The position numbers and the translations under genes are program-made. Shown one piece after another: positions 1 through 64,000 of a stretch of 64,000 nt of DNA (its first letter is position 1; each line of letters starts with the position of its first letter). The DNA lies in contig NZ_JAENHL010000007.1 in the NCBI RefSeq assembly GCF_016595235.1, positions 1,022,419-1,086,418 of the forward strand, in the 5' to 3' direction. Below the pieces are notes generated by a model. The model made no database searches. It saw only the letters and a program-made list of their open reading frames with translations, and was not told the DNA's origin. This DNA comes from Taklimakanibacter albus (GTDB taxonomy: Bacteria > Pseudomonadota > Alphaproteobacteria > Rhizobiales > Aestuariivirgaceae).

Positions 1-361
1 GGTCGAGCACTTCATGCGGCACCTCTGCCACCTTCATCGCGGCGGCTGTCGCCTGCCAGGACGGCACATCCCCCATCGCGATATCGAGGCCACCGGAAAC
101 ATGGAGAAGCGGTTCGCCCGCTTCCGCTTCGAGCCGCCGCCATGCCGGATAGGCGGCGCGGCACAACGGGATATAGAAGGGATCGCTATAGGCGAGGCGA
201 ATGATGCGGGTCTGGCCCTGGGAGCTGCCCTTCTTATGTCCGACCTCCGCCGCTTCGAAGAGGACGACACGTTCGTTTCGGGCCGCCATCGCGCGGGCGG
301 CGGCACAGCCCATAACGCCGCCGCCGATCACCGCCACATGGAAATTCATTGCATCGTTCAT
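1..361 (-). CDS. FAD-dependent oxidoreductase, sarcosine-oxidase-like (5' part only)
   Basis: Only the first 120 codons lie in the window; the gene runs off the left edge. The N-terminus has the dinucleotide-binding GGGVMGCAAA loop near residues 13-22, then FEAAEVG and the segment GSSQGQTRIIRLAY, which matches the S-x-G-x-T-R-I signature of monomeric sarcosine oxidase and N-methyltryptophan oxidase (covalent-FAD amine oxidases). Such enzymes oxidatively demethylate N-methyl amino acids in the cytoplasm. Start codons are possible at 361 or 349; neither has a clear ribosome binding site. It is divergent from a LysR regulator, a usual layout for a regulated catabolic gene. The substrate cannot be deduced from this fragment. 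Confidence 0.85.
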   Translation of the reverse strand, partial: MNDAMNFHVAVIGGGVMGCAAARAMAARNERVVLFEAAEVGHKKGSSQGQTRIIRLAYSDPFYIPLCRAAYPAWRRLEAEAGEPLLHVSGGLDIAMGDVPSWQATAAAMKVAEVPHEVLD

Positions 362-418
362 GCGCTATAGGCACGCGATCCGGCCCGGCTTGACAAACGG
401 CGATTCCTGATCACCATG

Positions 419-435
419 CATAAGCAATGCTTATG
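419..435. promoter_or_regulatory. Perfect inverted repeat, probable LysR operator
   Basis: CATAAGCA and TGCTTATG flank a single A, giving two perfect 8-bp arms. The site lies between the divergent oxidoreductase gene and the LysR gene. A TTGACA hexamer sits just upstream at 390-395. LysR proteins usually bind dyads of this kind next to their own promoter, so it probably serves both directions. Confidence 0.6.
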
Positions 436-451
436 GATGAGATTTCCTGAT

Positions 452-1342
452 ATGCGCCGGCTGCCGCCTTTGCAGACCCTGCGGGCTTTCGAGGCCGCCG
501 CCCGGCTGCGCAGCTTCACGGCTGCCGCCCGTGAGCTGAACATCACCCAATCCGCGGTGAGCCAGCAGGTGCAGCTCCTCGAGGAATCACTCGGCAAGAC
601 GCTGTTCGACCGGCTGACCCGCCGCCTCGCTCTGACCCGCGCCGGCGAGCTTTTTGCCCCCACTGTCCGGCAAGCGCTCGAGATGATCGCGGAAGTGACC
701 GGCCATGTCTGCGCCGACGCGCCGGCGAGCGACCTGTCGCTGGCGGTCATTCCCTCACTGTCGACCCGCTGGCTGGTCGCGAGGCTGCCACGCTTTCGCG
801 GACGTCATCCCGATATCGATCTCGCCCTCTTCCCGGCCATCGAGGCGAGCGAGATCCAGGAATGCGGCGCCGATCTCGGCATACTCTACGGCACCGGCCG
901 CTGGCGCGGCTTCCGCTCGGAAGAACTGTTGCGCGAGACGATCTTTCCGGTCTGCAGCCCCGATCTGCTCGCCGCGAGCTTCCATGACGTCGATGATATC
1001 TTCGGCTGCACCTTGCTGCGCGATGCGGATGTGAAACACGAATATTGGCCGGCCTGGCTCGCCGCGGCCGGCACCCGCAAGCGCGTGGTGACACAAGGAC
1101 CTCGCTTTGATAGCCTGAGCGACATGATCGCGGCGGCCATCGACGGGCAAGGCATAGCGCTCGTGCGCGGCCTCCTCGTTGCCGACGATCTCAAGGTCGG
1201 CCGACTGGTGAAGCCTTTCAAGACCGAGATCCCATCGCGCTACGCCTATCATCTCGTCTGGTCCAAGACGCCCCGGAACCGGATCGCCGCCCTCGCCTTC
1301 CGCGAATGGATCACCGAGGAAATGACGGCCCATACCGCCTGA
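452..1342 (+). CDS. LysR family transcriptional regulator (GcvA-like)
   Basis: A 296-residue LysR regulator. The N-terminal winged helix-turn-helix (about residues 5-65: LRAFEAAARLRSFTAAA, then ITQSAVSQQV) is followed by an effector-binding domain. The opening MRRLPPLQTLRAFEA is typical of the GcvA subgroup. An in-frame ATG at 416 exists but has no ribosome binding site and would put the inverted repeat 419-435 inside the gene; the ATG at 452 has GGATGAG about 10 bases upstream and gives the family length, so 452 is preferred. It probably controls the divergent oxidoreductase and itself. Confidence 0.92.
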   Translation: MRRLPPLQTLRAFEAAARLRSFTAAARELNITQSAVSQQVQLLEESLGKTLFDRLTRRLALTRAGELFAPTVRQALEMIAEVTGHVCADAPASDLSLAVIPSLSTRWLVARLPRFRGRHPDIDLALFPAIEASEIQECGADLGILYGTGRWRGFRSEELLRETIFPVCSPDLLAASFHDVDDIFGCTLLRDADVKHEYWPAWLAAAGTRKRVVTQGPRFDSLSDMIAAAIDGQGIALVRGLLVADDLKVGRLVKPFKTEIPSRYAYHLVWSKTPRNRIAALAFREWITEEMTAHTA

Positions 1343-1361
1343 CATCCCCAGAACAGAAGCA

Positions 1362-2240
1362 ATGACTGAAGACATCACACTCTATCGCGACGCCGTCCTT
1401 CGTGCCTTTCCCGAACTCGCGGGAGCGAGCTTCCGCCCGCTGACCATGGGCTTTCATTCGCTGGCGCTCGACGTCGACGACCGCCTGATCTTCAAATTTC
1501 CGAAGGGGCCCGAGGCCGAGCGCGCCTTGCGCCGCGAGGCGCGGATCCTCGCGGCGGTGCGCCCGCATCTGTCGATGCCGGTACCGGATCTCGCGCTCAT
1601 CGAGGACCCGATGCTGTTCTCGCGCCACACGAAGATCAAAGGCGAGCACCTGCTGAGAGAGCATTATGAAAAGCTCAGGCCTGCGGCGCGCGAAAAGCTC
1701 GCCGAGGAGCTGGCGCGCTTCTATGCCGAGATCCACGCGCTCGATCCGCTATCGATGCGCCAGGCCGGCGCAACAGAGATACTCCCCTGGCGCCCGGTAT
1801 CGGAGATTCGCGCCAAGGCGCTGCCGCTGATGCCCGATGAGCTTCGCCTTTTGTGCGAGAGAACGATCACCGCTTATGAGGAACTGCCGGCCGATCCCTT
1901 GGGCATGACTTACGGCTTCTTCGACGGCCATGGCTGGAACATGGCGTTCGACCACGGGACGCAGCGCCTCAACGGCGTCTACGACTTCGCCGATTCAGGT
2001 TTTGGCCCCCTGCATCAGGATTTCGTCTATTCGTCTCTCATCGCGCCCGAGCTGACGTGGAAAATCGTCGATCGCTACGGGCGCATGACCGGCAGGCCGA
2101 TCAATTCAGAACGGATCAGCCTGCTGATCGGCATGCACCGGCTGTCGGACCTGGCCGAGCTCGCCGATGATCCGCATTATGTGGAAATGCTCCACGATCA
2201 ACTGGCTGCCTGGGCAAAGGACCGTCACCCCTTGGGCTAG
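1362..2240 (+). CDS. Aminoglycoside-phosphotransferase-fold kinase
   Basis: A 292-residue protein of the APH/choline-kinase fold. The nucleotide-binding half has LIFKFPKG near residue 44. The catalytic loop reads FFDGHGWNMAFD near residues 186-197, where the family usually has H-G-D-x-x-x-x-N; the catalytic Asp and metal-binding Asn are kept but the leading His is replaced. YDFADSGFGP near 207 is the metal-binding DFG-like motif. It follows the LysR gene by 19 bases and overlaps the convergent threonine aldolase gene by 4 bases. Family members phosphorylate antibiotics, choline or other small alcohols; nothing here fixes the substrate and resistance should not be assumed. Confidence 0.82.
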   Translation: MTEDITLYRDAVLRAFPELAGASFRPLTMGFHSLALDVDDRLIFKFPKGPEAERALRREARILAAVRPHLSMPVPDLALIEDPMLFSRHTKIKGEHLLREHYEKLRPAAREKLAEELARFYAEIHALDPLSMRQAGATEILPWRPVSEIRAKALPLMPDELRLLCERTITAYEELPADPLGMTYGFFDGHGWNMAFDHGTQRLNGVYDFADSGFGPLHQDFVYSSLIAPELTWKIVDRYGRMTGRPINSERISLLIGMHRLSDLAELADDPHYVEMLHDQLAAWAKDRHPLG

Positions 2241-3289
2241 CCTTGCTTCACCAAGCTGAGGAAACGATCGACATCCGCTTCGGGCGTCGCGAAGGACAGC
2301 ACGAAGCGGCAGAAGACTTCGTCTTCCGCGATGCCATCCCGCCCCAGAATGTCGAGACCCCATTGATGGAAATGCGCACCCGCAGCGAGGAGCTTGTCGT
2401 GCAGCGCCAGCGGCATCACCGCGAAGATCTCATTGGCTTCAACGGGGAGCGGGATGCGGATGCGGTTCGATTGCAGCAGGCCCTTCGCCAGGCGCTGGGC
2501 CAGGCCATTGGCGATGCGCGCATTGTCGAGCCACAGGCCGCCTTCGAGATAGGCCAGCATCTGGGTGCCGAGGAAGCGGCTCTTGGAGATGAGCTGGCCG
2601 CCGCGCATGCGCCGGTAGAGGAAATCTTCCGCCAGCGCCGTGTCGAAGAAGACGACCGCCTCGAGCAGCATGCCGCCATTCTTGGTGCCGCCGAAGGACA
2701 TGACATCGATGCCGGCTTTCCAGGTGATGTCGGCGGGTTTCACGCCGAGCGCGGCCACCGCATTGGCGAAGCGCGCGCCGTCGGTGTGGAACTTCATCTT
2801 ACGTGACTTGGCGACGGTTGAAAGCGCTTTGATCTCATCCGGCTTGTAGACACGGCCGAGCTCCGTCGAGTTGGTGATCGACAGCGCCGCCGGCTTCGGA
2901 TCATGCTCGCCGCGCAGGAAGCCTTTCAGCACCTTCTCGATGATCGGCGGCGTGAGCTTGCCTTCGACACCTTCGAGCCCGATGATCTTGGCGCCGCCGG
3001 TGAACATCTCCGGGCTGTTGCATTCATCGATCGCGCTATGCGCCTCATTATGGGTGAACACGGCGCCATAGGACGGCGTCAGCGCCGAGAGCGCCAGCCC
3101 GTTCGCCGCCGTGCCGGTTGTCACCAGAAAGGCGCGCACCTCTTTCTCGAAGACCTCCGAGAGCTTATCTTCCGCGCGCTTCGAATAGTCGTCATAGCCA
3201 TAGGAGGGGGTTGTCCCCTGATTGGCCGCTTCGATGGCGGCAAGGATCTTGGGGTGGATGCCGTAGACATTGTCGGACGCGAAATTCAT
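2237..3289 (-). CDS. ltaE: Low-specificity L-threonine aldolase
   Basis: A 350-residue fold-type I PLP enzyme that cleaves L-threonine or allo-threonine to glycine and acetaldehyde. Visible features are SDNVYGIHP at the N-terminus, HTDGAR near residues 168-173 (Asp170 to the PLP nitrogen) and SFGGTKNGG with the Schiff-base lysine at about 203. The length suits the alphaproteobacterial enzymes. It is convergent with the APH-like gene. Upstream lies a long non-coding stretch shared with gltB. Closely related beta-eliminating lyases cannot be wholly excluded, but SFGGTKNGG is the aldolase form. Confidence 0.92.
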   Translation of the reverse strand: MNFASDNVYGIHPKILAAIEAANQGTTPSYGYDDYSKRAEDKLSEVFEKEVRAFLVTTGTAANGLALSALTPSYGAVFTHNEAHSAIDECNSPEMFTGGAKIIGLEGVEGKLTPPIIEKVLKGFLRGEHDPKPAALSITNSTELGRVYKPDEIKALSTVAKSRKMKFHTDGARFANAVAALGVKPADITWKAGIDVMSFGGTKNGGMLLEAVVFFDTALAEDFLYRRMRGGQLISKSRFLGTQMLAYLEGGLWLDNARIANGLAQRLAKGLLQSNRIRIPLPVEANEIFAVMPLALHDKLLAAGAHFHQWGLDILGRDGIAEDEVFCRFVLSFATPEADVDRFLSLVKQG

Positions 3290-3440
3290 GGGCTGGGCCT
3301 TTCGGTGAGGACGAGATGCCTACTCAAGCCGCGCGAAACTGCCAACCCCCAACCGCAATCTGACTTCACGCAATTTTGTTTCGATCTGCATCTGAACGCC
3401 ATTCTTTACTTGCGCCCCAGGGTTTCATCTGACATATAGA

Positions 3441-3465
3441 AAAAGGACAGCATGACTGTCCTTTT
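3441..3465. other. Perfect hairpin in the ltaE-gltB intergenic region
   Basis: AAAAGGACAG and CTGTCCTTTT are perfect 10-bp arms around a 5-base loop (CATGA). Read leftwards it ends in a T-rich run, like a symmetric intrinsic terminator. It lies between two divergent genes, where no terminator is expected. The left arm also offers AGGA ahead of an ATG at 3452, opening a 29-codon frame to 3541; that frame has no recognisable product and is not called. Confidence 0.5.
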
Positions 3466-3601
3466 GCAGCGCAACAAGTTCAGGAACAGCCCGGATGATC
3501 CGGACCGCCGCCAATATGGCTCTGAACACGACGACCAATAAACCGGTCGATCGCCTGCGCACGCCCCGAGCTAAGACGACGAAAACGAAAAAGGATTGAA
3601 G

Positions 3602-3632
3602 CTCCGGGACGACCCTCAAGAGGGTGCCGGAG
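3602..3632. other. Two-tier hairpin upstream of gltB
   Basis: CTCCGG (3602-3607) pairs with CCGGAG (3627-3632), and inside it ACCCTC (3612-3617) pairs with GAGGGT (3620-3625). With the hairpin at 3441-3465 it makes the 497-base stretch between ltaE and gltB the most structured non-coding region here outside repeats. It may be a small RNA or leader. Otherwise I see no gene in 3290-3786. Confidence 0.4.
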
Positions 3633-3727
3633 GTTCGATCCAGGTCAGGCTGCGCGGGGAACGCCTGCGAAGGCCCCCACAGCTCGAAACCTCCAGCACC
3701 AGACGACCAGCATACTCTTGAGGTGGG

Positions 3728-3755
3728 TTCACGGCCCGGCTCAGAGGTTTATAAA
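3728..3755 (+). promoter_or_regulatory. Possible gltB promoter
   Basis: TTCACG, a 16-base spacer and TATAAA (3750-3755) resemble a housekeeping promoter. Transcription would start near 3762, upstream of the ATG at 3787 but downstream of an earlier in-frame start at 3718, which supports the later start for gltB. Confidence 0.35.
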
Positions 3756-3786
3756 AGTGTTCAGGAAACGTGAAAGGCTCGAGGCC

Positions 3787-8465
<4,679 letters not shown>

Positions 8466-8466
<1 letters not shown>

Positions 8467-9059
8467 TGAAGGTCTATGGCGACAGAAATTCCGGCAACTG
8501 CCAGAAGATCAGCTTCACGGCCGACTTCCTGCAGATCCCTTATCAATGGATCGATATCGACATCACCAAGGGGGAGAGCCGCACCGACGCCTATCTGCGC
8601 AAAAGCCCGATGGGCCAGGTGCCGATGATCGAGCTCGATGACGGTCGCTGCCTGGCGCAGTCGAACGCCATCATCCGCTATCTGGCGCAGGGGACGAGCC
8701 TGCTCCCGGACGACACTTTCACCCAGGCGAAGATCGACGAATTGTTGTTCTGGGAGCAATACAGCCACGAGCCCTATGTGGCGACGAGCCGCTATCACAT
8801 GGTCTATCTCGGCCGCAGCAAGGACGAGCGCGAGGCCTGGCGCGTCGAGCGTGGCGAGAAGGCGCTCGATTTGATGCAGCGGCTGATCAAGGGCCGGATG
8901 TGGTTCGTGGGCGACAGCCTGTCGGTCGCCGACATCGCCCTCCTTGCTTATACGCGGCTCGCCCATGAGGGCGGCTTCGATCTCAACGCACGGCCCGATG
9001 TGAAGGCCTGGATCATGCGCGCCGAAATGGCGCTCGGACTCCCGCCGGCAGGAAACTAG
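8466..9059 (+). CDS. Glutathione S-transferase family protein
   Basis: A 197-residue GST with an N-terminal thioredoxin fold (SGNCQKISF near residue 10, then the cis-Pro segment GQVPMIELDDG and the glutathione-contact SNAIIRYLA) and a C-terminal all-helical domain ending with SVADIALLAY. The start ATG overlaps the gltB stop by one base; a GTG three bases earlier is also possible. It is locked inside the glutamate synthase operon between gltB and gltD, 9 bases before the latter, so it is co-transcribed with them. Its substrate is unknown; position suggests a link to glutamate or glutathione metabolism. Confidence 0.92.
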
Positions 9060-9068
9060 GAGAAGACG

Positions 9069-10487
9069 ATGGGGAAGATCACCGGCTTTCTGGAAATCGA
9101 CCGGCAGGAGCAGAAATACGCACCGGCCTCCGACCGGGTGCGCCATTTCCGCGAATTCACCATTCCGCTCGATGACCGCGACACGCAGAAGCAGGCGGCG
9201 CGCTGCATGGATTGCGGCATCCCCTATTGTCACACCGGCTGCCCGGTGAACAACCAGATCCCCGACTGGAACGATCTCGTCTATCAGGGCAGCTGGCGCG
9301 AGGCGCTGGTCAATCTCCATTCGACCAACAACTTCCCGGAATTCACCGGCCGCATCTGCCCGGCGCCGTGCGAGGAAGCCTGCACGCTCAATCTCGAAAA
9401 CGTCCCGGTGACGATCAAGACGATCGAGCAGGCGATCGCCGACAAGGCGTGGTCGGAAGGCTGGATCAAGCCTGAGCCCGCCGAAGAGAAGACCGGCAAG
9501 CGTGTGGCCATCGTGGGATCGGGCTCGGCCGGCCTCGCCGCCGCCCAGCAGCTCGCCCGCGCCGGCCATGAGGTGCATGTCTTCGAACGTTATGCCAAGG
9601 CCGGCGGCCTGCTGCGCTACGGCATTCCCGACTTCAAGATGGAGAAGCATCCGATCGACCGCCGCGTCGAGCAGATGGAAGCCGAAGGCGTCACCTTCCA
9701 TTACAATGTCGATATCGGTGTCACGCGTCCGTTCCGCTCGCTCACCGATGCCTATGACGCCGTGCTCCTGGCCGGCGGCGCCGAGAAGCCGCGCGATCCG
9801 GGCCTGCCCGGCCTGGAGATGGCGGGCGCCCATTACGCCATGCCTTTCCTCATCCAGAGCAACCGGCGCGTCGGCGGCGAGGATGTTTCGAGTGAGGCGC
9901 CACTCGTCGCCACCGGCAAGCACGTCGTCGTCATCGGCGGCGGCGACACGGCGTCGGACTGCGTCGGCACCTCCTTCCGGCAAGGCGCGCTCTCGGTGAC
10001 GCAGCTCGATATCCGCCCGGTCCCGCCCGAGCAGGAAGACAAGATGCTGGTATGGCCCTATTGGCCGACCAAGTTCCGCACCTCCTCCTCGCAGGCCGAG
10101 GGCGCGGCGCGTGAATTCTCCTGCGCCACGCTCGCCATCGTCGGCGAAAAGGGCAAGGTGACCGGCGTGAAGTGCGCCCGCGTGAATCAAAAGCGCGAGC
10201 CGCTGCCCGGCACCGAATTCATCATCAAGGCCGATCTCGTGCTGATCGCCATCGGTTTCTCGGGGCCGGAAGAGGAAGGCCTCCTGAAGGAGACATCCTT
10301 CGAACGCGACAAGCGCGGCAATGTCAAAGCCAATACCGACGACTATCGCACCTCGGTTGCCAAGGTCTTCGCCGCCGGCGACATCCGCAAGGGCCAGTCC
10401 CTGGTGGTCTGGGCGATCCGCGAAGGCCGCCAGGCGGCGCGCGCCATCGACGAATTCCTGATGGGCGAGTCGGAACTGCCGCGATAG
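9069..10487 (+). CDS. gltD: Glutamate synthase small (beta) subunit
   Basis: The 472-residue FAD/NADPH subunit passes NADPH electrons to GltB. The N-terminal domain has the two cysteine clusters for low-potential 4Fe-4S centres ([17 protein letters not shown] and CPAPCEEAC). The FAD-binding loop is GSGSAGL near residue 149 and the NADPH site is GGGDTASDC near 297. [15 protein letters not shown] near the C-terminus is the second FAD contact. An AGGAG at 9058-9062 precedes the ATG. It is the last gene of the gltB-GST-gltD operon. Confidence 0.97.
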
Positions 10488-10504
10488 ACCAACCGACGCC
10501 ACAA

Positions 10505-10543
10505 CCAGAGCGGGACAAGCCCCGGCTTGACAGCCCACTCTGG
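10505..10543 (+). terminator. Possible gltD terminator
   Basis: CCAGAG (10505-10510) pairs with CTCTGG (10538-10543) around an inner hairpin CAAGCC-CC-GGCTTG (10516-10529). There is no clean T-run. It overlaps the -35 box of the next promoter, so it could also be regulatory. Confidence 0.4.
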
Positions 10544-10556
10544 CTCCGCCTAATTA
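10527..10556 (+). promoter_or_regulatory. Promoter of the ROK-controlled operon
   Basis: TTGACA (10527-10532) is followed after 18 bases by TAATTA (10551-10556), or after 17 by CTAATT. The -10 box lies inside the left half of the inverted repeat 10550-10582, so a bound repressor would cover it. Confidence 0.65.
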
Positions 10557-10582
10557 GTTCGTCACCAGAGTGAACTAATTAG
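10550..10582. promoter_or_regulatory. Operator for the ROK repressor (perfect 11-bp inverted repeat)
   Basis: CTAATTAGTTC (10550-10560) and GAACTAATTAG (10572-10582) are perfect inverted arms separated by 11 bases. Each arm itself contains the palindrome CTAATTAG. The site ends 16 bases before the ROK regulator's start codon and overlaps its -10 box, so autorepression is the simplest reading. AT-rich dyads of this kind are usual for NagC/Mlc/XylR-type ROK repressors. Confidence 0.75.
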
Positions 10583-10598
10583 TGATACGCTGCAGATC

Positions 10599-11858
10599 AT
10601 GGACGCCGTGCCGTCGACCGCCTCCGCCACCGGACTGCCCAGGCTGTTCAGCCTGCGCACCGTCGTCGAAATGATCGTCACCGCGGGTCCGATTACTAGG
10701 GCCGAGATTTCCCGGCGGACCGGGTTGTCCAAGCAGGCCGTATCGGAAGTCGCCCGCCAGCTCGAGGATGCCGGCTGGATCGGCCAGGTCGGCCGCACCC
10801 AGGGCAATATCGGCCGCACCGGCGTCACCTATCAGATCGTGCCCTCGGCCGCCTATGTCATCGGCATCGATCTGGGCGGCAAAAAATGCCGGATCGCCCT
10901 TGCCGATCTGAGCTCCCATGTCGTCGCCGAGACGACCGCCGCCACCGATCCGGCGGGCGGCATTACCGCATTGCGGCAGATCGCCGGCGAGGTCGACCGC
11001 CTCATCGCCGAGACCGGCATCGATCGCTCGAAGATCCAGCGCGCCGTCATCGGCTGCCCCGGCATCATCGATCCGCGCAGCGGCCGGCTCAATCACTCGC
11101 CCTCAATTCCCGATCTGACCGGAACCGACATAGCGGGCTCGCTCAGGACGCTGCTCGGCGCGCCGACGACGGCGGAGAACGACGTCAATCTCGCGGTCCT
11201 GGGCGAGCACTGGCAGGGGCGTGGGCGCGGCGCCGACAGTCTCGCTTTCGCCGCCCTCGGCACCGGCATCGGCCTCGGCCTGATGATCAATGGCAAGCTC
11301 ATCCGCGGCCGCCGCGGCGCTGCCGGCGAAATCTGCTTCCTGCCCATCGAGAATGATCCTTTCGACGAAAACATCCTTGGCGAGGGCGCCTTCGAGCGCG
11401 CCATCGGCAGCCGGGGCATCATGGCGCGTTACCGCCGCCTGGGCGGCGACCAGCTCGGCGATCGGGCCGCCCGCTCCGTCGATGAAATCTTCGCCGCCCT
11501 GCGCAAAGGCGATGCGGTCGCCGAACGCACCATCGACGAAACCGCCAGGCTCTTCGCCTTCGGCCTCCTGTCGCTCACCGCGATCATCGATCCCGACATG
11601 ATCGTGCTCGGCGGCAGCATCGGCATCCAGCCCGAGCTGGTCGAGCGCGCCACCGCTTACGTGAAGGCGGGCTCCGAGCAGCCGCCACACATCGCCGCCA
11701 GCGCGCTCGGCAATCGCGCCACATTGATCGGCGCTTTGGCGACCGGCCTGGCGCAGCTGCAGGAGTCGGTCTTCGCGATACCGACGAGCGGTCCCTTCCC
11801 GCTGCCGGACCCCGGTCCTCACCCGGCGCGTGCCGGCAAACCTGCATTGGAGTTGTGA
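10599..11858 (+). CDS. ROK family transcriptional repressor
   Basis: A 419-residue protein with an N-terminal winged helix (about residues 20-80: ITRAEISRRTGLSKQAVSEVARQL region) joined to a ROK sugar-kinase-like domain (IGIDLGGKKCRIAL near residue 88; PGIIDP near 155; a glucokinase-like second half with VLGGSIG near 336). Proteins with this layout (NagC, Mlc, XylR) repress sugar genes and release DNA on binding a sugar or sugar phosphate. It heads an eight-gene operon; its stop overlaps the ATPase start by 4 bases. The perfect dyad just upstream implies that it controls itself and the whole operon. Confidence 0.93.
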   Translation: MDAVPSTASATGLPRLFSLRTVVEMIVTAGPITRAEISRRTGLSKQAVSEVARQLEDAGWIGQVGRTQGNIGRTGVTYQIVPSAAYVIGIDLGGKKCRIALADLSSHVVAETTAATDPAGGITALRQIAGEVDRLIAETGIDRSKIQRAVIGCPGIIDPRSGRLNHSPSIPDLTGTDIAGSLRTLLGAPTTAENDVNLAVLGEHWQGRGRGADSLAFAALGTGIGLGLMINGKLIRGRRGAAGEICFLPIENDPFDENILGEGAFERAIGSRGIMARYRRLGGDQLGDRAARSVDEIFAALRKGDAVAERTIDETARLFAFGLLSLTAIIDPDMIVLGGSIGIQPELVERATAYVKAGSEQPPHIAASALGNRATLIGALATGLAQLQESVFAIPTSGPFPLPDPGPHPARAGKPALEL

Positions 11859-12916
11859 AGATCGTGAGTGAGAACGGGCTTGTCCGCCTGGAAGGCGTTT
11901 CTGTTTCCTACGGCACGTTTCATGCGTTGCGTCCTTTGGATCTGACCATCGGACATGGCGATTTCCTGGCGATCCTCGGTCCCTCGGGCTGCGGCAAGAC
12001 GACCTTGCTGCGCGCCATCGGTGGCTTCCAGCGGCCGACGTCGGGCCGTATCCTCATCGACGGCCAGGATGTGACGGCGCTCGGACCGGAGAAACGGCCG
12101 AGCAATACAGTCTTCCAGGGCTATGGCCTTTTTCCGCATCTGAATGTCCGGCAGAATATCGGCTATGGCCTGCGCATCGCCGGCCGCGGCCGTCCCGATA
12201 TCGCGCGCGAGGTCGAGCATATCGCCGCGCTGGTCAGATTGCAGGAATATCTCGATCGCCCGATCGACAAGCTTTCGGGCGGCCAGCGCCAGCGCGTCGC
12301 TCTGGCCCGCGCGCTCGTCATGCGGCCGAAAGTGCTGCTGCTCGATGAGCCCCTGGCGGCGCTCGATCTGAAACTGCGCCAGACCATGCAGGAAGAATTG
12401 CGCCGCATCCATCGCGAGATCGGCGGCACCTTCGTCTTCGTCACCCACGACCAGAGCGAGGCCTTGAGCCTCGCGACGCGGATCGCCGTGATGAATGAGG
12501 GCCATCTCGTCCAGATCGGTTCGCCCGAAGAAATCTATCAGCGACCGAAGAGCCGTTTCGTCGCGACATTTCTCGGCGAGGCCAATGTGCTTGCGGCCAC
12601 ACGGCGCGCCGGCCATGTGACGCTGGCGGCGGGCGGAAGCTTTACCAGCAGAGGCGCGGACGGCGATATCGCGATCGCGGTCCGGCCCGAAGTGATCAAG
12701 ATCGCGCCCTCTCCCGGCGCGGCTGGCCTCACGCTGCGCGGACGGGTGCGCGACCGGGTCTATCTGGGCTCGCATCTGCGCTACGAGATCGGCCTTGCCG
12801 ATGGCGGCCGGCTGGTGGCTGCCGCCGACACCGCCGATCGCCGCAACCTTCCCGCTCCCGGCGAGGAAATCACCGTCGGCTGGGCGCATGACGCGCAAGT
12901 GCTGCTCGACACGTAG
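11855..12916 (+). CDS. ABC importer ATP-binding protein, PotA-type
   Basis: A 353-residue ATPase with Walker A GPSGCGKTT near residue 43, Q-loop VFQGYGLFPHL, signature LSGGQRQRVALARAL, Walker B VLLLDEPLAALD, H-loop FVTHDQ, and a C-terminal TOBE/OB regulatory domain (about 250-353). This domain order is that of PotA/FbpC/UgpC importers. The start is taken as the GTG overlapping the ROK stop; a GTG slightly downstream is also possible. It energises the importer formed with the next three genes. Similarity to the polyamine/opine class gives the fold, not the substrate. Confidence 0.93.
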   Translation: MKIVSENGLVRLEGVSVSYGTFHALRPLDLTIGHGDFLAILGPSGCGKTTLLRAIGGFQRPTSGRILIDGQDVTALGPEKRPSNTVFQGYGLFPHLNVRQNIGYGLRIAGRGRPDIAREVEHIAALVRLQEYLDRPIDKLSGGQRQRVALARALVMRPKVLLLDEPLAALDLKLRQTMQEELRRIHREIGGTFVFVTHDQSEALSLATRIAVMNEGHLVQIGSPEEIYQRPKSRFVATFLGEANVLAATRRAGHVTLAAGGSFTSRGADGDIAIAVRPEVIKIAPSPGAAGLTLRGRVRDRVYLGSHLRYEIGLADGGRLVAAADTADRRNLPAPGEEITVGWAHDAQVLLDT

Positions 12917-12960
12917 CCCGCGGCATCAATCAACCATCGAGACAACTGGAGGAATTCACA

Positions 12961-14088
12961 GTGAGCAATGAAGGAATAATCGGCATGCGCCACGTCGCAT
13001 TCATGTCACGCCGGCAGATGCTGGCCGTCATGGCGGGCGGCGCCGCTGCCCTCGGCTCGTTCGGCCCTGCACGCGCCGCCGAAAAGACCAAGGTGACCAT
13101 GTTCGGCTGGGACGGCTACCAGACCGGCCTCATGGCGACATCCAATCTCGCGGCGCAGGATGTCGAGCTCGCTTTTTCGGCGATGAACAACAATGACGAG
13201 ATCATCACCCGTCTCGCCAGCGGCGGCAACGACATCGATCTCATCACGCCTTATATGGGTTATGTGCCGCTGCTCGCCGCCGCCGGCCTCATCCAGCCGA
13301 TCGACGATGCGCTGGTGCCCAATCTGCAGAAAGTGCCCGAGCTGTTCCGCAACGACCGCAACATCATGGTCGACGGCAAGCGTTATGCGGTCCCCTTCAC
13401 CTGGGGATCGGGCGCCATGGTCTATGATCCGGCCGTCATCAAGACTGCGCCGGAAAGCTGGTTCGACGTGCTGAAGCCCGAATATGCCGGCAAGGTCGGC
13501 ATGTCGGACGATCCACTGGGCAATCTGCTGCTGGCGGCCAAGCTCGTCACCGATGCCGAAGTGCCGACGCGCCTGACGCGCGCGCAGCTCGACAAGGCGA
13601 TCGCTTTCCTGATCAAGCTGAAGAAAGAACATCTGCGCCAGATCGCGGTCAGCTTCGGCGAGCTCGCCGACGCTTTGGCGCGCAACGAGATCAGCATAAC
13701 TTTCAACGGCGGCGAATTCGTCAAGAAATATGCAGCCGACAAGGGCAAGGTGGTCGAGTTCACCTATCCCAAGGAAGGAACCTTCGCCTGGCTCGACGTC
13801 TGCTCGCTGGCGGCCTCCAGCAAGAACACCGCCGCCGCGCATAAGGTGCTCAACGAAATGATCGAGACCCAGTCGCAGCTGGCGCTCGCCAAGGAGACGG
13901 CGCAGGGTATCTGCAATGTCGATGCGATCGCGGCCCTCGATCCGGCGCTGAAGTTCTATCCTTATGACAATCTGGCCGACTTCGGCAGCAAGGCGCAGTT
14001 CTACCAGATGCCGCCGCTCGAGACAGATGACGGCATCATGACATGGACCGACTGGCAGGAAGCCTATGAAGGCTTCAAGGCGGCCTGA
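12961..14088 (+). CDS. Extracellular solute-binding protein, PotD-type
   Basis: A 375-residue periplasmic binding protein. The N-terminus has a twin-arginine-like signal (MSRRQML then a hydrophobic stretch, cleavage after ARAA near residue 40), so export may use Tat. The mature part begins with TKVTMFGWDGY and has the spermidine/putrescine-type fold, with VPFTWGSGAMVYDP near residue 141. The GTG start at 12961 is backed by GGAGG 7 bases upstream. It supplies ligand to the two permeases that follow. The ligand-pocket residues cannot be assigned by eye; genetic context argues for a sugar-derived compound. Confidence 0.92.
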   Translation: MSNEGIIGMRHVAFMSRRQMLAVMAGGAAALGSFGPARAAEKTKVTMFGWDGYQTGLMATSNLAAQDVELAFSAMNNNDEIITRLASGGNDIDLITPYMGYVPLLAAAGLIQPIDDALVPNLQKVPELFRNDRNIMVDGKRYAVPFTWGSGAMVYDPAVIKTAPESWFDVLKPEYAGKVGMSDDPLGNLLLAAKLVTDAEVPTRLTRAQLDKAIAFLIKLKKEHLRQIAVSFGELADALARNEISITFNGGEFVKKYAADKGKVVEFTYPKEGTFAWLDVCSLAASSKNTAAAHKVLNEMIETQSQLALAKETAQGICNVDAIAALDPALKFYPYDNLADFGSKAQFYQMPPLETDDGIMTWTDWQEAYEGFKAA

Positions 14089-14113
14089 CGGTCTGGTGAT
14101 CAGGGACGGCGCG

Positions 14114-14956
14114 ATGCGGATCCGTGGGCAATGGTCGGTAGCGTGGATGATGACGCCGGTGGCGATCATCTTCACGCTGCTGTTCATCTTGCCGTCCCTG
14201 AACTATTTCGTGCTGAGCTTCTGGCGCGTGGCGGCGTTTCGCGTCGTTCCCGATTTCTCTTTCGCCAACTACGCCCGCGCTTTAGGCCAGCATCTTCCGG
14301 TTCTCCTCTATACCTTCAAGCTCGCGCTGCTCACCGCCGTGACGACGACCGTGCTCGGCTTCCTGCTGGCCTATGTGATCCGCTTCCGCGCCGGGCGGCT
14401 GGCGCCCTTCCTGCTGCTCGTCACGCTACTGACCCTGTTCGGCGGCTATCTGATGAAGGTCTATGCCTGGAAGACGATCCTCGGTAATGAGGGCGTCATC
14501 AATACCGCGCTGCTCGGCCTCGGGCTCATCGACCAGCCGATCACCTCCCTGTTCTATTCTCCCGGCGCCGTGGTGGTGACGCTGGTTCATTTCCTTCTGC
14601 CTTTCGCCGTGCTGCCGATCTTCTCCTCGCTGCGCGGCGTCGAAGAGGCGGAAATCGAATCGGCGCGCGATCTCGGCGCGTCCGGCTGGCGGGTCGTCAG
14701 CGACATTCTCGTGCCGCGCTGCCAGACCGGCATTCTCGCGGCCTTCTCGCTCTGTTTCCTCGCCGCGGTCGGCGACTATGTCACCCCGGCGATCGTCGGC
14801 GGCACGATCAGCATGTTCGGCCGCATCATCGAAAGCCAGTTCGGCCAGGCCTTCAACGCGCCGCTCGGCGCCGCCTTGTCCTTCGTCATGCTGTTCGCCT
14901 CGGCCCTGGTGCTGATCACCGCCGGCCTGCTCCTGCGCCTGTGGAGGCCTCGCTGA
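14114..14956 (+). CDS. ABC importer permease 1, PotB-type
   Basis: A 280-residue inner-membrane permease with about six membrane segments and the ATPase-coupling EAA loop (EEAEIESARDLGASGWRVV near residue 178). The ATG at 14114 has AGGGA 7 bases upstream; in-frame starts at 14066 and 14096 lack one and the first would overlap the binding-protein gene, so 14114 is preferred. Its stop overlaps the start of the second permease. It forms the channel together with that protein. Confidence 0.92.
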   Translation: MRIRGQWSVAWMMTPVAIIFTLLFILPSLNYFVLSFWRVAAFRVVPDFSFANYARALGQHLPVLLYTFKLALLTAVTTTVLGFLLAYVIRFRAGRLAPFLLLVTLLTLFGGYLMKVYAWKTILGNEGVINTALLGLGLIDQPITSLFYSPGAVVVTLVHFLLPFAVLPIFSSLRGVEEAEIESARDLGASGWRVVSDILVPRCQTGILAAFSLCFLAAVGDYVTPAIVGGTISMFGRIIESQFGQAFNAPLGAALSFVMLFASALVLITAGLLLRLWRPR

Positions 14957-15735
14957 TGGAAAGCCCGAGCCGTACATTCTTCTGGCAGCTGACGGGTCTG
15001 ATCTTCGTCGTCTTCATGACGGCGCCGCTCGTGCTCGTCGTATTGTTCTCCTTCACCGGCGGCGACATTGCCGCCTTCCCCATTCCGTCGCTGTCGCTGC
15101 GCTGGTGGCAGGCTCTCTTCGCCAAGCCCGAATTCTACGAAGCCTTGCGGAACAGCGCGATCATCGGCCTCTCCGTCTCCGCCATCTCGACGACCGTCGG
15201 CACGGTGACGGCGCTCGGCATGATGAAGCTCAGCGAGCGCGCCGCGGCATTCGTCACCTTTCTGCTGGGTCTGCCCTTGTTGCTGCCGGCTCTCGTCCTG
15301 GCGGTCTCGCTTCTGTCGTTCTTCATCGCCATCGGCCTCAAGCTCGGGCTCTTCACGGTCATATTGAGCCATCTGCTCTTCACCTTGCCCTTCGTCGTGA
15401 TGATCATCTTCTCGCGCCTGCGCACCTTCGACCTCTCGGTCATCGAGAGTGCGCGCGATCTCGGCGCCTCGCCGATGCGCGCCTTCTGGACCGTCACCTT
15501 GCCGATCCTCACCCCGACCCTCATCGGCGCCGCGCTGATCGCATTGTCGCTGTCGATCGACGACCTGATCATCACCTTCTTCACCGGCAGTGGCGCGGCG
15601 ACCTTGCCGACGCTGGTCTGGTCGATGATCCGCACCAATCTCACGCCCGCGACCAACGCGCTCGGCACCCTGCTGCTCGCCGTGACCCTGGGCGGCACAC
15701 TCATCGCCATGCGCCTGACCAGGTTCAGGGGCTGA
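14956..15735 (+). CDS. ABC importer permease 2, PotC-type
   Basis: A 259-residue permease with six predicted membrane segments and the EAA loop VIESARDLGASPMRAFW near residue 163. GGAGG at 14943-14947 lies 8 bases before the ATG, which overlaps the preceding stop (TGATG). Together with the three preceding genes it completes a one-ATPase, one-binding-protein, two-permease importer. Confidence 0.92.
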   Translation: MESPSRTFFWQLTGLIFVVFMTAPLVLVVLFSFTGGDIAAFPIPSLSLRWWQALFAKPEFYEALRNSAIIGLSVSAISTTVGTVTALGMMKLSERAAAFVTFLLGLPLLLPALVLAVSLLSFFIAIGLKLGLFTVILSHLLFTLPFVVMIIFSRLRTFDLSVIESARDLGASPMRAFWTVTLPILTPTLIGAALIALSLSIDDLIITFFTGSGAATLPTLVWSMIRTNLTPATNALGTLLLAVTLGGTLIAMRLTRFRG

Positions 15736-15758
15736 GCATTTAAGGAAGGACTACCCGC

Positions 15759-16550
15759 TTGCCCGCAAAGTTGCATGTGTTCGAAACAGCCCGCGATCTT
15801 GGCGAGCAGCTCGCCGGGGAAATACTGGCGGCGATCGCCGCCAAGGGCGATGCGCTTTTCCTGCTCGGCTGCCCGGCCGGCCGCAGCCTGAGATCGACCT
15901 ATGAAGCCTTCGCCCGCCTGGCGGCCGAGCAAAAAGCCGATCTCTCCCGGCTCGTCATCGTGATGATGGACGACTATGTGACGCGTGATGCCGCCGGCCG
16001 GTTCGCATTCCTGTCCGCGACGGATCCCACGACCTGTCTCCATTTCGCCGAATATGAACTGCGTCAGCCGATCAATTCGGGCCTCGCCGAAGCGTTTCAC
16101 CTCCGTGCCGAGAACATCTGGTTCCCCGATCCGCTCGATCCGGCCGCCTTCGATACCCGCCTCAGGCAAGCCGGCGGCATCGACCTGTTCCTGCTGGCGA
16201 GCGGCGCCTCCGACGGCCATGTCGCCTTCAACCCACTGGGCTCACCGCGTGACAGCATCTCACGGGTGATCCGCCTCGCCGACGCGACGCGCCAGGACAA
16301 TGTGGTGACCGATCCCGCCTTCGGATCGGCCAGCCAAGTCCCCGAATATGGCGTGTCGGTCGGCATCGCGACCATCGCCGATCTGTCGCGCGCCGCTGTT
16401 CTGGTGCTCATCGGCGACGACAAGCAGACCGCGGTCAGGCGGATCATGGCCGCCGACGCCTATGATCCGAACTGGCCGTCGACCGTCATCTGGGACTGCG
16501 CCGGGCCCCGCGTCTATGCCGATCGCCCGGCAGCCGGCGCCGGAGCCTGA
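15759..16550 (+). CDS. NagB/6-phosphogluconolactonase-like sugar-phosphate isomerase
   Basis: A 263-residue protein of the glucosamine-6-phosphate isomerase/6-phosphogluconolactonase fold. Counterparts of NagB motifs are LLGCPAGRSLRSTYEAF (phosphate loop, about residue 35), MMDDYV for the D-E-Y catalytic segment, ASGASDGHVAFNPLGS for G-x-G-x-D-G-H-x-A-F-N-x-P-G, and VSVGIATI. It starts at a TTG with GGAAGG upstream. The conserved D-G-H-x-A-F-N supports an aldose-ketose isomerase or deaminase acting on a phosphorylated (amino)sugar. Together with the downstream kinase it would route an imported sugar to fructose 6-phosphate or similar; this is inference. Confidence 0.85.
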   Translation: MPAKLHVFETARDLGEQLAGEILAAIAAKGDALFLLGCPAGRSLRSTYEAFARLAAEQKADLSRLVIVMMDDYVTRDAAGRFAFLSATDPTTCLHFAEYELRQPINSGLAEAFHLRAENIWFPDPLDPAAFDTRLRQAGGIDLFLLASGASDGHVAFNPLGSPRDSISRVIRLADATRQDNVVTDPAFGSASQVPEYGVSVGIATIADLSRAAVLVLIGDDKQTAVRRIMAADAYDPNWPSTVIWDCAGPRVYADRPAAGAGA

Positions 16551-16555
16551 TCTCC

Positions 16556-17452
16556 GTGGCGACCTGCATCGGGATAGATTTCGGCGGCACCAAGATCGCC
16601 GCCGGCCTGGTCGACATTTCGACCGGCACCGTCCTGGCGAAGCGGATCATTCCGACGCTGGCGCATCGGCCACCGGAGATCATCGAAGCCGATGTCAGGC
16701 GACTGGTCGCCGGCCTTCGCGACGATGCGGCCGGAACTCCGATCGCCGCCATCGGCCTCGGCATGCCGGAACTCGTCGACGTCACGGGCAGGCTGCGCAG
16801 CAGCTCCTATCTGCCGGAGGACGGCCGACCTCTGCTGACCCATCTCTCGGCCATCGCACCGGCCTGTTTCGAGTCGGATGCGCGCGCCGCAGCGGCGGCG
16901 GAGGCGCATTTCGGCGCCGGGCGGCCTTTCGCCAATTTCGCTTATGTCACGATCAGCACCGGCTTGAGCTACTGCCTGATGATCGCCGGCGTGCCCTATC
17001 GCGGCGCGCGGGGCTTCGCCATCCATTTTGGCAGCACCCTCAGCTATTGGCCCGGAAATGATGCGGCAGGCACCGATGCCATCGTCGAGGAGTTTGCCTC
17101 AGGCAAGGGCCTGGCGGAGAGATATGACCGCCTGTCCGGCCGGACCGGCAGCAGCGCTGAAGATGTTCTCGCCCGGGAGTCCGCAGACCCGATTGCCAGA
17201 CGCGTGTTGTCCGATGCCATCGAGCTTCTGGGCGACAGGCTTGCCCAGATGATCGACATGATCGATCCCGGCGCTCTGGTCATCGGCGGCGGGCTCGGAC
17301 TTTCGGAGGGATTCCTGTGTGACCGCGTGGAGCCCGCCATCCGGGGCAGGCTCTGGACCGACGCCAATCGCGACACGCCGATACTGCCTGCCGCGCTCGG
17401 CGCCGATGCCGGACTTATCGGCGCCGCATGGCTCGGCTATCAGGCAAAATGA
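16556..17452 (+). CDS. ROK family sugar kinase lacking the zinc motif
   Basis: A 298-residue kinase with the ATP phosphate loop GIDFGGTKIAAGLVD near residues 5-19, a catalytic-Asp segment ESDARAAAAAEAHFG near 104, and a second nucleotide site VIGGGLG near 243. The usual ROK zinc-binding C-x-C-G-x-x-G-C is absent; the matching region reads HFGSTLSYWPG with no Cys. It starts at GTG, 5 bases after the isomerase stop, and is the last gene of the operon. It probably phosphorylates the imported sugar. The missing zinc site is known in some ROK members but makes substrate transfer by similarity unsafe. Confidence 0.87.
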   Translation: MATCIGIDFGGTKIAAGLVDISTGTVLAKRIIPTLAHRPPEIIEADVRRLVAGLRDDAAGTPIAAIGLGMPELVDVTGRLRSSSYLPEDGRPLLTHLSAIAPACFESDARAAAAAEAHFGAGRPFANFAYVTISTGLSYCLMIAGVPYRGARGFAIHFGSTLSYWPGNDAAGTDAIVEEFASGKGLAERYDRLSGRTGSSAEDVLARESADPIARRVLSDAIELLGDRLAQMIDMIDPGALVIGGGLGLSEGFLCDRVEPAIRGRLWTDANRDTPILPAALGADAGLIGAAWLGYQAK

Positions 17453-17468
17453 TGGGAAAGGGCCGGAC

Positions 17469-18317
17469 TCACCGAACGGTCATCCGGTCGAGATCGCCAA
17501 CTATCGGCCCGACATCCGCATGACCGAGCGACTCCGTGATCGGTTGTTCGGATTGATCCGTCTTGAAAGGAAAGAGCAGCTGACCCGTATAATCAGACGG
17601 GACCGGCGTCGATGTGCCATAACGTTCCGGAAGAGTCCGCCCCGGCAAGTGATGCGTGCCGAAAATAAAGTCGAGGAAAGCCAGCTGCCCGGCAAAGTTC
17701 TTGTCATGCGCTTCCGGATGGTCGGCATGATGCCAGTGATGAAACTGCGGCAATGCCAGGACGTAACGAAGCGGCCCCAGATTGACGCTGACATTCGAAT
17801 GCAGCAGCAGCGATTGCCAGACATAGATCATGCTGTAGATCACAATCGCCGAATCGGAGAAGCCGAGCGCAAAGACCGGCACCAATGATGCGCCCTTGGT
17901 CAGAATCTGATCTACCGGATGAACGCGGTGACCTGCCAGCCAGTCCAGGGTTTCGATACTGTGATGGATCGCGTGGAATTTCCATAGCCACGGGATCTTA
18001 TGGAACAGCCGGTGCACCGCATAGAAGCCCAGGTCGGACAATATGATGGCCACCACGACCTGGACCCATAGCGGCAATCCCGCGACGGCCGCACTAAGCG
18101 ACGACGGCACCAGCAGTGACGCGAGATAAATGGTGCCGATGATCACCAGCGCCAGACCGAGCTTGGTGAAGAGGGCGCTGCACACAGCGTAGAAAAGATC
18201 GATCTTCCAGGCCGGCCTGAAAATCTTCTTGCCCTCGTGCATAGCGAAGAAATGCTCGAGCGGCGCAAAGATCAGAAAGGCGAGGATGAGAGTCTGGAGG
18301 CCGAGAATGTCCCACAT
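17469..18317 (-). CDS. Sterol desaturase/fatty acid hydroxylase superfamily protein
   Basis: A 282-residue membrane di-iron protein. The three histidine clusters are HRLFH (about residue 102), HAIHHS (about 116) and HHWHH (about 194), within four or so hydrophobic segments. Members hydroxylate or desaturate lipids such as sterols, carotenoids, hopanoids or fatty acids using O2. It is convergent with the sugar kinase and lies 12 bases after the ICMT-like gene, which suggests one transcript and a shared lipid substrate. The exact lipid cannot be read from the sequence. Confidence 0.88.
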   Translation of the reverse strand: MWDILGLQTLILAFLIFAPLEHFFAMHEGKKIFRPAWKIDLFYAVCSALFTKLGLALVIIGTIYLASLLVPSSLSAAVAGLPLWVQVVVAIILSDLGFYAVHRLFHKIPWLWKFHAIHHSIETLDWLAGHRVHPVDQILTKGASLVPVFALGFSDSAIVIYSMIYVWQSLLLHSNVSVNLGPLRYVLALPQFHHWHHADHPEAHDKNFAGQLAFLDFIFGTHHLPGRTLPERYGTSTPVPSDYTGQLLFPFKTDQSEQPITESLGHADVGPIVGDLDRMTVR

Positions 18318-18329
18318 GATTGGCGACGC

Positions 18330-19031
18330 CTATGCTGGTTGGCGCCGCCAGCCGACCGGCATCGGGAACCACTGTGGGGTGCGCTCGGCATAGGTCGCAT
18401 ATTCCGGGAACGCGGCCCGCAAAACCTTTTCCTCATTATGCATCCGCCGCAATTGCAAAGCGGACTGGATGACAAAAGCGAGCACGGCGATAAACGACCA
18501 GTGCAGTATGACCATGCCCAACACCGCGATCGCCTCCGTCACATAAAGCGGATGCCGGACGATGGCATAAGGCCCTCGGTCCACGAGCTTGCGCGCCTCC
18601 GCCATGATGCTGAAGGACCGGCCGAGCCAGAAGAGCACATAGGCCGACAATGCCGTTCCCAGCGCGACGAGGCTTATACCGATCGCCGTGGCCTCCTTCG
18701 ATGCCGCACCACCTTCAACCATGACGATCGGCACCATCAGAAAGGTCGCCGCGATTGCGCTCAGGCGGGGTTCGATGCCCTCCGCTTTCCGCGACGGCTT
18801 GAGCCGGAACATGGCCAGAATGACGATCAAGGACAGGAACATGAGTGAGGCGATACGGGAGAGAATCTGCAGGAACAGATTGTCCGGCGCCGGCGAGGCT
18901 TCGATCAGCTGCAGGATCGACTGCGCCTGAACCACCGCCGCGAACGAAAAATAGGCGACAAGTCCGCCACGGCCCAGAAACTCTGCAACCGCAACTCCAC
19001 GCGCTTCAGTCATCACAGCCGTCTCCACCAT
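18330..19031 (-). CDS. Isoprenylcysteine carboxyl methyltransferase-like membrane protein
   Basis: A 233-residue protein with five or six hydrophobic segments and the ICMT/PEMT-type C-terminus: LGRSFSIM, LVDRGPYAIVRHPLYVTE (the R-H-P-x-Y AdoMet motif, about residue 160) and EEKVLRAAFPEYATYAERT. Bacterial relatives methylate small molecules or membrane lipids. A second in-frame ATG at 19013 is also possible. It is followed after 12 bases by the sterol-desaturase-like gene. Nothing is seen in the 186 bases upstream to the next gene except its promoter region. Confidence 0.85.
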   Translation of the reverse strand: MVETAVMTEARGVAVAEFLGRGGLVAYFSFAAVVQAQSILQLIEASPAPDNLFLQILSRIASLMFLSLIVILAMFRLKPSRKAEGIEPRLSAIAATFLMVPIVMVEGGAASKEATAIGISLVALGTALSAYVLFWLGRSFSIMAEARKLVDRGPYAIVRHPLYVTEAIAVLGMVILHWSFIAVLAFVIQSALQLRRMHNEEKVLRAAFPEYATYAERTPQWFPMPVGWRRQPA

Positions 19032-19217
19032 CGGTCAATCTGCTCCTCGGATTTTCCCGATTTACCGGGGGATTCCGATGCAGACATGAAACTGATGACG
19101 GCTACGCGTAACGCAAATCTTAACCTTTGGGTCCAGCCATCGGCTTTGCCAATTCTGAGTTAATCGCGGGTTATCGGATCTCAGACAATTCTAATGAAAT
19201 AGCCGGATACGAGGCAG

Positions 19218-20198
19218 CTATTGCGCCGCCGACATGTCATCGAAGCGGCCGGGCCTTACCGTGACCGCCTCGCCGCGGCCGAACAGCCGGGCGGCATCGG
19301 TGCCGGGCTTCGTCGTCTTGGCAAGCTGCGCCATGGCCGGGTCGGCGGGTGGTGGGAGCGGACCGGCGAAGTCACCCTTGGCATGCGCCAGGATCTCCGC
19401 ACCGGTGAGGCCCGAACCCGGCGGCGTCTGGTTGACCGCGGCTTCGGGCGGCGGCTCGGCCGGCTCAGCCGCCACCGCCGTGTCGATATCGGCATTGATC
19501 GCCGCCATCACCAGGCTGGCCAGCTTGTTGTTGCCTTCGCGCAGGAAATGCACGCCGTCGCGCGAGCGCATGCGCACGAACTCGCCCGCCGGATCAAAAC
19601 CCGATTCGGCGTATTTTCCCTTGTCGGACAAGGCATCACGCGTCGCGATGAAGCGGATGCCCGCCGCCTGGGCGCGCTGTTCGTGAATGGACGAGATGAC
19701 CTTCATCGCGCCATCATATTTGGCCGCCTGCATCGAAGGCATCTCCATCCAGTAGACGGCAGCGCCCGCCGCCTTGAGGCTCGCCATCAGCCGGTCGACC
19801 TGCTTCACATAGGCTTGGCGCCATTCCGGCGTGTCGAAGACATACCGCGCCTGCCCGTCGCGGATCGCCTGCGCGTCATTCGAGCCGATCATCACAATGG
19901 CGATGTCGATCTTGTTGCTGGCGAGGATCTTCGGCAGCGCGCCGTTCCAGTCGTAATATTCCGGACGCGAGAGGCCTGAATCCTCCTTGTAGCGTCCATT
20001 GAGCGAGATGCGGTCGTCATTCTCGATCTGGCGCGACACGCCCGACCACAGGCCGGCGGCGAGTGAATCGCCGATCACGAAGAGCTGGTAGACTTCCTTG
20101 GCCGCGAAATAGGGCTTGTCCGATTTCGTCCCCTGCGCCGCCGCCGGCAGCGCCACGGCGAAGACCGCCGCGATGAGTATGAGGAGATGCCGGATCAT
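19218..20198 (-). CDS. SGNH/GDSL hydrolase (DUF459-type), secreted
   Basis: A 326-residue protein with an N-terminal signal peptide (MIRHLLILIAAVFAVALPAAAQ). The SGNH blocks are FVIGDSLAAGLW (nucleophile Ser), IGSNDAQ (block III Asn) and SRDGVHF (catalytic Asp and His). The C-terminal third is Pro/Ala-rich and probably disordered. DUF459 proteins are often annotated as periplasmic cell-wall or polysaccharide esterases. It lies 10 bases after the lytic transglycosylase gene, supporting a role in the envelope. The ATG at 20198 was chosen because it begins the signal peptide. Confidence 0.88.
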   Translation of the reverse strand: MIRHLLILIAAVFAVALPAAAQGTKSDKPYFAAKEVYQLFVIGDSLAAGLWSGVSRQIENDDRISLNGRYKEDSGLSRPEYYDWNGALPKILASNKIDIAIVMIGSNDAQAIRDGQARYVFDTPEWRQAYVKQVDRLMASLKAAGAAVYWMEMPSMQAAKYDGAMKVISSIHEQRAQAAGIRFIATRDALSDKGKYAESGFDPAGEFVRMRSRDGVHFLREGNNKLASLVMAAINADIDTAVAAEPAEPPPEAAVNQTPPGSGLTGAEILAHAKGDFAGPLPPPADPAMAQLAKTTKPGTDAARLFGRGEAVTVRPGRFDDMSAAQ

Positions 20199-20208
20199 CG
20201 GGATGATC

Positions 20209-21417
20209 CTAGCTGCCGGTGCGCAGCCGCTCAAGCAGCGCCACAGTGGGCGTGCCGTCGAGCTTGAGGCCGGTCTTGTGCTGGAAGCCGAGAATGGCCT
20301 CATAGGTGCGAGCACCAAAGCGCCCGTCGGTGCCGCCGGGATCGAAGCCGCGGCGATAGAGCAGCGTCTGGATCTCGACGCGCTGGTTGAAGGTGAGGTC
20401 GTAATCGACATTGGGCCAGCTACCCACAAAGGGCTGCCCGCCCTTGATGCGATCGGCGAGATGGCCCACCGCCAGCGCATAGGAATGCGACTGGTTGTAA
20501 TCCATGATGGCCATGAAATTGCGGGTCACCAGGAAGGCCGGTCCCTCGACGCCCTGCGGCACCATCACGAAGGCGTCCGCCTTGGGCGCGCCAAAATTGC
20601 CGCCACGGGCGGGTTTGAGACCGAGCTTCACCCATTCGGCGACCGGGCGCCAATTGGAACGGCCGATGAGCGCGCGGTCGAATTTCGTCGGCAGCTGTAC
20701 TTCCCAGCCCCAGGGCCGATCGTTCTTCCAGCCGGCCTTGGCAAGATAATTGGCCGTCGAGGCGAGCGCGTCCTGGCTCGAATTCCAGATGTCCTTCTTG
20801 CCGTCACCGGTCCAGTCGACGGCAAAGGAGAGATAGGAGGTCGGCACGAATTGCGTGTGCCCCATGGCGCCGGCCCAGGAGCCGGTGAAATTCTGCGGCG
20901 AGACGATGCCGCTCTGCAGGATCTTCAGCGCCGCGATATACTGATTGCGCGCATAGTCCTTGCGGCGGCCGGAATAGAGCAAGGTGGCGAGCGAGCGCAT
21001 GACGCTCATCTGTCCCTTGTCCTTGCCGAAATTGCTTTCCATGCCCCAGATGGCGAGGAGCACAGCGCGATCGACCCTGTAGCGCTTCTCGATCGCCGAA
21101 AGCAGATCCGCCTCGGACGACTTCATGCTCTGGCCGGCATCGATACGGATCTGGGTGACCGCCTTGCCGAGATATTGCGAGGTGGTCGAGGTGAATTCCG
21201 GCTGCTCGTTGGCGAGCTTCAGCACGGTGGGATCGGGCTCAGTGATGCCGGCGAAGGCGCGGTCGAACACATCGCGCGAAATGCCGGACGCCTTGGCCTT
21301 CGGCCACAGGCTCTGGATAAAGCTCTCGAATTTGGCGTCGGCAAAGGCCGTCGAGGCCAACATGCCGGTGAGACCCGCCGCCAGAATCACGGCCGCCAAG
21401 TATTTGAACTTCGCCAT
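20209..21417 (-). CDS. Lytic murein transglycosylase with peptidoglycan-binding domain
   Basis: A 402-residue periplasmic enzyme that cleaves peptidoglycan with formation of 1,6-anhydromuramic acid. After a signal peptide (ending ASTAFA), the MltB-type catalytic domain (about 30-320) has LLAIWGMESNFG, whose Glu is the catalytic acid, and GAMGHTQFVPTSY. The C-terminal 60 residues form a PG_binding_1 domain (VEIQTLLYRRGFDPGGTDG). The ATG at 21417 has AGGA about 6 bases upstream; an ATG at 21429 is the alternative. It is transcribed with the following SGNH hydrolase gene. Confidence 0.94.
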   Translation of the reverse strand: MAKFKYLAAVILAAGLTGMLASTAFADAKFESFIQSLWPKAKASGISRDVFDRAFAGITEPDPTVLKLANEQPEFTSTTSQYLGKAVTQIRIDAGQSMKSSEADLLSAIEKRYRVDRAVLLAIWGMESNFGKDKGQMSVMRSLATLLYSGRRKDYARNQYIAALKILQSGIVSPQNFTGSWAGAMGHTQFVPTSYLSFAVDWTGDGKKDIWNSSQDALASTANYLAKAGWKNDRPWGWEVQLPTKFDRALIGRSNWRPVAEWVKLGLKPARGGNFGAPKADAFVMVPQGVEGPAFLVTRNFMAIMDYNQSHSYALAVGHLADRIKGGQPFVGSWPNVDYDLTFNQRVEIQTLLYRRGFDPGGTDGRFGARTYEAILGFQHKTGLKLDGTPTVALLERLRTGS

Positions 21418-21502
21418 CAACGTCCTCATCCCGGGGCCGGGCCGATTCGCCCACCCCAACGTCATATCAGAGGGAGAGGAAACCCGCCAAATGCGGCCCC
21501 TT

Positions 21503-22495
21503 TCAGGCGGCTTCGTTGCGCTGGCGGAGATAATCTTCCCAGGCGAGAGCGCTTTCGACGATGCGGTCGATATCCTGGTGCCTGGGCGTCCAGCCCATTT
21601 CCTGCTTGATCTTGGCAGAGGCGGCGACGATCGCGGCGGGATCGCCGGCGCGCCGCGGCGCCATGCGCGCATTGACCGGCTTGCCGGCCGCCTTCTCGAC
21701 CGCCCTGACGATGTCGAGCACGCTGTAGCCCTGGCCATAGCCGCAATTATAGGCGCCGCTCGCCCCACCATGGCGCAAGTGCTTCAGCGCATCGAGATGC
21801 GCCTGGGCGAGATCGCTGACATGGATATAGTCGCGCAGGCACGTGCCGTCCGGCGTGTCGTAGTCATTGCCGAAAATGTCCATCTGCTCGCGCTCGCCCA
21901 GCACCGTCTGGCAGGCGACCTTGATGAGATGCGTGGCCCGCGGCGTCGACTGGCCGGTCCGGCCCTTGGGGTCGGCGCCCGCCACGTTGAAATAACGCAA
22001 GGCCACGTATTGTAGCCCATAGGCTGCATGACTGTCGCGCAGCATCCATTCGCTCATCAGCTTCGACGAGCCGTAGGGTGAGATCGGCGCCAGCACCGCA
22101 TTCTCCTCCACCGGCACGCGCTCGGGATTGCCATAGACGGCGGCGGTCGAGGAGAAGACGAAGCGCGGGATTCCCGCCTTCACCGCGGCGGCGATCAGGC
22201 TGCGCGTCTTCACCGTGTTGTTGAGATAATAGCTGAGAGGATCGGCGACGGATTCGGGAACGACGATGGAACCGGCGAAATGGATGATGGCGTCGAACTT
22301 GTGGTCCTTGGCGAGCTGGCCGACCAACGCCTCATCGCCGATATCGCCTTCGACGAGTTTGGCCTGGGGGGCTATCGCCCACCAGAAGCCGGTGGTCAGG
22401 TTGTCGAGCACGACGACATCCTCGCCCGCATCGGCGAGGGCATAGACCATATGGCTGCCGATATAACCTGCCCCACCGGTCACCAACACGGCCAT
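21503..22495 (-). CDS. galE: UDP-glucose 4-epimerase
   Basis: A 330-residue extended short-chain dehydrogenase that interconverts UDP-glucose and UDP-galactose. Visible: NAD site GGAGYIGS near residue 7, FAGSIVVPES near 73, SSTAAVYG near 115 with the catalytic Ser/Thr, YGSSK with the catalytic Tyr and Lys, and RYFNVAGA near 168. It is divergent from galU across 127 bases, so the pair feeds UDP-sugars to surface polysaccharide synthesis. UDP-xylose or UDP-GlcNAc epimerases are close relatives, but the match to GalE is good. Confidence 0.93.
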   Translation of the reverse strand: MAVLVTGGAGYIGSHMVYALADAGEDVVVLDNLTTGFWWAIAPQAKLVEGDIGDEALVGQLAKDHKFDAIIHFAGSIVVPESVADPLSYYLNNTVKTRSLIAAAVKAGIPRFVFSSTAAVYGNPERVPVEENAVLAPISPYGSSKLMSEWMLRDSHAAYGLQYVALRYFNVAGADPKGRTGQSTPRATHLIKVACQTVLGEREQMDIFGNDYDTPDGTCLRDYIHVSDLAQAHLDALKHLRHGGASGAYNCGYGQGYSVLDIVRAVEKAAGKPVNARMAPRRAGDPAAIVAASAKIKQEMGWTPRHQDIDRIVESALAWEDYLRQRNEAA

Positions 22496-22622
22496 GCTTT
22501 TTCTCCTCTACAAGCTTTCGTCAGGAATCTTCTCTATCTTCACGATTTAACCCAAATTGGCGCAAAAATGCGTCGCCTCGACGGGATCGGCAAAGAAAAC
22601 GCTTAACAAGGAGTAAACCACA

Positions 22623-23513
22623 ATGCAGCGCCGCATCAAGAAAGCAGTTTTCCCGGTGGCCGGTCTCGGCACACGTTTCCTGCCGGCGACCAAGGCTGTC
22701 CCAAAGGAAATGCTGACCATCGTTGATCGGCCTGTCATCCAGATCGTGGTGGATGAGGCGCGCGAAGCGGGCATCGAGCATTTCGTCTTCGTGACGGGAC
22801 GGAACAAGGGCGTCATCGAGGACCATTTCGACAAGCAGTATGAGCTCGAGGCGACGCTCCGTCAGCGTAACAAGACGGCCGAGATCGAGCTCCTGGCGAA
22901 GTCCCTTCCCCGCGCCGGCGAGACGAGCTTCACCCGCCAGCAGGAACCCTTGGGCCTCGGCCATGCGGTCTGGTGCGCCCGCGACATCGTCGGCGACGAG
23001 CCCTTCGCCCTTCTCCTGCCCGACATGCTGATCCACGCCAAGCCCGGCTGCCTGCGCCAGATGATGGATGTCTATGAGGCCCAAGGCGGCGGCAATGTCA
23101 TCGCGGTCGAGGAAGTGCCGTGGGAGAATGTGCATCGTTATGGCGTCGTGAAGCCCGGCACCTGGTCCGGCCGCGCCTTCACCATCGATGCGATGGTCGA
23201 GAAGCCGAAACGTGAAGTCGCCCCCTCGAATCTCATCATCTCCGGCCGCTACATCCTGCAGCCCGAGATTTTCGCCGAGATCGAAAAACAGGAGCCGGGT
23301 ACGGGCGGCGAGATCCAGATCACCGATGCGATGATCCGCCTGCAGGCCCGGCAGAAATTCTCCGGACTCAAATTCGCCGGCAAGACCTATGATTGCGGCG
23401 ACAAGATCGGCTTCCTCTCCGCCAATGTCGCCTATGGCCTCGATCGCGACGATCTCTCCGGCGCCTTCAAGCGTGAGTTGAAGAGCATCATCGAGGACGC
23501 CGGCGGATTCTAG
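22623..23513 (+). CDS. galU: UTP-glucose-1-phosphate uridylyltransferase
   Basis: A 296-residue nucleotidyltransferase making UDP-glucose from UTP and glucose 1-phosphate. The signature GLGTRFLPATKAVPKEM lies at residues 14-30, with further family segments EQEPLGLGHAVWCA-like (about 100) and GGEIQITDA (about 228). AAGGAG at 22608-22613 precedes the ATG. It is divergent from galE and supplies UDP-glucose for exopolysaccharide, lipopolysaccharide or glucans. Confidence 0.96.
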   Translation: MQRRIKKAVFPVAGLGTRFLPATKAVPKEMLTIVDRPVIQIVVDEAREAGIEHFVFVTGRNKGVIEDHFDKQYELEATLRQRNKTAEIELLAKSLPRAGETSFTRQQEPLGLGHAVWCARDIVGDEPFALLLPDMLIHAKPGCLRQMMDVYEAQGGGNVIAVEEVPWENVHRYGVVKPGTWSGRAFTIDAMVEKPKREVAPSNLIISGRYILQPEIFAEIEKQEPGTGGEIQITDAMIRLQARQKFSGLKFAGKTYDCGDKIGFLSANVAYGLDRDDLSGAFKRELKSIIEDAGGF

Positions 23514-23578
23514 ACTGATTCAGGGAGAATGCAGGGAAGATCGCGAAGAACGACTCTTCGGGCGAGGTCTGTCCGCGT

Positions 23579-24934
23579 CTACCGCCGCACTTCGATGCCG
23601 GCGGTGACGCGGTTTTCGTAATAGTCTTCGCCCGGCAGGTTGCTGTCGTTGTAGATGAAATCGTAATCGAGAGTCCAGGCGATCCAGCGGTTCATCCGCC
23701 ACAGGACGCCGGTATTGGTCCTGAGCGTCAGCTCGTTCTGATCGATGCCCTGATAATCTTCGTAGGTGAGACCGGCGCTGGCGTTGACGGTGAGATTGTC
23801 GCGCAGATCATGCGTGATGCCCAGGCTCGTGTCATAGCTGCGCGCGCCACTCGAATCCGCCGACGACGTCTCGTTGAGACCGGTGCCGAGCGTCAGGTCG
23901 AGCGTCGTCAGCTCGGTGGGCCGCCATGTCACACGGCCATTGAGGCCGAACACGTCGAGCGAGTCGAGATCGGGATCCTCGTAGTCGCGCAGCCGGTAGG
24001 CGAGTGCCAGCTCGCCCGACCACAAGGGCGACGGCTCGAAGGCGACACCGGCGGCGAGACGGTATCCATCGGAACTGCGCTCGAGACCATTGCGATCGCG
24101 TTTCTGGAAATGGATGCGCGGCTCATAGGCGGCCTCGACGAACGGTACGAGCACCGGAGACGCCTCATAGCCGAGCCGAATGGCGGCGACGGGCTGGACA
24201 TATTCGCGGTCGGCATTGTCTTCCTTGCCGCCGCCGGCGAGATCCACATCACCGTAATATTGCCAGTTGGCGCCCACACGCGCCGTGGCCGCGATGCGTC
24301 CGGCACGATGGGTCAGCGCCACATTCTGGCTGAAGGACTGATCGGTGCGGTTGCCGATCGCCGTATTCGGCACCTCGCTGTCGGAACCGTTTTCCTGCGA
24401 CAGCTGATAACCGGCATCGAGCGAGAGCGTGGTCGAGCGGCGCATATCGAGCCTCAACCTCGCCAGAACCGAGGCGTCGTTCGAATCGTTCTCGGAGCGA
24501 TCGTCATAGGCGATGAAGTCGCCCTCCGCCGAAACGAGAAGCTCATGCCGGACCCAGTCGCTGGTGATGCGCAAGGACGGCCGGAGCCTGAGGCCGATAT
24601 CGCCCTTGCGATCGGAATTGGACGATTCCGGATTGTCGGAGGCGATGACGCCGGCGCGCAGCACCGGGAAGACCGTGAGGCCGCCCATATCGAGGCCGAG
24701 CGCAGCGTAAGGGTCATCCTCGGCGCGGCGCTTGCGGACCGGTTCCGGCGGCGGCTCGTCGGGCGGATTGACCTCGAGCGTCGTCGCCTTGGCCACCGTG
24801 ATCTCGGTTTCCTCAGGGGAATCCGACGCATCGAGGCTGCTCCTGAGCCCCAAAGAGGACTCCTGGGCCTGCGCCGCGCAACTCAGGAGAAACGCCGCCG
24901 CGATCCCGCAATATATGAAACGCTGGCGGACCAT
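23579..24934 (-). CDS. Outer-membrane beta-barrel protein (BBP2-like porin family)
   Basis: A 451-residue protein with a signal peptide (MVRQRFIYCGIAAAFLLSCAAQAQ), a Pro/Glu-rich linker (about 40-75), then alternating aromatic/polar strands to the C-terminus (for example RNQNVALTH-like and YYENRVTAGIEVRR-like strands). The last residues, VTAGIEVRR, lack the terminal Phe of classical porins. It resembles beta-barrel proteins near exopolysaccharide genes in Rhizobiales. The adjoining galU/galE pair is consistent with polysaccharide export, but this is inference. It is divergent from kdsD. Confidence 0.72.
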   Translation of the reverse strand: MVRQRFIYCGIAAAFLLSCAAQAQESSLGLRSSLDASDSPEETEITVAKATTLEVNPPDEPPPEPVRKRRAEDDPYAALGLDMGGLTVFPVLRAGVIASDNPESSNSDRKGDIGLRLRPSLRITSDWVRHELLVSAEGDFIAYDDRSENDSNDASVLARLRLDMRRSTTLSLDAGYQLSQENGSDSEVPNTAIGNRTDQSFSQNVALTHRAGRIAATARVGANWQYYGDVDLAGGGKEDNADREYVQPVAAIRLGYEASPVLVPFVEAAYEPRIHFQKRDRNGLERSSDGYRLAAGVAFEPSPLWSGELALAYRLRDYEDPDLDSLDVFGLNGRVTWRPTELTTLDLTLGTGLNETSSADSSGARSYDTSLGITHDLRDNLTVNASAGLTYEDYQGIDQNELTLRTNTGVLWRMNRWIAWTLDYDFIYNDSNLPGEDYYENRVTAGIEVRR

Positions 24935-25059
24935 TAACTCACCTCACTGGTCTGACAACCTAGCGAAAACATGGTTAATGGGCGGTTGACGGCGCCCCTG
25001 CGGAGGCCGATATCGAGCCCGGTTTATTGTTGCCGCCGGATGAGCTAGGTGATTGCCCC

Positions 25060-26067
25060 ATGGCAAAAGTTATTGAAGTCGACCCCGAGGGACTGCGGAG
25101 CTGGATCGCCTCCGCCAAGCGCACGCTGACGATAGAGAGCGAGGCCATGGCCAAGCTCATCCAGGCCCTCGATGGGCCGCTGGGGCGCGCTTTCGGCGAG
25201 GCGGTGCGCCTGATCAAGCAGGGCTCGGGACGGGTCGTCATGAGCGGCATGGGCAAGAGCGGCCATATCGCCCGCAAGATCGCGGCGACGCTGGCCTCGA
25301 CCGGCACGCCATCCTTCTTCGTCCATCCGGCCGAGGCCAGTCACGGCGATCTCGGCATGGTCGGGCGCGACGACATCATCATCATGATCTCGAATTCGGG
25401 CGAGACGGCGGAACTGCGCGCCATGCTCGATTATGCCAAACGTTTCCATGTGAAGCTGATCGGCATATCGAGCCGTGCCGAGAGCACATTGTGCCGCCAC
25501 GCCGACGTGGCGCTGTGCCTGCCCGACGCCCGCGAGGCCTGCCCGATCGGCATGGCGCCGACCACCTCGACGATGCTGCAGCTCGCCATGGGCGATGCGC
25601 TGGCGCTGGCGCTGCTCGAGGACCGCGGCTTCAATGCGGCGCAGTTCAAGACCTTCCATCCGGGTGGGCTGCTCGGCGCCGCCCTCACCCATGTGAACGA
25701 CTTCATGCACAAGGCGGATAAGCTGCCGCTGGCCGCCCCCGCGACGCCGATGACCGAGGCGCTGGTAACCATGACCGAGAAGAGCTTCGGCTGCCTCGGC
25801 ATTGTCGACGACAAAAGCGGCGAGCTGATCGGCATCGTGACCGACGGCGACCTGCGCCGTCACATGTCGCGCGACCTCATCGATCTCACCGTGGCCGAAG
25901 TGATGACCCACGGGCCGCGCACCATCGCGGCCGACACGCTTGCCTCCGAGGCGCTCGATCTCCTGAATGCGGGCAAGAGGATCACCAGCCTGTTCGTCGT
26001 CGACGACAAGAACCGGCCCATCGGCCTCATCCACGTCCACGACCTGTTGCGCCTTGGCGTAAAGTAG
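25060..26067 (+). CDS. kdsD: Arabinose-5-phosphate isomerase (KpsF/GutQ family)
   Basis: A 335-residue protein with an N-terminal SIS isomerase domain (VVMSGMGKSGHIARKIAATL near residue 60, MISNSGETAEL near 110) and two C-terminal CBS domains (about 210-335; IVTDGDLRRH). It makes D-arabinose 5-phosphate, the first step to Kdo for lipopolysaccharide. The ATG at 25060 with AGGTGA 7 bases upstream was chosen over a TTG at 25027. Downstream lies an inverted-repeat element. Confidence 0.94.
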   Translation: MAKVIEVDPEGLRSWIASAKRTLTIESEAMAKLIQALDGPLGRAFGEAVRLIKQGSGRVVMSGMGKSGHIARKIAATLASTGTPSFFVHPAEASHGDLGMVGRDDIIIMISNSGETAELRAMLDYAKRFHVKLIGISSRAESTLCRHADVALCLPDAREACPIGMAPTTSTMLQLAMGDALALALLEDRGFNAAQFKTFHPGGLLGAALTHVNDFMHKADKLPLAAPATPMTEALVTMTEKSFGCLGIVDDKSGELIGIVTDGDLRRHMSRDLIDLTVAEVMTHGPRTIAADTLASEALDLLNAGKRITSLFVVDDKNRPIGLIHVHDLLRLGVK

Positions 26068-26090
26068 GCCGGGCCCTAGAAGATGCTGGC

Positions 26091-26293
26091 TTCCCCTCGC
26101 CCCTCGAAGAGGGGAGAGGGAGGGGCCCAATGCATCGGCGTTGGGAGGGTGAAGGGCATCCCTGTTACCCTTCTTTCCAGCTGACGCGCGATGTATTCGG
26201 CATTTGTTGCAGCAAAGAGACCGGGTGCCCCTCACCTTCCCATTGCTTCGCAATGGGCCCCTCCCTCTCCCCGCTCGCGCGGGGCGAGGTGAA
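26091..26293. repeat. Inverted-repeat (MITE/BIME-like) element, copy A
   Basis: Two 69-base imperfect inverted arms (26091-26159 and 26225-26293) share GGGGAGAGGGAGGGGCCCA and then a small hairpin and GGTGA-GGG. They flank 65 unrelated bases. Each arm also folds on itself. The plan (C-rich start, GGGAGAGGG, short hairpin, GTGAGGG end) is that of the elements at 56660 and 61183, though the sequence differs. It fills the gap between kdsD and nfeD and holds no credible gene. Confidence 0.75.
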
Positions 26294-26337
26294 GAGCGTC
26301 GCTCCCTTAAGCGGGAGGAAGTTGAAGAGACTGAAGC

Positions 26338-26787
26338 TCAGCCTGGCCCGTTAGCTGGCTCGACGGCGAAGCTCGCGCCATCGACCGCTTTGACCTTCAC
26401 CCATTCGCCTTTGCCGCGATCGGCGCCCGTCACGACCCACAGCGTATCGTCGATGCGGACCTTGCCGCGGCCATTGACGATCGCCTCGTCAAGCACGTAG
26501 CTGCGCCCGACATAGCCATACATGCGCTGATTGAGGTTATTCGGCTCGCCGCCCGGCAGCGAGAAGCGCGGCCGCACGAAATAGACAAGCACCACGGAGA
26601 GGACGGCGAAGAGCGCGATCTCGACCTGCCAGGACAGGTCGAGGAAGATGTCGAGGACGCCGATGACCGCGCCGGCGAGCGCCAGCCAGATGAAGAAGAC
26701 ACCGGGCAGCACGAGTTCCACGAGCAGCAGAAGGCCGGCGATGATCCACCAGGTCCAGCCGCCGAGAAACGGGAAGAACTGCTGCAT
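26338..26787 (-). CDS. NfeD family membrane protein
   Basis: A 149-residue protein with an N-terminal membrane region of about three segments (FLGGWTWWIIAGLLLLVELVL, then two more to residue 70) and a C-terminal OB-fold (GYVGRSYVLDEAIVNGRGKVRIDDTLW). This is the short NfeD form that pairs with SPFH proteins. It follows the SPFH gene by 17 bases in the same direction, so the two are co-transcribed and probably form a membrane-microdomain complex involved in protein quality control. Confidence 0.92.
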   Translation of the reverse strand: MQQFFPFLGGWTWWIIAGLLLLVELVLPGVFFIWLALAGAVIGVLDIFLDLSWQVEIALFAVLSVVLVYFVRPRFSLPGGEPNNLNQRMYGYVGRSYVLDEAIVNGRGKVRIDDTLWVVTGADRGKGEWVKVKAVDGASFAVEPANGPG

Positions 26788-26804
26788 GGCCGGAATGTTC
26801 CTCG

Positions 26805-27794
26805 TCAGCTCTTGGGCGGAATGGGCGGAACGCTGGGCGGCGACGACCGGCGCCTGGGCGCGACCTGATCGCTGTCACCGCCGCCGAAGGTCTCCTTGGC
26901 GATTTCGGCGATACCGCCGAGGGAACCGATGAGGGCGGAAGCCTCGATCGGCAGCATCAGTACCTTCTGGTTGGGTGCGGTCGCCAAGGCCTCGAGGGCC
27001 TTCACATAATTGTTGGCGACGAAATAGTTGATCGCCTGGATATTGCCGCTGGCAATGGCGTCGCTGACCAGCATCGTCGCCTTGGCCTCGGCTTCCGCCG
27101 CGCGCTCGCGCGCCTCGGCGTCACGGAAGGCGGCCTCGCGCCGGCCTTCGGCCTCGAGCACCACCGATGTCTTCTCGCCTTCGGCGCGCAGGATCTGCGA
27201 CTGACGCTGACCTTCCGCCTCGAGCACGGTGGCGCGCTTGTCACGCTCGGCCTTCATCTGCCGCGCCATGGCGTCGACGAGGTCGCGCGGCGGGCTGATG
27301 TCCTTGATCTCGATGCGGTTCATCTTGATGCCCCAGGGCGTCGTCGCCTGGTCGACCACGCCGAGCAGGCGGTGGTTGATCTCGTCGCGCTGCGACAGAA
27401 GGCTGTCGAGATCCATCGAGCCCATCACGGTGCGGATATTCGTCATCACCAGATTGAGAATGGCGTGTTCGAGATTCTGCACTTCATAGGCCGCCTTGGC
27501 GGCGTCGATGACCTGGAAGAAGGCGACGCCGTCGACTTTCACCATCGCGTTGTCGCGGGTGATGACTTCCTGGCTCGGCACGTCGAGCACCCGCTCCATC
27601 ATGCTGAGCTTGTGTCCGATGCGGTCGAAGAACGGCACGATGACGCCGAGGCCGGGGGGCAAGGTGCGGATGTAACGGCCGAAACGCTCGACCGTGTAAT
27701 TGGAGCCTTGCGGCACCATCCGGATCGACCGCAACAGGCCGAACAGAACCACGGCCAGGAGAATTATGACTGCAATACCAGCGCCTTCGAACAT
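26805..27794 (-). CDS. SPFH/Band 7 (stomatin-like) membrane protein
   Basis: A 329-residue protein with one N-terminal membrane segment (about 5-20), then [17 protein letters not shown] opening the Band 7 domain (about 25-190), an Ala/Glu-rich coiled coil (about 190-250) and a C-terminal tail with a Pro-rich end ([10 protein letters not shown]). This is the QmcA/paraslipin form. Stomatin-like proteins oligomerise in the membrane with NfeD partners, as encoded directly downstream. Confidence 0.94.
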
Positions 27795-27883
27795 ATCGCC
27801 GCTCCACTCTCAAACTAGGAAACTAGTCAAGCGCCCTCTTCAGCGGGTTAACATAGGGACAAGTTATTGAATCGCAAGTCCCT

Positions 27884-28912
27884 TTATATCCAACCCGATA
27901 ATTCCTTGCGGATAAGAGCGGCGAGCATCGCGATCGAGGCATCCGATTCGTTGAGACACGGAACTGTGGAGAAGTTTTCGCCGCCATTTTCGCGGAAGGT
28001 TTCGGCCAGACCGATGGCGACCTCCTCGAGAGTCTCGACGCAATCGGCGGCGAAGCCCGGCATGATCATCACCAGATTGTGTACGCCCTGGCCCGGCAGT
28101 GCCGCGACGGTATCCTGCGCATAGGGTTTGATCCACTCCGTCTTGCCGAAGCGGGACTGGAACACCATGCGCAATTTCGCTTCCGGCAGCTCGAGCTTCG
28201 CTCTGAGCAGCCGCGTCGTCTCGCGGCAATGGTCGTAATAGGGATCGCCGGCCGCGACATAACTTTCCGGCAGGCCGTGATAGGAGGCGAGAATGGTGTC
28301 GGGCGTCCAGTCGAGCGTGTCGAGATGGCGTGTGAGGCTGTGCGCCAGCGCATCGATGTGGGCACCCTCCGAATAATAGGGCGGCACGAAGCGCAATGCC
28401 GGCTGCCAGCGCAGTTTCGCCATGGCCTCGGATACCTTGTCGGCCACCGTCGCCGTCGTCGCGGCGCTGTATTGCGGATAGAGCGGGAAAACCAGGATGC
28501 GGTCGCAGCCCGCTTCCTTCAGGGCGGCGAGACGCTCGCCCACCGGCGGCAGGCCGTAACGCATGCCCCAGTCGACAAGGAGAGGGCCGTCCCCTGCCAG
28601 CTCATGGCCGACCTTCTCGGCCTGCGCGCGGGTGATGGTCTTGAGTGGCGACTCGTCGCGCTCGCGGTTCCAGATCTTGTCATAGGCATGGCCGCTGCGC
28701 GTGGGCCTGATGGTGAGGATGACGCCATTGAGAATGAACCACCAGAGGAGCCGGTTGGTCTCAACGACGCGGGGATCCGACAGGAACTCCTTCAGATAGC
28801 GCCGCATCGGCCAATAGGACGTGGCTTCCGGGGTTCCCAGATTGACGATCAGGACGCCGATGCGGCCCTGGCCCTTGGCCGCAGTTTCGCCTGTCTCCGC
28901 AGTGTTCAGCAT
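27884..28912 (-). CDS. hemH: Ferrochelatase
   Basis: A 342-residue enzyme inserting Fe2+ into protoporphyrin IX, the last step of haem synthesis. Motifs: VLIVNLGTPEA near residue 20, PLYPQYSAATT near 145, ASYHGLPESYV near 208 (metal-binding His) and MPGFAADCVETLEEV near 285 (conserved Glu). It stands alone, divergent from the histidine kinase gene at 29045. Confidence 0.96.
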   Translation of the reverse strand: MLNTAETGETAAKGQGRIGVLIVNLGTPEATSYWPMRRYLKEFLSDPRVVETNRLLWWFILNGVILTIRPTRSGHAYDKIWNRERDESPLKTITRAQAEKVGHELAGDGPLLVDWGMRYGLPPVGERLAALKEAGCDRILVFPLYPQYSAATTATVADKVSEAMAKLRWQPALRFVPPYYSEGAHIDALAHSLTRHLDTLDWTPDTILASYHGLPESYVAAGDPYYDHCRETTRLLRAKLELPEAKLRMVFQSRFGKTEWIKPYAQDTVAALPGQGVHNLVMIMPGFAADCVETLEEVAIGLAETFRENGGENFSTVPCLNESDASIAMLAALIRKELSGWI

Positions 28913-29044
28913 GATGGACTTTGCAGTAGCGGATTGTTAACCAGAGCGGAAGAACCGGTGACACCTTAACGCAACCCCAAGCCCCTGACGAAATAATAGG
29001 TTCAAACAGTATATATTGACCGGGGGAGACGGGCTGATTTGGTC

Positions 29045-30883
29045 ATGGCGACGACAAGTGATGTCCCACGGGGGCAGATGGAACGCCGCGTCGGCGACGT
29101 CGCGCTGCCCTCTTTCGGCGGCATGAGCTCCAGGCCGAAATTCGACATCAGCCGGTTCCGCGCCGAGCAGATCGCGCCCTTGGCGCAGTTCCGCCCCTAT
29201 ATCATGGGCGCCAATGCGCTCGCCGTGATGGTCGTCGTCTGGTCGACCCTGACATCGGTCGGCGGCCCCTGGCTCTATCTCTGGGCCATGTGCCAGGCCG
29301 GCCTCACCGCCACGGTGCTGTATTCCTGGTTCCACAACCGCAATTTCGCCGGCGCCAACCGCCGCACCGTCACCGCTATCGAGGCGGGGAGCCTCGCCTT
29401 CGCCCTGCTCTGGGCCTTTCCCACTCTCGAGCTCATGCCGGCCATTCCGGTCGAAGCCCAGCATGTGGTCCTTGGTGTGTGCTTCATCACCGCGGTGACC
29501 GGCGCCTTCGCCTTGACCCGGCTGCCTTTGGCCTCGATCACCTTCGCCGCCGTGGTGAGCGGGGCTCTGTTCGTGAGCCAGATCCGGCGTGGCGAGGACG
29601 TCGATCTGCTGTTGGGTTTCATCGCCGTCGCCGTCGCCTTCCTGATGTCGCTGATGAGCGTGGCCCTCAACCGCACGCTGATGCGGCGCGCCGCCGACAA
29701 CTACCACATGAACCGTCAGAGCGAGTTCCTCGCTCTTCTGCTCAAGGATTTCGAGGTCTGCTCCAGCGATCTCCTGTGGGAGACCGATGATGAGGGAAAG
29801 CTCATCTATTTCTCGGACCGTCTGCCGAGCCTCCTCGGCACGTCGAAGCTTCTCCTCGGCCGGACATTGCAGGAAGCGGCCGGCGCCTCGCCGACCGACC
29901 AGGGCTGGTCGGATTTCACACTGCTGTGCGGCAACCGCCAGACCATCGACGGCCTGTGCCTGGAGGTGAGACGAACCACCCGGACCGACTGGTGGATGCT
30001 CACCGCGCAGCCGCTCTGGGGCCATGCGCAGGAATTCCTCGGCTATCGCGGCGTGATCCGCGACATCTCGCTCGAGCGCCGGGCCCAGCTCGACCTCATC
30101 ACCGCCAAGGAAGCGGCCGAGCGCGCCTCGACCGCCAAGTCGCAGTTCCTCGCCGTCACCAGCCACGAGCTGAAGACGCCGCTCAACGCCATTGTCGGCT
30201 TTTCCGAGATGCTCATCGCCCAGCGCGAGGGACCGCTCGGCAGTCCCGTCTATGCCGAATATGCCGCGACGATCCTGCAGAGCAGCACCCATCTGCGCAA
30301 CATCATCGCCGACATCCTCGATGTCACCCGCATCGAGCGCGGCACGCTGCATCTGGTCGAGCAGGAGATGGACGCCGCCGAGATCCTCGAAGTCGCCTAT
30401 AAGATGTGCCGCGAGCAGGCGAAGGCGGCCGACATTCCCTTGTCGGCCGATCTCGAAAATACCGCCGAGATCGAAGGCGACATCACCCGCATCCGCCAGG
30501 TGCTCATCAATCTCGTCACCAATGCGATCAAATTCTCACGGCCCGGCAACGCCATAGCTTTGTGGATCGAGCACCAGCCGGATGGCGGCCTTGCCTTCGT
30601 CATCGAGGACAACGGCATCGGCATCGCGCCAGACGACCTCGAGCGTGTCTTCGAGCCTTTTGAGCAGGGCGACGCCTCTTCGTCGCGCCGCCATGGCGGC
30701 ATCGGCCTCGGGCTGGCGATCGCCCGCAAGATCGCGCGCATGCACGATGGCGATGTCGTGCTCGACAGCGTCCTGGACGACGGTACGACCGCCCGTTTCA
30801 TCCTGCCGCCGGTCCGGGTGAAATGGCCGCAACCTGTAGTGACCGATGAGGCCGCGCCCGAGGAAAGCTCTGGCGCCCGCTGA
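29045..30883 (+). CDS. Membrane sensor histidine kinase with PAS domain
   Basis: A 612-residue protein. The N-terminal half has about six hydrophobic segments (about residues 45-215). A PAS-like domain (about 235-345) precedes HisKA with TSHELKTPLNAIVGFSEML (phospho-acceptor His, about 373) and a HATPase domain with N-box NLVTNAIKFS, EDNGIGIAPDDL (G1) and GGIGLGLAI (G2). There is no receiver domain and no response-regulator gene nearby, so it is an orphan. The layout recalls PleC/DivJ-type kinases of alphaproteobacteria, but that link is only inferred. Confidence 0.92.
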   Translation: MATTSDVPRGQMERRVGDVALPSFGGMSSRPKFDISRFRAEQIAPLAQFRPYIMGANALAVMVVVWSTLTSVGGPWLYLWAMCQAGLTATVLYSWFHNRNFAGANRRTVTAIEAGSLAFALLWAFPTLELMPAIPVEAQHVVLGVCFITAVTGAFALTRLPLASITFAAVVSGALFVSQIRRGEDVDLLLGFIAVAVAFLMSLMSVALNRTLMRRAADNYHMNRQSEFLALLLKDFEVCSSDLLWETDDEGKLIYFSDRLPSLLGTSKLLLGRTLQEAAGASPTDQGWSDFTLLCGNRQTIDGLCLEVRRTTRTDWWMLTAQPLWGHAQEFLGYRGVIRDISLERRAQLDLITAKEAAERASTAKSQFLAVTSHELKTPLNAIVGFSEMLIAQREGPLGSPVYAEYAATILQSSTHLRNIIADILDVTRIERGTLHLVEQEMDAAEILEVAYKMCREQAKAADIPLSADLENTAEIEGDITRIRQVLINLVTNAIKFSRPGNAIALWIEHQPDGGLAFVIEDNGIGIAPDDLERVFEPFEQGDASSSRRHGGIGLGLAIARKIARMHDGDVVLDSVLDDGTTARFILPPVRVKWPQPVVTDEAAPEESSGAR

Positions 30884-30904
30884 CACCCTATGGGATAGGG
30901 GAAC

Positions 30905-31831
30905 ATGACCATGAACAAGCCCCGCATCCCCTTTCTCGGCAGCCGCGTCGCGGCGTCCGCCAAAAATGCCCAGGCCGCTTTATTCGGCGCACCGCACGGC
31001 ACACCCTATAAGGGCATCGACAATCGCCCCTATGAGCAAGCCCCCGGCATTCTGCGCAAGGCGCTGAAGAACGACGCCGCCTTCCTCGATTCCTGGGATT
31101 TCGATTTCGGCGGACCGTTGCTCGGCAGGAACGGCCAATATCGCCTCGTCGATCTGGGCGATCTCGAAACCCAGTCGAAGCAGGGCGCCAAGAACCGCAA
31201 AACGATCGAGGCGTGCACGCGCGGCATCCTTGCCCAAAGCGCGGTTCCGATCATGATCGGCGGGGATGACTCGACCCCCATTCCGTTCATCCAGGCCTTT
31301 TCCGACCACGGGCCGCTGACCATCCTGCAGATCGACGCGCATATCGACTGGCGCCAGGAGCGTTATGGCGAGCCCCTGGGCTTCTCCAGCACCATGCGCC
31401 GCGCTTCTGAAATGTCGCATGTGGGCAAAATCATCCAGGTGGGCATGCGCGGCATGGGTTCGGCGCGCGAGCAGGAAGTGCGCGACGCCGAAGCCTGGGG
31501 CGCCAAGCTCATCACCGCGGCCACGATCCATGAAAAGGGCATCGCCGCGGCGCTGACCCATATCAAGGCCGGCTCGCCCCTCCTCATCACGCTCGATTGC
31601 GACGGCCTCGACTGGTCGATCATGCCGGCGGTGGCCTATCCCTCGACCGGCGGCCTCACCCACACGCAGGTGACGCGCCTCATCCAGGGCGCAATCGCCA
31701 AAGCCAGGCTCGCCGGCTTCGATCTCATCGAATTCGTGCCGAAGAACGATCGCGACGGCATCGGCGCCTTCACTGCGGCGCGCATCATCTGCAATGTGAT
31801 CGGCAGCCTCGCCAATCGGAAAGCGGGATGA
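30905..31831 (+). CDS. Agmatinase/arginase family ureohydrolase with variant metal motif
   Basis: A 308-residue ureohydrolase, a family hydrolysing guanidino compounds to urea and an amine with two Mn2+ ions. Metal motifs are GGDDST near residue 119 (the usual form is G-G-D-H-S, so the first His ligand is Asp), DAHIDWR near 145, and DCDGLDWSIMP near 233 (the D-x-D-x-x-D ligands kept). AGGGG lies 5 bases before the ATG. It overlaps map by 4 bases. Guanidinobutyrase, guanidinopropionase or agmatinase activity is possible, so no gene name is given. Confidence 0.88.
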   Translation: MTMNKPRIPFLGSRVAASAKNAQAALFGAPHGTPYKGIDNRPYEQAPGILRKALKNDAAFLDSWDFDFGGPLLGRNGQYRLVDLGDLETQSKQGAKNRKTIEACTRGILAQSAVPIMIGGDDSTPIPFIQAFSDHGPLTILQIDAHIDWRQERYGEPLGFSSTMRRASEMSHVGKIIQVGMRGMGSAREQEVRDAEAWGAKLITAATIHEKGIAAALTHIKAGSPLLITLDCDGLDWSIMPAVAYPSTGGLTHTQVTRLIQGAIAKARLAGFDLIEFVPKNDRDGIGAFTAARIICNVIGSLANRKAG

Positions 31832-32577
31832 CGATCTCGAACGAAGAAGAGCTGACCCGGCTCAAGGACATCGGCCGTATCGTCGCCGACACGCTCGAAG
31901 CCATGGGCGCCGCCATCGAGCCGGGAATGACCACGGCCGAGCTCGACTTCATCGGCCGGCGGCTTCTGGAGAAGGCGGGCGCCAGGCCGGCGCCGGAACT
32001 GTGTTATGATTTCCCCGGCGCGACCTGCATCAGCATCAATGAGGAAATCGCGCATGGCATTCCCGGAAACCGCCGGATCGCCAGAGGCGACCTGATCAAT
32101 ATCGACGTCTCGGCCGAGAAGGGCGGCGTCTTCGCCGACACCGGAGCCTCTTTCGCCGTGCCGCCTGCGGCCAGGAACATCGAGCGCCTGTGCCGCGACG
32201 GACGGCGCGCTTTGTGGGCCGGCATCCGTCAGGTCGAGGCCGAAAAGCCCTTGGCCGGCATCGGCATGGCGATCGGCGATTTCGCGCGCCGCAACCGCTA
32301 TACGCTGATCCGCAATCTTGCCAGCCACGGCGTCGGCCATTCGCTGCATGAGGAACCGAAGGAAATCGCGACCTGGCCGGATTCTTCGGAACGCCGCGTC
32401 ATGACCAAGGGACTCGTCTTCACGGTCGAGCCCTTCCTGTCGCTCGGCGCCGAATGGGCCGAGGATGGCGAAGACCCGTGGACTCTCCTGAGCACGCCCT
32501 CGGCGCCGACAGTGCAATATGAGCACACGGTTGTGGCGATGCCCAATGGACCGCTTGTCGTTACCTTGCCGGGATAG
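31828..32577 (+). CDS. map: Type I methionine aminopeptidase
   Basis: A 249-residue enzyme removing the initiator methionine. The five metal ligands are visible: Asp in NIDVSAE and in FADTGASF, His in SHGVGHSLHE, Glu in FTVEPF and Glu in QYEHTVV. Between SHGVGH and TVEPF the protein has the type I spacing. The ATG overlaps the preceding stop by 4 bases (ATGA), implying translational coupling with the ureohydrolase. It could be a second, non-essential copy, because a map gene is usually found beside other genes such as radC. Confidence 0.92.
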   Translation: MTISNEEELTRLKDIGRIVADTLEAMGAAIEPGMTTAELDFIGRRLLEKAGARPAPELCYDFPGATCISINEEIAHGIPGNRRIARGDLINIDVSAEKGGVFADTGASFAVPPAARNIERLCRDGRRALWAGIRQVEAEKPLAGIGMAIGDFARRNRYTLIRNLASHGVGHSLHEEPKEIATWPDSSERRVMTKGLVFTVEPFLSLGAEWAEDGEDPWTLLSTPSAPTVQYEHTVVAMPNGPLVVTLPG

Positions 32578-32719
32578 CTCCCGGTAGTTGGAGCAGCGTT
32601 CAATTATAGCGCTGGCGATCGCCCGCATGCCCCAAAGTCCAACTTCGATAGGGCTGTGGCATATGAGATACTGCCGGACTTCTCCTTGAGCTTTCGGTCT
32701 CTTGAGCAGCCGAAAGCGG

Positions 32720-32767
32720 AGCGGCTCGTCACGGAGCATCGCCGTCCCTCGTGGCGAGCCGCTTTTA
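32720..32767 (+). terminator. Intrinsic terminator after map
   Basis: AGCGGCTCG (32720-32728) pairs with CGAGCCGCT (32755-32763), followed by TTTTAT. It ends the ureohydrolase-map transcript. It lies in a 425-base gene-free stretch (32578-33002) whose other feature is the hairpin at 32796-32837. Confidence 0.65.
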
Positions 32768-32795
32768 TCGGAACTCTTCACCTGACGTGAAAGAA

Positions 32796-32837
32796 AACGG
32801 CCCGCCACCAAGGGACGGCAATCTGTGACGGGCCGTT
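32796..32837. terminator. Second hairpin, possible terminator for the opposite strand
   Basis: AACGGCCCG (32796-32804) pairs with CGGGCCGTT (32829-32837). Read leftwards it is followed by TTCTTTC, so it may end leftward transcripts coming from the topoisomerase side. Confidence 0.45.
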
Positions 32838-33002
32838 CGTTTCCCCGCGGGGAGTCCGGGGGGCATGAGATCAAGCTCGGTCCGGTGCAATGGTTCCCCG
32901 AAAAAGTACCGATTCCTTTGTCTCGTTGGAATTGTCCGGGTTCCATTGGAACGAAACTTCACCGGCTGCGTTTAGGCTCCGCATCTGACTGGGGAGGAAG
33001 CG

Positions 33003-33218
33003 TTGCCACACATGAAATCGAACCTCATCACACGTGCTGATCTCTTGACGTTGATAGAAGATGTGGGCTTCGGCAAAGCCGTTATCGGTGGTGCCGATCG
33101 CGATGGAGTCGTCGTGGACGGTTATCTCGACCTCCGAAGGATTTCCGAGCGCCTGAACCGGCTCGTCGAGATCAGAAGCCAGCAGCGCGCCCTTCTCGAT
33201 CACGAGCAGGCGCGCTAA
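33003..33218 (+). CDS. Small hypothetical protein, strand uncertain
   Basis: A 71-codon frame starting at TTG, or 68 codons from the ATG at 33012. It is supported by a strong ribosome binding site (GGGGAGGA at 32990-32997). The product ends in a charged, helix-prone stretch and has no recognised domain. A competing leftward frame of 117 codons (33224 to 32871, GTG start with AGGTGA just before it) begins 1 base after the topoisomerase stop and has somewhat higher third-position GC. Only one of the two is likely real, and the sequence alone does not decide which. Confidence 0.35.
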   Translation: MPHMKSNLITRADLLTLIEDVGFGKAVIGGADRDGVVVDGYLDLRRISERLNRLVEIRSQQRALLDHEQAR

Positions 33219-33225
33219 TTCCACT

Positions 33226-34236
33226 TCACCTGCGGCGAGCGGTTCGGAGAAATCTGTCGAGCCGCGCTTCCGCCTTACTGCATCTGTAGAGAGATCGGCC
33301 AGCCTGGTCGATCAACCGACCGCTTTCATAATGCTCGATGATCTCCGCGTGAATATAGCTCTTGCGCGTCACCGCCGGCGTATTGGCCAGGAGGCCGCTG
33401 ACCTCCCTGGCAACTGTCACGAGCAGGCGGCGCTTCTCCGATATGGAATCACCCGCATGGCCGGCGAGGCGCTCAAGAGCCACGGCGGACGCCCGCAGCG
33501 TTCTGAAATCCTTGGCCGAGATCTTCGCGCCCGCTATGTGGACGAGGTAACGATTGAGATCGCCGGCCGTCATGTTCCTATAGCCTTTGCCGGCCTTCAG
33601 CTTGAACAGGCGCCGGCCGCGCACTTCTTTCATTTGCCCGATATTGCGCGCACATTTGTCGTCGGCGAGGCTGGCCTGGATATGTTTCCTGCCTTTGCCC
33701 GGAAAATCGAAAGAGATCTCCGACCCTGAGACGGTAACGTGCTTTCGCAACAGCGTGGCCACGCCCCGGCCGCTTTCCTCTCCTGCATATTCCTCATGTC
33801 CGGCCCGCAAGCACAGGCGATCCACCAAGCGGGCGGCGGTGGCGAGAACGCGTTCGTCAGCATCGCCATCGAGATCGCGCGCTATCTTGCGTCTGATGCG
33901 CGGCAGCACAGCGATCAGCCGGCTGAGCCTGCGGGCTTTTACGCCGTTACGAACGATCTCCCAATCGGGATGGTAGATATATTGACGCCGTCCGGCGTCG
34001 TCCCGGCCCACCGCCTGGATGTGACTGCGCGGATCGGCGCTGATGCGGACATCGCGCCAGGCCGGAGGTATGACGAGTTTGGCGATGCGCGCCGCATCGC
34101 GGGCGCTGATCGGTCTGGATTTGCCATTGGCGACATGCCTGATCCGCCCGGGGCGGGCGCGCCGGATCGGAAAGGCCTCGATATCAGCCTTTCTCAGTTG
34201 CGCGGGCGGTAAAGGAGAGTCATCCCAGATCGACAT
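33226..34236 (-). CDS. DNA topoisomerase IB (poxvirus/eukaryote type)
   Basis: A 336-residue enzyme that relaxes supercoils through a 3'-phosphotyrosine. PPAWRDVRISADPRSHIQAVGRD (in two parts) near residue 57 is the DNA-contact region of the family; KDFRTLRAS near 238 holds catalytic Lys/Arg residues and TRKSYIHAEII near 290 the nucleophilic Tyr. Bacterial TopIB is accessory to the essential gyrase and topoisomerase I. An EcfG-type promoter lies just upstream, which suggests stress-induced expression. Its -10 element is so near the ATG that the transcript may be leaderless. Confidence 0.94.
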   Translation of the reverse strand: MSIWDDSPLPPAQLRKADIEAFPIRRARPGRIRHVANGKSRPISARDAARIAKLVIPPAWRDVRISADPRSHIQAVGRDDAGRRQYIYHPDWEIVRNGVKARRLSRLIAVLPRIRRKIARDLDGDADERVLATAARLVDRLCLRAGHEEYAGEESGRGVATLLRKHVTVSGSEISFDFPGKGRKHIQASLADDKCARNIGQMKEVRGRRLFKLKAGKGYRNMTAGDLNRYLVHIAGAKISAKDFRTLRASAVALERLAGHAGDSISEKRRLLVTVAREVSGLLANTPAVTRKSYIHAEIIEHYESGRLIDQAGRSLYRCSKAEARLDRFLRTARRR

Positions 34237-34244
34237 GGTGACCT

Positions 34245-34269
34245 AACGCCGAATGGCGATTCCGGTTCC
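34245..34269 (-). promoter_or_regulatory. EcfG-type (general stress) promoter of topoisomerase IB
   Basis: On the minus strand GGAAC (34269-34265), a 17-base spacer and GTT (34247-34245, preceded by C) match the alphaproteobacterial EcfG consensus GGAAC-N16/17-CGTT. It stands about 10 bases before the gene. Confidence 0.6.
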
Positions 34270-34358
34270 GCATTGGCTGTTGCGTCAGCGCAATAACGCA
34301 CGAAACCCAGCCCCGATCCGTGGCCAGGTCCCGGCACTATGCACGAGCTCAAAATTTG

Positions 34359-35258
34359 CTAACGAAGACGCGCTTCGCGCCGCCAGCCGATATAGGGCCT
34401 AAGATCGACATTCTGGTCGCGATGCTCGCCGCCCTGCACCGCCGCCCACCAGGCGGCGGCGGCCGCGACCGCCAGCGCGCCGGCGACGGCAAAGCCGAGG
34501 AACAACGCGAATTTCCGCGCCTTTTCCGCCGCATCGCGTGCCTGGGTCACCATGCTACGCAGATCGGAAAGAGCCGTATCGACGCGCGTCGTGGCCTCAG
34601 CCTCGGCAAGGCCGGTCTGGCGCATCACCAGCTGGTTGAGATAGGCGCGGTCCTTCGTCTCGACTTCACCGGTGGGATAACGCGCCAGGATACGCGCGGC
34701 CTCGCCACGGCGCGCCTCGGTCTCGGCCGGTGCCACGGCTTCCGGACGATCACTGCGCAACAGGAGATCGGCATAATAGGCAACCGGCGTTCGATCGGCG
34801 CCCGCGAGGGCGGTACCGGCGACATTGGCGGCCACATCGGCGCCGCTCCTGGCCGGACCCGCGATGGTGAAAGCGGTGATGACGGCACCGATCAACACGC
34901 CGAAGCCCCAGGCGAGCACACCGTGCATGCCATCGCGCATCTCGGTTTCATGATCGCCGGCGGCCCGTCTCTGCATCAGGAGGCCGGTGAAATATCCTCC
35001 GGCCAGAAAACTCATCACCGTCACCAGAACGATCCACAGACCGAGCACGAGCGCGAAGGTCACGGCCGACACACTTTCCGCCGGATATGGTGAGGTGATG
35101 GAAAGACCTACAGCAGCCCCGAAGGTAAAAAGAACGAAGGAGATTGCCGCCGCGATCACGGCGCCGGCAATGACGGCGCCCCAATCCACCGAGGAGCGTT
35201 CGGTATTGATCGTCGTTTCGACGACGGCCACTTCGGGCCCGGAATCGTGAACTGACAT
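34359..35258 (-). CDS. Multi-pass membrane protein of unknown function
   Basis: A 299-residue protein. Two hydrophobic segments near residues 28-55 and 68-90, one near 115-135, and a last one near 250-270; between the last two lies a charged soluble region (about 150-245) with helices (AETEARRGEAARILARYP). The C-terminus is basic. Similar proteins are common beside stress genes in Rhizobiales, where they lack an assigned role. It follows the 24-residue membrane peptide gene by 13 bases and shares its EcfG-type promoter. Confidence 0.8.
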   Translation of the reverse strand: MSVHDSGPEVAVVETTINTERSSVDWGAVIAGAVIAAAISFVLFTFGAAVGLSITSPYPAESVSAVTFALVLGLWIVLVTVMSFLAGGYFTGLLMQRRAAGDHETEMRDGMHGVLAWGFGVLIGAVITAFTIAGPARSGADVAANVAGTALAGADRTPVAYYADLLLRSDRPEAVAPAETEARRGEAARILARYPTGEVETKDRAYLNQLVMRQTGLAEAEATTRVDTALSDLRSMVTQARDAAEKARKFALFLGFAVAGALAVAAAAAWWAAVQGGEHRDQNVDLRPYIGWRREARLR

Positions 35259-35271
35259 GGGTTTTCTCCCT

Positions 35272-35346
35272 TCAGCGCAAGCCGAGGAACGAAAGAATCG
35301 CCATGATGACGACGATGAGGCCGATGAGATAGATGATCTGGTTCAT
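35272..35346 (-). CDS. 24-residue single-span membrane peptide
   Basis: A very small gene: ATG at 35346, stop at 35272, with GAGGTG 5 bases upstream of the start. The product MNQIIYLIG... ends FLGLR and is almost wholly hydrophobic, one membrane span. Peptides of this length with the same MNQII start and FLGLR end occur widely in Rhizobiales from memory. An EcfG-type promoter lies 30 bases upstream. It is co-transcribed with the membrane protein that follows. Confidence 0.7.
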   Translation of the reverse strand: MNQIIYLIGLIVVIMAILSFLGLR

Positions 35347-35375
35347 GAGACACCTCGCCTTGGGAATATCCAGAC

Positions 35376-35401
35376 AACGGACGAGGCGATCACGAAGTTC
35401 C
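35376..35401 (-). promoter_or_regulatory. EcfG-type (general stress) promoter
   Basis: On the minus strand GGAAC (35401-35397), 18 bases, then GTT (35378-35376, preceded by CC), matching GGAAC-N17-CGTT exactly. Distance to the 24-codon gene leaves a leader of about 20 bases containing its ribosome binding site. Confidence 0.65.
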
Positions 35402-35430
35402 AACTTTCGGAAGGAAAGGCCGCGGGGCGC

Positions 35431-35610
35431 CTAAAGTGTGGAACTCGTCGACCCCTTCTTCGCGGTCTTGCGCTTCTTTTCGCAGATCTCGGCGTGAAGC
35501 GCATAGAGCTCGGCGACCGGTCCCACCGATATGCGCGCAAGTTCCTTCGCTCGCTTGATCTGCTGCGTCAGCCGCGAAGCCTTCGGTGCCAGTTTGCGCC
35601 TGGTCGGCAA
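35431..35610 (-). CDS. Small basic hypothetical protein (59 residues)
   Basis: TTG start at 35610 preceded at 8 bases by GGGAGGAG, a strong ribosome binding site. The product is rich in Lys/Arg/Ala (KRAKELARISVGPVAELYAL, then EICEKKRKTAKK) and predicted helical, like small nucleic-acid-binding or stress proteins; no named family recognised. Upstream GGAAC-N17-CATT differs by one base from the EcfG consensus. It lies between the EcfG-controlled operon and the HWE kinase in the same direction. Confidence 0.6.
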   Translation of the reverse strand: MPTRRKLAPKASRLTQQIKRAKELARISVGPVAELYALHAEICEKKRKTAKKGSTSSTL

Positions 35611-35680
35611 GTCGCTTCTCCTCCCGATACGGACGGGACAATGCCGCTCGGGGCGGTTTGGTTCCAAAAAATGCGACAGC

Positions 35681-37207
35681 TCAGCTTTTGGCGGCGTCGG
35701 CGCTGGCTTCGAGAAGCGGACGCGATATTTCAAGCCTGATGATCAGGCCGTCGGCGCTCCACTGACGTTCCACCCGCCCACCCAACTGGAGGGCGCTGGC
35801 TTCGACCAGACGGCTGCCGAAGCCGGTTTCGCTGTCGGCCGGTGGCGGCGGCCCACCGGTCTCGCGCCACAGGATTTCGACCTTCTCACCATCGAGCGCG
35901 AAGACGATATCGACGCGGCCCGTCTCATTGGAGAGGCTGCCATATTTCGCGGCATTGGTCGCGAATTCATGCAGAAGCAGTGCCACGGGCGTGATCGATT
36001 TGCCGGTGATGGTCAGGTCGTCGCCGGCGACGTTTATCCGCGAGCGCCCCTCATAGGGGCTGAGTATAGCCTCGGCGAGGCCGTGCAGTGTCACGCCCAT
36101 GTCGTTGGCATTCTCGGCGGCTTCGTTCACCACCATGGTCAGGGAATGGGCCCGGCTCAACGCATTGAGGCGGTTGGTGACCGCCGTCGCGAGATCGGCC
36201 GCGGAGGTGGCGGAGCGAGAATTGAGATTGATGATGCTGCTCGTCACCGCAAAGAGATTCTTCACCCGGTGGTTCATCTCGCGCAGCAGCAGCTGCTGAC
36301 GCTCAAGGGCGCGCTGTCGTTCGGTGATGTCGCGGGCGATCTTCGAGGCGCCCAGGATGTTGCCGCGCGCGTCGATGATCGGAGACACGGTGAGGGAGAC
36401 ATGGACGAGCGTCCCGTCCTTGCGCCGGCGCACCGTTTCATAATGATCGACCCGCTCGCCCTTGCGAATGCGGCTGAGGATGGAGGTTTCCTCCTCGAGC
36501 CGGTCCGTCGGAATGAGAAGCGTGACCGGACGGCCAACCGTCTCTTCGGCGCTATAGCCGAAGAGACGCTCGGCACCGCGATTCCAGCTTTGAATGACGC
36601 CATCCAGGTTCTTGGAGATGATGGCGTCGTCCGAGGACTCGATAAGCGCCATGAGCCGGCCGGCCGCCATGTCGGCGGCAAGCCGCTCGATGCTGAAACT
36701 GAGCTGGCGCGCGAGGATCAGCGCGACTTCGCGCTCCTCCTCGTCGAAATCATGCGGTGCCGCGTGATAGAACATGAGCTTGCCGACCGTCGCCCGGTTA
36801 AGCGTCACGGGAATGAAAGCCAGCGCCTGGATGCCCTCCTGACGGAGAACCGGCATGAGGTTCCGGGCCTCTCCGGCCTTTGCGATGTCGGCGACGAAGA
36901 TGGGGTCGGGGTCGGGCTCGCCCATGCGCCAGGGTGAATGTCCGTCGACCGCTTGCCGGTAACCGTCCGACAGCTCTCGCCAGGCCACGAAGCGCATGAC
37001 GCCGCTCTTGTCGAAGCGAAGAATGGAGGCTTTGCCGCAGCCGAGCAGCTCGGTGATCGCATCCAGCGTGGCTTCATACACCTCCGGCAGTGAGGGCGCC
37101 CGATACAACCGGTCGATGAGGCGATAGAAAGCTCGCCGCTTGAACATGCGTTCCGCCGGCAGGTCGGACATACGACTGTCGGCAGCTGTCACTTTCGTAT
37201 CGGTCAC
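35681..37207 (-). CDS. GAF-PAS sensor histidine kinase, HWE family
   Basis: A soluble 508-residue kinase. A GAF domain (about 25-170) and a PAS domain with PAC motif (about 185-305: SWNRGAERLFGYSAEE, then ASKIARDITERQRAL) precede the HWE/HisKA_2 module: LLREMNHRVKNLFAV (phospho-acceptor His), LLHEFATNAAKYGSLS (N-box) and ILWRETGGP (the W-x-E motif). The GTG at 37207 has GGAGGGG about 6 bases upstream and is preferred over an earlier frame start. HWE kinases often feed PhyR in the alphaproteobacterial general stress response, consistent with the neighbouring EcfG-type promoters. No receiver or PhyR gene is in the window. Confidence 0.92.
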   Translation of the reverse strand: MTDTKVTAADSRMSDLPAERMFKRRAFYRLIDRLYRAPSLPEVYEATLDAITELLGCGKASILRFDKSGVMRFVAWRELSDGYRQAVDGHSPWRMGEPDPDPIFVADIAKAGEARNLMPVLRQEGIQALAFIPVTLNRATVGKLMFYHAAPHDFDEEEREVALILARQLSFSIERLAADMAAGRLMALIESSDDAIISKNLDGVIQSWNRGAERLFGYSAEETVGRPVTLLIPTDRLEEETSILSRIRKGERVDHYETVRRRKDGTLVHVSLTVSPIIDARGNILGASKIARDITERQRALERQQLLLREMNHRVKNLFAVTSSIINLNSRSATSAADLATAVTNRLNALSRAHSLTMVVNEAAENANDMGVTLHGLAEAILSPYEGRSRINVAGDDLTITGKSITPVALLLHEFATNAAKYGSLSNETGRVDIVFALDGEKVEILWRETGGPPPPADSETGFGSRLVEASALQLGGRVERQWSADGLIIRLEISRPLLEASADAAKS

Positions 37208-37280
37208 CTCGCGCCCCTCCAGGCGTGGCGGCGACGCTAGCAATACCGACGTGACGTGAACAGGGAAATTATGGCGCCGG

Positions 37281-37406
37281 TCAATTCCAGATTCGCAGCG
37301 CGAGCCAGACCATCGCCGACCAGGCGACGGCGCCGCCGGCCATGAGGACGGCACCCGTCATCAAAGCCGGTGCGATGCTTTTTGACCGGCGGGGAACTCT
37401 GCTCAT
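37281..37406 (-). CDS. Small membrane protein (41 residues), possibly coupled to a leader peptide
   Basis: ATG at 37406; basic N-terminus (MSRVPRRSKS) and one hydrophobic span ending in WLALRIWN. It has no strong ribosome binding site of its own, but a 13-codon frame starting at 37444, with AAAGGAG 8 bases ahead, ends in an ATGA overlap with it, a layout for translational coupling. No family recognised. It lies 73 bases before the HWE kinase in the same direction. Confidence 0.42.
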   Translation of the reverse strand: MSRVPRRSKSIAPALMTGAVLMAGGAVAWSAMVWLALRIWN

Positions 37407-37654
37407 GGCCGCACCGCCGGGCCAACTCCAGAATGCACCTGCATGGGATGCGCTCCTTTGTCTCCGTGATGCCGCCCGTACTTCGCTTGTCCAAGCTCGC
37501 TGTGAAATAAGCGAGTTGGACCATGGGCCAATGTCTATTCGCTTTACGGTTGCCGCGAGATCAACCTTAGTGCTGCTCAGACTGGACATGCCGGAAAAAG
37601 CTGGATATGCCGCCCTAAACTTTAAACGACCACTTGGGGAACTTGAGTCAAGGC

Positions 37655-38143
37655 ATGAGCAGATTATCCGACTGGCAGCGCACCGGACTCATCGTGAGCA
37701 TTCTGGCCGCTTTCATTTCGATCTGCGCCGCGATCTGGACCATCAACATCCAGAAGCAAAGCGCCGCCGAGTTGGCCCGCCTCAAGACTGTCGGCGGCCT
37801 CGACAAAAAGAGCGTCGAATTCGCCATGATCCTGCTCAAGAAACCGAGCACCAGCGTGGCCGAGCGCCGGTGGGCCGTCGATGTGCTGAGCATTGCCGAG
37901 AAGGTGCCGATGTCGGGCACGCGGCGCCAGCAGATCGCCCGCTCCGGCCGGCCGCTGGCCGAGATCGGCCAGTTCATTCCCGAAGCCAAGGAACTCAACG
38001 ACAAGCTCGAGGCGATTCCCTTCTGGCTCGACCTCGCCGCGGATGTGATCGACGTGATCGATGTCCTGCCCTCGGTAGGGGACGCCGCCAGCGATGCGCT
38101 GGAGGGCGGCTTGCTGGATTTGCAGAATCTGACCACGCCATGA
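37655..38143 (+). CDS. Hypothetical membrane-anchored protein
   Basis: A 162-residue protein with one N-terminal membrane span (TGLIVSILAAFISICAAIW, about residues 10-30) and a mostly helical cytoplasmic or periplasmic region; the end is acidic (DLAADVIDVIDVLPSVGD). No domain recognised. A TTG at 37634 is another possible start. It is convergent with a small gene at 38316, separated from it by a strong hairpin. The 248 bases upstream show no clear promoter. Confidence 0.6.
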   Translation: MSRLSDWQRTGLIVSILAAFISICAAIWTINIQKQSAAELARLKTVGGLDKKSVEFAMILLKKPSTSVAERRWAVDVLSIAEKVPMSGTRRQQIARSGRPLAEIGQFIPEAKELNDKLEAIPFWLDLAADVIDVIDVLPSVGDAASDALEGGLLDLQNLTTP

Positions 38144-38148
38144 CAAGC

Positions 38149-38175
38149 GGGCAGCGAGAGGAACTCTCGCTGCCC
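38149..38175. terminator. Bidirectional hairpin between convergent genes
   Basis: GGGCAGCGAGAG (38149-38160) and CTCTCGCTGCCC (38164-38175) are perfect 12-bp arms with a GAA loop. T-rich tails are short, but the position between two gene ends makes terminator the best reading. Confidence 0.6.
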
Positions 38176-38184
38176 GGCATTCCT

Positions 38185-38316
38185 TCAGCCCAACACAGCC
38201 TTCATCAAGAGACCGGCAATGGTGAGCGCCGCGATCACCGCCGCGATGAGACCGACCAGCGTCCAGAACAGGAATGACCGTCCTGCCCTGGCCGCCGCCT
38301 TCTGAGGAACCGACAC
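38185..38316 (-). CDS. Small single-span membrane protein (43 residues)
   Basis: GTG at 38316; a basic N-terminus (VPQKAAARAGRS) then one long hydrophobic stretch to the C-terminus. It starts 13 bases after the stop of the 218-residue exported protein in the same direction, so it may be co-transcribed. No clear ribosome binding site is visible, which limits confidence. No family recognised. Confidence 0.38.
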   Translation of the reverse strand: MSVPQKAAARAGRSFLFWTLVGLIAAVIAALTIAGLLMKAVLG

Positions 38317-38329
38317 GTGTCTATACGCG

Positions 38330-38986
38330 TCAGATGAGTGTGCGGCCGACGATCCGGCCAGTGCGCGCATTCAGCAGAATGCGATAGGTGTCACCCGACC
38401 GGTGGCCAAGATAGGTGTAGGTGCCGCCGTTGCATTCGATGACCCGGACGCGGTTGAAGCGTTCGGCGACGATGCCGCGGCCTTCACCGCAGCTGATGCG
38501 ATAGCGCGGACCGACACTGTAGACTTCCCAATAGGGCTGCGGATACCAATAGCCTCCATAATAGAAGCGGAAGCTGGCGGTCTTGCTGCGGCGCCGGTCA
38601 TGGCGGCTCGGATCGAAGCGCCATTTGCCTTCGCCGACGCGTGTCCGCGTCCGCACGTCCACATTGTCGTCATCCTGCTGGCCGCTCCCAACCCTCTTCT
38701 TGCGCGGCATGACCTGATCGTTCGTCTGATCCTCGACCTGGTTGCCTTCCGGCATCTTCCGTTTGCCTTGCATCTGATCGTTTTCTTCGGGCGCCTTCAG
38801 GCGCTTCCGCGGTACGGCCTGATCGGGAATAGCCTCCTTATTGCCGCCCATGGCGCCGCTGGGGCATTGGTCACCCACACATTCCTTGGTTGGAGGCTGG
38901 GCATCCTGCGCCATGGCGGAACCGGCCCCCAGAGTTCCCAGGATGAATGCGGTGGCCAGCGTCGTTGTCGTCAGAAAATTCTTCAT
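38330..38986 (-). CDS. Exported hypothetical protein
   Basis: A 218-residue protein with a signal peptide (MKNFLTTTTLATAFILG..., cleavage after AMAQ). A polar, disordered middle (about 25-120; Lys/Glu/Asp-rich with repeated MP-R-K segments) leads to a Tyr-rich segment (FRFYYGGYWYPQPYWEVY) and a compact C-terminal domain (about 165-218) with two Cys (ISCGEGRG, VIECNGG) that may form a disulphide, ending NARTGRIVGR. The ATG at 38986 with AAGGAGAC upstream was chosen because it begins the signal peptide. Function unknown. Upstream GGAAC-N18-TTT is a poor EcfG match. Confidence 0.72.
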   Translation of the reverse strand: MKNFLTTTTLATAFILGTLGAGSAMAQDAQPPTKECVGDQCPSGAMGGNKEAIPDQAVPRKRLKAPEENDQMQGKRKMPEGNQVEDQTNDQVMPRKKRVGSGQQDDDNVDVRTRTRVGEGKWRFDPSRHDRRRSKTASFRFYYGGYWYPQPYWEVYSVGPRYRISCGEGRGIVAERFNRVRVIECNGGTYTYLGHRSGDTYRILLNARTGRIVGRTLI

Positions 38987-39154
38987 GAAGGTCTCCTTTC
39001 GAGAGGGGAAAGCCCCCACCACCCGCTCCGTTCCTTCACATAATTTTACGTAAGATTTCGGTCGCCAGGGAAATTGGACCTTGCCCCTTGGTCCAACTCG
39101 ATTCCCCCCAGGGCATGTCGCACACTTCCCGAAACCGGAATGTGGAGACAGGCC

Positions 39155-40552
39155 ATGACGAGATTGCTTCTGACGGTCCTGATGCTGTGCGCTTTGGCCA
39201 CCAATACCGAGGCCGCTTCATCCGACGACCTAGCCCGCCGCGCCGTCGAGCGGCGCGCCGTTGAGGCCGTCATCTGGGGCATGCCGGCGGTCAATACCGA
39301 CCTGATGCTGCAGGAAATGCTCAGGAAAACCACGGCCAAAACGAATGAGATCGTCTATTGGTCGCGGCCGGTGAACTGGAAGAACCAGACGCTGACGCCC
39401 AATCCGGACGCCATCTATCTCATGTCCTTCTGGAACGTGAAGGACGGGCCGATCGTTATCGAAATCCCACCGGCGGAAGGCGGGTCGATCGCCGGCAATA
39501 TCGTCACTGTCTGGCAGATGCCGCTCGAGGATGCCGGCCCCGAAGGCGCCGACAAGGGCAAGGGCGGCAAATATCTGATCCTGCCGCCCGGCCATCAAGG
39601 CACGCCGCCGGATGGCTATATCGTCCTTCAATCGGACACGTTCAGCGGCTTCGCGCTCTTACGCTCCAATCTCCCCAGCCATGGCGACGCCGATATCGCC
39701 AAATCGGTCGCCTATGGCCAGCGCGTCAGGATCTATCCGCTGGCGCAGGCGGCGAACCCGCCCGCGACGAACTTTTCCGATGCCTATGACACCCTGTTCG
39801 ACTCCACCATCCGCTATGATGCGAGCTTCTTCGACAATCTCTACCGTATCGTGCAGACCGAGCCCTGGCTCGACCGCGATCGCGCCATGATCGATCAGTT
39901 GCGGACCCTCGGGATCGAGAAGGGCAAGCCCTTCAAGCCCGACGCCAAGACCAAGGGCCTGCTCGACAAGGCGGCGCGCGAAGCGCACGCCTTTCTCGCA
40001 CAGCGCTATGAAGACGGCTTTCCCGTCATCAATGAGGGAATCCGATGGTTTCCCGCCGCCATGCCGGAAATAGTCAAGGGCGCGCAAGGCGGATACTCGG
40101 ATCCCGACGCCTATCCGGTTGATGCGCGCGGCGTCACCTATACGCTCGGCTTCACTGGCATCAAACGCTTGGGTACCGCGCAATTCTACCTGCTGACCAA
40201 CAAGGACAAGGACGGCCGCGTCTTCGACGGCAAGGCTTCCTATCGCCTGCACGTGCCGGCAAAGGCGCCGGTCAAGCAATATTGGTCGGTGACGGTCTAT
40301 GATCGCGAGACTCACGCGCTGGTGCGGAACATGACGAAAGCCAGCGTCGCCTCGATCAGCCCCGGAGTCGCCAAGAATGCCGATGGATCCGTCGACGTTT
40401 TCTTCGGCCCCAAGCCACCGAAAGGCAAGGACGCGAATTGGGTACCGACCGATCCCAAGCGCAAGTTCGAACTGATGTTCAGGCTCTACGGGCCGGAGAA
40501 GCCGCTTTTCGACAAGAGCTGGAAACTGCCCGACGCCGAGAGGGTTCGCTGA
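39155..40552 (+). CDS. DUF1254/DUF1214 domain protein, exported
   Basis: A 465-residue protein with a signal peptide (MTRLLLTVLMLCALATNTEA). DUF1254 (about 40-180; VNWKNQTLTPNPDAIYLMSFW) is followed by DUF1214 (about 330-450; KQYWSVTVYDRETHALV). Such proteins are widespread in soil proteobacteria with no firmly known role. TGGAGA lies 7 bases before the ATG at 39155; an earlier in-frame start would have no signal peptide. An inverted repeat TTGGACC-N9-GGTCCAA (39074-39096) lies 60 bases upstream. It is convergent with Ku, 3 bases apart. Confidence 0.88.
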   Translation: MTRLLLTVLMLCALATNTEAASSDDLARRAVERRAVEAVIWGMPAVNTDLMLQEMLRKTTAKTNEIVYWSRPVNWKNQTLTPNPDAIYLMSFWNVKDGPIVIEIPPAEGGSIAGNIVTVWQMPLEDAGPEGADKGKGGKYLILPPGHQGTPPDGYIVLQSDTFSGFALLRSNLPSHGDADIAKSVAYGQRVRIYPLAQAANPPATNFSDAYDTLFDSTIRYDASFFDNLYRIVQTEPWLDRDRAMIDQLRTLGIEKGKPFKPDAKTKGLLDKAAREAHAFLAQRYEDGFPVINEGIRWFPAAMPEIVKGAQGGYSDPDAYPVDARGVTYTLGFTGIKRLGTAQFYLLTNKDKDGRVFDGKASYRLHVPAKAPVKQYWSVTVYDRETHALVRNMTKASVASISPGVAKNADGSVDVFFGPKPPKGKDANWVPTDPKRKFELMFRLYGPEKPLFDKSWKLPDAERVR

Positions 40553-40555
40553 ACG

Positions 40556-41392
40556 CTACTTCTTCCTGCCACCGCCCTTTTTCGCCGGCGGCGTCGGCTT
40601 GCTCGCCGATTTGTCGCCCTTCACGCTCTTCTTCAGAGCTTCCATGAGGTCGACGACATTGGCGCCCTTGGGCCGCTCCTCATCCGACTTGACGACGAGC
40701 TTCTTGCCCTTGGCTTTCTGCTGCACCAGCTCCTGGAGGCGTACCTCATAGGTGTTGCGGAACTGCTTCGGGTCGAACTGATGGGTGTTCTCGGCGATGA
40801 GCTTGGTGGCGAGGTCGACCAGCTCCGGATTGACCGCGACATCCGGAATCTCGCCGAAATATTTGTCGGCCGCGCGAACCTCATTGGCATAGCGCAGGAT
40901 ATACATGGCGAGCCCTTGATCCAGCGCGCCGACAGCGACGAGATATTCGCGCCCCGACATGGTGATCTGGCCGAGGCCGAGCTTGCGCTTATGGGCAAGC
41001 GCCGCCTGGATGACGCGATAGCCTTCGACCTGGAACTCGTCCTCCGGGATCAGATAATAGGGCGCCTCGAAAAAGCGCGGGTCGATATCGGTAGCCGAGA
41101 CGAATTCCTGCAGCTCCAGCGTCTTCTTGCTTTCGAGCCTGACCGCGGCGATCTCGTCGGGCTCGAGCACCACATAAGTGCCCTCGCTCACTTCATAACC
41201 CTTGACGATATCGGCTTCCTCGACCGGTTCGCCGGCGACCGTCTTCACATAATTGACGCGCTTGCCGGACGGCTTGTGGATCTGATTGAGGCCGGAATTC
41301 GACGGCTCGACGGCGCTATAGATCTGGACCGCGATCTGGACGAGAGACAGCTTGATGAAACCCTTCCAGTAGGGCCGACCAACGGGTGCCAT
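40556..41392 (-). CDS. ku: Ku protein (non-homologous end joining)
   Basis: A 278-residue bacterial Ku. The core (about 5-230) starts PYWKGFIKLSLVQIAVQIYSA and carries KRVNYVKTVAGEPVEEADIVKG (in parts), the homodimer ring that binds DNA ends; the C-terminal tail is Lys-rich (SVKGDKSASKPTPPAKKGGGRKK in parts), as in proteins that also bind internal DNA. Ku recruits the ligase LigD to repair breaks. No ligD is in the window, so the partner lies elsewhere. It belongs to the DNA-protection neighbourhood with topoisomerase IB. Confidence 0.95.
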   Translation of the reverse strand: MAPVGRPYWKGFIKLSLVQIAVQIYSAVEPSNSGLNQIHKPSGKRVNYVKTVAGEPVEEADIVKGYEVSEGTYVVLEPDEIAAVRLESKKTLELQEFVSATDIDPRFFEAPYYLIPEDEFQVEGYRVIQAALAHKRKLGLGQITMSGREYLVAVGALDQGLAMYILRYANEVRAADKYFGEIPDVAVNPELVDLATKLIAENTHQFDPKQFRNTYEVRLQELVQQKAKGKKLVVKSDEERPKGANVVDLMEALKKSVKGDKSASKPTPPAKKGGGRKK

Positions 41393-41497
41393 GGACCAAA
41401 CTCACTGAAGACAAACTGACCAAAAGGGAAGTTTATCACGAAAGGGTTAAAAGCGTCCTTAGAAATAATCGCCGTGCTTTGCTATAGGCTGACGATC

Positions 41498-41905
41498 ATG
41501 ACGAAAGAACGACTGGCCAGTTGCGCCTGCGGCGAGCTCCGGGTCTTCTGCTCGGGCGAACCGTCGAAGGTGTCTTTGTGCCACTGTCTCGCCTGCCAGA
41601 AGCGCACCGGCAGCACCTTTGGGGTCGCTGCCTTCTTCGAGCGCAAACGGGTGCGGATCGACGGCGCGACAAGGGCCTTTGCCCGTGAAGCGGATTCAGG
41701 CTTCCCCGTCATCTTCCATTTCTGTCCCGATTGCGGTTCGACGGTTTTCTGGGAGCCGCAGCGCAAGCCGGACTACATAGCCGTCGGGGTCGGCTCATTC
41801 GCCGACCCGGACTTCCCCGCCCCCGATCAAGCGGTCTATCAGGAGCACCGGCATGGCTGGGTCGCGGCCGTGCTCAAGCCGTCAGATGCTCGATCAGGAT
41901 CTTGA
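41498..41905 (+). CDS. GFA family protein (glutathione-dependent formaldehyde-activating-like)
   Basis: A 135-residue zinc protein of the GFA fold: CACGELRV (first Cys pair, about residues 7-9), [17 protein letters not shown] (second and third Cys, about 28-44) and [13 protein letters not shown] (last Cys pair, about 83). Members bind zinc, and some bind glutathione; most have no proven activity. The ATG at 41498 is divergent from Ku, and the gene overlaps the convergent mntP by 32 bases. Confidence 0.9.
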
Positions 41906-42431
41906 GACCGATGCCGAAGAGCGCGATCCCGGCCGCGATCTCGGCAAACTGACCGAGCCTGGCGCCGACCAGCCGTCCGAGCAGGGTACCGCCGGCGGAG
42001 AAGATGAAGGTCGCCAGACCGACGGCAATGGCGACGACGATGATGTTCACATTGAGCATCGCCAGCGACACGCCGACAGCCATGGCATCGAGACTGGTGC
42101 CGACCGCCGTCGCCATCAGTGCGGCGAGCGAGCCATTGGACGTCTTCTCCTCCCTCTTGTGAAGGGCCGCATAAATCATATGCGCACCAACGCAGCCAAG
42201 CAGGAAGAAGGCGATCCAGTGATCGATAGCCTGGACAAAACCGCTCGCGGCGACGCCGATGCCCCAGCCGATCAGCGGCGTGATGGCTTCGATGGCGCCG
42301 AACACCGCGCCGGTGCGCAACGCGTGCGTGAATTTGATGCGTTCGCCATGGCCGGCGCCACGGCCGATCGAGGCGGCAAACGCATCCATGGACATGCTGA
42401 TGGCCAGCACGGAAATCGAGATCGGAGACAT
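41874..42431 (-). CDS. mntP: Manganese exporter MntP
   Basis: A 185-residue inner-membrane protein with six predicted spans in two halves. Family motifs are [17 protein letters not shown] near residue 8 and the matching [15 protein letters not shown] near 110; the two Asp are the transport residues known from E. coli MntP. The ATG at 42431 gives an N-terminus and length like the E. coli protein (188 residues); TTG 42467 and ATG 42446 are alternatives. A manganese riboswitch lies directly upstream and should raise expression in high manganese. Confidence 0.92.
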
Positions 42432-42483
42432 GACAGGGCTCAACATACGGACAGATTGACCGGGCAAAGGCGAGCTGTCCGCA

Positions 42484-42605
42484 CGCCGGGCTTTGCCACG
42501 GTCTTGCCGAGTCGAAACCGACCGATCGCACCACGCGTTTGAAACGCGAGCCTGTTGATGCGATCCCGCCGGGTCAGCGGTGGCTACTCCCCGATGACGG
42601 CCTAG
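42484..42605 (-). ncRNA. yybP-ykoY manganese riboswitch
   Basis: On the minus strand the leader holds GGGGAGTAGCC (42592-42582), the hallmark of the yybP-ykoY aptamer, and about 80 bases later GACCGTGGCA (42503-42494), its conserved 3' counterpart. A variable stem lies between. Downstream CTGTCCG (42475-42481) and CGGACAG (42448-42454) can form a hairpin overlapping the start region, a possible expression platform. The position before mntP is the expected one for a Mn2+ sensor. Confidence 0.85.
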
Positions 42606-42651
42606 CTACTGAGTCCGCGGACGCGTTTCAAGCCTTGATCGCCTAGATCAC

Positions 42652-42684
42652 GATGAATTTGGATCGAATCGATCCAAATTCATC
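42652..42684. repeat. Perfect 33-base palindrome
   Basis: GATGAATTTGGATCGA and TCGATCCAAATTCATC are 16-bp perfect arms around one A. GATCAC directly to the left and GTGATC three bases to the right extend the dyad. With the next stem-loop it forms a composite intergenic element like those scattered in Rhizobiales genomes. Confidence 0.8.
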
Positions 42685-42706
42685 AACGTGATCGATTCTC
42701 GTAGTC

Positions 42707-42757
42707 AGCGCGGGATTCTCGCGAAAAACCGGCATCCACTTTTTCGCATCCCGCGCT
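42707..42757. repeat. Nested stem-loop, second half of the intergenic repeat
   Basis: AGCGCGGGAT (42707-42716) pairs with ATCCCGCGCT (42748-42757) and, inside, GCGAAAAA (42721-42728) with TTTTTCGC (42740-42747): an 18-bp stem with one 4-base bulge. The core AAAAACCGGCATCCACTTTT recalls a repeat common in Rhizobiales intergenic DNA. The rest of 42606-42866 shows nothing else I can name. Confidence 0.7.
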
Positions 42758-42866
42758 AGTTCACAGACTTATTCCCTCACGATCAACCTAAGCTTCTTAG
42801 CTTCAGCTATACGCAATGCATTGGGCAATTCTTTCACGCATCCGCGATGATTTTGAGCGCGCTCAA

Positions 42867-45800
42867 TCACTCGGCCGCGAGCGCCGCCGGCATCTTCGCC
42901 TTGCCGCTTCGGAACGCATCGAGCAATTCGCTTTCGCGTCCCTTCGCCAGCTTGAGATGACGTTCCTTGACATGGCCATAGCCGCGGATCTGTTCCGGGA
43001 TGCTCGCGATCTCGGTGGCGAGCGCCACATTGTCGGCGGAGAGCGTTTTCAGAAGCTCGTCGACCATCGCACGGTAGTCACCGATGAGCGCACGCTCGGT
43101 GCGCCGCTCATGGCTGCGCCCGAACGGATCGAAGGCGGTGCCGCGCAGGAACTTGGCCGAAGCGAGAAGCCGGAAGACCGGCATCATCCACGGGCCGAAG
43201 GTCATCTTGCGCGGGACGCCAGTCACCGGATCCACCTTGGCGAGAACAGGCGGCGCCAGATAGAAGGTGAGCCTGCCGCCCTTGAAACGCTTGCCGAGCT
43301 CCTTGGCGAAGGACCCGTCGGTATAGAGCCGCGCCACCTCATACTCGTCCTTATAGGCCATGAGCTTGAAGAGATACCGCGCCACCGCGCGCGACAGCGC
43401 CTCGGACTTCGGCGCCGCTTCGCTTTCGCGCCCACTGACCTTGGCGACGAAATCGCGATAGGTTTGCGCATAATCCTCGTTCTGATAGCTGGCGAGAAAT
43501 ACCGAGCGCCGCGCGACCATCTCGTCCAGCGTCTCGTCGGCCGCAGCCGGCTTTTTCGGCTCGACGATCTTCTCGACCGCGGCAAGATCATGCGCGGCGC
43601 GCCGTCCCCACAGGAAGGCGTCGAGATTCATCTTCACCGCCTGGCCGTTGAGATGGATCGCCTGCTCGATCGAGGAGGCCTGGACCGGCACGAGCCCCTT
43701 CTGATAGGCGAAGCCCAAGGTGAACAGGTTGCTCGCGATCGAATCGCCCAGAAGCTGCGTGGCGATCCGCGTCGCATCGATCGCGTGCGCCTCGCCTTTC
43801 ATCACCCGCGTCTCGATCTTGAGGCGCATTTCTTCCGCCGGGATCTTGAGATCGGGCTTCTGGGTGAAGGAGGCCGGCATGATCTCAGCGGTGTTGAGCA
43901 CCGCATGGGTGCGCTCGGGCGAAGCTCCGGCCAGGACTTTCTCCGCCGCCGACGTCACCAGATCGCAGCCGAGAATGAGATCGCCCGCACCCGAGGCGAT
44001 ACGGATGGCGGAGATGTCTTCCGGCCTGGCGGCGATCTTGAGGTGGCTCACCACCGCGCCGTTCTTCTGCGACAGGCCCACCATGTCGATGATGCCGCAG
44101 CCCTTGCCCTCGATATGCGCCGCCATGCCGAGGACATGGCCGATGGTGATGACGCCGGTGCCGCCGATGCCTGTGACGAGGATCGACCAGGGCCGGTCGA
44201 GCTTCGGCAATTGCGGCTCAGGCACCACTTCGAACAAGCTTGCCCCGCCCGGCAGGCTCTTGGTATCGAGGCCGCGCACCAGCTCGGCGCCCTCCACGGT
44301 CACGAAGCTCGGGCAGAAACCTTTGACGCAGGAATAATCCTTGTTGCAGGCCGACTGGTCGATCTGCCGCTTGCGCCCGAAGGGTGTCTCGACCGGCGCA
44401 ACGGCGACGCAGTTCGACTGCACGCCGCAATCGCCGCAGCCTTCGCAGACGAGCTCGTTGATGAAGACGCGCTTATTGGGATCGGGGAAGGTGCCGCGCT
44501 TGCGGCGGCGGCGCTTCTCGGCGGCGCAGGTCTGGTCATAGATGATGACCGACGTACCTTTGACGCCCATGAACTCCTTCTGCACCGCATTGAGATCGTC
44601 GCGGTGATGGAAGGTCACGCCGGAGGGGAAGGCTGAGGGATATTGCTTGCCTTCCTCATCGGAGACGACGGCAATGCGCTCGACGCCTTCGGCGCGCATC
44701 TGATTGGCGATCATCGGCACGTTGAGCTTGCCGTCATGCGCCTGGCCGCCGGTCATGGCGACCGCGTCGTTGTAGAGGATCTTATAGGTGATGTTCACAT
44801 CCGCGGCGAGCGCGGCGCGGATGGCGAGGAGGCCCGAATGATTATAGGTTCCGTCGCCGAGATTCTGGAAAATATGCTGGCGCTTGGAGAACGGCGCCTC
44901 GCCGACCCAGTTGGCGCCTTCGCCGCCCATCTGCGTCGAGCCCTGCGTCTTGCGGGCGGGCATCGCCTGTACCATCCAGTGGCAGCCGATGCCGGCATAG
45001 CCACGCGCGCCCTCCGGCAGCACGGTCGAGGAATTATGCGGGCAGCCGGCGCAGAAATACGGCGTGCGGGCGAGAAGATCGGGCACATTGCTGATCCGGC
45101 CTTGTGCCGCTTTGATGACGTCCAGCTTTTCAGCCACTTGCGGCCAATGCTTGTGGCCGAGGATGCGTTCGCCGATGGCGACGGCGATCTGGTTGGGCTC
45201 GAGCGTGCCATAGACGGGGAACAGCGACTCGCCCTGCTCGTCCTTCTTGCCGACGATGATCGCGTGCTTGCGGTCGTTGAACAGCAATTCGCGCACATGC
45301 GTTTCGAGCAGGTCGCGCTTCTCCTCGACGCAGATGATGAGATCGAGGCCGCTCGCGAATTCATGCATGATGGCGGAATCGAGCGGCCAGATGAGGCCGA
45401 TCTTCAGAAGCCTGAGGCCGATCTTGGCCGCCATGACCTCGTCGATGCCAAGCTCCTCCAGCGCCTGGCGCGTGTCGAGATAACTCTTGCCGACACTGGC
45501 GATGCCGATCTTGGGGTGCGGTCCGCCACGGAAGACGATCTGGTTGAGATTGTTCTCGCGCGCGAAGGCGATGGCCGCCTGGCGCTTGAAATTATGGAGG
45601 CGCTTTTCCTGGTCGTGCCGGTCGTCATTGGGACGGATATTGAGCCCGCCCGGCGGCATCTTGAAATCCTTCGGCACTTTCGGACGGATGCGGTGCGGCC
45701 CCGCCTCGATGACGCCGGTCGATTCCACCGTGTCATGCAGGCATTTGACGCCCACCCAGGTGCCGGCGAAGCGTGACAGCGCCCAGCCATAGATCGAATA

Positions 45801-46343
45801 GTCGTAAAGCTCCTGCAACCCGGCCGGATTGAGGATCGGGATCATCGCGTCGAGCAGCGCGATCTCGCTCTGATGCGGCACGGTGGAGGATTCCGCCCCA
45901 TGATCGTCGCCCGCCATGACCAGCACGCCGCCATGTTTGGAGGTGCCGGCGGCATTGGCGTGGCGCAGCACGTCGCCGCTGCGGTCGACGCCCGGTCCCT
46001 TGCCGTACCAGATGCTGAACACGCCATCATAGGCGCCCTCGCCCCACATTTCGGCCTGCTGGCTGCCCCAGACGGCGGTGGCGGCAAGGTCCTCATTGAG
46101 GCCGGGATGGAACTTGATGGCTTCCGGCGCGAGCAGTTTCTCGGCCCGCTCGAAGGCCTGGTCGACACCGCCGACCGGGGAGCCGCGATAGCCGGTAACA
46201 TACCCGGCGGTGTTGAGCCCGGCCTCACGGTCGAGCACCTTCTGGGCGAGCGTCGCCCGCACCATGACCTGGGGGCCCGAAATGAAGACCCGGTCCTTGG
46301 TCAGATCATATTTGTCGTCGAGAGACGCGGCTGCCTGAGTCAT
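42867..46343 (-). CDS. Indolepyruvate ferredoxin oxidoreductase, fused alpha-beta
   Basis: A 1158-residue enzyme that oxidatively decarboxylates aryl (and in some homologues branched-chain) 2-oxo acids to acyl-CoA. Order: pyrimidine-type domain at the N-terminus (GYVTGYRGSPVGGVDQAF near residue 47), a TPP-binding domain (about 430-620; PYFCAGCPHNSS, GIGCHWMVQAMPA), Cys-rich iron-sulphur region (CEGCGDCGVQSNC and CVKGFCPSF near 655-705), and a C-terminal gamma/beta-like domain (GIGGTGVITIGHVL near 740). The single chain form is typical of aerobic proteobacteria. It stands alone, so its electron acceptor is unknown. Confidence 0.95.
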   Translation of the reverse strand: MTQAAASLDDKYDLTKDRVFISGPQVMVRATLAQKVLDREAGLNTAGYVTGYRGSPVGGVDQAFERAEKLLAPEAIKFHPGLNEDLAATAVWGSQQAEMWGEGAYDGVFSIWYGKGPGVDRSGDVLRHANAAGTSKHGGVLVMAGDDHGAESSTVPHQSEIALLDAMIPILNPAGLQELYDYSIYGWALSRFAGTWVGVKCLHDTVESTGVIEAGPHRIRPKVPKDFKMPPGGLNIRPNDDRHDQEKRLHNFKRQAAIAFARENNLNQIVFRGGPHPKIGIASVGKSYLDTRQALEELGIDEVMAAKIGLRLLKIGLIWPLDSAIMHEFASGLDLIICVEEKRDLLETHVRELLFNDRKHAIIVGKKDEQGESLFPVYGTLEPNQIAVAIGERILGHKHWPQVAEKLDVIKAAQGRISNVPDLLARTPYFCAGCPHNSSTVLPEGARGYAGIGCHWMVQAMPARKTQGSTQMGGEGANWVGEAPFSKRQHIFQNLGDGTYNHSGLLAIRAALAADVNITYKILYNDAVAMTGGQAHDGKLNVPMIANQMRAEGVERIAVVSDEEGKQYPSAFPSGVTFHHRDDLNAVQKEFMGVKGTSVIIYDQTCAAEKRRRRKRGTFPDPNKRVFINELVCEGCGDCGVQSNCVAVAPVETPFGRKRQIDQSACNKDYSCVKGFCPSFVTVEGAELVRGLDTKSLPGGASLFEVVPEPQLPKLDRPWSILVTGIGGTGVITIGHVLGMAAHIEGKGCGIIDMVGLSQKNGAVVSHLKIAARPEDISAIRIASGAGDLILGCDLVTSAAEKVLAGASPERTHAVLNTAEIMPASFTQKPDLKIPAEEMRLKIETRVMKGEAHAIDATRIATQLLGDSIASNLFTLGFAYQKGLVPVQASSIEQAIHLNGQAVKMNLDAFLWGRRAAHDLAAVEKIVEPKKPAAADETLDEMVARRSVFLASYQNEDYAQTYRDFVAKVSGRESEAAPKSEALSRAVARYLFKLMAYKDEYEVARLYTDGSFAKELGKRFKGGRLTFYLAPPVLAKVDPVTGVPRKMTFGPWMMPVFRLLASAKFLRGTAFDPFGRSHERRTERALIGDYRAMVDELLKTLSADNVALATEIASIPEQIRGYGHVKERHLKLAKGRESELLDAFRSGKAKMPAALAAE

Positions 46344-46602
46344 GGTCGGACTCTATCATTCGGTGGCTCACGGACAATAAGGTAGGTATCGCAAGGAGAA
46401 AAAGAAATAGCGCCCTGGAAGCACTGCAACATAGGGCAATGGCCTGTCGTTCGGAGCACCGCGCACGACACGGACTTGCGCCGAACTTGACTCGTCCGTC
46501 ATTCCGGCGCCTAATCTCATGCATGGGGCGAAGCGATCACCCCACAAGGCGACATGCCGAAGCATCGCGTCCAGGAACCTTAATCTCCTCCGGAGGACGC
46601 TT

Positions 46603-47421
46603 ATGCCATCTCCCAACACGATCACCGTGGACAAACTCGCCCGTCTCGTGGGCCTGCCCAAATGCCCGCATCTCATCGATGTCCGCACCGATGAGGATTT
46701 CGCCGCCGACCCACGCCTGATCCCCGGCTCGGTCTGGCGCCCGCATCCTCTGGCCGAAAGCTGGGGGTCGGAGCTTTCCGGCAATTCGGCCATCGTCATC
46801 TGCCAGAAGGGGCTGAAGCTCAGCCACGGCACCGCCGCCTGGCTCCGCCATCTCGGCAAGGAGGCCAATGTTCTCGAAGGCGGCTTCGAGGCCTGGGAGG
46901 CGGCCCGCCTGCCCCTGGTGCCGGACGCCAAGCTGCCGCGCCGCGACGACAAGGGCCGCACCGTCTGGGTGACAAGGGCGCGGCCCAAGATCGACCGCAT
47001 CGCCTGCCCCTGGCTGATCCGCCGCTTCGTCGACCCCGAAGCCGTCTTCCTCTTCGTGGCGCCGAGCGAGGTCATTTTGGTCGGGGAGCGCTTCAAGGCG
47101 ACACCCTTCGACATCGAGAATGTCTTCTGGAGTCATCGAAGTGACACATGCACCTTCGATACGATGATCGAGGAACTCGGATTGACGACCGAGCCGTTGA
47201 AGCGGCTTGCCTTGATCGTGCGCGGCGCCGACACCGCCAGGCTCGATCTGGCGCCCGAGGCGCCGGGCCTGCTCGCGGCCTCACTCGGGCTCTCCCGCAT
47301 GTATGCCGACGACCTCGAGCAGCTCGATGCCGGACTGCTGCTCTATGATGCTTTCTATCGCTGGTGCCGGGACGCGACCGAGGAGACCCATAATTGGCCG
47401 ACCAACAAGCCGAAGCCGTGA
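46603..47421 (+). CDS. chrB: Rhodanese-ChrB fusion, chromate resistance protein
   Basis: A 272-residue protein. The N-terminal rhodanese domain (about 10-120) has the active-site loop ICQKG (Cys nucleophile). It is followed by a ChrB C-terminal domain (about 130-265) opening WVTRARPKIDRIACPWLIRRF, the family signature. GGAGGA lies 6 bases before the ATG at 46603. It overlaps the chromate transporter by 4 bases, so the two are coupled. ChrB-type proteins regulate or aid chromate efflux. The 259 bases upstream show no gene or clear promoter. Confidence 0.9.
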   Translation: MPSPNTITVDKLARLVGLPKCPHLIDVRTDEDFAADPRLIPGSVWRPHPLAESWGSELSGNSAIVICQKGLKLSHGTAAWLRHLGKEANVLEGGFEAWEAARLPLVPDAKLPRRDDKGRTVWVTRARPKIDRIACPWLIRRFVDPEAVFLFVAPSEVILVGERFKATPFDIENVFWSHRSDTCTFDTMIEELGLTTEPLKRLALIVRGADTARLDLAPEAPGLLAASLGLSRMYADDLEQLDAGLLLYDAFYRWCRDATEETHNWPTNKPKP

Positions 47422-48710
47422 GACCCGCGAAAGCCGCATCATTCATGGATCGCAGAACCCCGAGCTTCGGCGAGGCGCTGGCCGTGTGGGCCAAGATCGG
47501 CATCCTCTCTTTCGGCGGACCCGCCGGCCAGATCGCCTTGATGCATCGCGTGCTCGTCGACGAGAAGAAGTGGATGGACGAGAAGCGTTATCTGGCGGCG
47601 CTCAATTTCTGCATGCTGCTGCCCGGCCCTGAGGCGATGCAACTCGCCACCTATGCCGGCTGGTCGCTGCATGGCTGGCGCGGCGGTCTCGCCGCCGGCA
47701 CGCTCTTTGTGCTGCCCGGCGCGCTCGTCGTGCTCATCCTGTCGATGATCTATGCCGCCTTCGGCCAGGTGCCGGTAGTGGCAGCCTTGTTTTTCGGCAT
47801 CAAGGCGGCGGTGCTGGCAATCGTCATCGAAGCGCTGCTGCGGGTGGCGAAGCGGGCTCTCAAACATGCGAGCGACTGGTGGATTGCCGGTCTGGCTTTC
47901 CTGGCGCTTTATGTCTTCGCCATACCCTTCCCGCTGATCATCCTGGCCGCGGCGCTTTTCGGCTTCTTCCGCGTGAGCACGGCGGCGCCTGAAACGGCGG
48001 TGACGACGACACCAGTTCCCTGGCGCCAGACGGCATCCACCCTGGCGCTCTGGCTTGCTCTATGGCTCGTGCCGCTGGGCCTCATCATCCTGTGCTTCGG
48101 CCGCGATCACGTCTTCGCGCAGACCGCTCTGTTCTTCTCCAAGCTGGCGGTCGTCACCTTTGGCGGCGCCTATGCAGTGTTGAGCTACATGGCGCAGCAG
48201 GCGGTCGAAAATTTCGGCTGGCTCACGGCGCCGCAGATGATCGACGGGCTGGGCCTTGCCGAGACGACGCCCGGCCCCTTGATCCTCGTCACCGAATTCG
48301 TCGGCTACATGGCGGGCTACCGCAATGCCGGCGGCATGTGGGGCGGCATCGCCGCGGCGCTCATCACTCTCTGGATGACTTTCACACCCTGCTTCCTGTG
48401 GATCATGGCGGGAGCGCCCTATATCGAGCGCCTCCACAACATGCCGCGTCTGTCGGGCGCGCTCGCCGCCGTCACCGCCGCGGTCGTCGGCGTCATCCTC
48501 AATCTGACCGTGTGGTTCGCGCTGCATGTGCTCTTCGCCACGCTGACGCGGACGCGATTCGGTCTCGTGCCCGAGTTTTCAAGTCTCGATCCCGCAGCAC
48601 TGAGCCTATCCGTGATTGCGGCGATCGCACTTTTCGCCTTCCATCGAGGCATCATCCGCACCTTGCTTCTCACCGCGATCCTCGGCCTTGCGTGGAAAAG
48701 CTTGTTCTGA
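47418..48710 (+). CDS. chrA: Chromate transporter
   Basis: A 430-residue efflux protein of the CHR family in the long (two-domain) form. The first half has LSFGGPAGQIALMHRVLVDEKKW (in parts) and LPGPEAMQLATYAGW; the second repeats VTFGGAYAVLSYMAQQAV and TPGPLILVTEFVGY, as expected for the duplicated family. About 10-12 spans. The GTG at 47418 overlaps the preceding stop; a TTG at 47394 and ATG at 47445 are alternatives. With the rhodanese-ChrB protein it forms a chromate-resistance pair. Confidence 0.93.
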   Translation: MRPAKAASFMDRRTPSFGEALAVWAKIGILSFGGPAGQIALMHRVLVDEKKWMDEKRYLAALNFCMLLPGPEAMQLATYAGWSLHGWRGGLAAGTLFVLPGALVVLILSMIYAAFGQVPVVAALFFGIKAAVLAIVIEALLRVAKRALKHASDWWIAGLAFLALYVFAIPFPLIILAAALFGFFRVSTAAPETAVTTTPVPWRQTASTLALWLALWLVPLGLIILCFGRDHVFAQTALFFSKLAVVTFGGAYAVLSYMAQQAVENFGWLTAPQMIDGLGLAETTPGPLILVTEFVGYMAGYRNAGGMWGGIAAALITLWMTFTPCFLWIMAGAPYIERLHNMPRLSGALAAVTAAVVGVILNLTVWFALHVLFATLTRTRFGLVPEFSSLDPAALSLSVIAAIALFAFHRGIIRTLLLTAILGLAWKSLF

Positions 48711-48883
48711 GGTGTCTTTTTTTGAATCTACCTCATTAATTTCTTGCGATCGCCACTTACCTTGCATCAAATATGCAACGGGCGGCGTGTGATTGGGGGG
48801 ATTCTCATCATTTCGCTGAAATGAAAACGAGCGGCATCGACGCGCCTCGCGCGGAGATTGCAGCTTGAGCGAAGGGATGAGAG

Positions 48884-51800
48884 ATGCGTACTTTGTCGAA
48901 GCGCTTCCGGCGCGATCTCGTGGCCACCACGGCATTGACGATCGCAACCGCACTATGGAGCGCCGACACCGCGCACGCCGCGGTCTATTTCGCCTCGACG
49001 GCCGATGAGCTCGCCGACGCGATCACCAGCGCCAATGCCAATCCCGGCAACGATGTGATCACGCTCACCGGCAACATCAATCTCAACACCCTCACTCCAG
49101 CCTCGGACGGACTGAAGTTCCTGCCGGCCATCGGCAACACGGACGGCAGCAGCGGTGGCCTTGCCATCGATCTCGGCGGCAATACGATTTCCGGCAACGA
49201 CACGACGCGCGTCTTCTTCGCCAATAAGGGCGATCTCACGATATCGAACGGCACCATCGCCGACGGCTTGGCGCAGGGCGGCAATGGCGGCTACGGCGAT
49301 GACGGCGCGGGCGGCGGCGGCATGGGTGCGGGTGGTGCGCTTTACGTGCGCTCGGGCGCCAATGTCACGGTTGACGGCGTCAGCTTCACGGACAACCAGG
49401 CCAAAGGCGGTAATAGCGGCACCTCTGGTCCGGCTGACAAGATATCCGGCGGCGGCGGCGGCGGCCTTGGTGGCAATGGCGGCGCGGCAAATGACAGCGG
49501 CGGCAGCGGCGGCGGCGGCGGCGCATTCGCCAATGGCAATAATGGCATTCTTGGCGACGGTATCAATCCGAGCAGTTTTGTCGGCGGTGCCGGTGGCGGC
49601 CCCAATGGCGGAGCCGGCACTGCCAACAACAATGCCGGCAGCGGCGGTGATCTTTCCGGCGGCGGCGCCAGCGGTGGCTCCACCTCCACCGCAAACGGAT
49701 TCAACGGCGGCGCCGGTGGTTACGGCGGCGGCGGCGGCGGCACATCGAGCAAGAACGCTGCGGGCGGCGCCGGCGGCTATGGCGGCGGCGGCGGCGGCGC
49801 CGGCAACTTCAACACGCCCGGTGGTGCCGGTGGCTTCGGCGGCGGCGGCGGCGGTGGTTATCAGGGATCCGGCGCGGGCGGCTTCGGCGGCGGCAATGGC
49901 GGCACCAGCGACAATGCCGGCGGCGGCGGCGGCGCGGGCTTCGGTGGTGCGATCTTCGTGCAGGACGGCGGCTCGCTGAGCATCGCCGGCTCCGGCACGA
50001 TATCGGGCGGGAGCGTGACAGGCGGCACGGGCGGCCACAGTGCCGGCAACGGCATGGCGCGCGGCACCGGTATCTTCCTGCAGAATGCCGGCCTGACCTT
50101 CGCACCCGGCGACGGCCAGACCCAGACCGTCAGCGACGTCATCGCCGATGACACCGGCAATGGCGGCAGCGCCGGCAAGCTTACCAAAGATGGCGCCGGC
50201 ACGCTGATCCTCAGCGCCGCCAATACCTATTCCGGCGGCACGACAATCAAGGACGGCGTGCTGCAGGTCGCCGCCGATAATAATCTCGGCGCCGCGACAG
50301 GCGGCATCATCATCCAGGACGGCACCTTGCGCGCCACGACGGGCTTCACCAGCGCCCGTTCAGTCGAACTGACCGGCGCTGCCGGCATTGAAGCGCAAGC
50401 CGGCGAGCTCGAGCTCACCGGTATTGTCAGCGGCGCGGGATCGCTTACCAAGACTGGCGCCGGCACGCTGATCCTCACGGGCGTGAATACCTATGAAGAT
50501 GGCACGACGATCAGCGAAGGCGTTCTCGAGATCGCCAGCGACGGCAATCTCGGCGCCGTGACCGGCGGCCTCGCCATCGGCGACGCCACGTTGCGCACGG
50601 CCGCCGGCTTCACCAGCAACCGCGCCGTCGAGCTGACGGGCGAAGCCGAGATCGAAACCGAAACCGGCGATCTCGAGCTCACCGGCGTCGTCAGCGGCGC
50701 AGGTTCGCTGACCAAGAGCGGCATCGGCACGCTGACGCTCACCGGCACCAACACATACGAAGGCGGCACGACGATCGCCGAAGGTGTCCTTGAGATCGGC
50801 GCCGACGGCAATCTTGGCGACACGACTGGCGGCCTCGCCATCGGCGACGCCACGTTGCGCACGACCGCCGGCTTCACCAGCAACCGCGCCGTCGACTTGA
50901 CGGGCGAGGCCGAGATCGAAACCGAGACCGGTGAATTCGAGATTGCCGGCGCCATTACCGGCGAAGGCTCGCTGACCAAGACAGGCACCGGCACGCTCAA
51001 GCTGTCCGGCGCCAATGACTATGCCGGTGGCACTACAGTCTCGGAAGGCACGCTGATCGGTGACACGGCGAGCCTGAAAGGCGCCATCCTCAACGAAGCC
51101 GATCTCGTCTTCGACCAGGCCGATACCGGCACCTATGCGGGTGCGCTCACCGGCACCGGCCTCATCACCAAGCAGGGCGCGGGCACGCTGATCTGGAGCG
51201 GCAGCAATGCCGCTTATGACGGCGACACCAAGGTCACCGCCGGCACGCTCCGCGTGAACAGCGAGCTCGGCGGCACGATGAAGGTCGAGGGTGGCCGGCT
51301 CGAAGGCTCGGGCACGCTCGGCAAGACGACCATTGCCGTAAGCGGCACCCATGCGGTGGGCGACGGGCTCGGCAACCAGACCGTCAAGGGCGATTATCTC
51401 AATCACGGCACGCTCGAGATCGCGGCGACGCCGACCAGTTCTGACAAGCTCATCGTCGAAGGTTCGGTCGACATCAATGGCGCCACGCTCAAGCTCGACC
51501 TGTCACCGGTGACGCTTAACAGCTGGAGCTTGTTCAACGGTCCCTTCGTCATCATCCAGAATGACGGCAGCGACGCGGTCGCAGGCGAGTTCGCAACGAT
51601 CACCCAGAACCTGATCTTCCTCGATCCGACGCTGAGCTATACGGGCGGCAGCGGCAATGACGTGACGCTCGAGCTGTCGCGCAACCAGACCGGCTTCGCC
51701 GATATTGGCGGGAGTCCCAACCAGGCCGCGGCAGGCAATGCCATCGAAACGCTGACCAATGCCAGCGCCGTCTGGCGGGCGCTGGCTCTTTCGGCCGGCG

Positions 51801-52810
51801 AAGATGAGGCGCGCGCTCTACTCGACGCGCTGTCGGGAGAAGTCCATGCCTCCCTCGCCGGCATGTTCACGCAGGACAGCCGCTTCTGGCGCAATGCCGC
51901 CAATGACCGTCTGCGCTCCGCCTTCGGCAGCGTCGCCGCCACCGGCCAGCAGGTCATGGGTTTCAGCGCCACCGGCCTTGGCAATGCGCCGGCCGACACC
52001 CAGGGCCTCGCTCTGTGGACGCGCGGCTTCGGCGCCTGGAGCGAGACCAAGAGCGACGGCAATGCCTCGGAATTCACCCGCAATGCCGGCGGCTTCCTCG
52101 CCGGCGCCGACATGGCCGTTGCCGACACCGTCCGCCTCGGCGCGCTCGCCGGCTATGCCCAGTCGAGCTTCGATGACGACCGCAATTCATCGGGCGACGC
52201 CGACAGCTATCAGATCGGCCTCTATGGCGGCACGCAGGCGGGAGCCTTTGGCCTCCGCGCTGGCCTTGCCTATGCCTGGCACGATATCGACACCGAGCGC
52301 CATGCCATGGGCGACAAGCTGACCGCCGACTATGATGCGGGCACAGTGCAGGTCTTCGGCGAGGCGGGTTATGCCTTCGATCTCGACAGCATTCGCCTCG
52401 AGCCCTTCGCCAATGCCGCTTATATCTCGACCCATACGGGTGGCTTCGAGGAGCATGGCGGCCCGGCGGCGCTCAAGAGCGACGCCGAGACCAACGACAA
52501 CACGTTCACCACGCTGGGCCTGCGCGCCGCGCTGGGCTTCGAGCTGGGTTCCATGCCGGCATCGTTCCGTGCCATGGCCGGTTGGCGGCATGCCTTCGGC
52601 GACGTGCAGCCGGAAACGACGCTCGCCTTCGAGGGCTCGGAGGATTTCGTGATCACCGGCGCCCCGATCGCGCGCGATGCGGCGGTGCTGGAAGCGGGCT
52701 TCGATCTCTCGATCGCCGCCGACGCCACGCTCGGCTTCGCTTACAGCGGCGAGATCGCCAAGGATGCCGAGGATCACGGCCTCAATGCCACGCTGGCGGT
52801 GAGCTTCTAG
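48884..52810 (+). CDS. Autotransporter with Gly-rich passenger and PATR repeats
   Basis: A 1308-residue type V secreted protein. Signal peptide at about 1-32 (ending TAHA); passenger start with pectin-lyase-like segments (about 33-120); a Gly-rich low-complexity stretch (about 125-365) made of GGGG-type runs; autotransporter-associated beta-strand repeats (about 430-770) including three copies of an 88-residue unit; then a C-terminal autotransporter barrel (about 1040-1308; LWTRGFGAWSETKSDG to TLAVSF, ending in Phe). GGGATGAG precedes the ATG. The passenger may be an adhesin. CATTTC-GCT-GAAATG (48809-48823) lies upstream as a small hairpin. Confidence 0.93.
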   Translation: MRTLSKRFRRDLVATTALTIATALWSADTAHAAVYFASTADELADAITSANANPGNDVITLTGNINLNTLTPASDGLKFLPAIGNTDGSSGGLAIDLGGNTISGNDTTRVFFANKGDLTISNGTIADGLAQGGNGGYGDDGAGGGGMGAGGALYVRSGANVTVDGVSFTDNQAKGGNSGTSGPADKISGGGGGGLGGNGGAANDSGGSGGGGGAFANGNNGILGDGINPSSFVGGAGGGPNGGAGTANNNAGSGGDLSGGGASGGSTSTANGFNGGAGGYGGGGGGTSSKNAAGGAGGYGGGGGGAGNFNTPGGAGGFGGGGGGGYQGSGAGGFGGGNGGTSDNAGGGGGAGFGGAIFVQDGGSLSIAGSGTISGGSVTGGTGGHSAGNGMARGTGIFLQNAGLTFAPGDGQTQTVSDVIADDTGNGGSAGKLTKDGAGTLILSAANTYSGGTTIKDGVLQVAADNNLGAATGGIIIQDGTLRATTGFTSARSVELTGAAGIEAQAGELELTGIVSGAGSLTKTGAGTLILTGVNTYEDGTTISEGVLEIASDGNLGAVTGGLAIGDATLRTAAGFTSNRAVELTGEAEIETETGDLELTGVVSGAGSLTKSGIGTLTLTGTNTYEGGTTIAEGVLEIGADGNLGDTTGGLAIGDATLRTTAGFTSNRAVDLTGEAEIETETGEFEIAGAITGEGSLTKTGTGTLKLSGANDYAGGTTVSEGTLIGDTASLKGAILNEADLVFDQADTGTYAGALTGTGLITKQGAGTLIWSGSNAAYDGDTKVTAGTLRVNSELGGTMKVEGGRLEGSGTLGKTTIAVSGTHAVGDGLGNQTVKGDYLNHGTLEIAATPTSSDKLIVEGSVDINGATLKLDLSPVTLNSWSLFNGPFVIIQNDGSDAVAGEFATITQNLIFLDPTLSYTGGSGNDVTLELSRNQTGFADIGGSPNQAAAGNAIETLTNASAVWRALALSAGEDEARALLDALSGEVHASLAGMFTQDSRFWRNAANDRLRSAFGSVAATGQQVMGFSATGLGNAPADTQGLALWTRGFGAWSETKSDGNASEFTRNAGGFLAGADMAVADTVRLGALAGYAQSSFDDDRNSSGDADSYQIGLYGGTQAGAFGLRAGLAYAWHDIDTERHAMGDKLTADYDAGTVQVFGEAGYAFDLDSIRLEPFANAAYISTHTGGFEEHGGPAALKSDAETNDNTFTTLGLRAALGFELGSMPASFRAMAGWRHAFGDVQPETTLAFEGSEDFVITGAPIARDAAVLEAGFDLSIAADATLGFAYSGEIAKDAEDHGLNATLAVSF
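50180..50971 (+). repeat. Three tandem 264-base repeats inside the autotransporter gene
   Basis: The segment L-T-K...G-T-L begins at 50180, 50444, 50708 and 50972, a constant period of 264 bases (88 codons). Copies two and three are nearly identical over the central ATLRT...GFTSNRAV part; the fourth start opens a partial, diverged copy. Such in-frame repeats can gain or lose units by recombination. Confidence 0.85.
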
Positions 52811-52885
52811 CGCGGAAGTTTGCGCCGCGCGGTAGACCGGTTATAGAAGAGCCATGGCCAGACCGGCCATGGAGACGCAGCTTCT

Positions 52886-53152
52886 ATGCCCAAGCACCAG
52901 CACAAATCGCATCCCGACATCGTCAAGCGCCTGCGCCGGGTCGAGGGCCAGATCCGCAGCATCGCAGCGATGATCGAGGACGGACGCGGCTGCCTCGACG
53001 TTGCCCAGCAGCTCGCCGCCGCCACCAGCGCGCTCACCGGCGCCAAGGACCATTTCATCCGCGACCATATCGACCACTGCCTGGTCACCGCCGCCGGCAG
53101 CACCGGCCGCACCCAGCTCAACGAACTCAAGGCGATCACGAAGTTTTTGTGA
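52886..53152 (+). CDS. CsoR/RcnR family metal-sensing repressor (CsoR/InrS-like)
   Basis: An 88-residue all-helical DNA-binding repressor. Conserved: VKRLRRVEGQIRSIAAMIE, GRGCLDVAQQL, and DHFIRDHIDHC. The metal ligands fit the CsoR pattern Cys36-His61-Cys65, with extra histidines at 4, 6 and 9 as in nickel sensors such as InrS. FrmR-like formaldehyde sensing is less likely because Cys65 is present. The downstream operator and MFS exporter with a His-rich tail resemble the InrS-NrsD nickel pair; copper remains possible. Confidence 0.88.
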   Translation: MPKHQHKSHPDIVKRLRRVEGQIRSIAAMIEDGRGCLDVAQQLAAATSALTGAKDHFIRDHIDHCLVTAAGSTGRTQLNELKAITKFL

Positions 53153-53161
53153 GCGGAGACT

Positions 53162-53196
53162 CCTCCCTCCACCGCGCGAAGCGCGGGGAGGGAGAG
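53162..53196. repeat. Single REP-like hairpin
   Basis: TCCCTCC and CCGCGC pair with GCGCGG and GGAGGGA around GAA, with one unpaired A. It has the same C-rich/GGGAGAGG style as the arms at 26091 and 61183 but appears alone. It may also end the repressor transcript. Confidence 0.55.
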
Positions 53197-53214
53197 GCAC
53201 GGTCGCTTGCCATC

Positions 53215-53236
53215 ATACTATACTGGGGGATAGTAT
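53215..53236. promoter_or_regulatory. Operator for the CsoR/RcnR-type repressor
   Basis: ATACTAT (53215-53221) and ATAGTAT (53230-53236) are perfect inverted arms around a core with GGGGG. The centre reads TACTGGGGGATAGTA, the type known for RcnR-class operators (TACT-G-tract-N-AGTA). A -10-like TATACT follows at 53234-53239, 6 bases before the exporter's ATG, so the repressor would block the promoter and the transcript may be leaderless. Confidence 0.8.
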
Positions 53237-53245
53237 ACTCCCTCC

Positions 53246-54562
53246 ATGCTCGAAATCCTCAAGCACCGTACCTATCGCCATCTCTTTCTGGCCCAGCTGA
53301 TCGCCCTTATCGGCACCGGGCTGGCGACCGTGGCGCTGGGGCTGCTCGCTTATGAGTTGGCGGGCGCCGATGCGGGCTCGGTATTGGGCACCGCGCTCGC
53401 CATCAAGATGATCGCTTTCGTCGCGATAGCGCCGGTCGCCGCCGCTTTCGCCGAAAGGGTGCCGCGCCGGGCCATGCTGATTTCACTCGACCTGGTGCGC
53501 GCCGGCGTTGCCGTCCTCCTGCCTTTCGTCACCCAGGTCTGGCAGGTCTATGTGCTGATCTTCGTCCTGCAGGCGGCATCGGCCGGCTTCACCCCGGCCT
53601 TCCAGGCGACCATTCCGGACGTCCTGCCGGACGAGAAGCAATATACGCGCGCTCTGTCACTGTCGCGCCTCGCCTATGATCTCGAAAGCGCGCTCAGCCC
53701 CATGCTGGCGGCCGCCCTCCTCACCCTGATCAGCTTTCACAGCCTGTTCGCCGGTACGGTCTTCGGCTTCCTCGCTTCCGCCGCCCTCGTTCTGACCGTC
53801 ACGCTGCCGAGCCCCAAACCCAACACGGCGCGCGGAATCTATGAGCGCACCACGCGCGGCTTGCGCATCTATCTGGCGACGCCGCGCCTGCGCGGGCTGC
53901 TCGCCCTCAATCTCGCCATCGCCGCCGCGAGCGCCATGGTGATCGTCAATACCGTCGTGCTGGTGCAGGCAGACTTCGGCCTGGGGCAGCGCGAGACGGC
54001 CCTCGCGCTCACCGCCTATGGCGCGGGCTCGATGACGGCGGCCCTCGGCCTGCCGCGCCTTCTCGACAAATTTTCCGACCGCCAGGCGATGCTGGCCGGA
54101 ACCACCACCCTGGTGGCAGGCCTGCTGCTCGGCGCGGCCGTCGCCAGCTATGGCGTCCTTCTCATCTTGTGGTTCGCGCTCGGCCTCGGCTATTCCCTGG
54201 CCATGACGCCGGCGGGCCGTCTCTTGCGCCGGTCGTCGCAACCCGAGGACCGCCCCGCGTTGTTCGCCGCTCAATTCGCTCTGTCGCATGCCTGCTGGCT
54301 CATCACCTATCCGCTGTCCGGCTGGCTCGGCGCGGAAATGGGCCTTGCCCCCACCTTCATCGCGCTGGGCGTGATCGGCGCTGTCGCGGTGATCATCGCC
54401 AGCCGGGTATGGCCGGCCGATGATCCCGACGAGATCGAGCATGTCCATGCGACGCTGGCACCTGACCACCCGCATCTGGCCGGTGGGAACAAGCGCCACC
54501 GCCATGCCTTCGTGATCGACAGCCATCACCCGGAATGGCCGAACGCCCCGGCGCTGCGCTGA
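53246..54562 (+). CDS. MFS exporter with His-rich C-terminus, probable Ni/Co efflux
   Basis: A 438-residue major facilitator with about 12 spans (LAQLIALIGTGLATVALGLLA near 12, and others). The C-terminal tail (about 395-438) is rich in His: IEHVHATLAPDHPH, then NKRHRHAF and DSHHPEWP. NreB- and NrsD-type nickel exporters have such tails. No ribosome binding site precedes the ATG, which sits where transcription should begin. Control by the upstream repressor is strongly implied. The metal is inferred, not shown. Confidence 0.88.
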   Translation: MLEILKHRTYRHLFLAQLIALIGTGLATVALGLLAYELAGADAGSVLGTALAIKMIAFVAIAPVAAAFAERVPRRAMLISLDLVRAGVAVLLPFVTQVWQVYVLIFVLQAASAGFTPAFQATIPDVLPDEKQYTRALSLSRLAYDLESALSPMLAAALLTLISFHSLFAGTVFGFLASAALVLTVTLPSPKPNTARGIYERTTRGLRIYLATPRLRGLLALNLAIAAASAMVIVNTVVLVQADFGLGQRETALALTAYGAGSMTAALGLPRLLDKFSDRQAMLAGTTTLVAGLLLGAAVASYGVLLILWFALGLGYSLAMTPAGRLLRRSSQPEDRPALFAAQFALSHACWLITYPLSGWLGAEMGLAPTFIALGVIGAVAVIIASRVWPADDPDEIEHVHATLAPDHPHLAGGNKRHRHAFVIDSHHPEWPNAPALR

Positions 54563-54565
54563 GCG

Positions 54566-55006
54566 ATGGCCGATCTCGCCGTCTATGCCGGCCTGTTCCT
54601 TACCGCTTTCGTGGCGGCGACGATCCTGCCGATGCAATCGGAGGCGGCGCTTGTCGGGCTTCTCCTCCTCGACGCGCAGCCGGCCTGGCTGCTCGTCACC
54701 GTCGCCAGTATCGGCAATGTGCTGGGCTCCGTCGTCAACTGGCTGCTCGGCCGCTTCATCGAGCGTTATCGCGATCGCCGCTGGTTCCCGGTGAGGCCGG
54801 CGGCGCTCGATCGCGCCGGCGCCTGGTATCGCCGTTATGGCAAATGGTCTCTGCTCCTCAGCTGGCTGCCCATTATCGGCGATCCGCTGACCGTTGCCGC
54901 GGGTGTTCTGCGCGAGCCCTTCCCGGTCTTTCTGTTCCTCGTCGCGCTCGCCAAGATCGGCCGTTACCTCGTGCTGACGATCGCCACACTGGGCCTCGCC
55001 GGATAA
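54566..55006 (+). CDS. YqaA family (DedA-like) membrane protein
   Basis: A 146-residue membrane protein with segments near 5-25, 40-62 and 95-140. GSVVNWLLGRFIERYRDRRWF and WLPIIGDPLTVAAGVLR are family motifs of YqaA (SNARE-associated/VTT fold). It starts 3 bases after the exporter stop, so both share a transcript. Whether it aids metal export or membrane-lipid movement is unknown. Confidence 0.9.
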   Translation: MADLAVYAGLFLTAFVAATILPMQSEAALVGLLLLDAQPAWLLVTVASIGNVLGSVVNWLLGRFIERYRDRRWFPVRPAALDRAGAWYRRYGKWSLLLSWLPIIGDPLTVAAGVLREPFPVFLFLVALAKIGRYLVLTIATLGLAG

Positions 55007-55023
55007 GTTAGATTACTAACATA
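55007..55023. promoter_or_regulatory. Distal operator copy of the RpiR-linked operon
   Basis: GTTAGATTACTAACATA: GTTAG and CTAAC are perfect inverted arms. It matches the proximal copy in 14 of 17 positions and lies exactly 42 bases (about four DNA turns) upstream of it. Confidence 0.6.
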
Positions 55024-55038
55024 ATTTCCGCGAGCCGA

Positions 55039-55067
55039 TTGACACGATGTTAGAAGAATAACATAGT
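55039..55067 (+). promoter_or_regulatory. Promoter with proximal operator of the oligopeptide-type ABC operon
   Basis: TTGACA (55039-55044), 17 bases and CATAGT (55062-55067) form the promoter. Between and over the -10 lies the dyad ATGTTA-GAAGAA-TAACAT (55047-55064), the proximal operator (GTTAGAAGAATAACATA from 55049). Binding here would block RNA polymerase. Confidence 0.65.
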
Positions 55068-55118
55068 GGCTGCGCCTAAGGGGCATGAAGCCCCAAACAA
55101 TAAACATCGAGGAACGCC

Positions 55119-56639
55119 ATGTTCATCCCGAAAAGCCTGTTCACCGGCGCGATCCTGCTCGGCCTCGCCGGCGCCCTCTCTTTCAGCGCTTCCGCCGAAG
55201 CGATCCGCATCGTCTCGCCCTATCCGACCACCACGCTCGACCCGATGCGCTCGGCCGGCGCCGGCAATATCGAGACCTACGGGCTTCTCTATTCGCGCCT
55301 CCTTCGCCGCAACACCGAGACGGGCGCGCTCGAAGCGGGCCTCGCCGAGAGCTGGGAGGCCTCAGCCGACGGTCTCACCTACACGTTCAAGCTACGCGAT
55401 GCGAAATTCTCCGACGGGTCGGCCATCACCGCCGATGACGTCGCTTTCAGCCTCGAGCGCGTGCGCACCGACAAGCGCTCGGCCTATCCGGGTCCGCTCG
55501 GCGCCGTCGACAGCGTCGCCGCCTCGGATGCCAAGACCGTCGTGGTGAAGCTCAAATCGCCCTTCGCGCCCTTCCTCGGCAATGTCGAGATCTGGAACAT
55601 GGGCATCGTATCGAAGAAGGATGTCGAAGCGCGCGGCGAAGAGAAGGCCTTCACCGAGAAGCCGCTGACCTCGGGGCCCTATGTGGTCAAGGAATGGCGC
55701 GCCAATGAGGCCCTCACCCTCGACCCCAATCCGAATTACTGGCGCACCGGATATCCCAAGAGCCCCGACAGCGTGGTGCTGCAGGAAGTCGCCGCCGCCG
55801 ATGCGCGTATCTCAATGCTGAAGGCGGGCGAGACCGACGCGGTGCGCTCGGTGCCGTGGTCGCAGGTCGCGACCATGAAGGCGGAAGAGAATATCGATAT
55901 GCGCCTCGAGCCCTCGACGACCATCTGGATCACGCTCCTCAATCATCGCCGCGAGCCCTTCTCCAACGCCAAGGCGCGCCTCGCTGCAGCACAAGCGATC
56001 GACAACAAGATGCTGACCCAGGCGGTGACGCAGGGCTTCGCCACCGCCGCCAATACGACGCTGCCGGGCGCGGTCGACTTCCACGACAAGTCTTATCCCG
56101 GCATCGCCTATGATCCCGTCAAGGCCAAGGCGCTGCTCGAGGAATCAGGCATGGTCGGCAAGGAAGTGAAGATCCTGGTGGCCGCCGACCCGGCGCAGCA
56201 GCAGATGGCGCTGCTGCTCCAGGCGCAGTGGCAGGCGATCGGCCTCAAGCCCAAGATCGAGACCGTCGATGGCGGCGCCTGGTGGGAAGCGATCCCCAAG
56301 GGCGAGTATGACGCGACCCCCAATTGGTGGTTCAACGAGACGCCCGATCCCGATCTCGCGGTGCGCTGGGCAGTCTGCGGCTCCTGCGGCTCGCATTCCT
56401 ATTACACTTATTACGAAAACAAGAAGGTGGACGAGCTGGTCGACGCCGGCACGCGCGAGATGGACCCCGGCAAGCGCGCCGAGATCTACAAGGAAATCCA
56501 GGCGATCTCGACCGGAGAAGTGGCGCAGATCCCGCTCTTCTACGCGCCCAACACGGTGGCCTACAGCAAGAAGCTGAAGGGCCTCAAGCTGACGCCGTCG
56601 CTGCAATGGACACTGGAAGAAACGACGATCGAGAAGTGA
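55119..56639 (+). CDS. ABC transporter solute-binding protein, oligopeptide (family 5) type
   Basis: A 506-residue periplasmic protein. Signal peptide MFIPKSLFTGAILLGLAGAL... with cleavage after ASAEA. SBP_bac_5 domain with TLDPMRSAGAGNIETYGLLYSRL near residue 38, LAESWEASADGLTYTFKLRDAKFSDG (in parts), and the family segment ISMLKAGETDA. These proteins bind di- and oligopeptides, but also opines, sugars or nickel complexes. The first gene of an operon ending in an RpiR regulator with tandem operators upstream. Confidence 0.93.
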   Translation: MFIPKSLFTGAILLGLAGALSFSASAEAIRIVSPYPTTTLDPMRSAGAGNIETYGLLYSRLLRRNTETGALEAGLAESWEASADGLTYTFKLRDAKFSDGSAITADDVAFSLERVRTDKRSAYPGPLGAVDSVAASDAKTVVVKLKSPFAPFLGNVEIWNMGIVSKKDVEARGEEKAFTEKPLTSGPYVVKEWRANEALTLDPNPNYWRTGYPKSPDSVVLQEVAAADARISMLKAGETDAVRSVPWSQVATMKAEENIDMRLEPSTTIWITLLNHRREPFSNAKARLAAAQAIDNKMLTQAVTQGFATAANTTLPGAVDFHDKSYPGIAYDPVKAKALLEESGMVGKEVKILVAADPAQQQMALLLQAQWQAIGLKPKIETVDGGAWWEAIPKGEYDATPNWWFNETPDPDLAVRWAVCGSCGSHSYYTYYENKKVDELVDAGTREMDPGKRAEIYKEIQAISTGEVAQIPLFYAPNTVAYSKKLKGLKLTPSLQWTLEETTIEK

Positions 56640-56659
56640 TGCGCGTTTACTGACAAAAC

Positions 56660-56826
56660 ATTCCCCTTCTCCCGCGCGGCACGCGTGGGAGAAGGTGGCC
56701 GAAGGCCGGATGAGGGCTCTTTCTCGAAACAAACGAGACTTTCGACGGCTCTCATCTCGACGAACGAAGAGCCCTCACCCGCCCTTCGGGCACCCTCTCC
56801 CATCCTGCGGACGGGAGAGGGGGAAT
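56660..56826. repeat. Inverted-repeat (MITE/BIME-like) element, copy B (no gene inside)
   Basis: Arms 56660-56720 and 56768-56826 are about 60-base imperfect inverted repeats running TTCCCC...GGGAGAGGGTG-hairpin-GAGGGCTC, facing inward with a 47-base spacer. Each arm folds into two hairpins (for example GGCC-GAA-GGCC and CCC-TTCG-GGG). The same pair of arms brackets the DUF559 gene at 61183-61709, so this is the empty form of that element. It splits the binding-protein gene from the permease gene of the operon. Confidence 0.8.
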
Positions 56827-56836
56827 ATTCGGATAA

Positions 56837-57802
56837 ATGATCGACAGCCCAAATGGATCTCCCTTGTCGCATCTCCGTTCCATTCTGAACCGCCTGCTGC
56901 AGCTGATCCCGGTGCTCATCGGCATCAGCGTCATCTCGTTTCTGCTCTTGCGGCTGGCGCCGGGCGATCCGGTGCGGCTTCTCGTCGGCGACCGGGCGAG
57001 CCCGGAGACGATCGCGGCGGTGCGCCAGCAATATGGTCTCGATCTGCCGTTGCCGCTGCAATTCCTGCGCTATGTATCCAATGTGCTGCAGGGCGATCTC
57101 GGCCTCTCCTTGCGCTTCCAGCGCCCGGTCGCCGAGCTCATCGGACAGTTCATGGGCCCGACCTTGTTCCTCGCCGCTTATGTCGTCGTCCTCACCGTGC
57201 CGCCAACTCTGCTCCTGGCGGTCGCCGCCGCGAAACGTCCCGGCGGCTTCATCGATCAATTGATCCGCTTCCTCGGCATCATGGGCCTCGCCATTCCAGT
57301 CTTCTGGCTCGGCATCATGATGGCGCGGTTCTTTGGCGCCGAGCTCGGCTGGTTTCCGGTCTCAGGCTACGGCCAGACTTTCACCGCGCATCTGCATCAC
57401 CTGTTTCTGCCGGCGGTTTCGATTTCGATCTGGCTCATCCCGGTGCTGACCCAGAGCCTGCGTCAGGCCCTCATCGAAAAATCGGCAGCGGACTTCATCA
57501 CCGCGGCGCGCGCCCAAGGGGCGAGCGAGCGTGAGATCTTCTGGCGCCATATGCTGCCCAATGCCATCCTGCCGACCTTCAATCTCCTGGGCGTGATGGT
57601 CGCCCTCATCATCGGCAGCACCGTGATCGTCGAGACCGTCTATGCGGTCCCAGGGCTCGGGCGGCTGCTGATCGCTGCTCTGATGGGACGTGATTATTAT
57701 GTCGTGCAGGGTCTCACCCTCGTCTTTGCGCTGGTCACCGTGGCCATCACCCTCATCGTCGATATCATCTCGACCTTCATCGATCCCAGGGTGGAGCTGT
57801 GA
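56837..57802 (+). CDS. ABC permease 1, DppB/OppB-type
   Basis: A 321-residue permease with six spans; N-terminal LLQLIPVLIGISVISFLLLRL (in parts) and LAPGDPVRLL are the DppB hallmarks, and the EAA loop is DFITAARAQGASEREIFWRHMLPNA (in parts) near residue 217. It follows the repeat element by 10 bases and overlaps the next permease by 4 bases. It forms the channel with that gene's product. Confidence 0.94.
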   Translation: MIDSPNGSPLSHLRSILNRLLQLIPVLIGISVISFLLLRLAPGDPVRLLVGDRASPETIAAVRQQYGLDLPLPLQFLRYVSNVLQGDLGLSLRFQRPVAELIGQFMGPTLFLAAYVVVLTVPPTLLLAVAAAKRPGGFIDQLIRFLGIMGLAIPVFWLGIMMARFFGAELGWFPVSGYGQTFTAHLHHLFLPAVSISIWLIPVLTQSLRQALIEKSAADFITAARAQGASEREIFWRHMLPNAILPTFNLLGVMVALIIGSTVIVETVYAVPGLGRLLIAALMGRDYYVVQGLTLVFALVTVAITLIVDIISTFIDPRVEL

Positions 57803-58650
57803 CGGCGGCGGAAAATCAAGTGGCCGCGCCCGACCGGCGGAACTGGCGCCTCGTCGGCAGCGGCTTCGTCGCTCTGCTCATTCTCGGCGGCTGGATTTTC
57901 GCCGCGCTCTTCGCGCCCTGGGTCGCGCCCTATGATCCCGACGCCATCGACATGTTGACCTTGCTGGGCGCCCCCAGCGCCAGCCATTGGTTCGGCACCG
58001 ATCAGGTCGGCCGCGACATCCTCTCGCGTGTCATTTACGGCGCGCGCATCGATCTCCTGATGTGCGCGCTGGGCGTCCTGCCGCCGCTGATCATCGGCAC
58101 CACGGTCGGCCTGCTGTCCGGTTACTTCCGCGGCCTCACCGATCAAGTCTTCATGCGTGTCTACGATATCACCGTCGCTTTTCCCTTCTTCGTCCTCGTG
58201 CTCGCCATCGTCGGCCTCTTGGGCCCGGGTCTCACCAATTACTTCATTGCCCTCGCCATCGTCGGCTGGGTCACCTATGCGCGGCTGGTGCGCGCCGAGG
58301 TGCTGGTGCTGCGCGAGAGCGAATATGTGCTCGCCGCCAAAGTCTTGGGCTTCTCCAAACGCGTCATCCTGCTCAACCATGTGCTGCCCAATGCGCTGTC
58401 GCCCGTCATCACCTATGCGGTGAGCGACGCGGTACTGGTCATGCTGGCAGGCGCCAGCCTCGGCTTCCTCGGCATGGGCGCGCAGCCGCCGACCGCCGAA
58501 TGGGGTGTGATGATCGCCGACGGCCAATCCTTCATCGACCAGGCCTGGTGGATCTGCTTCTTCCCCGGTGCCGCGGCGATCTCACTGGGCCTCGGCCTCG
58601 CTTTTCTCGGCGATGCGCTGGCGCAATTGCGCCGGCCGGTGAGGAGCTGA
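57799..58650 (+). CDS. ABC permease 2, DppC/OppC-type
   Basis: A 283-residue permease starting at GTG in a GTGA overlap. The family N-terminal segment FAPWVAPYDPDAIDMLTLL near residue 38 and HWFGTDQVGRDILSRVIYGARI (in parts) near 60 are typical of DppC, with the EAA loop YVLAAKVLGFSKRVIL near 178. Six spans. The operon continues 2 bases later with the ATPase. Confidence 0.94.
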   Translation: MTAAENQVAAPDRRNWRLVGSGFVALLILGGWIFAALFAPWVAPYDPDAIDMLTLLGAPSASHWFGTDQVGRDILSRVIYGARIDLLMCALGVLPPLIIGTTVGLLSGYFRGLTDQVFMRVYDITVAFPFFVLVLAIVGLLGPGLTNYFIALAIVGWVTYARLVRAEVLVLRESEYVLAAKVLGFSKRVILLNHVLPNALSPVITYAVSDAVLVMLAGASLGFLGMGAQPPTAEWGVMIADGQSFIDQAWWICFFPGAAAISLGLGLAFLGDALAQLRRPVRS

Positions 58651-58652
58651 CC

Positions 58653-60254
58653 ATGGCGCGATTGCTCGAGGTCAAGGATCTCACCGTGCGTTTCGGCGAG
58701 ACGACCGCGGTGCGCAATGTCTCGCTCCGTGTCGATCAGGGCGAGGTGCTCGGCATCGTCGGTGAATCAGGCTCAGGCAAGTCGGTGACCTGCCGGGCCT
58801 TCATGCGCCTCCTGCCGCCTTCCGCCGCGGTCACCGGTGATGTGTCATTCGACGGCCAGTCGATCTCGGCCATGAGCACGCAAGATCTGCGCCGGATCCG
58901 TGGCCGCGATATCGGCATGATCTTCCAGAATCCGGCCTCTCATCTCGATCCCCTGCTGCGCATCGGCGCGCAGATCGCCGAACCGATCCGCCGGCATCTG
59001 GCGACCGGCCAGGCAGCCGCTAACGCCCAGGCGGTGGATCTGCTGCGCCAGGTCGGCATCACCGAGCCGACGCAGCGGGCACAGGCCTACCCTCACGAAT
59101 TCTCCGGCGGCATGAAGCAACGCGCCATGATCGCCACCGCCATCGGCTGCGGACCAAAACTTCTGATCGCTGATGAGCCCACCACCGCCCTCGACGTGAC
59201 CGTCCAGGCGCGCATCCTCGACTTGCTCCGCCATCTCAACCGGAATAATGGTCTCTCGATCGTGCTGATCTCGCATGATCTGGGCGTAATCGCGCAGAAT
59301 TGCAGCCGTATCATCGTGATGCGCCAGGGCGAGATCGTCGAGCAAGGCTCGACCCGTGAAATTATCGAAGCGCCGAAGCATCCCTATACGCGGCTGCTTC
59401 TCGACTCGCAGCCGTCCCGCAGCAAGGCCAGCAGCTCACTTATCTCTTCCGGTTCGACACGGCCTCTGCTCACAGTGAAGAACCTCACCGTCACCTTCCC
59501 GAAGCGGCGTGATCTTGTCAGCCGATTCACGGGCAAAGACACCGAACCCTTCCGGGCGCTCGACAGAGTGAGTCTCACCGTCGAGGCCGGCGAAACGGTC
59601 GGCATTGTGGGCGAGTCCGGTTCAGGCAAGAGCACGCTGGCGCGCGCCATTGTCCGACTCGTAACGCCGGCCGCGGGCGAGATCGTCTTCGACGGCAAAG
59701 AGGCTTCCACTGATGGCGCCTTCCGCCGCGCCGTCCAGATGGTTTTCCAGAACCCTTACGACTCGCTCAATCCCCGCCTCAAGGTGAAGGAAGCGATCGC
59801 CGAGCCGATCCGGCGTCACCGTCTGGCGGAAGGTGCGGAGATCGCGCGGCGCGTCGACGACCTCGCCGACAAGGTCGAATTGCCGCGCGCTTTGCTCGAG
59901 CGTTATCCGAGCCAGCTGTCGGGTGGGCAATGCCAGCGTGCCGGCCTCGCCCGCGCGCTCGCGGTCGAACCGCGTTTTCTCATCGCCGATGAAATCACCT
60001 CGGCGCTCGACGTCACGACCCAGGCGCAGATCCTGAAGCTGCTCGACCGTCTGCGCCGCGAGCGTGGCCTCACCATGCTTTATGTGTCGCATGATCTCTC
60101 GGTGGTGAGCGCCTTCTGCCAGCGTGTCTATGTGTTCAAGGCGGGACGAATCGTGGAAGAAGGTCCGGCGGCCAAGGTCATGCGCGAACCTGCCGATGCC
60201 TATACGAGGGAGCTCGTGCGATCCATTCCGCGGCTCGATGCGATAGAGGACTGA
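58653..60254 (+). CDS. Fused ABC ATPase, DppD-DppF type
   Basis: A 533-residue protein with two ATPase domains in one chain. First (about 1-250): Walker A GESGSGKSV, signature FSGGMKQRAM, Walker B LLIADEPTTALD. Second (about 270-533): Walker A GESGSGKSTL, signature LSGGQCQRAGLARAL with a Cys where Arg or Lys is usual, Walker B FLIADEITSALD (Ile for Pro). This fused form powers importers with one binding protein. Its ATG lies 2 bases after the permease stop and the RpiR start 2 bases after its own. Confidence 0.93.
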   Translation: MARLLEVKDLTVRFGETTAVRNVSLRVDQGEVLGIVGESGSGKSVTCRAFMRLLPPSAAVTGDVSFDGQSISAMSTQDLRRIRGRDIGMIFQNPASHLDPLLRIGAQIAEPIRRHLATGQAAANAQAVDLLRQVGITEPTQRAQAYPHEFSGGMKQRAMIATAIGCGPKLLIADEPTTALDVTVQARILDLLRHLNRNNGLSIVLISHDLGVIAQNCSRIIVMRQGEIVEQGSTREIIEAPKHPYTRLLLDSQPSRSKASSSLISSGSTRPLLTVKNLTVTFPKRRDLVSRFTGKDTEPFRALDRVSLTVEAGETVGIVGESGSGKSTLARAIVRLVTPAAGEIVFDGKEASTDGAFRRAVQMVFQNPYDSLNPRLKVKEAIAEPIRRHRLAEGAEIARRVDDLADKVELPRALLERYPSQLSGGQCQRAGLARALAVEPRFLIADEITSALDVTTQAQILKLLDRLRRERGLTMLYVSHDLSVVSAFCQRVYVFKAGRIVEEGPAAKVMREPADAYTRELVRSIPRLDAIED

Positions 60255-60256
60255 CC

Positions 60257-61156
60257 ATGTCCAGAAGCAAAAAGAACGAACCACGGAACTTCGACCTCAA
60301 GGCGATCCTGGCGCCGCGCCTCGAAAGCCTGTCGCAGTCGGAGCGCGCCCTTGCCACCCACATGCTGAGCAACGAGCATCTGCTGCCCTTCGAGACCGGC
60401 GCGAGCCTCGCCCAGACGACCGGGGTGAGCGAGATGACGGTATCGCGTTTCGTACGCAGCCTGGGCTTTGCGGGCTTGCGCGACTTGAAGGACCGGCTGC
60501 GCGGCAGCGTCCAGACCGATCCCGGCACGGTCGACGACATCCATGACCGTTTCCGGGTGCGCGGCGGCGAGCCCGAAAGCCTGAAGGGCAGCCTCGAGCT
60601 GGAGCTCGATGCGGTGCGCAAGGCCTATGCGTTGGCTGGCTCCGAACTTTGGGCCGAGGCGGTCGATGAGATCGCGCGGCGTGAGACGATTTTCGTCGTC
60701 GGCTTCCAGGCCTCGCAGGGTCTGGCGCTCGATTTCGCCAGCCGGCTGCTTTATGCGAGGCCCGACGTCTTCCATATCGACGACAACACCGGCACCTATA
60801 CCGAGATCCTCACCGCCGATCCGAAGAAGAGCCTGCTCGTCCATGTCGACACTGCGGCCTATGCCACGCGGGGCGTGAAGCTGCTCGACCGGGTCAAACA
60901 GATGGGACTTCCGACCGTGATCGTGACCGACCGGTTCAGCCATTGGGCGGCCGGCTACACGAAATATGTCTTCGAAGGCCATACCCATGTGCAGACCTTC
61001 TTCGACTCGACCGCCGCTTTGAGCGTGCTGCTGAATCTTCTCACCAATGCTGTGGCGACGAGGCTCGGCGCCAAAGCCAAGAAACGCTTCGAGGTCATGC
61101 GCGATCTCGGCCGCCATTTCGACGAATTCGTCCGCGTGCCCAGACCGAAGAAGTGA
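60257..61156 (+). CDS. MurR/RpiR family transcriptional regulator
   Basis: A 299-residue regulator with an N-terminal helix-turn-helix (about 10-85: GVSEMTVSRFVRSLGFAGL) and a C-terminal SIS domain (about 125-255: IFVVGFQASQGLALDFASRL, then KKSLLVHVDT) that binds phosphosugars in relatives. It is the last gene of the importer operon, so it probably senses an imported or derived sugar compound and binds the tandem dyads at 55007-55065. Murein-derived or sugar-peptide ligands fit, but this is conjecture. Confidence 0.92.
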   Translation: MSRSKKNEPRNFDLKAILAPRLESLSQSERALATHMLSNEHLLPFETGASLAQTTGVSEMTVSRFVRSLGFAGLRDLKDRLRGSVQTDPGTVDDIHDRFRVRGGEPESLKGSLELELDAVRKAYALAGSELWAEAVDEIARRETIFVVGFQASQGLALDFASRLLYARPDVFHIDDNTGTYTEILTADPKKSLLVHVDTAAYATRGVKLLDRVKQMGLPTVIVTDRFSHWAAGYTKYVFEGHTHVQTFFDSTAALSVLLNLLTNAVATRLGAKAKKRFEVMRDLGRHFDEFVRVPRPKK

Positions 61157-61182
61157 GACCTCTTGCGTTGGCGCATGAAGGA

Positions 61183-61709
61183 TTTTCCCCCTCGCCCGTG
61201 CGCAGCATGGGAGAGGGTGGCCGAAGGCCGGGTGAGGGCTCATTGTTCCACCTGAGCTTTGTGGCAGAATTGAACGCAAGATGGGAATTACCCAATCAAA
61301 GCGCCTCGATCAGGCGCGTCGCCTTCGCCGCGTTCAAACTCCGGCTGAAGCACGACTGTGGTCAGGCCTACGTGACCGAAGACTCCAGAACCACAAGTTC
61401 ACTCGACAATATCCGATCGGCCCGTATACAGTGGACTTTCTCTGCCGCGAGGCTCGCCTCGTCGTTGAGGTCGATGGCGTAACGCATTCGACCGACGAAG
61501 AAATCGCCTATGACGATCGACGATCAGCTTATCTCGAACTACAAGGCTATCGGATTCTTCGCATATTGAACGATGATATCTATCGCCGTTTTGATGACGT
61601 CATGGATATGATTTTGCTGGCACTCGAAGGCACAGTTTCTCACGCCCAGTAAGAGCCCTCACCCGCCCTTCGGGCACCCTCTCCCATCCTTCGGACGGGA
61701 GAGGGGAAA
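61183..61709. mobile_element. Inverted-repeat element carrying a DUF559 gene, copy C
   Basis: Arms 61183-61241 and 61653-61709 are about 58-base inverted repeats (TTTCCCC...GGGAGAGGGTG...CGGGTGAGGGCTC). Where they differ the changes often keep pairing within each arm (GGCCGAAGGCC against GCCCGAAGGGC). The DUF559 stop ends at 61652 and the right arm begins at 61653. The arms match copy B at 56660-56826, which lacks the gene. No target duplication is evident. Confidence 0.75.
61281..61652 (+). CDS. DUF559 domain protein (putative endonuclease)
   Basis: A 123-residue protein of the DUF559 (Vsr-related, PD-(D/E)XK-like) fold: RRVQTPAEARLWSGLRDRRL, KFTRQYPIGPYTVDFLC, ARLVVEVDG and GYRILRI. In this fold the D in VDF and the E-V-D residues are candidate metal ligands. 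No ribosome binding site is clear. It lies exactly between the inverted repeats of element copy C, suggesting that it belongs to the element. Its GC and codon use seem less biased than the flanks. Confidence 0.85.
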   Translation: MGITQSKRLDQARRLRRVQTPAEARLWSGLRDRRLQNHKFTRQYPIGPYTVDFLCREARLVVEVDGVTHSTDEEIAYDDRRSAYLELQGYRILRILNDDIYRRFDDVMDMILLALEGTVSHAQ

Positions 61710-61730
61710 CACTGCAAGAGTGCCGCTCTC

Positions 61731-62201
61731 TTATTCATCCTCGAAGATCGTCAGCTTGCCGCAATCGCTGTCGGCGACGAAGATCGCCATGATCTCCGCG
61801 GGCTCGGTCGGGCTCGGATTGGCGACGTAGGTATGCAGCGTGCCCGGCGGCTCGAACCAGCTGCCGCCCGGACCGAATGTGCCGACGGGGTCGCTGTTCA
61901 ACTGCGACTGCAGCGTGCCTTTGAGCACATAGGCGGTGACCGAGCCGGCATGACGATGGCTCGGCACCACGACGCCCGGAGGAAATTCGACGAGCGTCGT
62001 GGTGATGGATTTGCCCGGCACATTGGGCAGCTTCTCGCAGGATATCACCTGCTCGCGCGCGCGTGAGGGCGCCGCACTCTCTTCCACGCCCGTGCTCATC
62101 GCGATCGGACCATGACGGGAGAGCGCCGCCAAGCCCGCAATGACGATGAGGCCGGAAGCCAGCATCGCCAGTGCGGCGGGGTGGATGGCGCGCCCGGTCA
62201 T
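61731..62201 (-). CDS. Cupin domain protein with N-terminal membrane anchor
   Basis: A 156-residue protein. One hydrophobic segment (about 8-30) is followed by a cupin barrel (about 60-150) with the metal motif PPGVVVPSHRHAGSVTAYVLKG (in parts; first His pair) and FGPGGSWFEPPGTLHTY (second motif, last His). It is probably periplasmic. It overlaps the AhpD-like gene by 4 bases, so the two are coupled; such pairs occur under MocR/LysR regulators. Its substrate is unknown. Confidence 0.88.
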   Translation of the reverse strand: MTGRAIHPAALAMLASGLIVIAGLAALSRHGPIAMSTGVEESAAPSRAREQVISCEKLPNVPGKSITTTLVEFPPGVVVPSHRHAGSVTAYVLKGTLQSQLNSDPVGTFGPGGSWFEPPGTLHTYVANPSPTEPAEIMAIFVADSDCGKLTIFEDE

Positions 62202-62647
62202 TTGGCGGCCTCGGGCGTCGAGCGGAAGCCGATGGCGATGCGGTTGTAGAGATTCATGAGGCCGATCACGATGGTGAGATCGGCCACTTCCTTTTCGGTG
62301 AACGCGGCCGCCACCGCTGCATAGTCGGCATCGGGAATGCCGGTCTCGGCCACACGCGTCACCGTTTCGGCCCAGGCGAGAGCCGCCTGCTCACGCGCGT
62401 CGAAGAGCTTGCCGCCTTCGCGCCACGCCGGCACCAGCACCAGCTTCGCCACGTCGAGTCCGTGCTTCAGCAGGTCACGCGAATGCATGTCGATGCAATA
62501 GGCGCAGCCATTGATCTGCGAGACGCGCAGATTGACGAGATCGATGAGGGTCTGCGGCAGGCCGCTTTTGGCGACATAGTCGCGCGTGGCCCTGATGGCG
62601 GCCATGCCGGCGGGAGCGGCTTTCATATAATCGAGGCGGAGGGTCAT
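62198..62647 (-). CDS. AhpD-like carboxymuconolactone decarboxylase family protein
   Basis: A 149-residue all-helical protein with the active-site motif CAYCIDMHSRD (Cys48, Cys51, His55), as in the alkylhydroperoxidase AhpD. It probably reduces peroxides. AGGA lies 9 bases before the ATG at 62647 and 1 base before one at 62656, so 62647 is preferred. It is divergent from a MocR regulator that probably controls it. Confidence 0.92.
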   Translation of the reverse strand: MTLRLDYMKAAPAGMAAIRATRDYVAKSGLPQTLIDLVNLRVSQINGCAYCIDMHSRDLLKHGLDVAKLVLVPAWREGGKLFDAREQAALAWAETVTRVAETGIPDADYAAVAAAFTEKEVADLTIVIGLMNLYNRIAIGFRSTPEAAK

Positions 62648-62748
62648 GAGTGTCATTCCTGATGAGCTGTAATGTCGAGCTTGAGATGCGCTCTGGCAGG
62701 GCCAATAAAAAGCACCAAGAATGGCATAAACTGCTGTACCATCCGACC

Positions 62749-64000
62749 ATGACCGATCCTTTCCTCCTGAGCCTCGACCGGAGCAGCGGCGCGCCGCTCA
62801 CCCGCCAGATCCGGGATGGCATAGCGCTCGCCATCGGCGAAGGCCGGCTCAAGCCCGGTGCGCGCCTGCCGTCCTGGCGCGACCTCGCCGCCCAGCTCGG
62901 TGTGGCGCGCGGTACCGTGAGAGCGGCTTATGACGGCCTCGTCGATGCGCAGCTCATCGTCACCTCGGGCTCGGCCGGAACGCATGTCGCCGACTACCTG
63001 CCGGCCAAGCCGCCGGTTGAGAAAATCGAACCAACGGAGCGGTTCCCCGGATTGTTCGATCACTTCTCCACCGCACCCCTGCCCTTTCAGATGGGCGTGC
63101 CGGCGCAGGACGAGTTCCCGTTCAAGCTGTGGTCGCGCCTGATGGCGCGGGCGGCGCGCGAGACCGCCATCCTGCCCGCGAGTTATCCCGATCCCAAGGG
63201 TGAGCCGGAGCTGCGCCAGGAGATCGCCGCCTATCTCGCCATCGCGCGCGGCATCCGGGCGGCGCCGGCGCAGATCTTCATCACCAACGGCTTTTCCGGC
63301 GGATTGGGCTTCGTGCTGCGCGCGCTGGCGCTCGAGGGCAAGACCGTGTGGATGGAGGAGCCCGGCTATCCACTGTCGCGCCAGGCGCTGGAATTGGCCG
63401 GCGCTACCATCGTGCCGGTGCGCACCGATCAGGAGGGCCTCATCGTCGAAGACGGCATCCGTCAGGCGCCTGATGCGCAGGCGGCTCTGGTGACTCCCGA
63501 CCAGCAGGCGCCGCTCGGCATGACCTTGTCGCTGGCGCGAAGGCGCGCTTTGCTCGACTGGGCGATGCGCGCGAATGCCTGGATCATCGAAGACGATTAT
63601 CTGAGCGAGTTGCAGTTGAAGGGCCGTGCCACGCCGGCCCTCGCCGCCGTCGATCAGGCGGGGCGCGTCATCCATATCGGCACCTTCAGCAAGACGATCA
63701 GCCCGGCTTTGCGCCTGGGCTTCATCGTGGCGCCGGCCGAGCTCAGCTCACATTTCAAAGACGTCGCATCGGCACTGTCGCCGGCACCCGCTCCGCAGAT
63801 CCAGCGCGCGGTCACCCTCTTCATGCGCGAGGGCCACTATATGCGCCATCTGCGCCGCATGAAGCGGCTCTATGCCGCCCGCCGCGATGTTCTGCGCGCC
63901 GCAATCAAAGGCGCGCTTGGCGGCACCGAAGCGATGGCGGGATTGGGCCTTCTGCTGCACCTGCCGGAAGGCACCGACGACCGGCGCATCGCCCGCGAGG
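62749..64000 (+). CDS. MocR/PdxR family regulator (GntR HTH plus aminotransferase domain), partial
   Basis: The first 417 residues lie in the window; the gene runs off the right edge. An N-terminal GntR winged helix (about 10-78: LPSWRDLAAQLGVARGTVRAAYDGL in parts) is joined to a fold-type I aminotransferase-like domain (about 115-417) with PGYPLSRQALE and GTFSKTISPALRLGF, whose Lys (about 315) would bind PLP. Divergent AhpD-family genes are frequent MocR targets. The intergenic region 62648-62748 holds both promoters. Confidence 0.93.
   Translation, partial: MTDPFLLSLDRSSGAPLTRQIRDGIALAIGEGRLKPGARLPSWRDLAAQLGVARGTVRAAYDGLVDAQLIVTSGSAGTHVADYLPAKPPVEKIEPTERFPGLFDHFSTAPLPFQMGVPAQDEFPFKLWSRLMARAARETAILPASYPDPKGEPELRQEIAAYLAIARGIRAAPAQIFITNGFSGGLGFVLRALALEGKTVWMEEPGYPLSRQALELAGATIVPVRTDQEGLIVEDGIRQAPDAQAALVTPDQQAPLGMTLSLARRRALLDWAMRANAWIIEDDYLSELQLKGRATPALAAVDQAGRVIHIGTFSKTISPALRLGFIVAPAELSSHFKDVASALSPAPAPQIQRAVTLFMREGHYMRHLRRMKRLYAARRDVLRAAIKGALGGTEAMAGLGLLLHLPEGTDDRRIARE

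Follow-up and report, generated by a model that had tools for sequence, protein, structure and literature searches.

A DUF559 gene of Taklimakanibacter albus is probably the motor of a mobile element resembling the REPIN/RAYT systems. It lies between two inverted, structured arms in the window, by which we mean the whole analysed stretch of 64,000 nucleotides, and the same arms recur in the window as a doublet that encloses no gene. Comparison between genomes shows that such units are mobile; the role of DUF559 itself is inferred. The features of the unit and of the empty doublet are as follows.

61185-61241, unstranded: left inverted arm, from the inverted-repeat search; 57 nt, 88% complementary to 61653-61709
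61189-61217, plus strand: outer hairpin of the left arm, from the DNA fold; one G-A mismatch, 12 of 200 shuffles as good
61219-61229, plus strand: linker hairpin GGCCGAAGGCC of the left arm, from the DNA fold
61230-61238, plus strand: inward tail GGGTGAGGG of the left arm, from the sequence and the mirror rule; near-mirror of the stem purine strand GGGAGAGGG
61281-61652, plus strand: DUF559 gene, 123 aa; ORF, Pfam E 2.5e-34, AlphaFold2 mean pLDDT 86.8
61653-61709, unstranded: right inverted arm, from the inverted-repeat search; its first base directly follows the stop codon
61677-61705, minus strand: outer hairpin of the right arm, from the DNA fold
61665-61675, minus strand: self-complementary linker GCCCGAAGGGC of the right arm, from the sequence; the predicted fold shifts its register into the tail
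61656-61664, minus strand: inward tail GGGTGAGGG of the right arm, from the sequence
56660-56826, unstranded: REPIN-like empty doublet whose arms belong to the family of the unit; inner parts 56686-56721 and 56767-56802, 45 nt between them
56687-56716, minus strand, and 56772-56801, plus strand: matches of the arm pattern in the empty doublet, from the pattern search

The open reading frame, assigned by Pfam to PF04480 (DUF559), ends with a TAA codon at 61650-61652. The initial annotation had described arms of about 58 bases around it, the right one starting at the base after the stop codon, and the inverted-repeat search confirmed this, with a spacing of 411 nt between the arms. Apart from copies of these arms, the longest inverted pair in 55000-64000 was 30 nt long and 73% complementary. 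Each arm of the unit and of the empty doublet combines three parts: the outer hairpin, a linker complementary to itself, and a tail, GGRTGAGGG, that points inward. In centroid folds, three of the four window arms (unit and doublet) outperformed nearly all shuffled sequences (z -3.1 to -4.0), and the left arm of the DUF559 unit, with its mismatched stem, reached z -1.67. In the fold predicted for the right arms, linker pairing is offset in register and extends into the tail. The suggestion that differences between arms preserve pairing held for the linker (GGCC/GGCC versus GCCC/GGGC) but not for the left stem with its G-A mismatch. A search for RNA families in 56400-62000 placed none on the arms and returned one match, sR45 at 57220-57256 (E 0.27), below the gathering score; a search for defence systems gave weak matches alone (HEase and DpdF, E 6e-6 to 4e-4). 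Directly outside the arms of the unit, at 61160-61166 and 61714-61720, is a 7-nt inverted match, CTCTTGC / GCAAGAG, perhaps what is left of outer ends such as the G002 units described below possess, or chance.

The empty doublet at 56660-56826, previously noted as a near-identical pair of arms, is real, with a spacer of 45 rather than 47 nt. It is one of many. The own genome contains 143 arms of one pattern, none of the reversed pattern, and 37 arms of another type, here called L002 type. Among the 100 listed arms of the 143, 74 sit in close pairs, making 37 pairs that are all in minus-plus order with the tails inward; the other 26 have no partner of that pattern. Spacers of these 37 listed pairs measure 21-95 nt, with a single exception of 417 nt; no other of these spacers could accommodate a gene, and this one contains the DUF559 gene of the window. 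The arms of L002 type form 13 close pairs with tails inward and two with tails outward, and in the related genome G023 six of nine close pairs are in outward order; inward order is therefore not universal. The two arms of a doublet also differ in their linkers. Of 28 doublets of the window's family, 27 join an arm whose linker is GGCC to one whose linker is GCCC, an arrangement which, we would guess, avoids a long perfect palindrome. By reading, 11 of the 13 inward pairs of L002 type in the own genome combine an arm with a TCGCGCG linker and an arm with a TCCGCCC linker, and on this reading each end of such a doublet has a set type of its own.

A third arm family, CCCTCACCY-TCCC-hairpin-...CCCTCTCCC, forms a doublet in the window at 26112-26155 (minus strand) and 26229-26271 (plus strand). 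It recurs in the own genome, yet beside none of its three DUF559 genes. In the sister genome G002, arms like those of this family stand on both sides of a DUF559 gene (L020). The third-family repeats may have outlived their enzyme.

Bracketing by arms is characteristic of DUF559 genes well beyond the window. All three DUF559 genes of the own genome lie between inverted hairpin arms, which are of two families. We examined 181 loci: 3 from the own genome, 68 from relatives, 80 from named genomes, and 30 from a class-wide sample of 190 genomes. For the own genome and relatives, 71 of 86 DUF559 places were taken, with 15 short, contig-edge or low-scoring ones omitted. The named-genome loci were the best 80 of 566 confirmed stretches, so that this set is biased towards relatives of the query. 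A DUF559 match was present in 180 of the 181 loci, and removal of 7 with cut flanks left 173, a number that includes some duplication (at least L088/L116 and L100/L113 are the same places, L153/L202 apparently identical). Inverted repeats bracketed the gene in 139 of the 173 loci at a score of at least 30, and in 131 at a score of at least 40. At the higher threshold, the fractions were 3/3 in the own genome, 51/65 in relatives, 61/76 in named genomes and 16/29 in the class-wide sample. Controls gave far lower values: displaced windows of the same loci reached a score of 30 in 8 of 682 cases and 40 in none, other ORFs of the same loci in 6 and 3 of 322 cases, and shuffled pairs of flanks in 2 and 0 of 865 cases.

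Among the 76 named loci, bracketing was found in Alphaproteobacteria (44/53), Gammaproteobacteria (6/8), Betaproteobacteria (4/4), Melainabacteria (2/2), Chloroflexota (2/2), Pseudomonadota without class (1/2), Thermodesulfobacteriota (1/1) and one unplaced record (1/1), and was missing from the single loci of Hydrogenophilia, Myxococcota and Nitrospirota; many of these loci are from MAGs, in which single records could be binning errors. The bracketing of DUF559 by arms extends over several phyla. At a score of at least 40, 42 of the 173 loci were unbracketed; a loose pattern, used without a control, found arm-like sequences on neither side of 12 of them, on one side of 28 and on both sides of 2. 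A further 14 units were drawn from 55 plasmid-collection records with a match. Six were bracketed (Sinorhizobium, Deinococcus, Azospirillum lipoferum, Sphingomonas, Qipengyuania and Sphingobium) and eight were not (E. coli, Neisseria, Synechocystis, Geobacillus, Shinella, Methylobacterium, another Azospirillum and another Sinorhizobium). The tails of the 262 arms of bracketed units pointed inward in 176 cases and outward in 15, with 71 beyond judgement.

Several of these loci showed further peculiarities. The DUF559 gene of E. coli, ycjD (L223, KE47), has CCCTCACCCCAACCCTCTCCC-type repeats on one side, after its stop codon (just after 2309), and a 41-bp stretch of this locus (2525-2565) matches elsewhere in another E. 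coli genome. Most of the ycjD query is held by 3361 of 5426 E. coli genomes. We considered ycjD for an empty-site test at population scale and rejected it; in the three strains lacking ycjD that were opened, efflux genes follow sapF. In Deinococcus (L229) and Sphingobium (L268), DUF559 units lie within degradation clusters (hpa and acyl-CoA carboxylase, respectively) and occupy the opposite strand. Two further Sphingobium plasmids lack both DUF559 and the neighbouring hypothetical gene, and there the two carboxylase genes directly follow one another. Two units of the sister genome G001 (L026 and L081) are nested in a wider inverted pair, CAGGACTGTCCGGGGAA / TTCCCCGGACAGYCCTG, of another repeat.

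Comparison of sister genomes indicated that the unit moves as a whole. G002 carries three units (L077, L079 and L084) at unrelated sites, with DUF559 domains that are pairwise 97-98% identical. Some 40 nt to the outside of the left hairpin, homology between them begins at CATATGAATT (TATGAATT in L084); on the right it stops at an inverted copy of this end (degraded in L079), and the flanks beyond are without evident homology. Two of these units are 604 and 608 bp long. The ends are rare in G002: if up to two mismatches are allowed they occur at 6 places, and at 12 if three are allowed, and the six consist of five in the three units and one in an empty doublet (L237). This doublet has the outermost 14 nt or so of the unit ends on both sides. 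In their left flanks, L084 and L079, and less clearly L077, directly adjoin a further GC-rich hairpin, which might point to a preference of the G002 units for hairpins or terminators as targets.

Sites without the unit complement this picture. In the sister genome G003, the flanks of the window unit (79-88% identical to those of the window) are 10 nt apart and no arm is present. G001 likewise lacks the window unit; its site is taken up by other genes, about 4.9 kb in all, with an empty doublet among them. Both flanks were found in these two genomes, and neither has DUF559 without arms at this locus, an arrangement that the initial annotation had named as evidence against its proposal. At the site of L077, the flanks are about 400 nt apart in G000, G001 and G003, without the arm pattern, compared with about 1.46 kb in G002, which carries other extra DNA there besides the unit. 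Only the right flank of the L084 site was found, in G000 and G001 (by listing). The flanks were too diverged or rearranged to define a target-site duplication or an exact junction, and at the plasmid sites of Sphingobium and Azospirillum, where a target duplication was also sought, differences exceed the unit (L269-L272, by annotation tables). Considering the copied units of G002 and the sister sites that lack both components, the DUF559 gene and its arms appear to come and go together, and mobility of the unit is shown by comparison.

The number of arms follows the presence of DUF559. Among 59 relatives, DUF559 was present in 18 of the 21 that carry 5 arms or more but in just 13 of the 38 below that number (p 0.0003), and in all 11 with at least 20 arms; the DUF559 count takes in three weak or fragmentary matches (G026, G034 and G037). 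The three relatives with 5-19 arms and no DUF559 are G036, G039 and G040. The Spearman correlation of arm number over the 59 relatives was 0.68 with DUF559 (0.60 without the own genus, n=55) and 0.34 with Y1 transposases. The latter were present in 8 of 21 arm-bearing relatives versus 4 of 38 others (p 0.018), a weaker link than that of DUF559. PF01797, the Y1 family of the RAYTs, had no match in the own genome and none in 7 of the 11 relatives with at least 20 arms. A RAYT as the mover in the own genome was rejected on this ground.

Agreement between DUF559 and arm sequence held for recent copies and not for the stem class once each species was represented by one gene. In 69 within-genome pairs, DUF559 identity correlated with arm similarity (rho 0.42; 2 of 2000 permutations did as well); below 70% identity the correlation disappeared (rho -0.05, n=55), and it thus comes from recent copies. 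On the DUF559 tree, stem class required 35 changes versus 63 in shuffled data (0/300) and linker class 21 versus 33.7 (0/300). With one gene per species, the values were 22 versus 23.7 for the stem class (46/300) and 10 versus 14.6 for the linker class (6/300). In these sequence comparisons the co-movement of DUF559 and arms is clear, and co-evolution is only partly supported.

The DUF559 protein is predicted to have a nuclease fold. In a Foldseek search with the AlphaFold2 model, the nearest structures were 3hrl (N. gonorrhoeae NGO0050) and I-Bth0305I (3r3p; E 1.7e-5, target TM 0.80), followed by Vsr (1vsr and 1cw0, target TM about 0.5) among others. By sequence, the match to I-Bth0305I was weak (E 0.015), and Pfam matches at E <= 0.001 were confined to DUF559 and MTES_1575, with no Vsr family. 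Residues E23, D52, E63, D65 and H69 are invariant across 58 aligned DUF559 sequences. The dN/dS ratio between copies was 0.05-0.10 in 6 of 8 pairs, the other two being saturated, and from these ratios DUF559 is judged to be under purifying selection between copies. Pfam still names DUF559 a domain of unknown function. To our knowledge, no enzyme of DUF559 type has been found to move DNA in such a fashion, and in the open-access papers that we searched, which take in neither preprints nor most subscription journals, we found no description of DUF559 between palindromic or inverted repeats and no experiment on the mobility of such arms or on catalysis at them.

The arms obey a mirror rule. The search pattern left one base in the tail and one in the stem free to vary. 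In the 100 listed arms (of 143) of the own genome, the variable tail base was always the same as the mirrored stem base (59 C/C, 41 T/T, none mixed). The listed arms of five other genomes (G015, G023, G027, G030 and G033, with the rows of G019 excluded) gave 96 T/T, 28 C/C and one mixed case, in G030, among 125, and loci outside the genus gave 42 C/C, 22 T/T and none mixed among 64 distinct sequences. Since 19 of 28 doublets of the window's family combine arms of different subtype, the coupling between tail and stem lies inside each arm. Watson-Crick pairing of the tail with the 5' strand of its own stem was considered and rejected, as by reading it fails in the T/T subtype.

Arms of other sequence were compared in the same respect. 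Of the 262 arms of bracketed units, 51 had no scorable hairpin. Among 175 distinct arms with asymmetric stems, the tail fitted a mirror of the purine strand better than a direct repeat in 98 cases, worse in 23 and equally in 54; counted by distinct purine strand (71), the mirror was better in 41, worse in 13 and equal in 17. The mean mirror match was 0.823 versus 0.733 with tails shuffled among arms (0/1000), values that the choice of the best window favours and that common descent can explain in part; the mean direct match was 0.745 versus 0.729 (also 0/1000). Where the mirror match was 75% or more (148 of 171 arms), G stood opposite G in 1009 of 1038 positions, and A stood opposite A in 171 and opposite T in 111 of 291 positions. 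The facings G-G, A-A and A-T are allowed triads of the purine-motif triplex. The inner tail of an arm, as judged from these alignments, mirrors the purine strand of its own stem in the way that such a triplex would require; a G-quadruplex is a possible alternative structure.

The closest known parallel is the REP/RAYT system. According to the available text of PMC2817692 and PMC3116915, a RAYT gene lies between two inverted palindromic repeats, the repeats are also dispersed as inverted doublets, and their number goes with the presence of the gene. The DUF559 gene likewise lies between inverted REP-like repeats that are dispersed as inverted doublets, with a number that tracks DUF559 among relatives. 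The initial annotation had proposed precisely this layout with a nuclease in place of a RAYT, and it is upheld by bracketing above controls, the copied units, the ends of L237 and the empty orthologous site. It had also named arms found mostly without DUF559 as evidence against the proposal. Taken literally this is the case, 36 of the 37 listed close pairs being empty, but the same is true of REPIN/RAYT systems, and we therefore do not count the gene-less majority as a refutation. Differences are evident as well. The enzyme of the window unit is DUF559 and not a Y1 HuH protein (PF01797), and the window's arms lack GTAG and CGTC where the hairpin has its foot; the right arm has CGTC on the minus strand inside the stem. 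In the part of PMC3733652 available, the CGTC tag of REPs is often TGTC or CCTC, and REP stems have A/T pairs; our arms contain CCTC within the stem and lack such A/T pairs. Finally, DUF559 units can be near-identical in several copies, such as the three of G002, whereas RAYTs are described as single-copy and apparently unable to move themselves (PMC3116915, in the text available).

Other systems share single traits with the unit. Like I-Bth0305I, DUF559 is a small single nuclease, of similar predicted fold, for which self-spreading is plausible; I-Bth0305I lies in a mobile intron according to its record name, whereas the DUF559 unit is intergenic, with structured inverted ends and gene-less derivatives. 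Vsr endonuclease is related in fold by prediction, and DUF559 is outside its sequence family at E <= 0.001. Insertion sequences with MITE derivatives likewise combine gene-bearing units with short forms that lack the gene and share their outermost ends, and the DUF559 units at unrelated G002 sites have such common inverted ends (the right one degraded in one of three); they differ in that the DUF559 unit contains no known transposase and no target duplication was found. RIME1 is a small palindromic repeat of rhizobia. Together with Bru-RS of Brucella it represents intergenic palindromic elements in related bacteria, which we liken to the arms by description alone. Bru-RS is listed with a length of 118 in PMC2267715, the available text of which names no enzyme for it.

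We favour, as the probable account, a mobile element of about 0.53-0.61 kb, whose sole gene would encode a DUF559 nuclease of PD-(D/E)XK type, similar to I-Bth0305I and Vsr, and whose ends would be the two inverted structured arms. The short doublets without a gene would be non-autonomous derivatives of this unit, as REPINs are of RAYTs and MITEs of insertion sequences. DUF559 may recognize the folded arms by outer hairpin, linker and mirror tail and nick DNA in their immediate vicinity or in the arms themselves; replication or repair by the host would then copy the unit, or a short doublet in trans, to an intergenic site. An unlikely alternative is that the arms are moved by another enzyme or by host processes, with DUF559 a passenger or useful cargo. 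The arm-bearing genomes without DUF559 (G036, G039 and G040), the predominance of gene-less doublets among listed pairs and the weak enrichment of Y1 transposases with arms would fit this, as would the host repair role that the available text of PMC12907096 proposes for the DUF559 protein of Caulobacter. Yet DUF559 is the sole gene inside the 37 listed close pairs, its association with arms spans phyla and arm sequences, it is strongly conserved between copies, and PF01797 is absent from the own genome and from most of the arm-rich relatives. It is also rather improbable that DUF559 is an independent endonuclease gene of homing type which inserts itself into doublets that were there first, and for which the arms would be landing sites and not ends. 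I-Bth0305I is among the nearest solved folds to the model, the gene occupies the spacer position, and doublets outnumber units among the listed pairs, all as expected of such an invader. However, the outer ends of the three recent G002 units occur at just six places (at most two mismatches), compared with 174 arms of one pattern in that genome, and this rarity implies a joint movement of gene, arms and ends. In G003, moreover, the orthologous site has no arms in which such a gene could have landed.

We give little credence to the idea that DUF559 is a host gene of very-short-patch-repair type and the arms merely terminators or ordinary intergenic repeats. Gonococcal Vsr enzymes, with or without DUF559, nick T:G mismatches and are stimulated by MutL (PMC6116569, in the text available); VsrA of Caulobacter (CCNA_02930) contains a DUF559 domain and is needed for the SOS response of cells without the ScmA methyltransferase (PMC12907096, likewise); and ycjD has an arm-like repeat on one side alone. 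This idea leaves aside that other ORFs of the same loci were bracketed in only 3 of 322 cases and that units with common ends stand at several unrelated sites. Chance, or a side effect of repeat-rich genomes, can be rejected almost outright: arms are abundant, with 143 of one pattern in the own genome, but no displaced window (0/682) and no shuffled flank pair (0/865) reached a score of 40.

A bolder extension of the mobile-element reading, possible but in our estimate somewhat short of probable, is that the units represent a new class of bacterial transposable element, present in several phyla, in which a PD-(D/E)XK nuclease (DUF559), the sole enzyme, reads arms that fold, by way of the mirror tail, as a hairpin with a third strand (purine-motif triplex or G-quadruplex). 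If true, this would explain a large part of the alphaproteobacterial CCCTCACCC...CCCTCTCCC palindromic repeats, and the mirror rule yields a direct structural prediction. The commonest setting of DUF559 among the sampled loci is apparently undescribed in the open literature. If our reading is right, an enzyme family would gain a role and a large class of intergenic repeats a mover, and the kind of relation seen between RAYTs and REPINs would have evolved on at least two occasions, each with a nuclease unrelated to the other. The layout itself has its precedent in REP/RAYT; DUF559 as the motor, if proven, would make this a separate class of mobile element.
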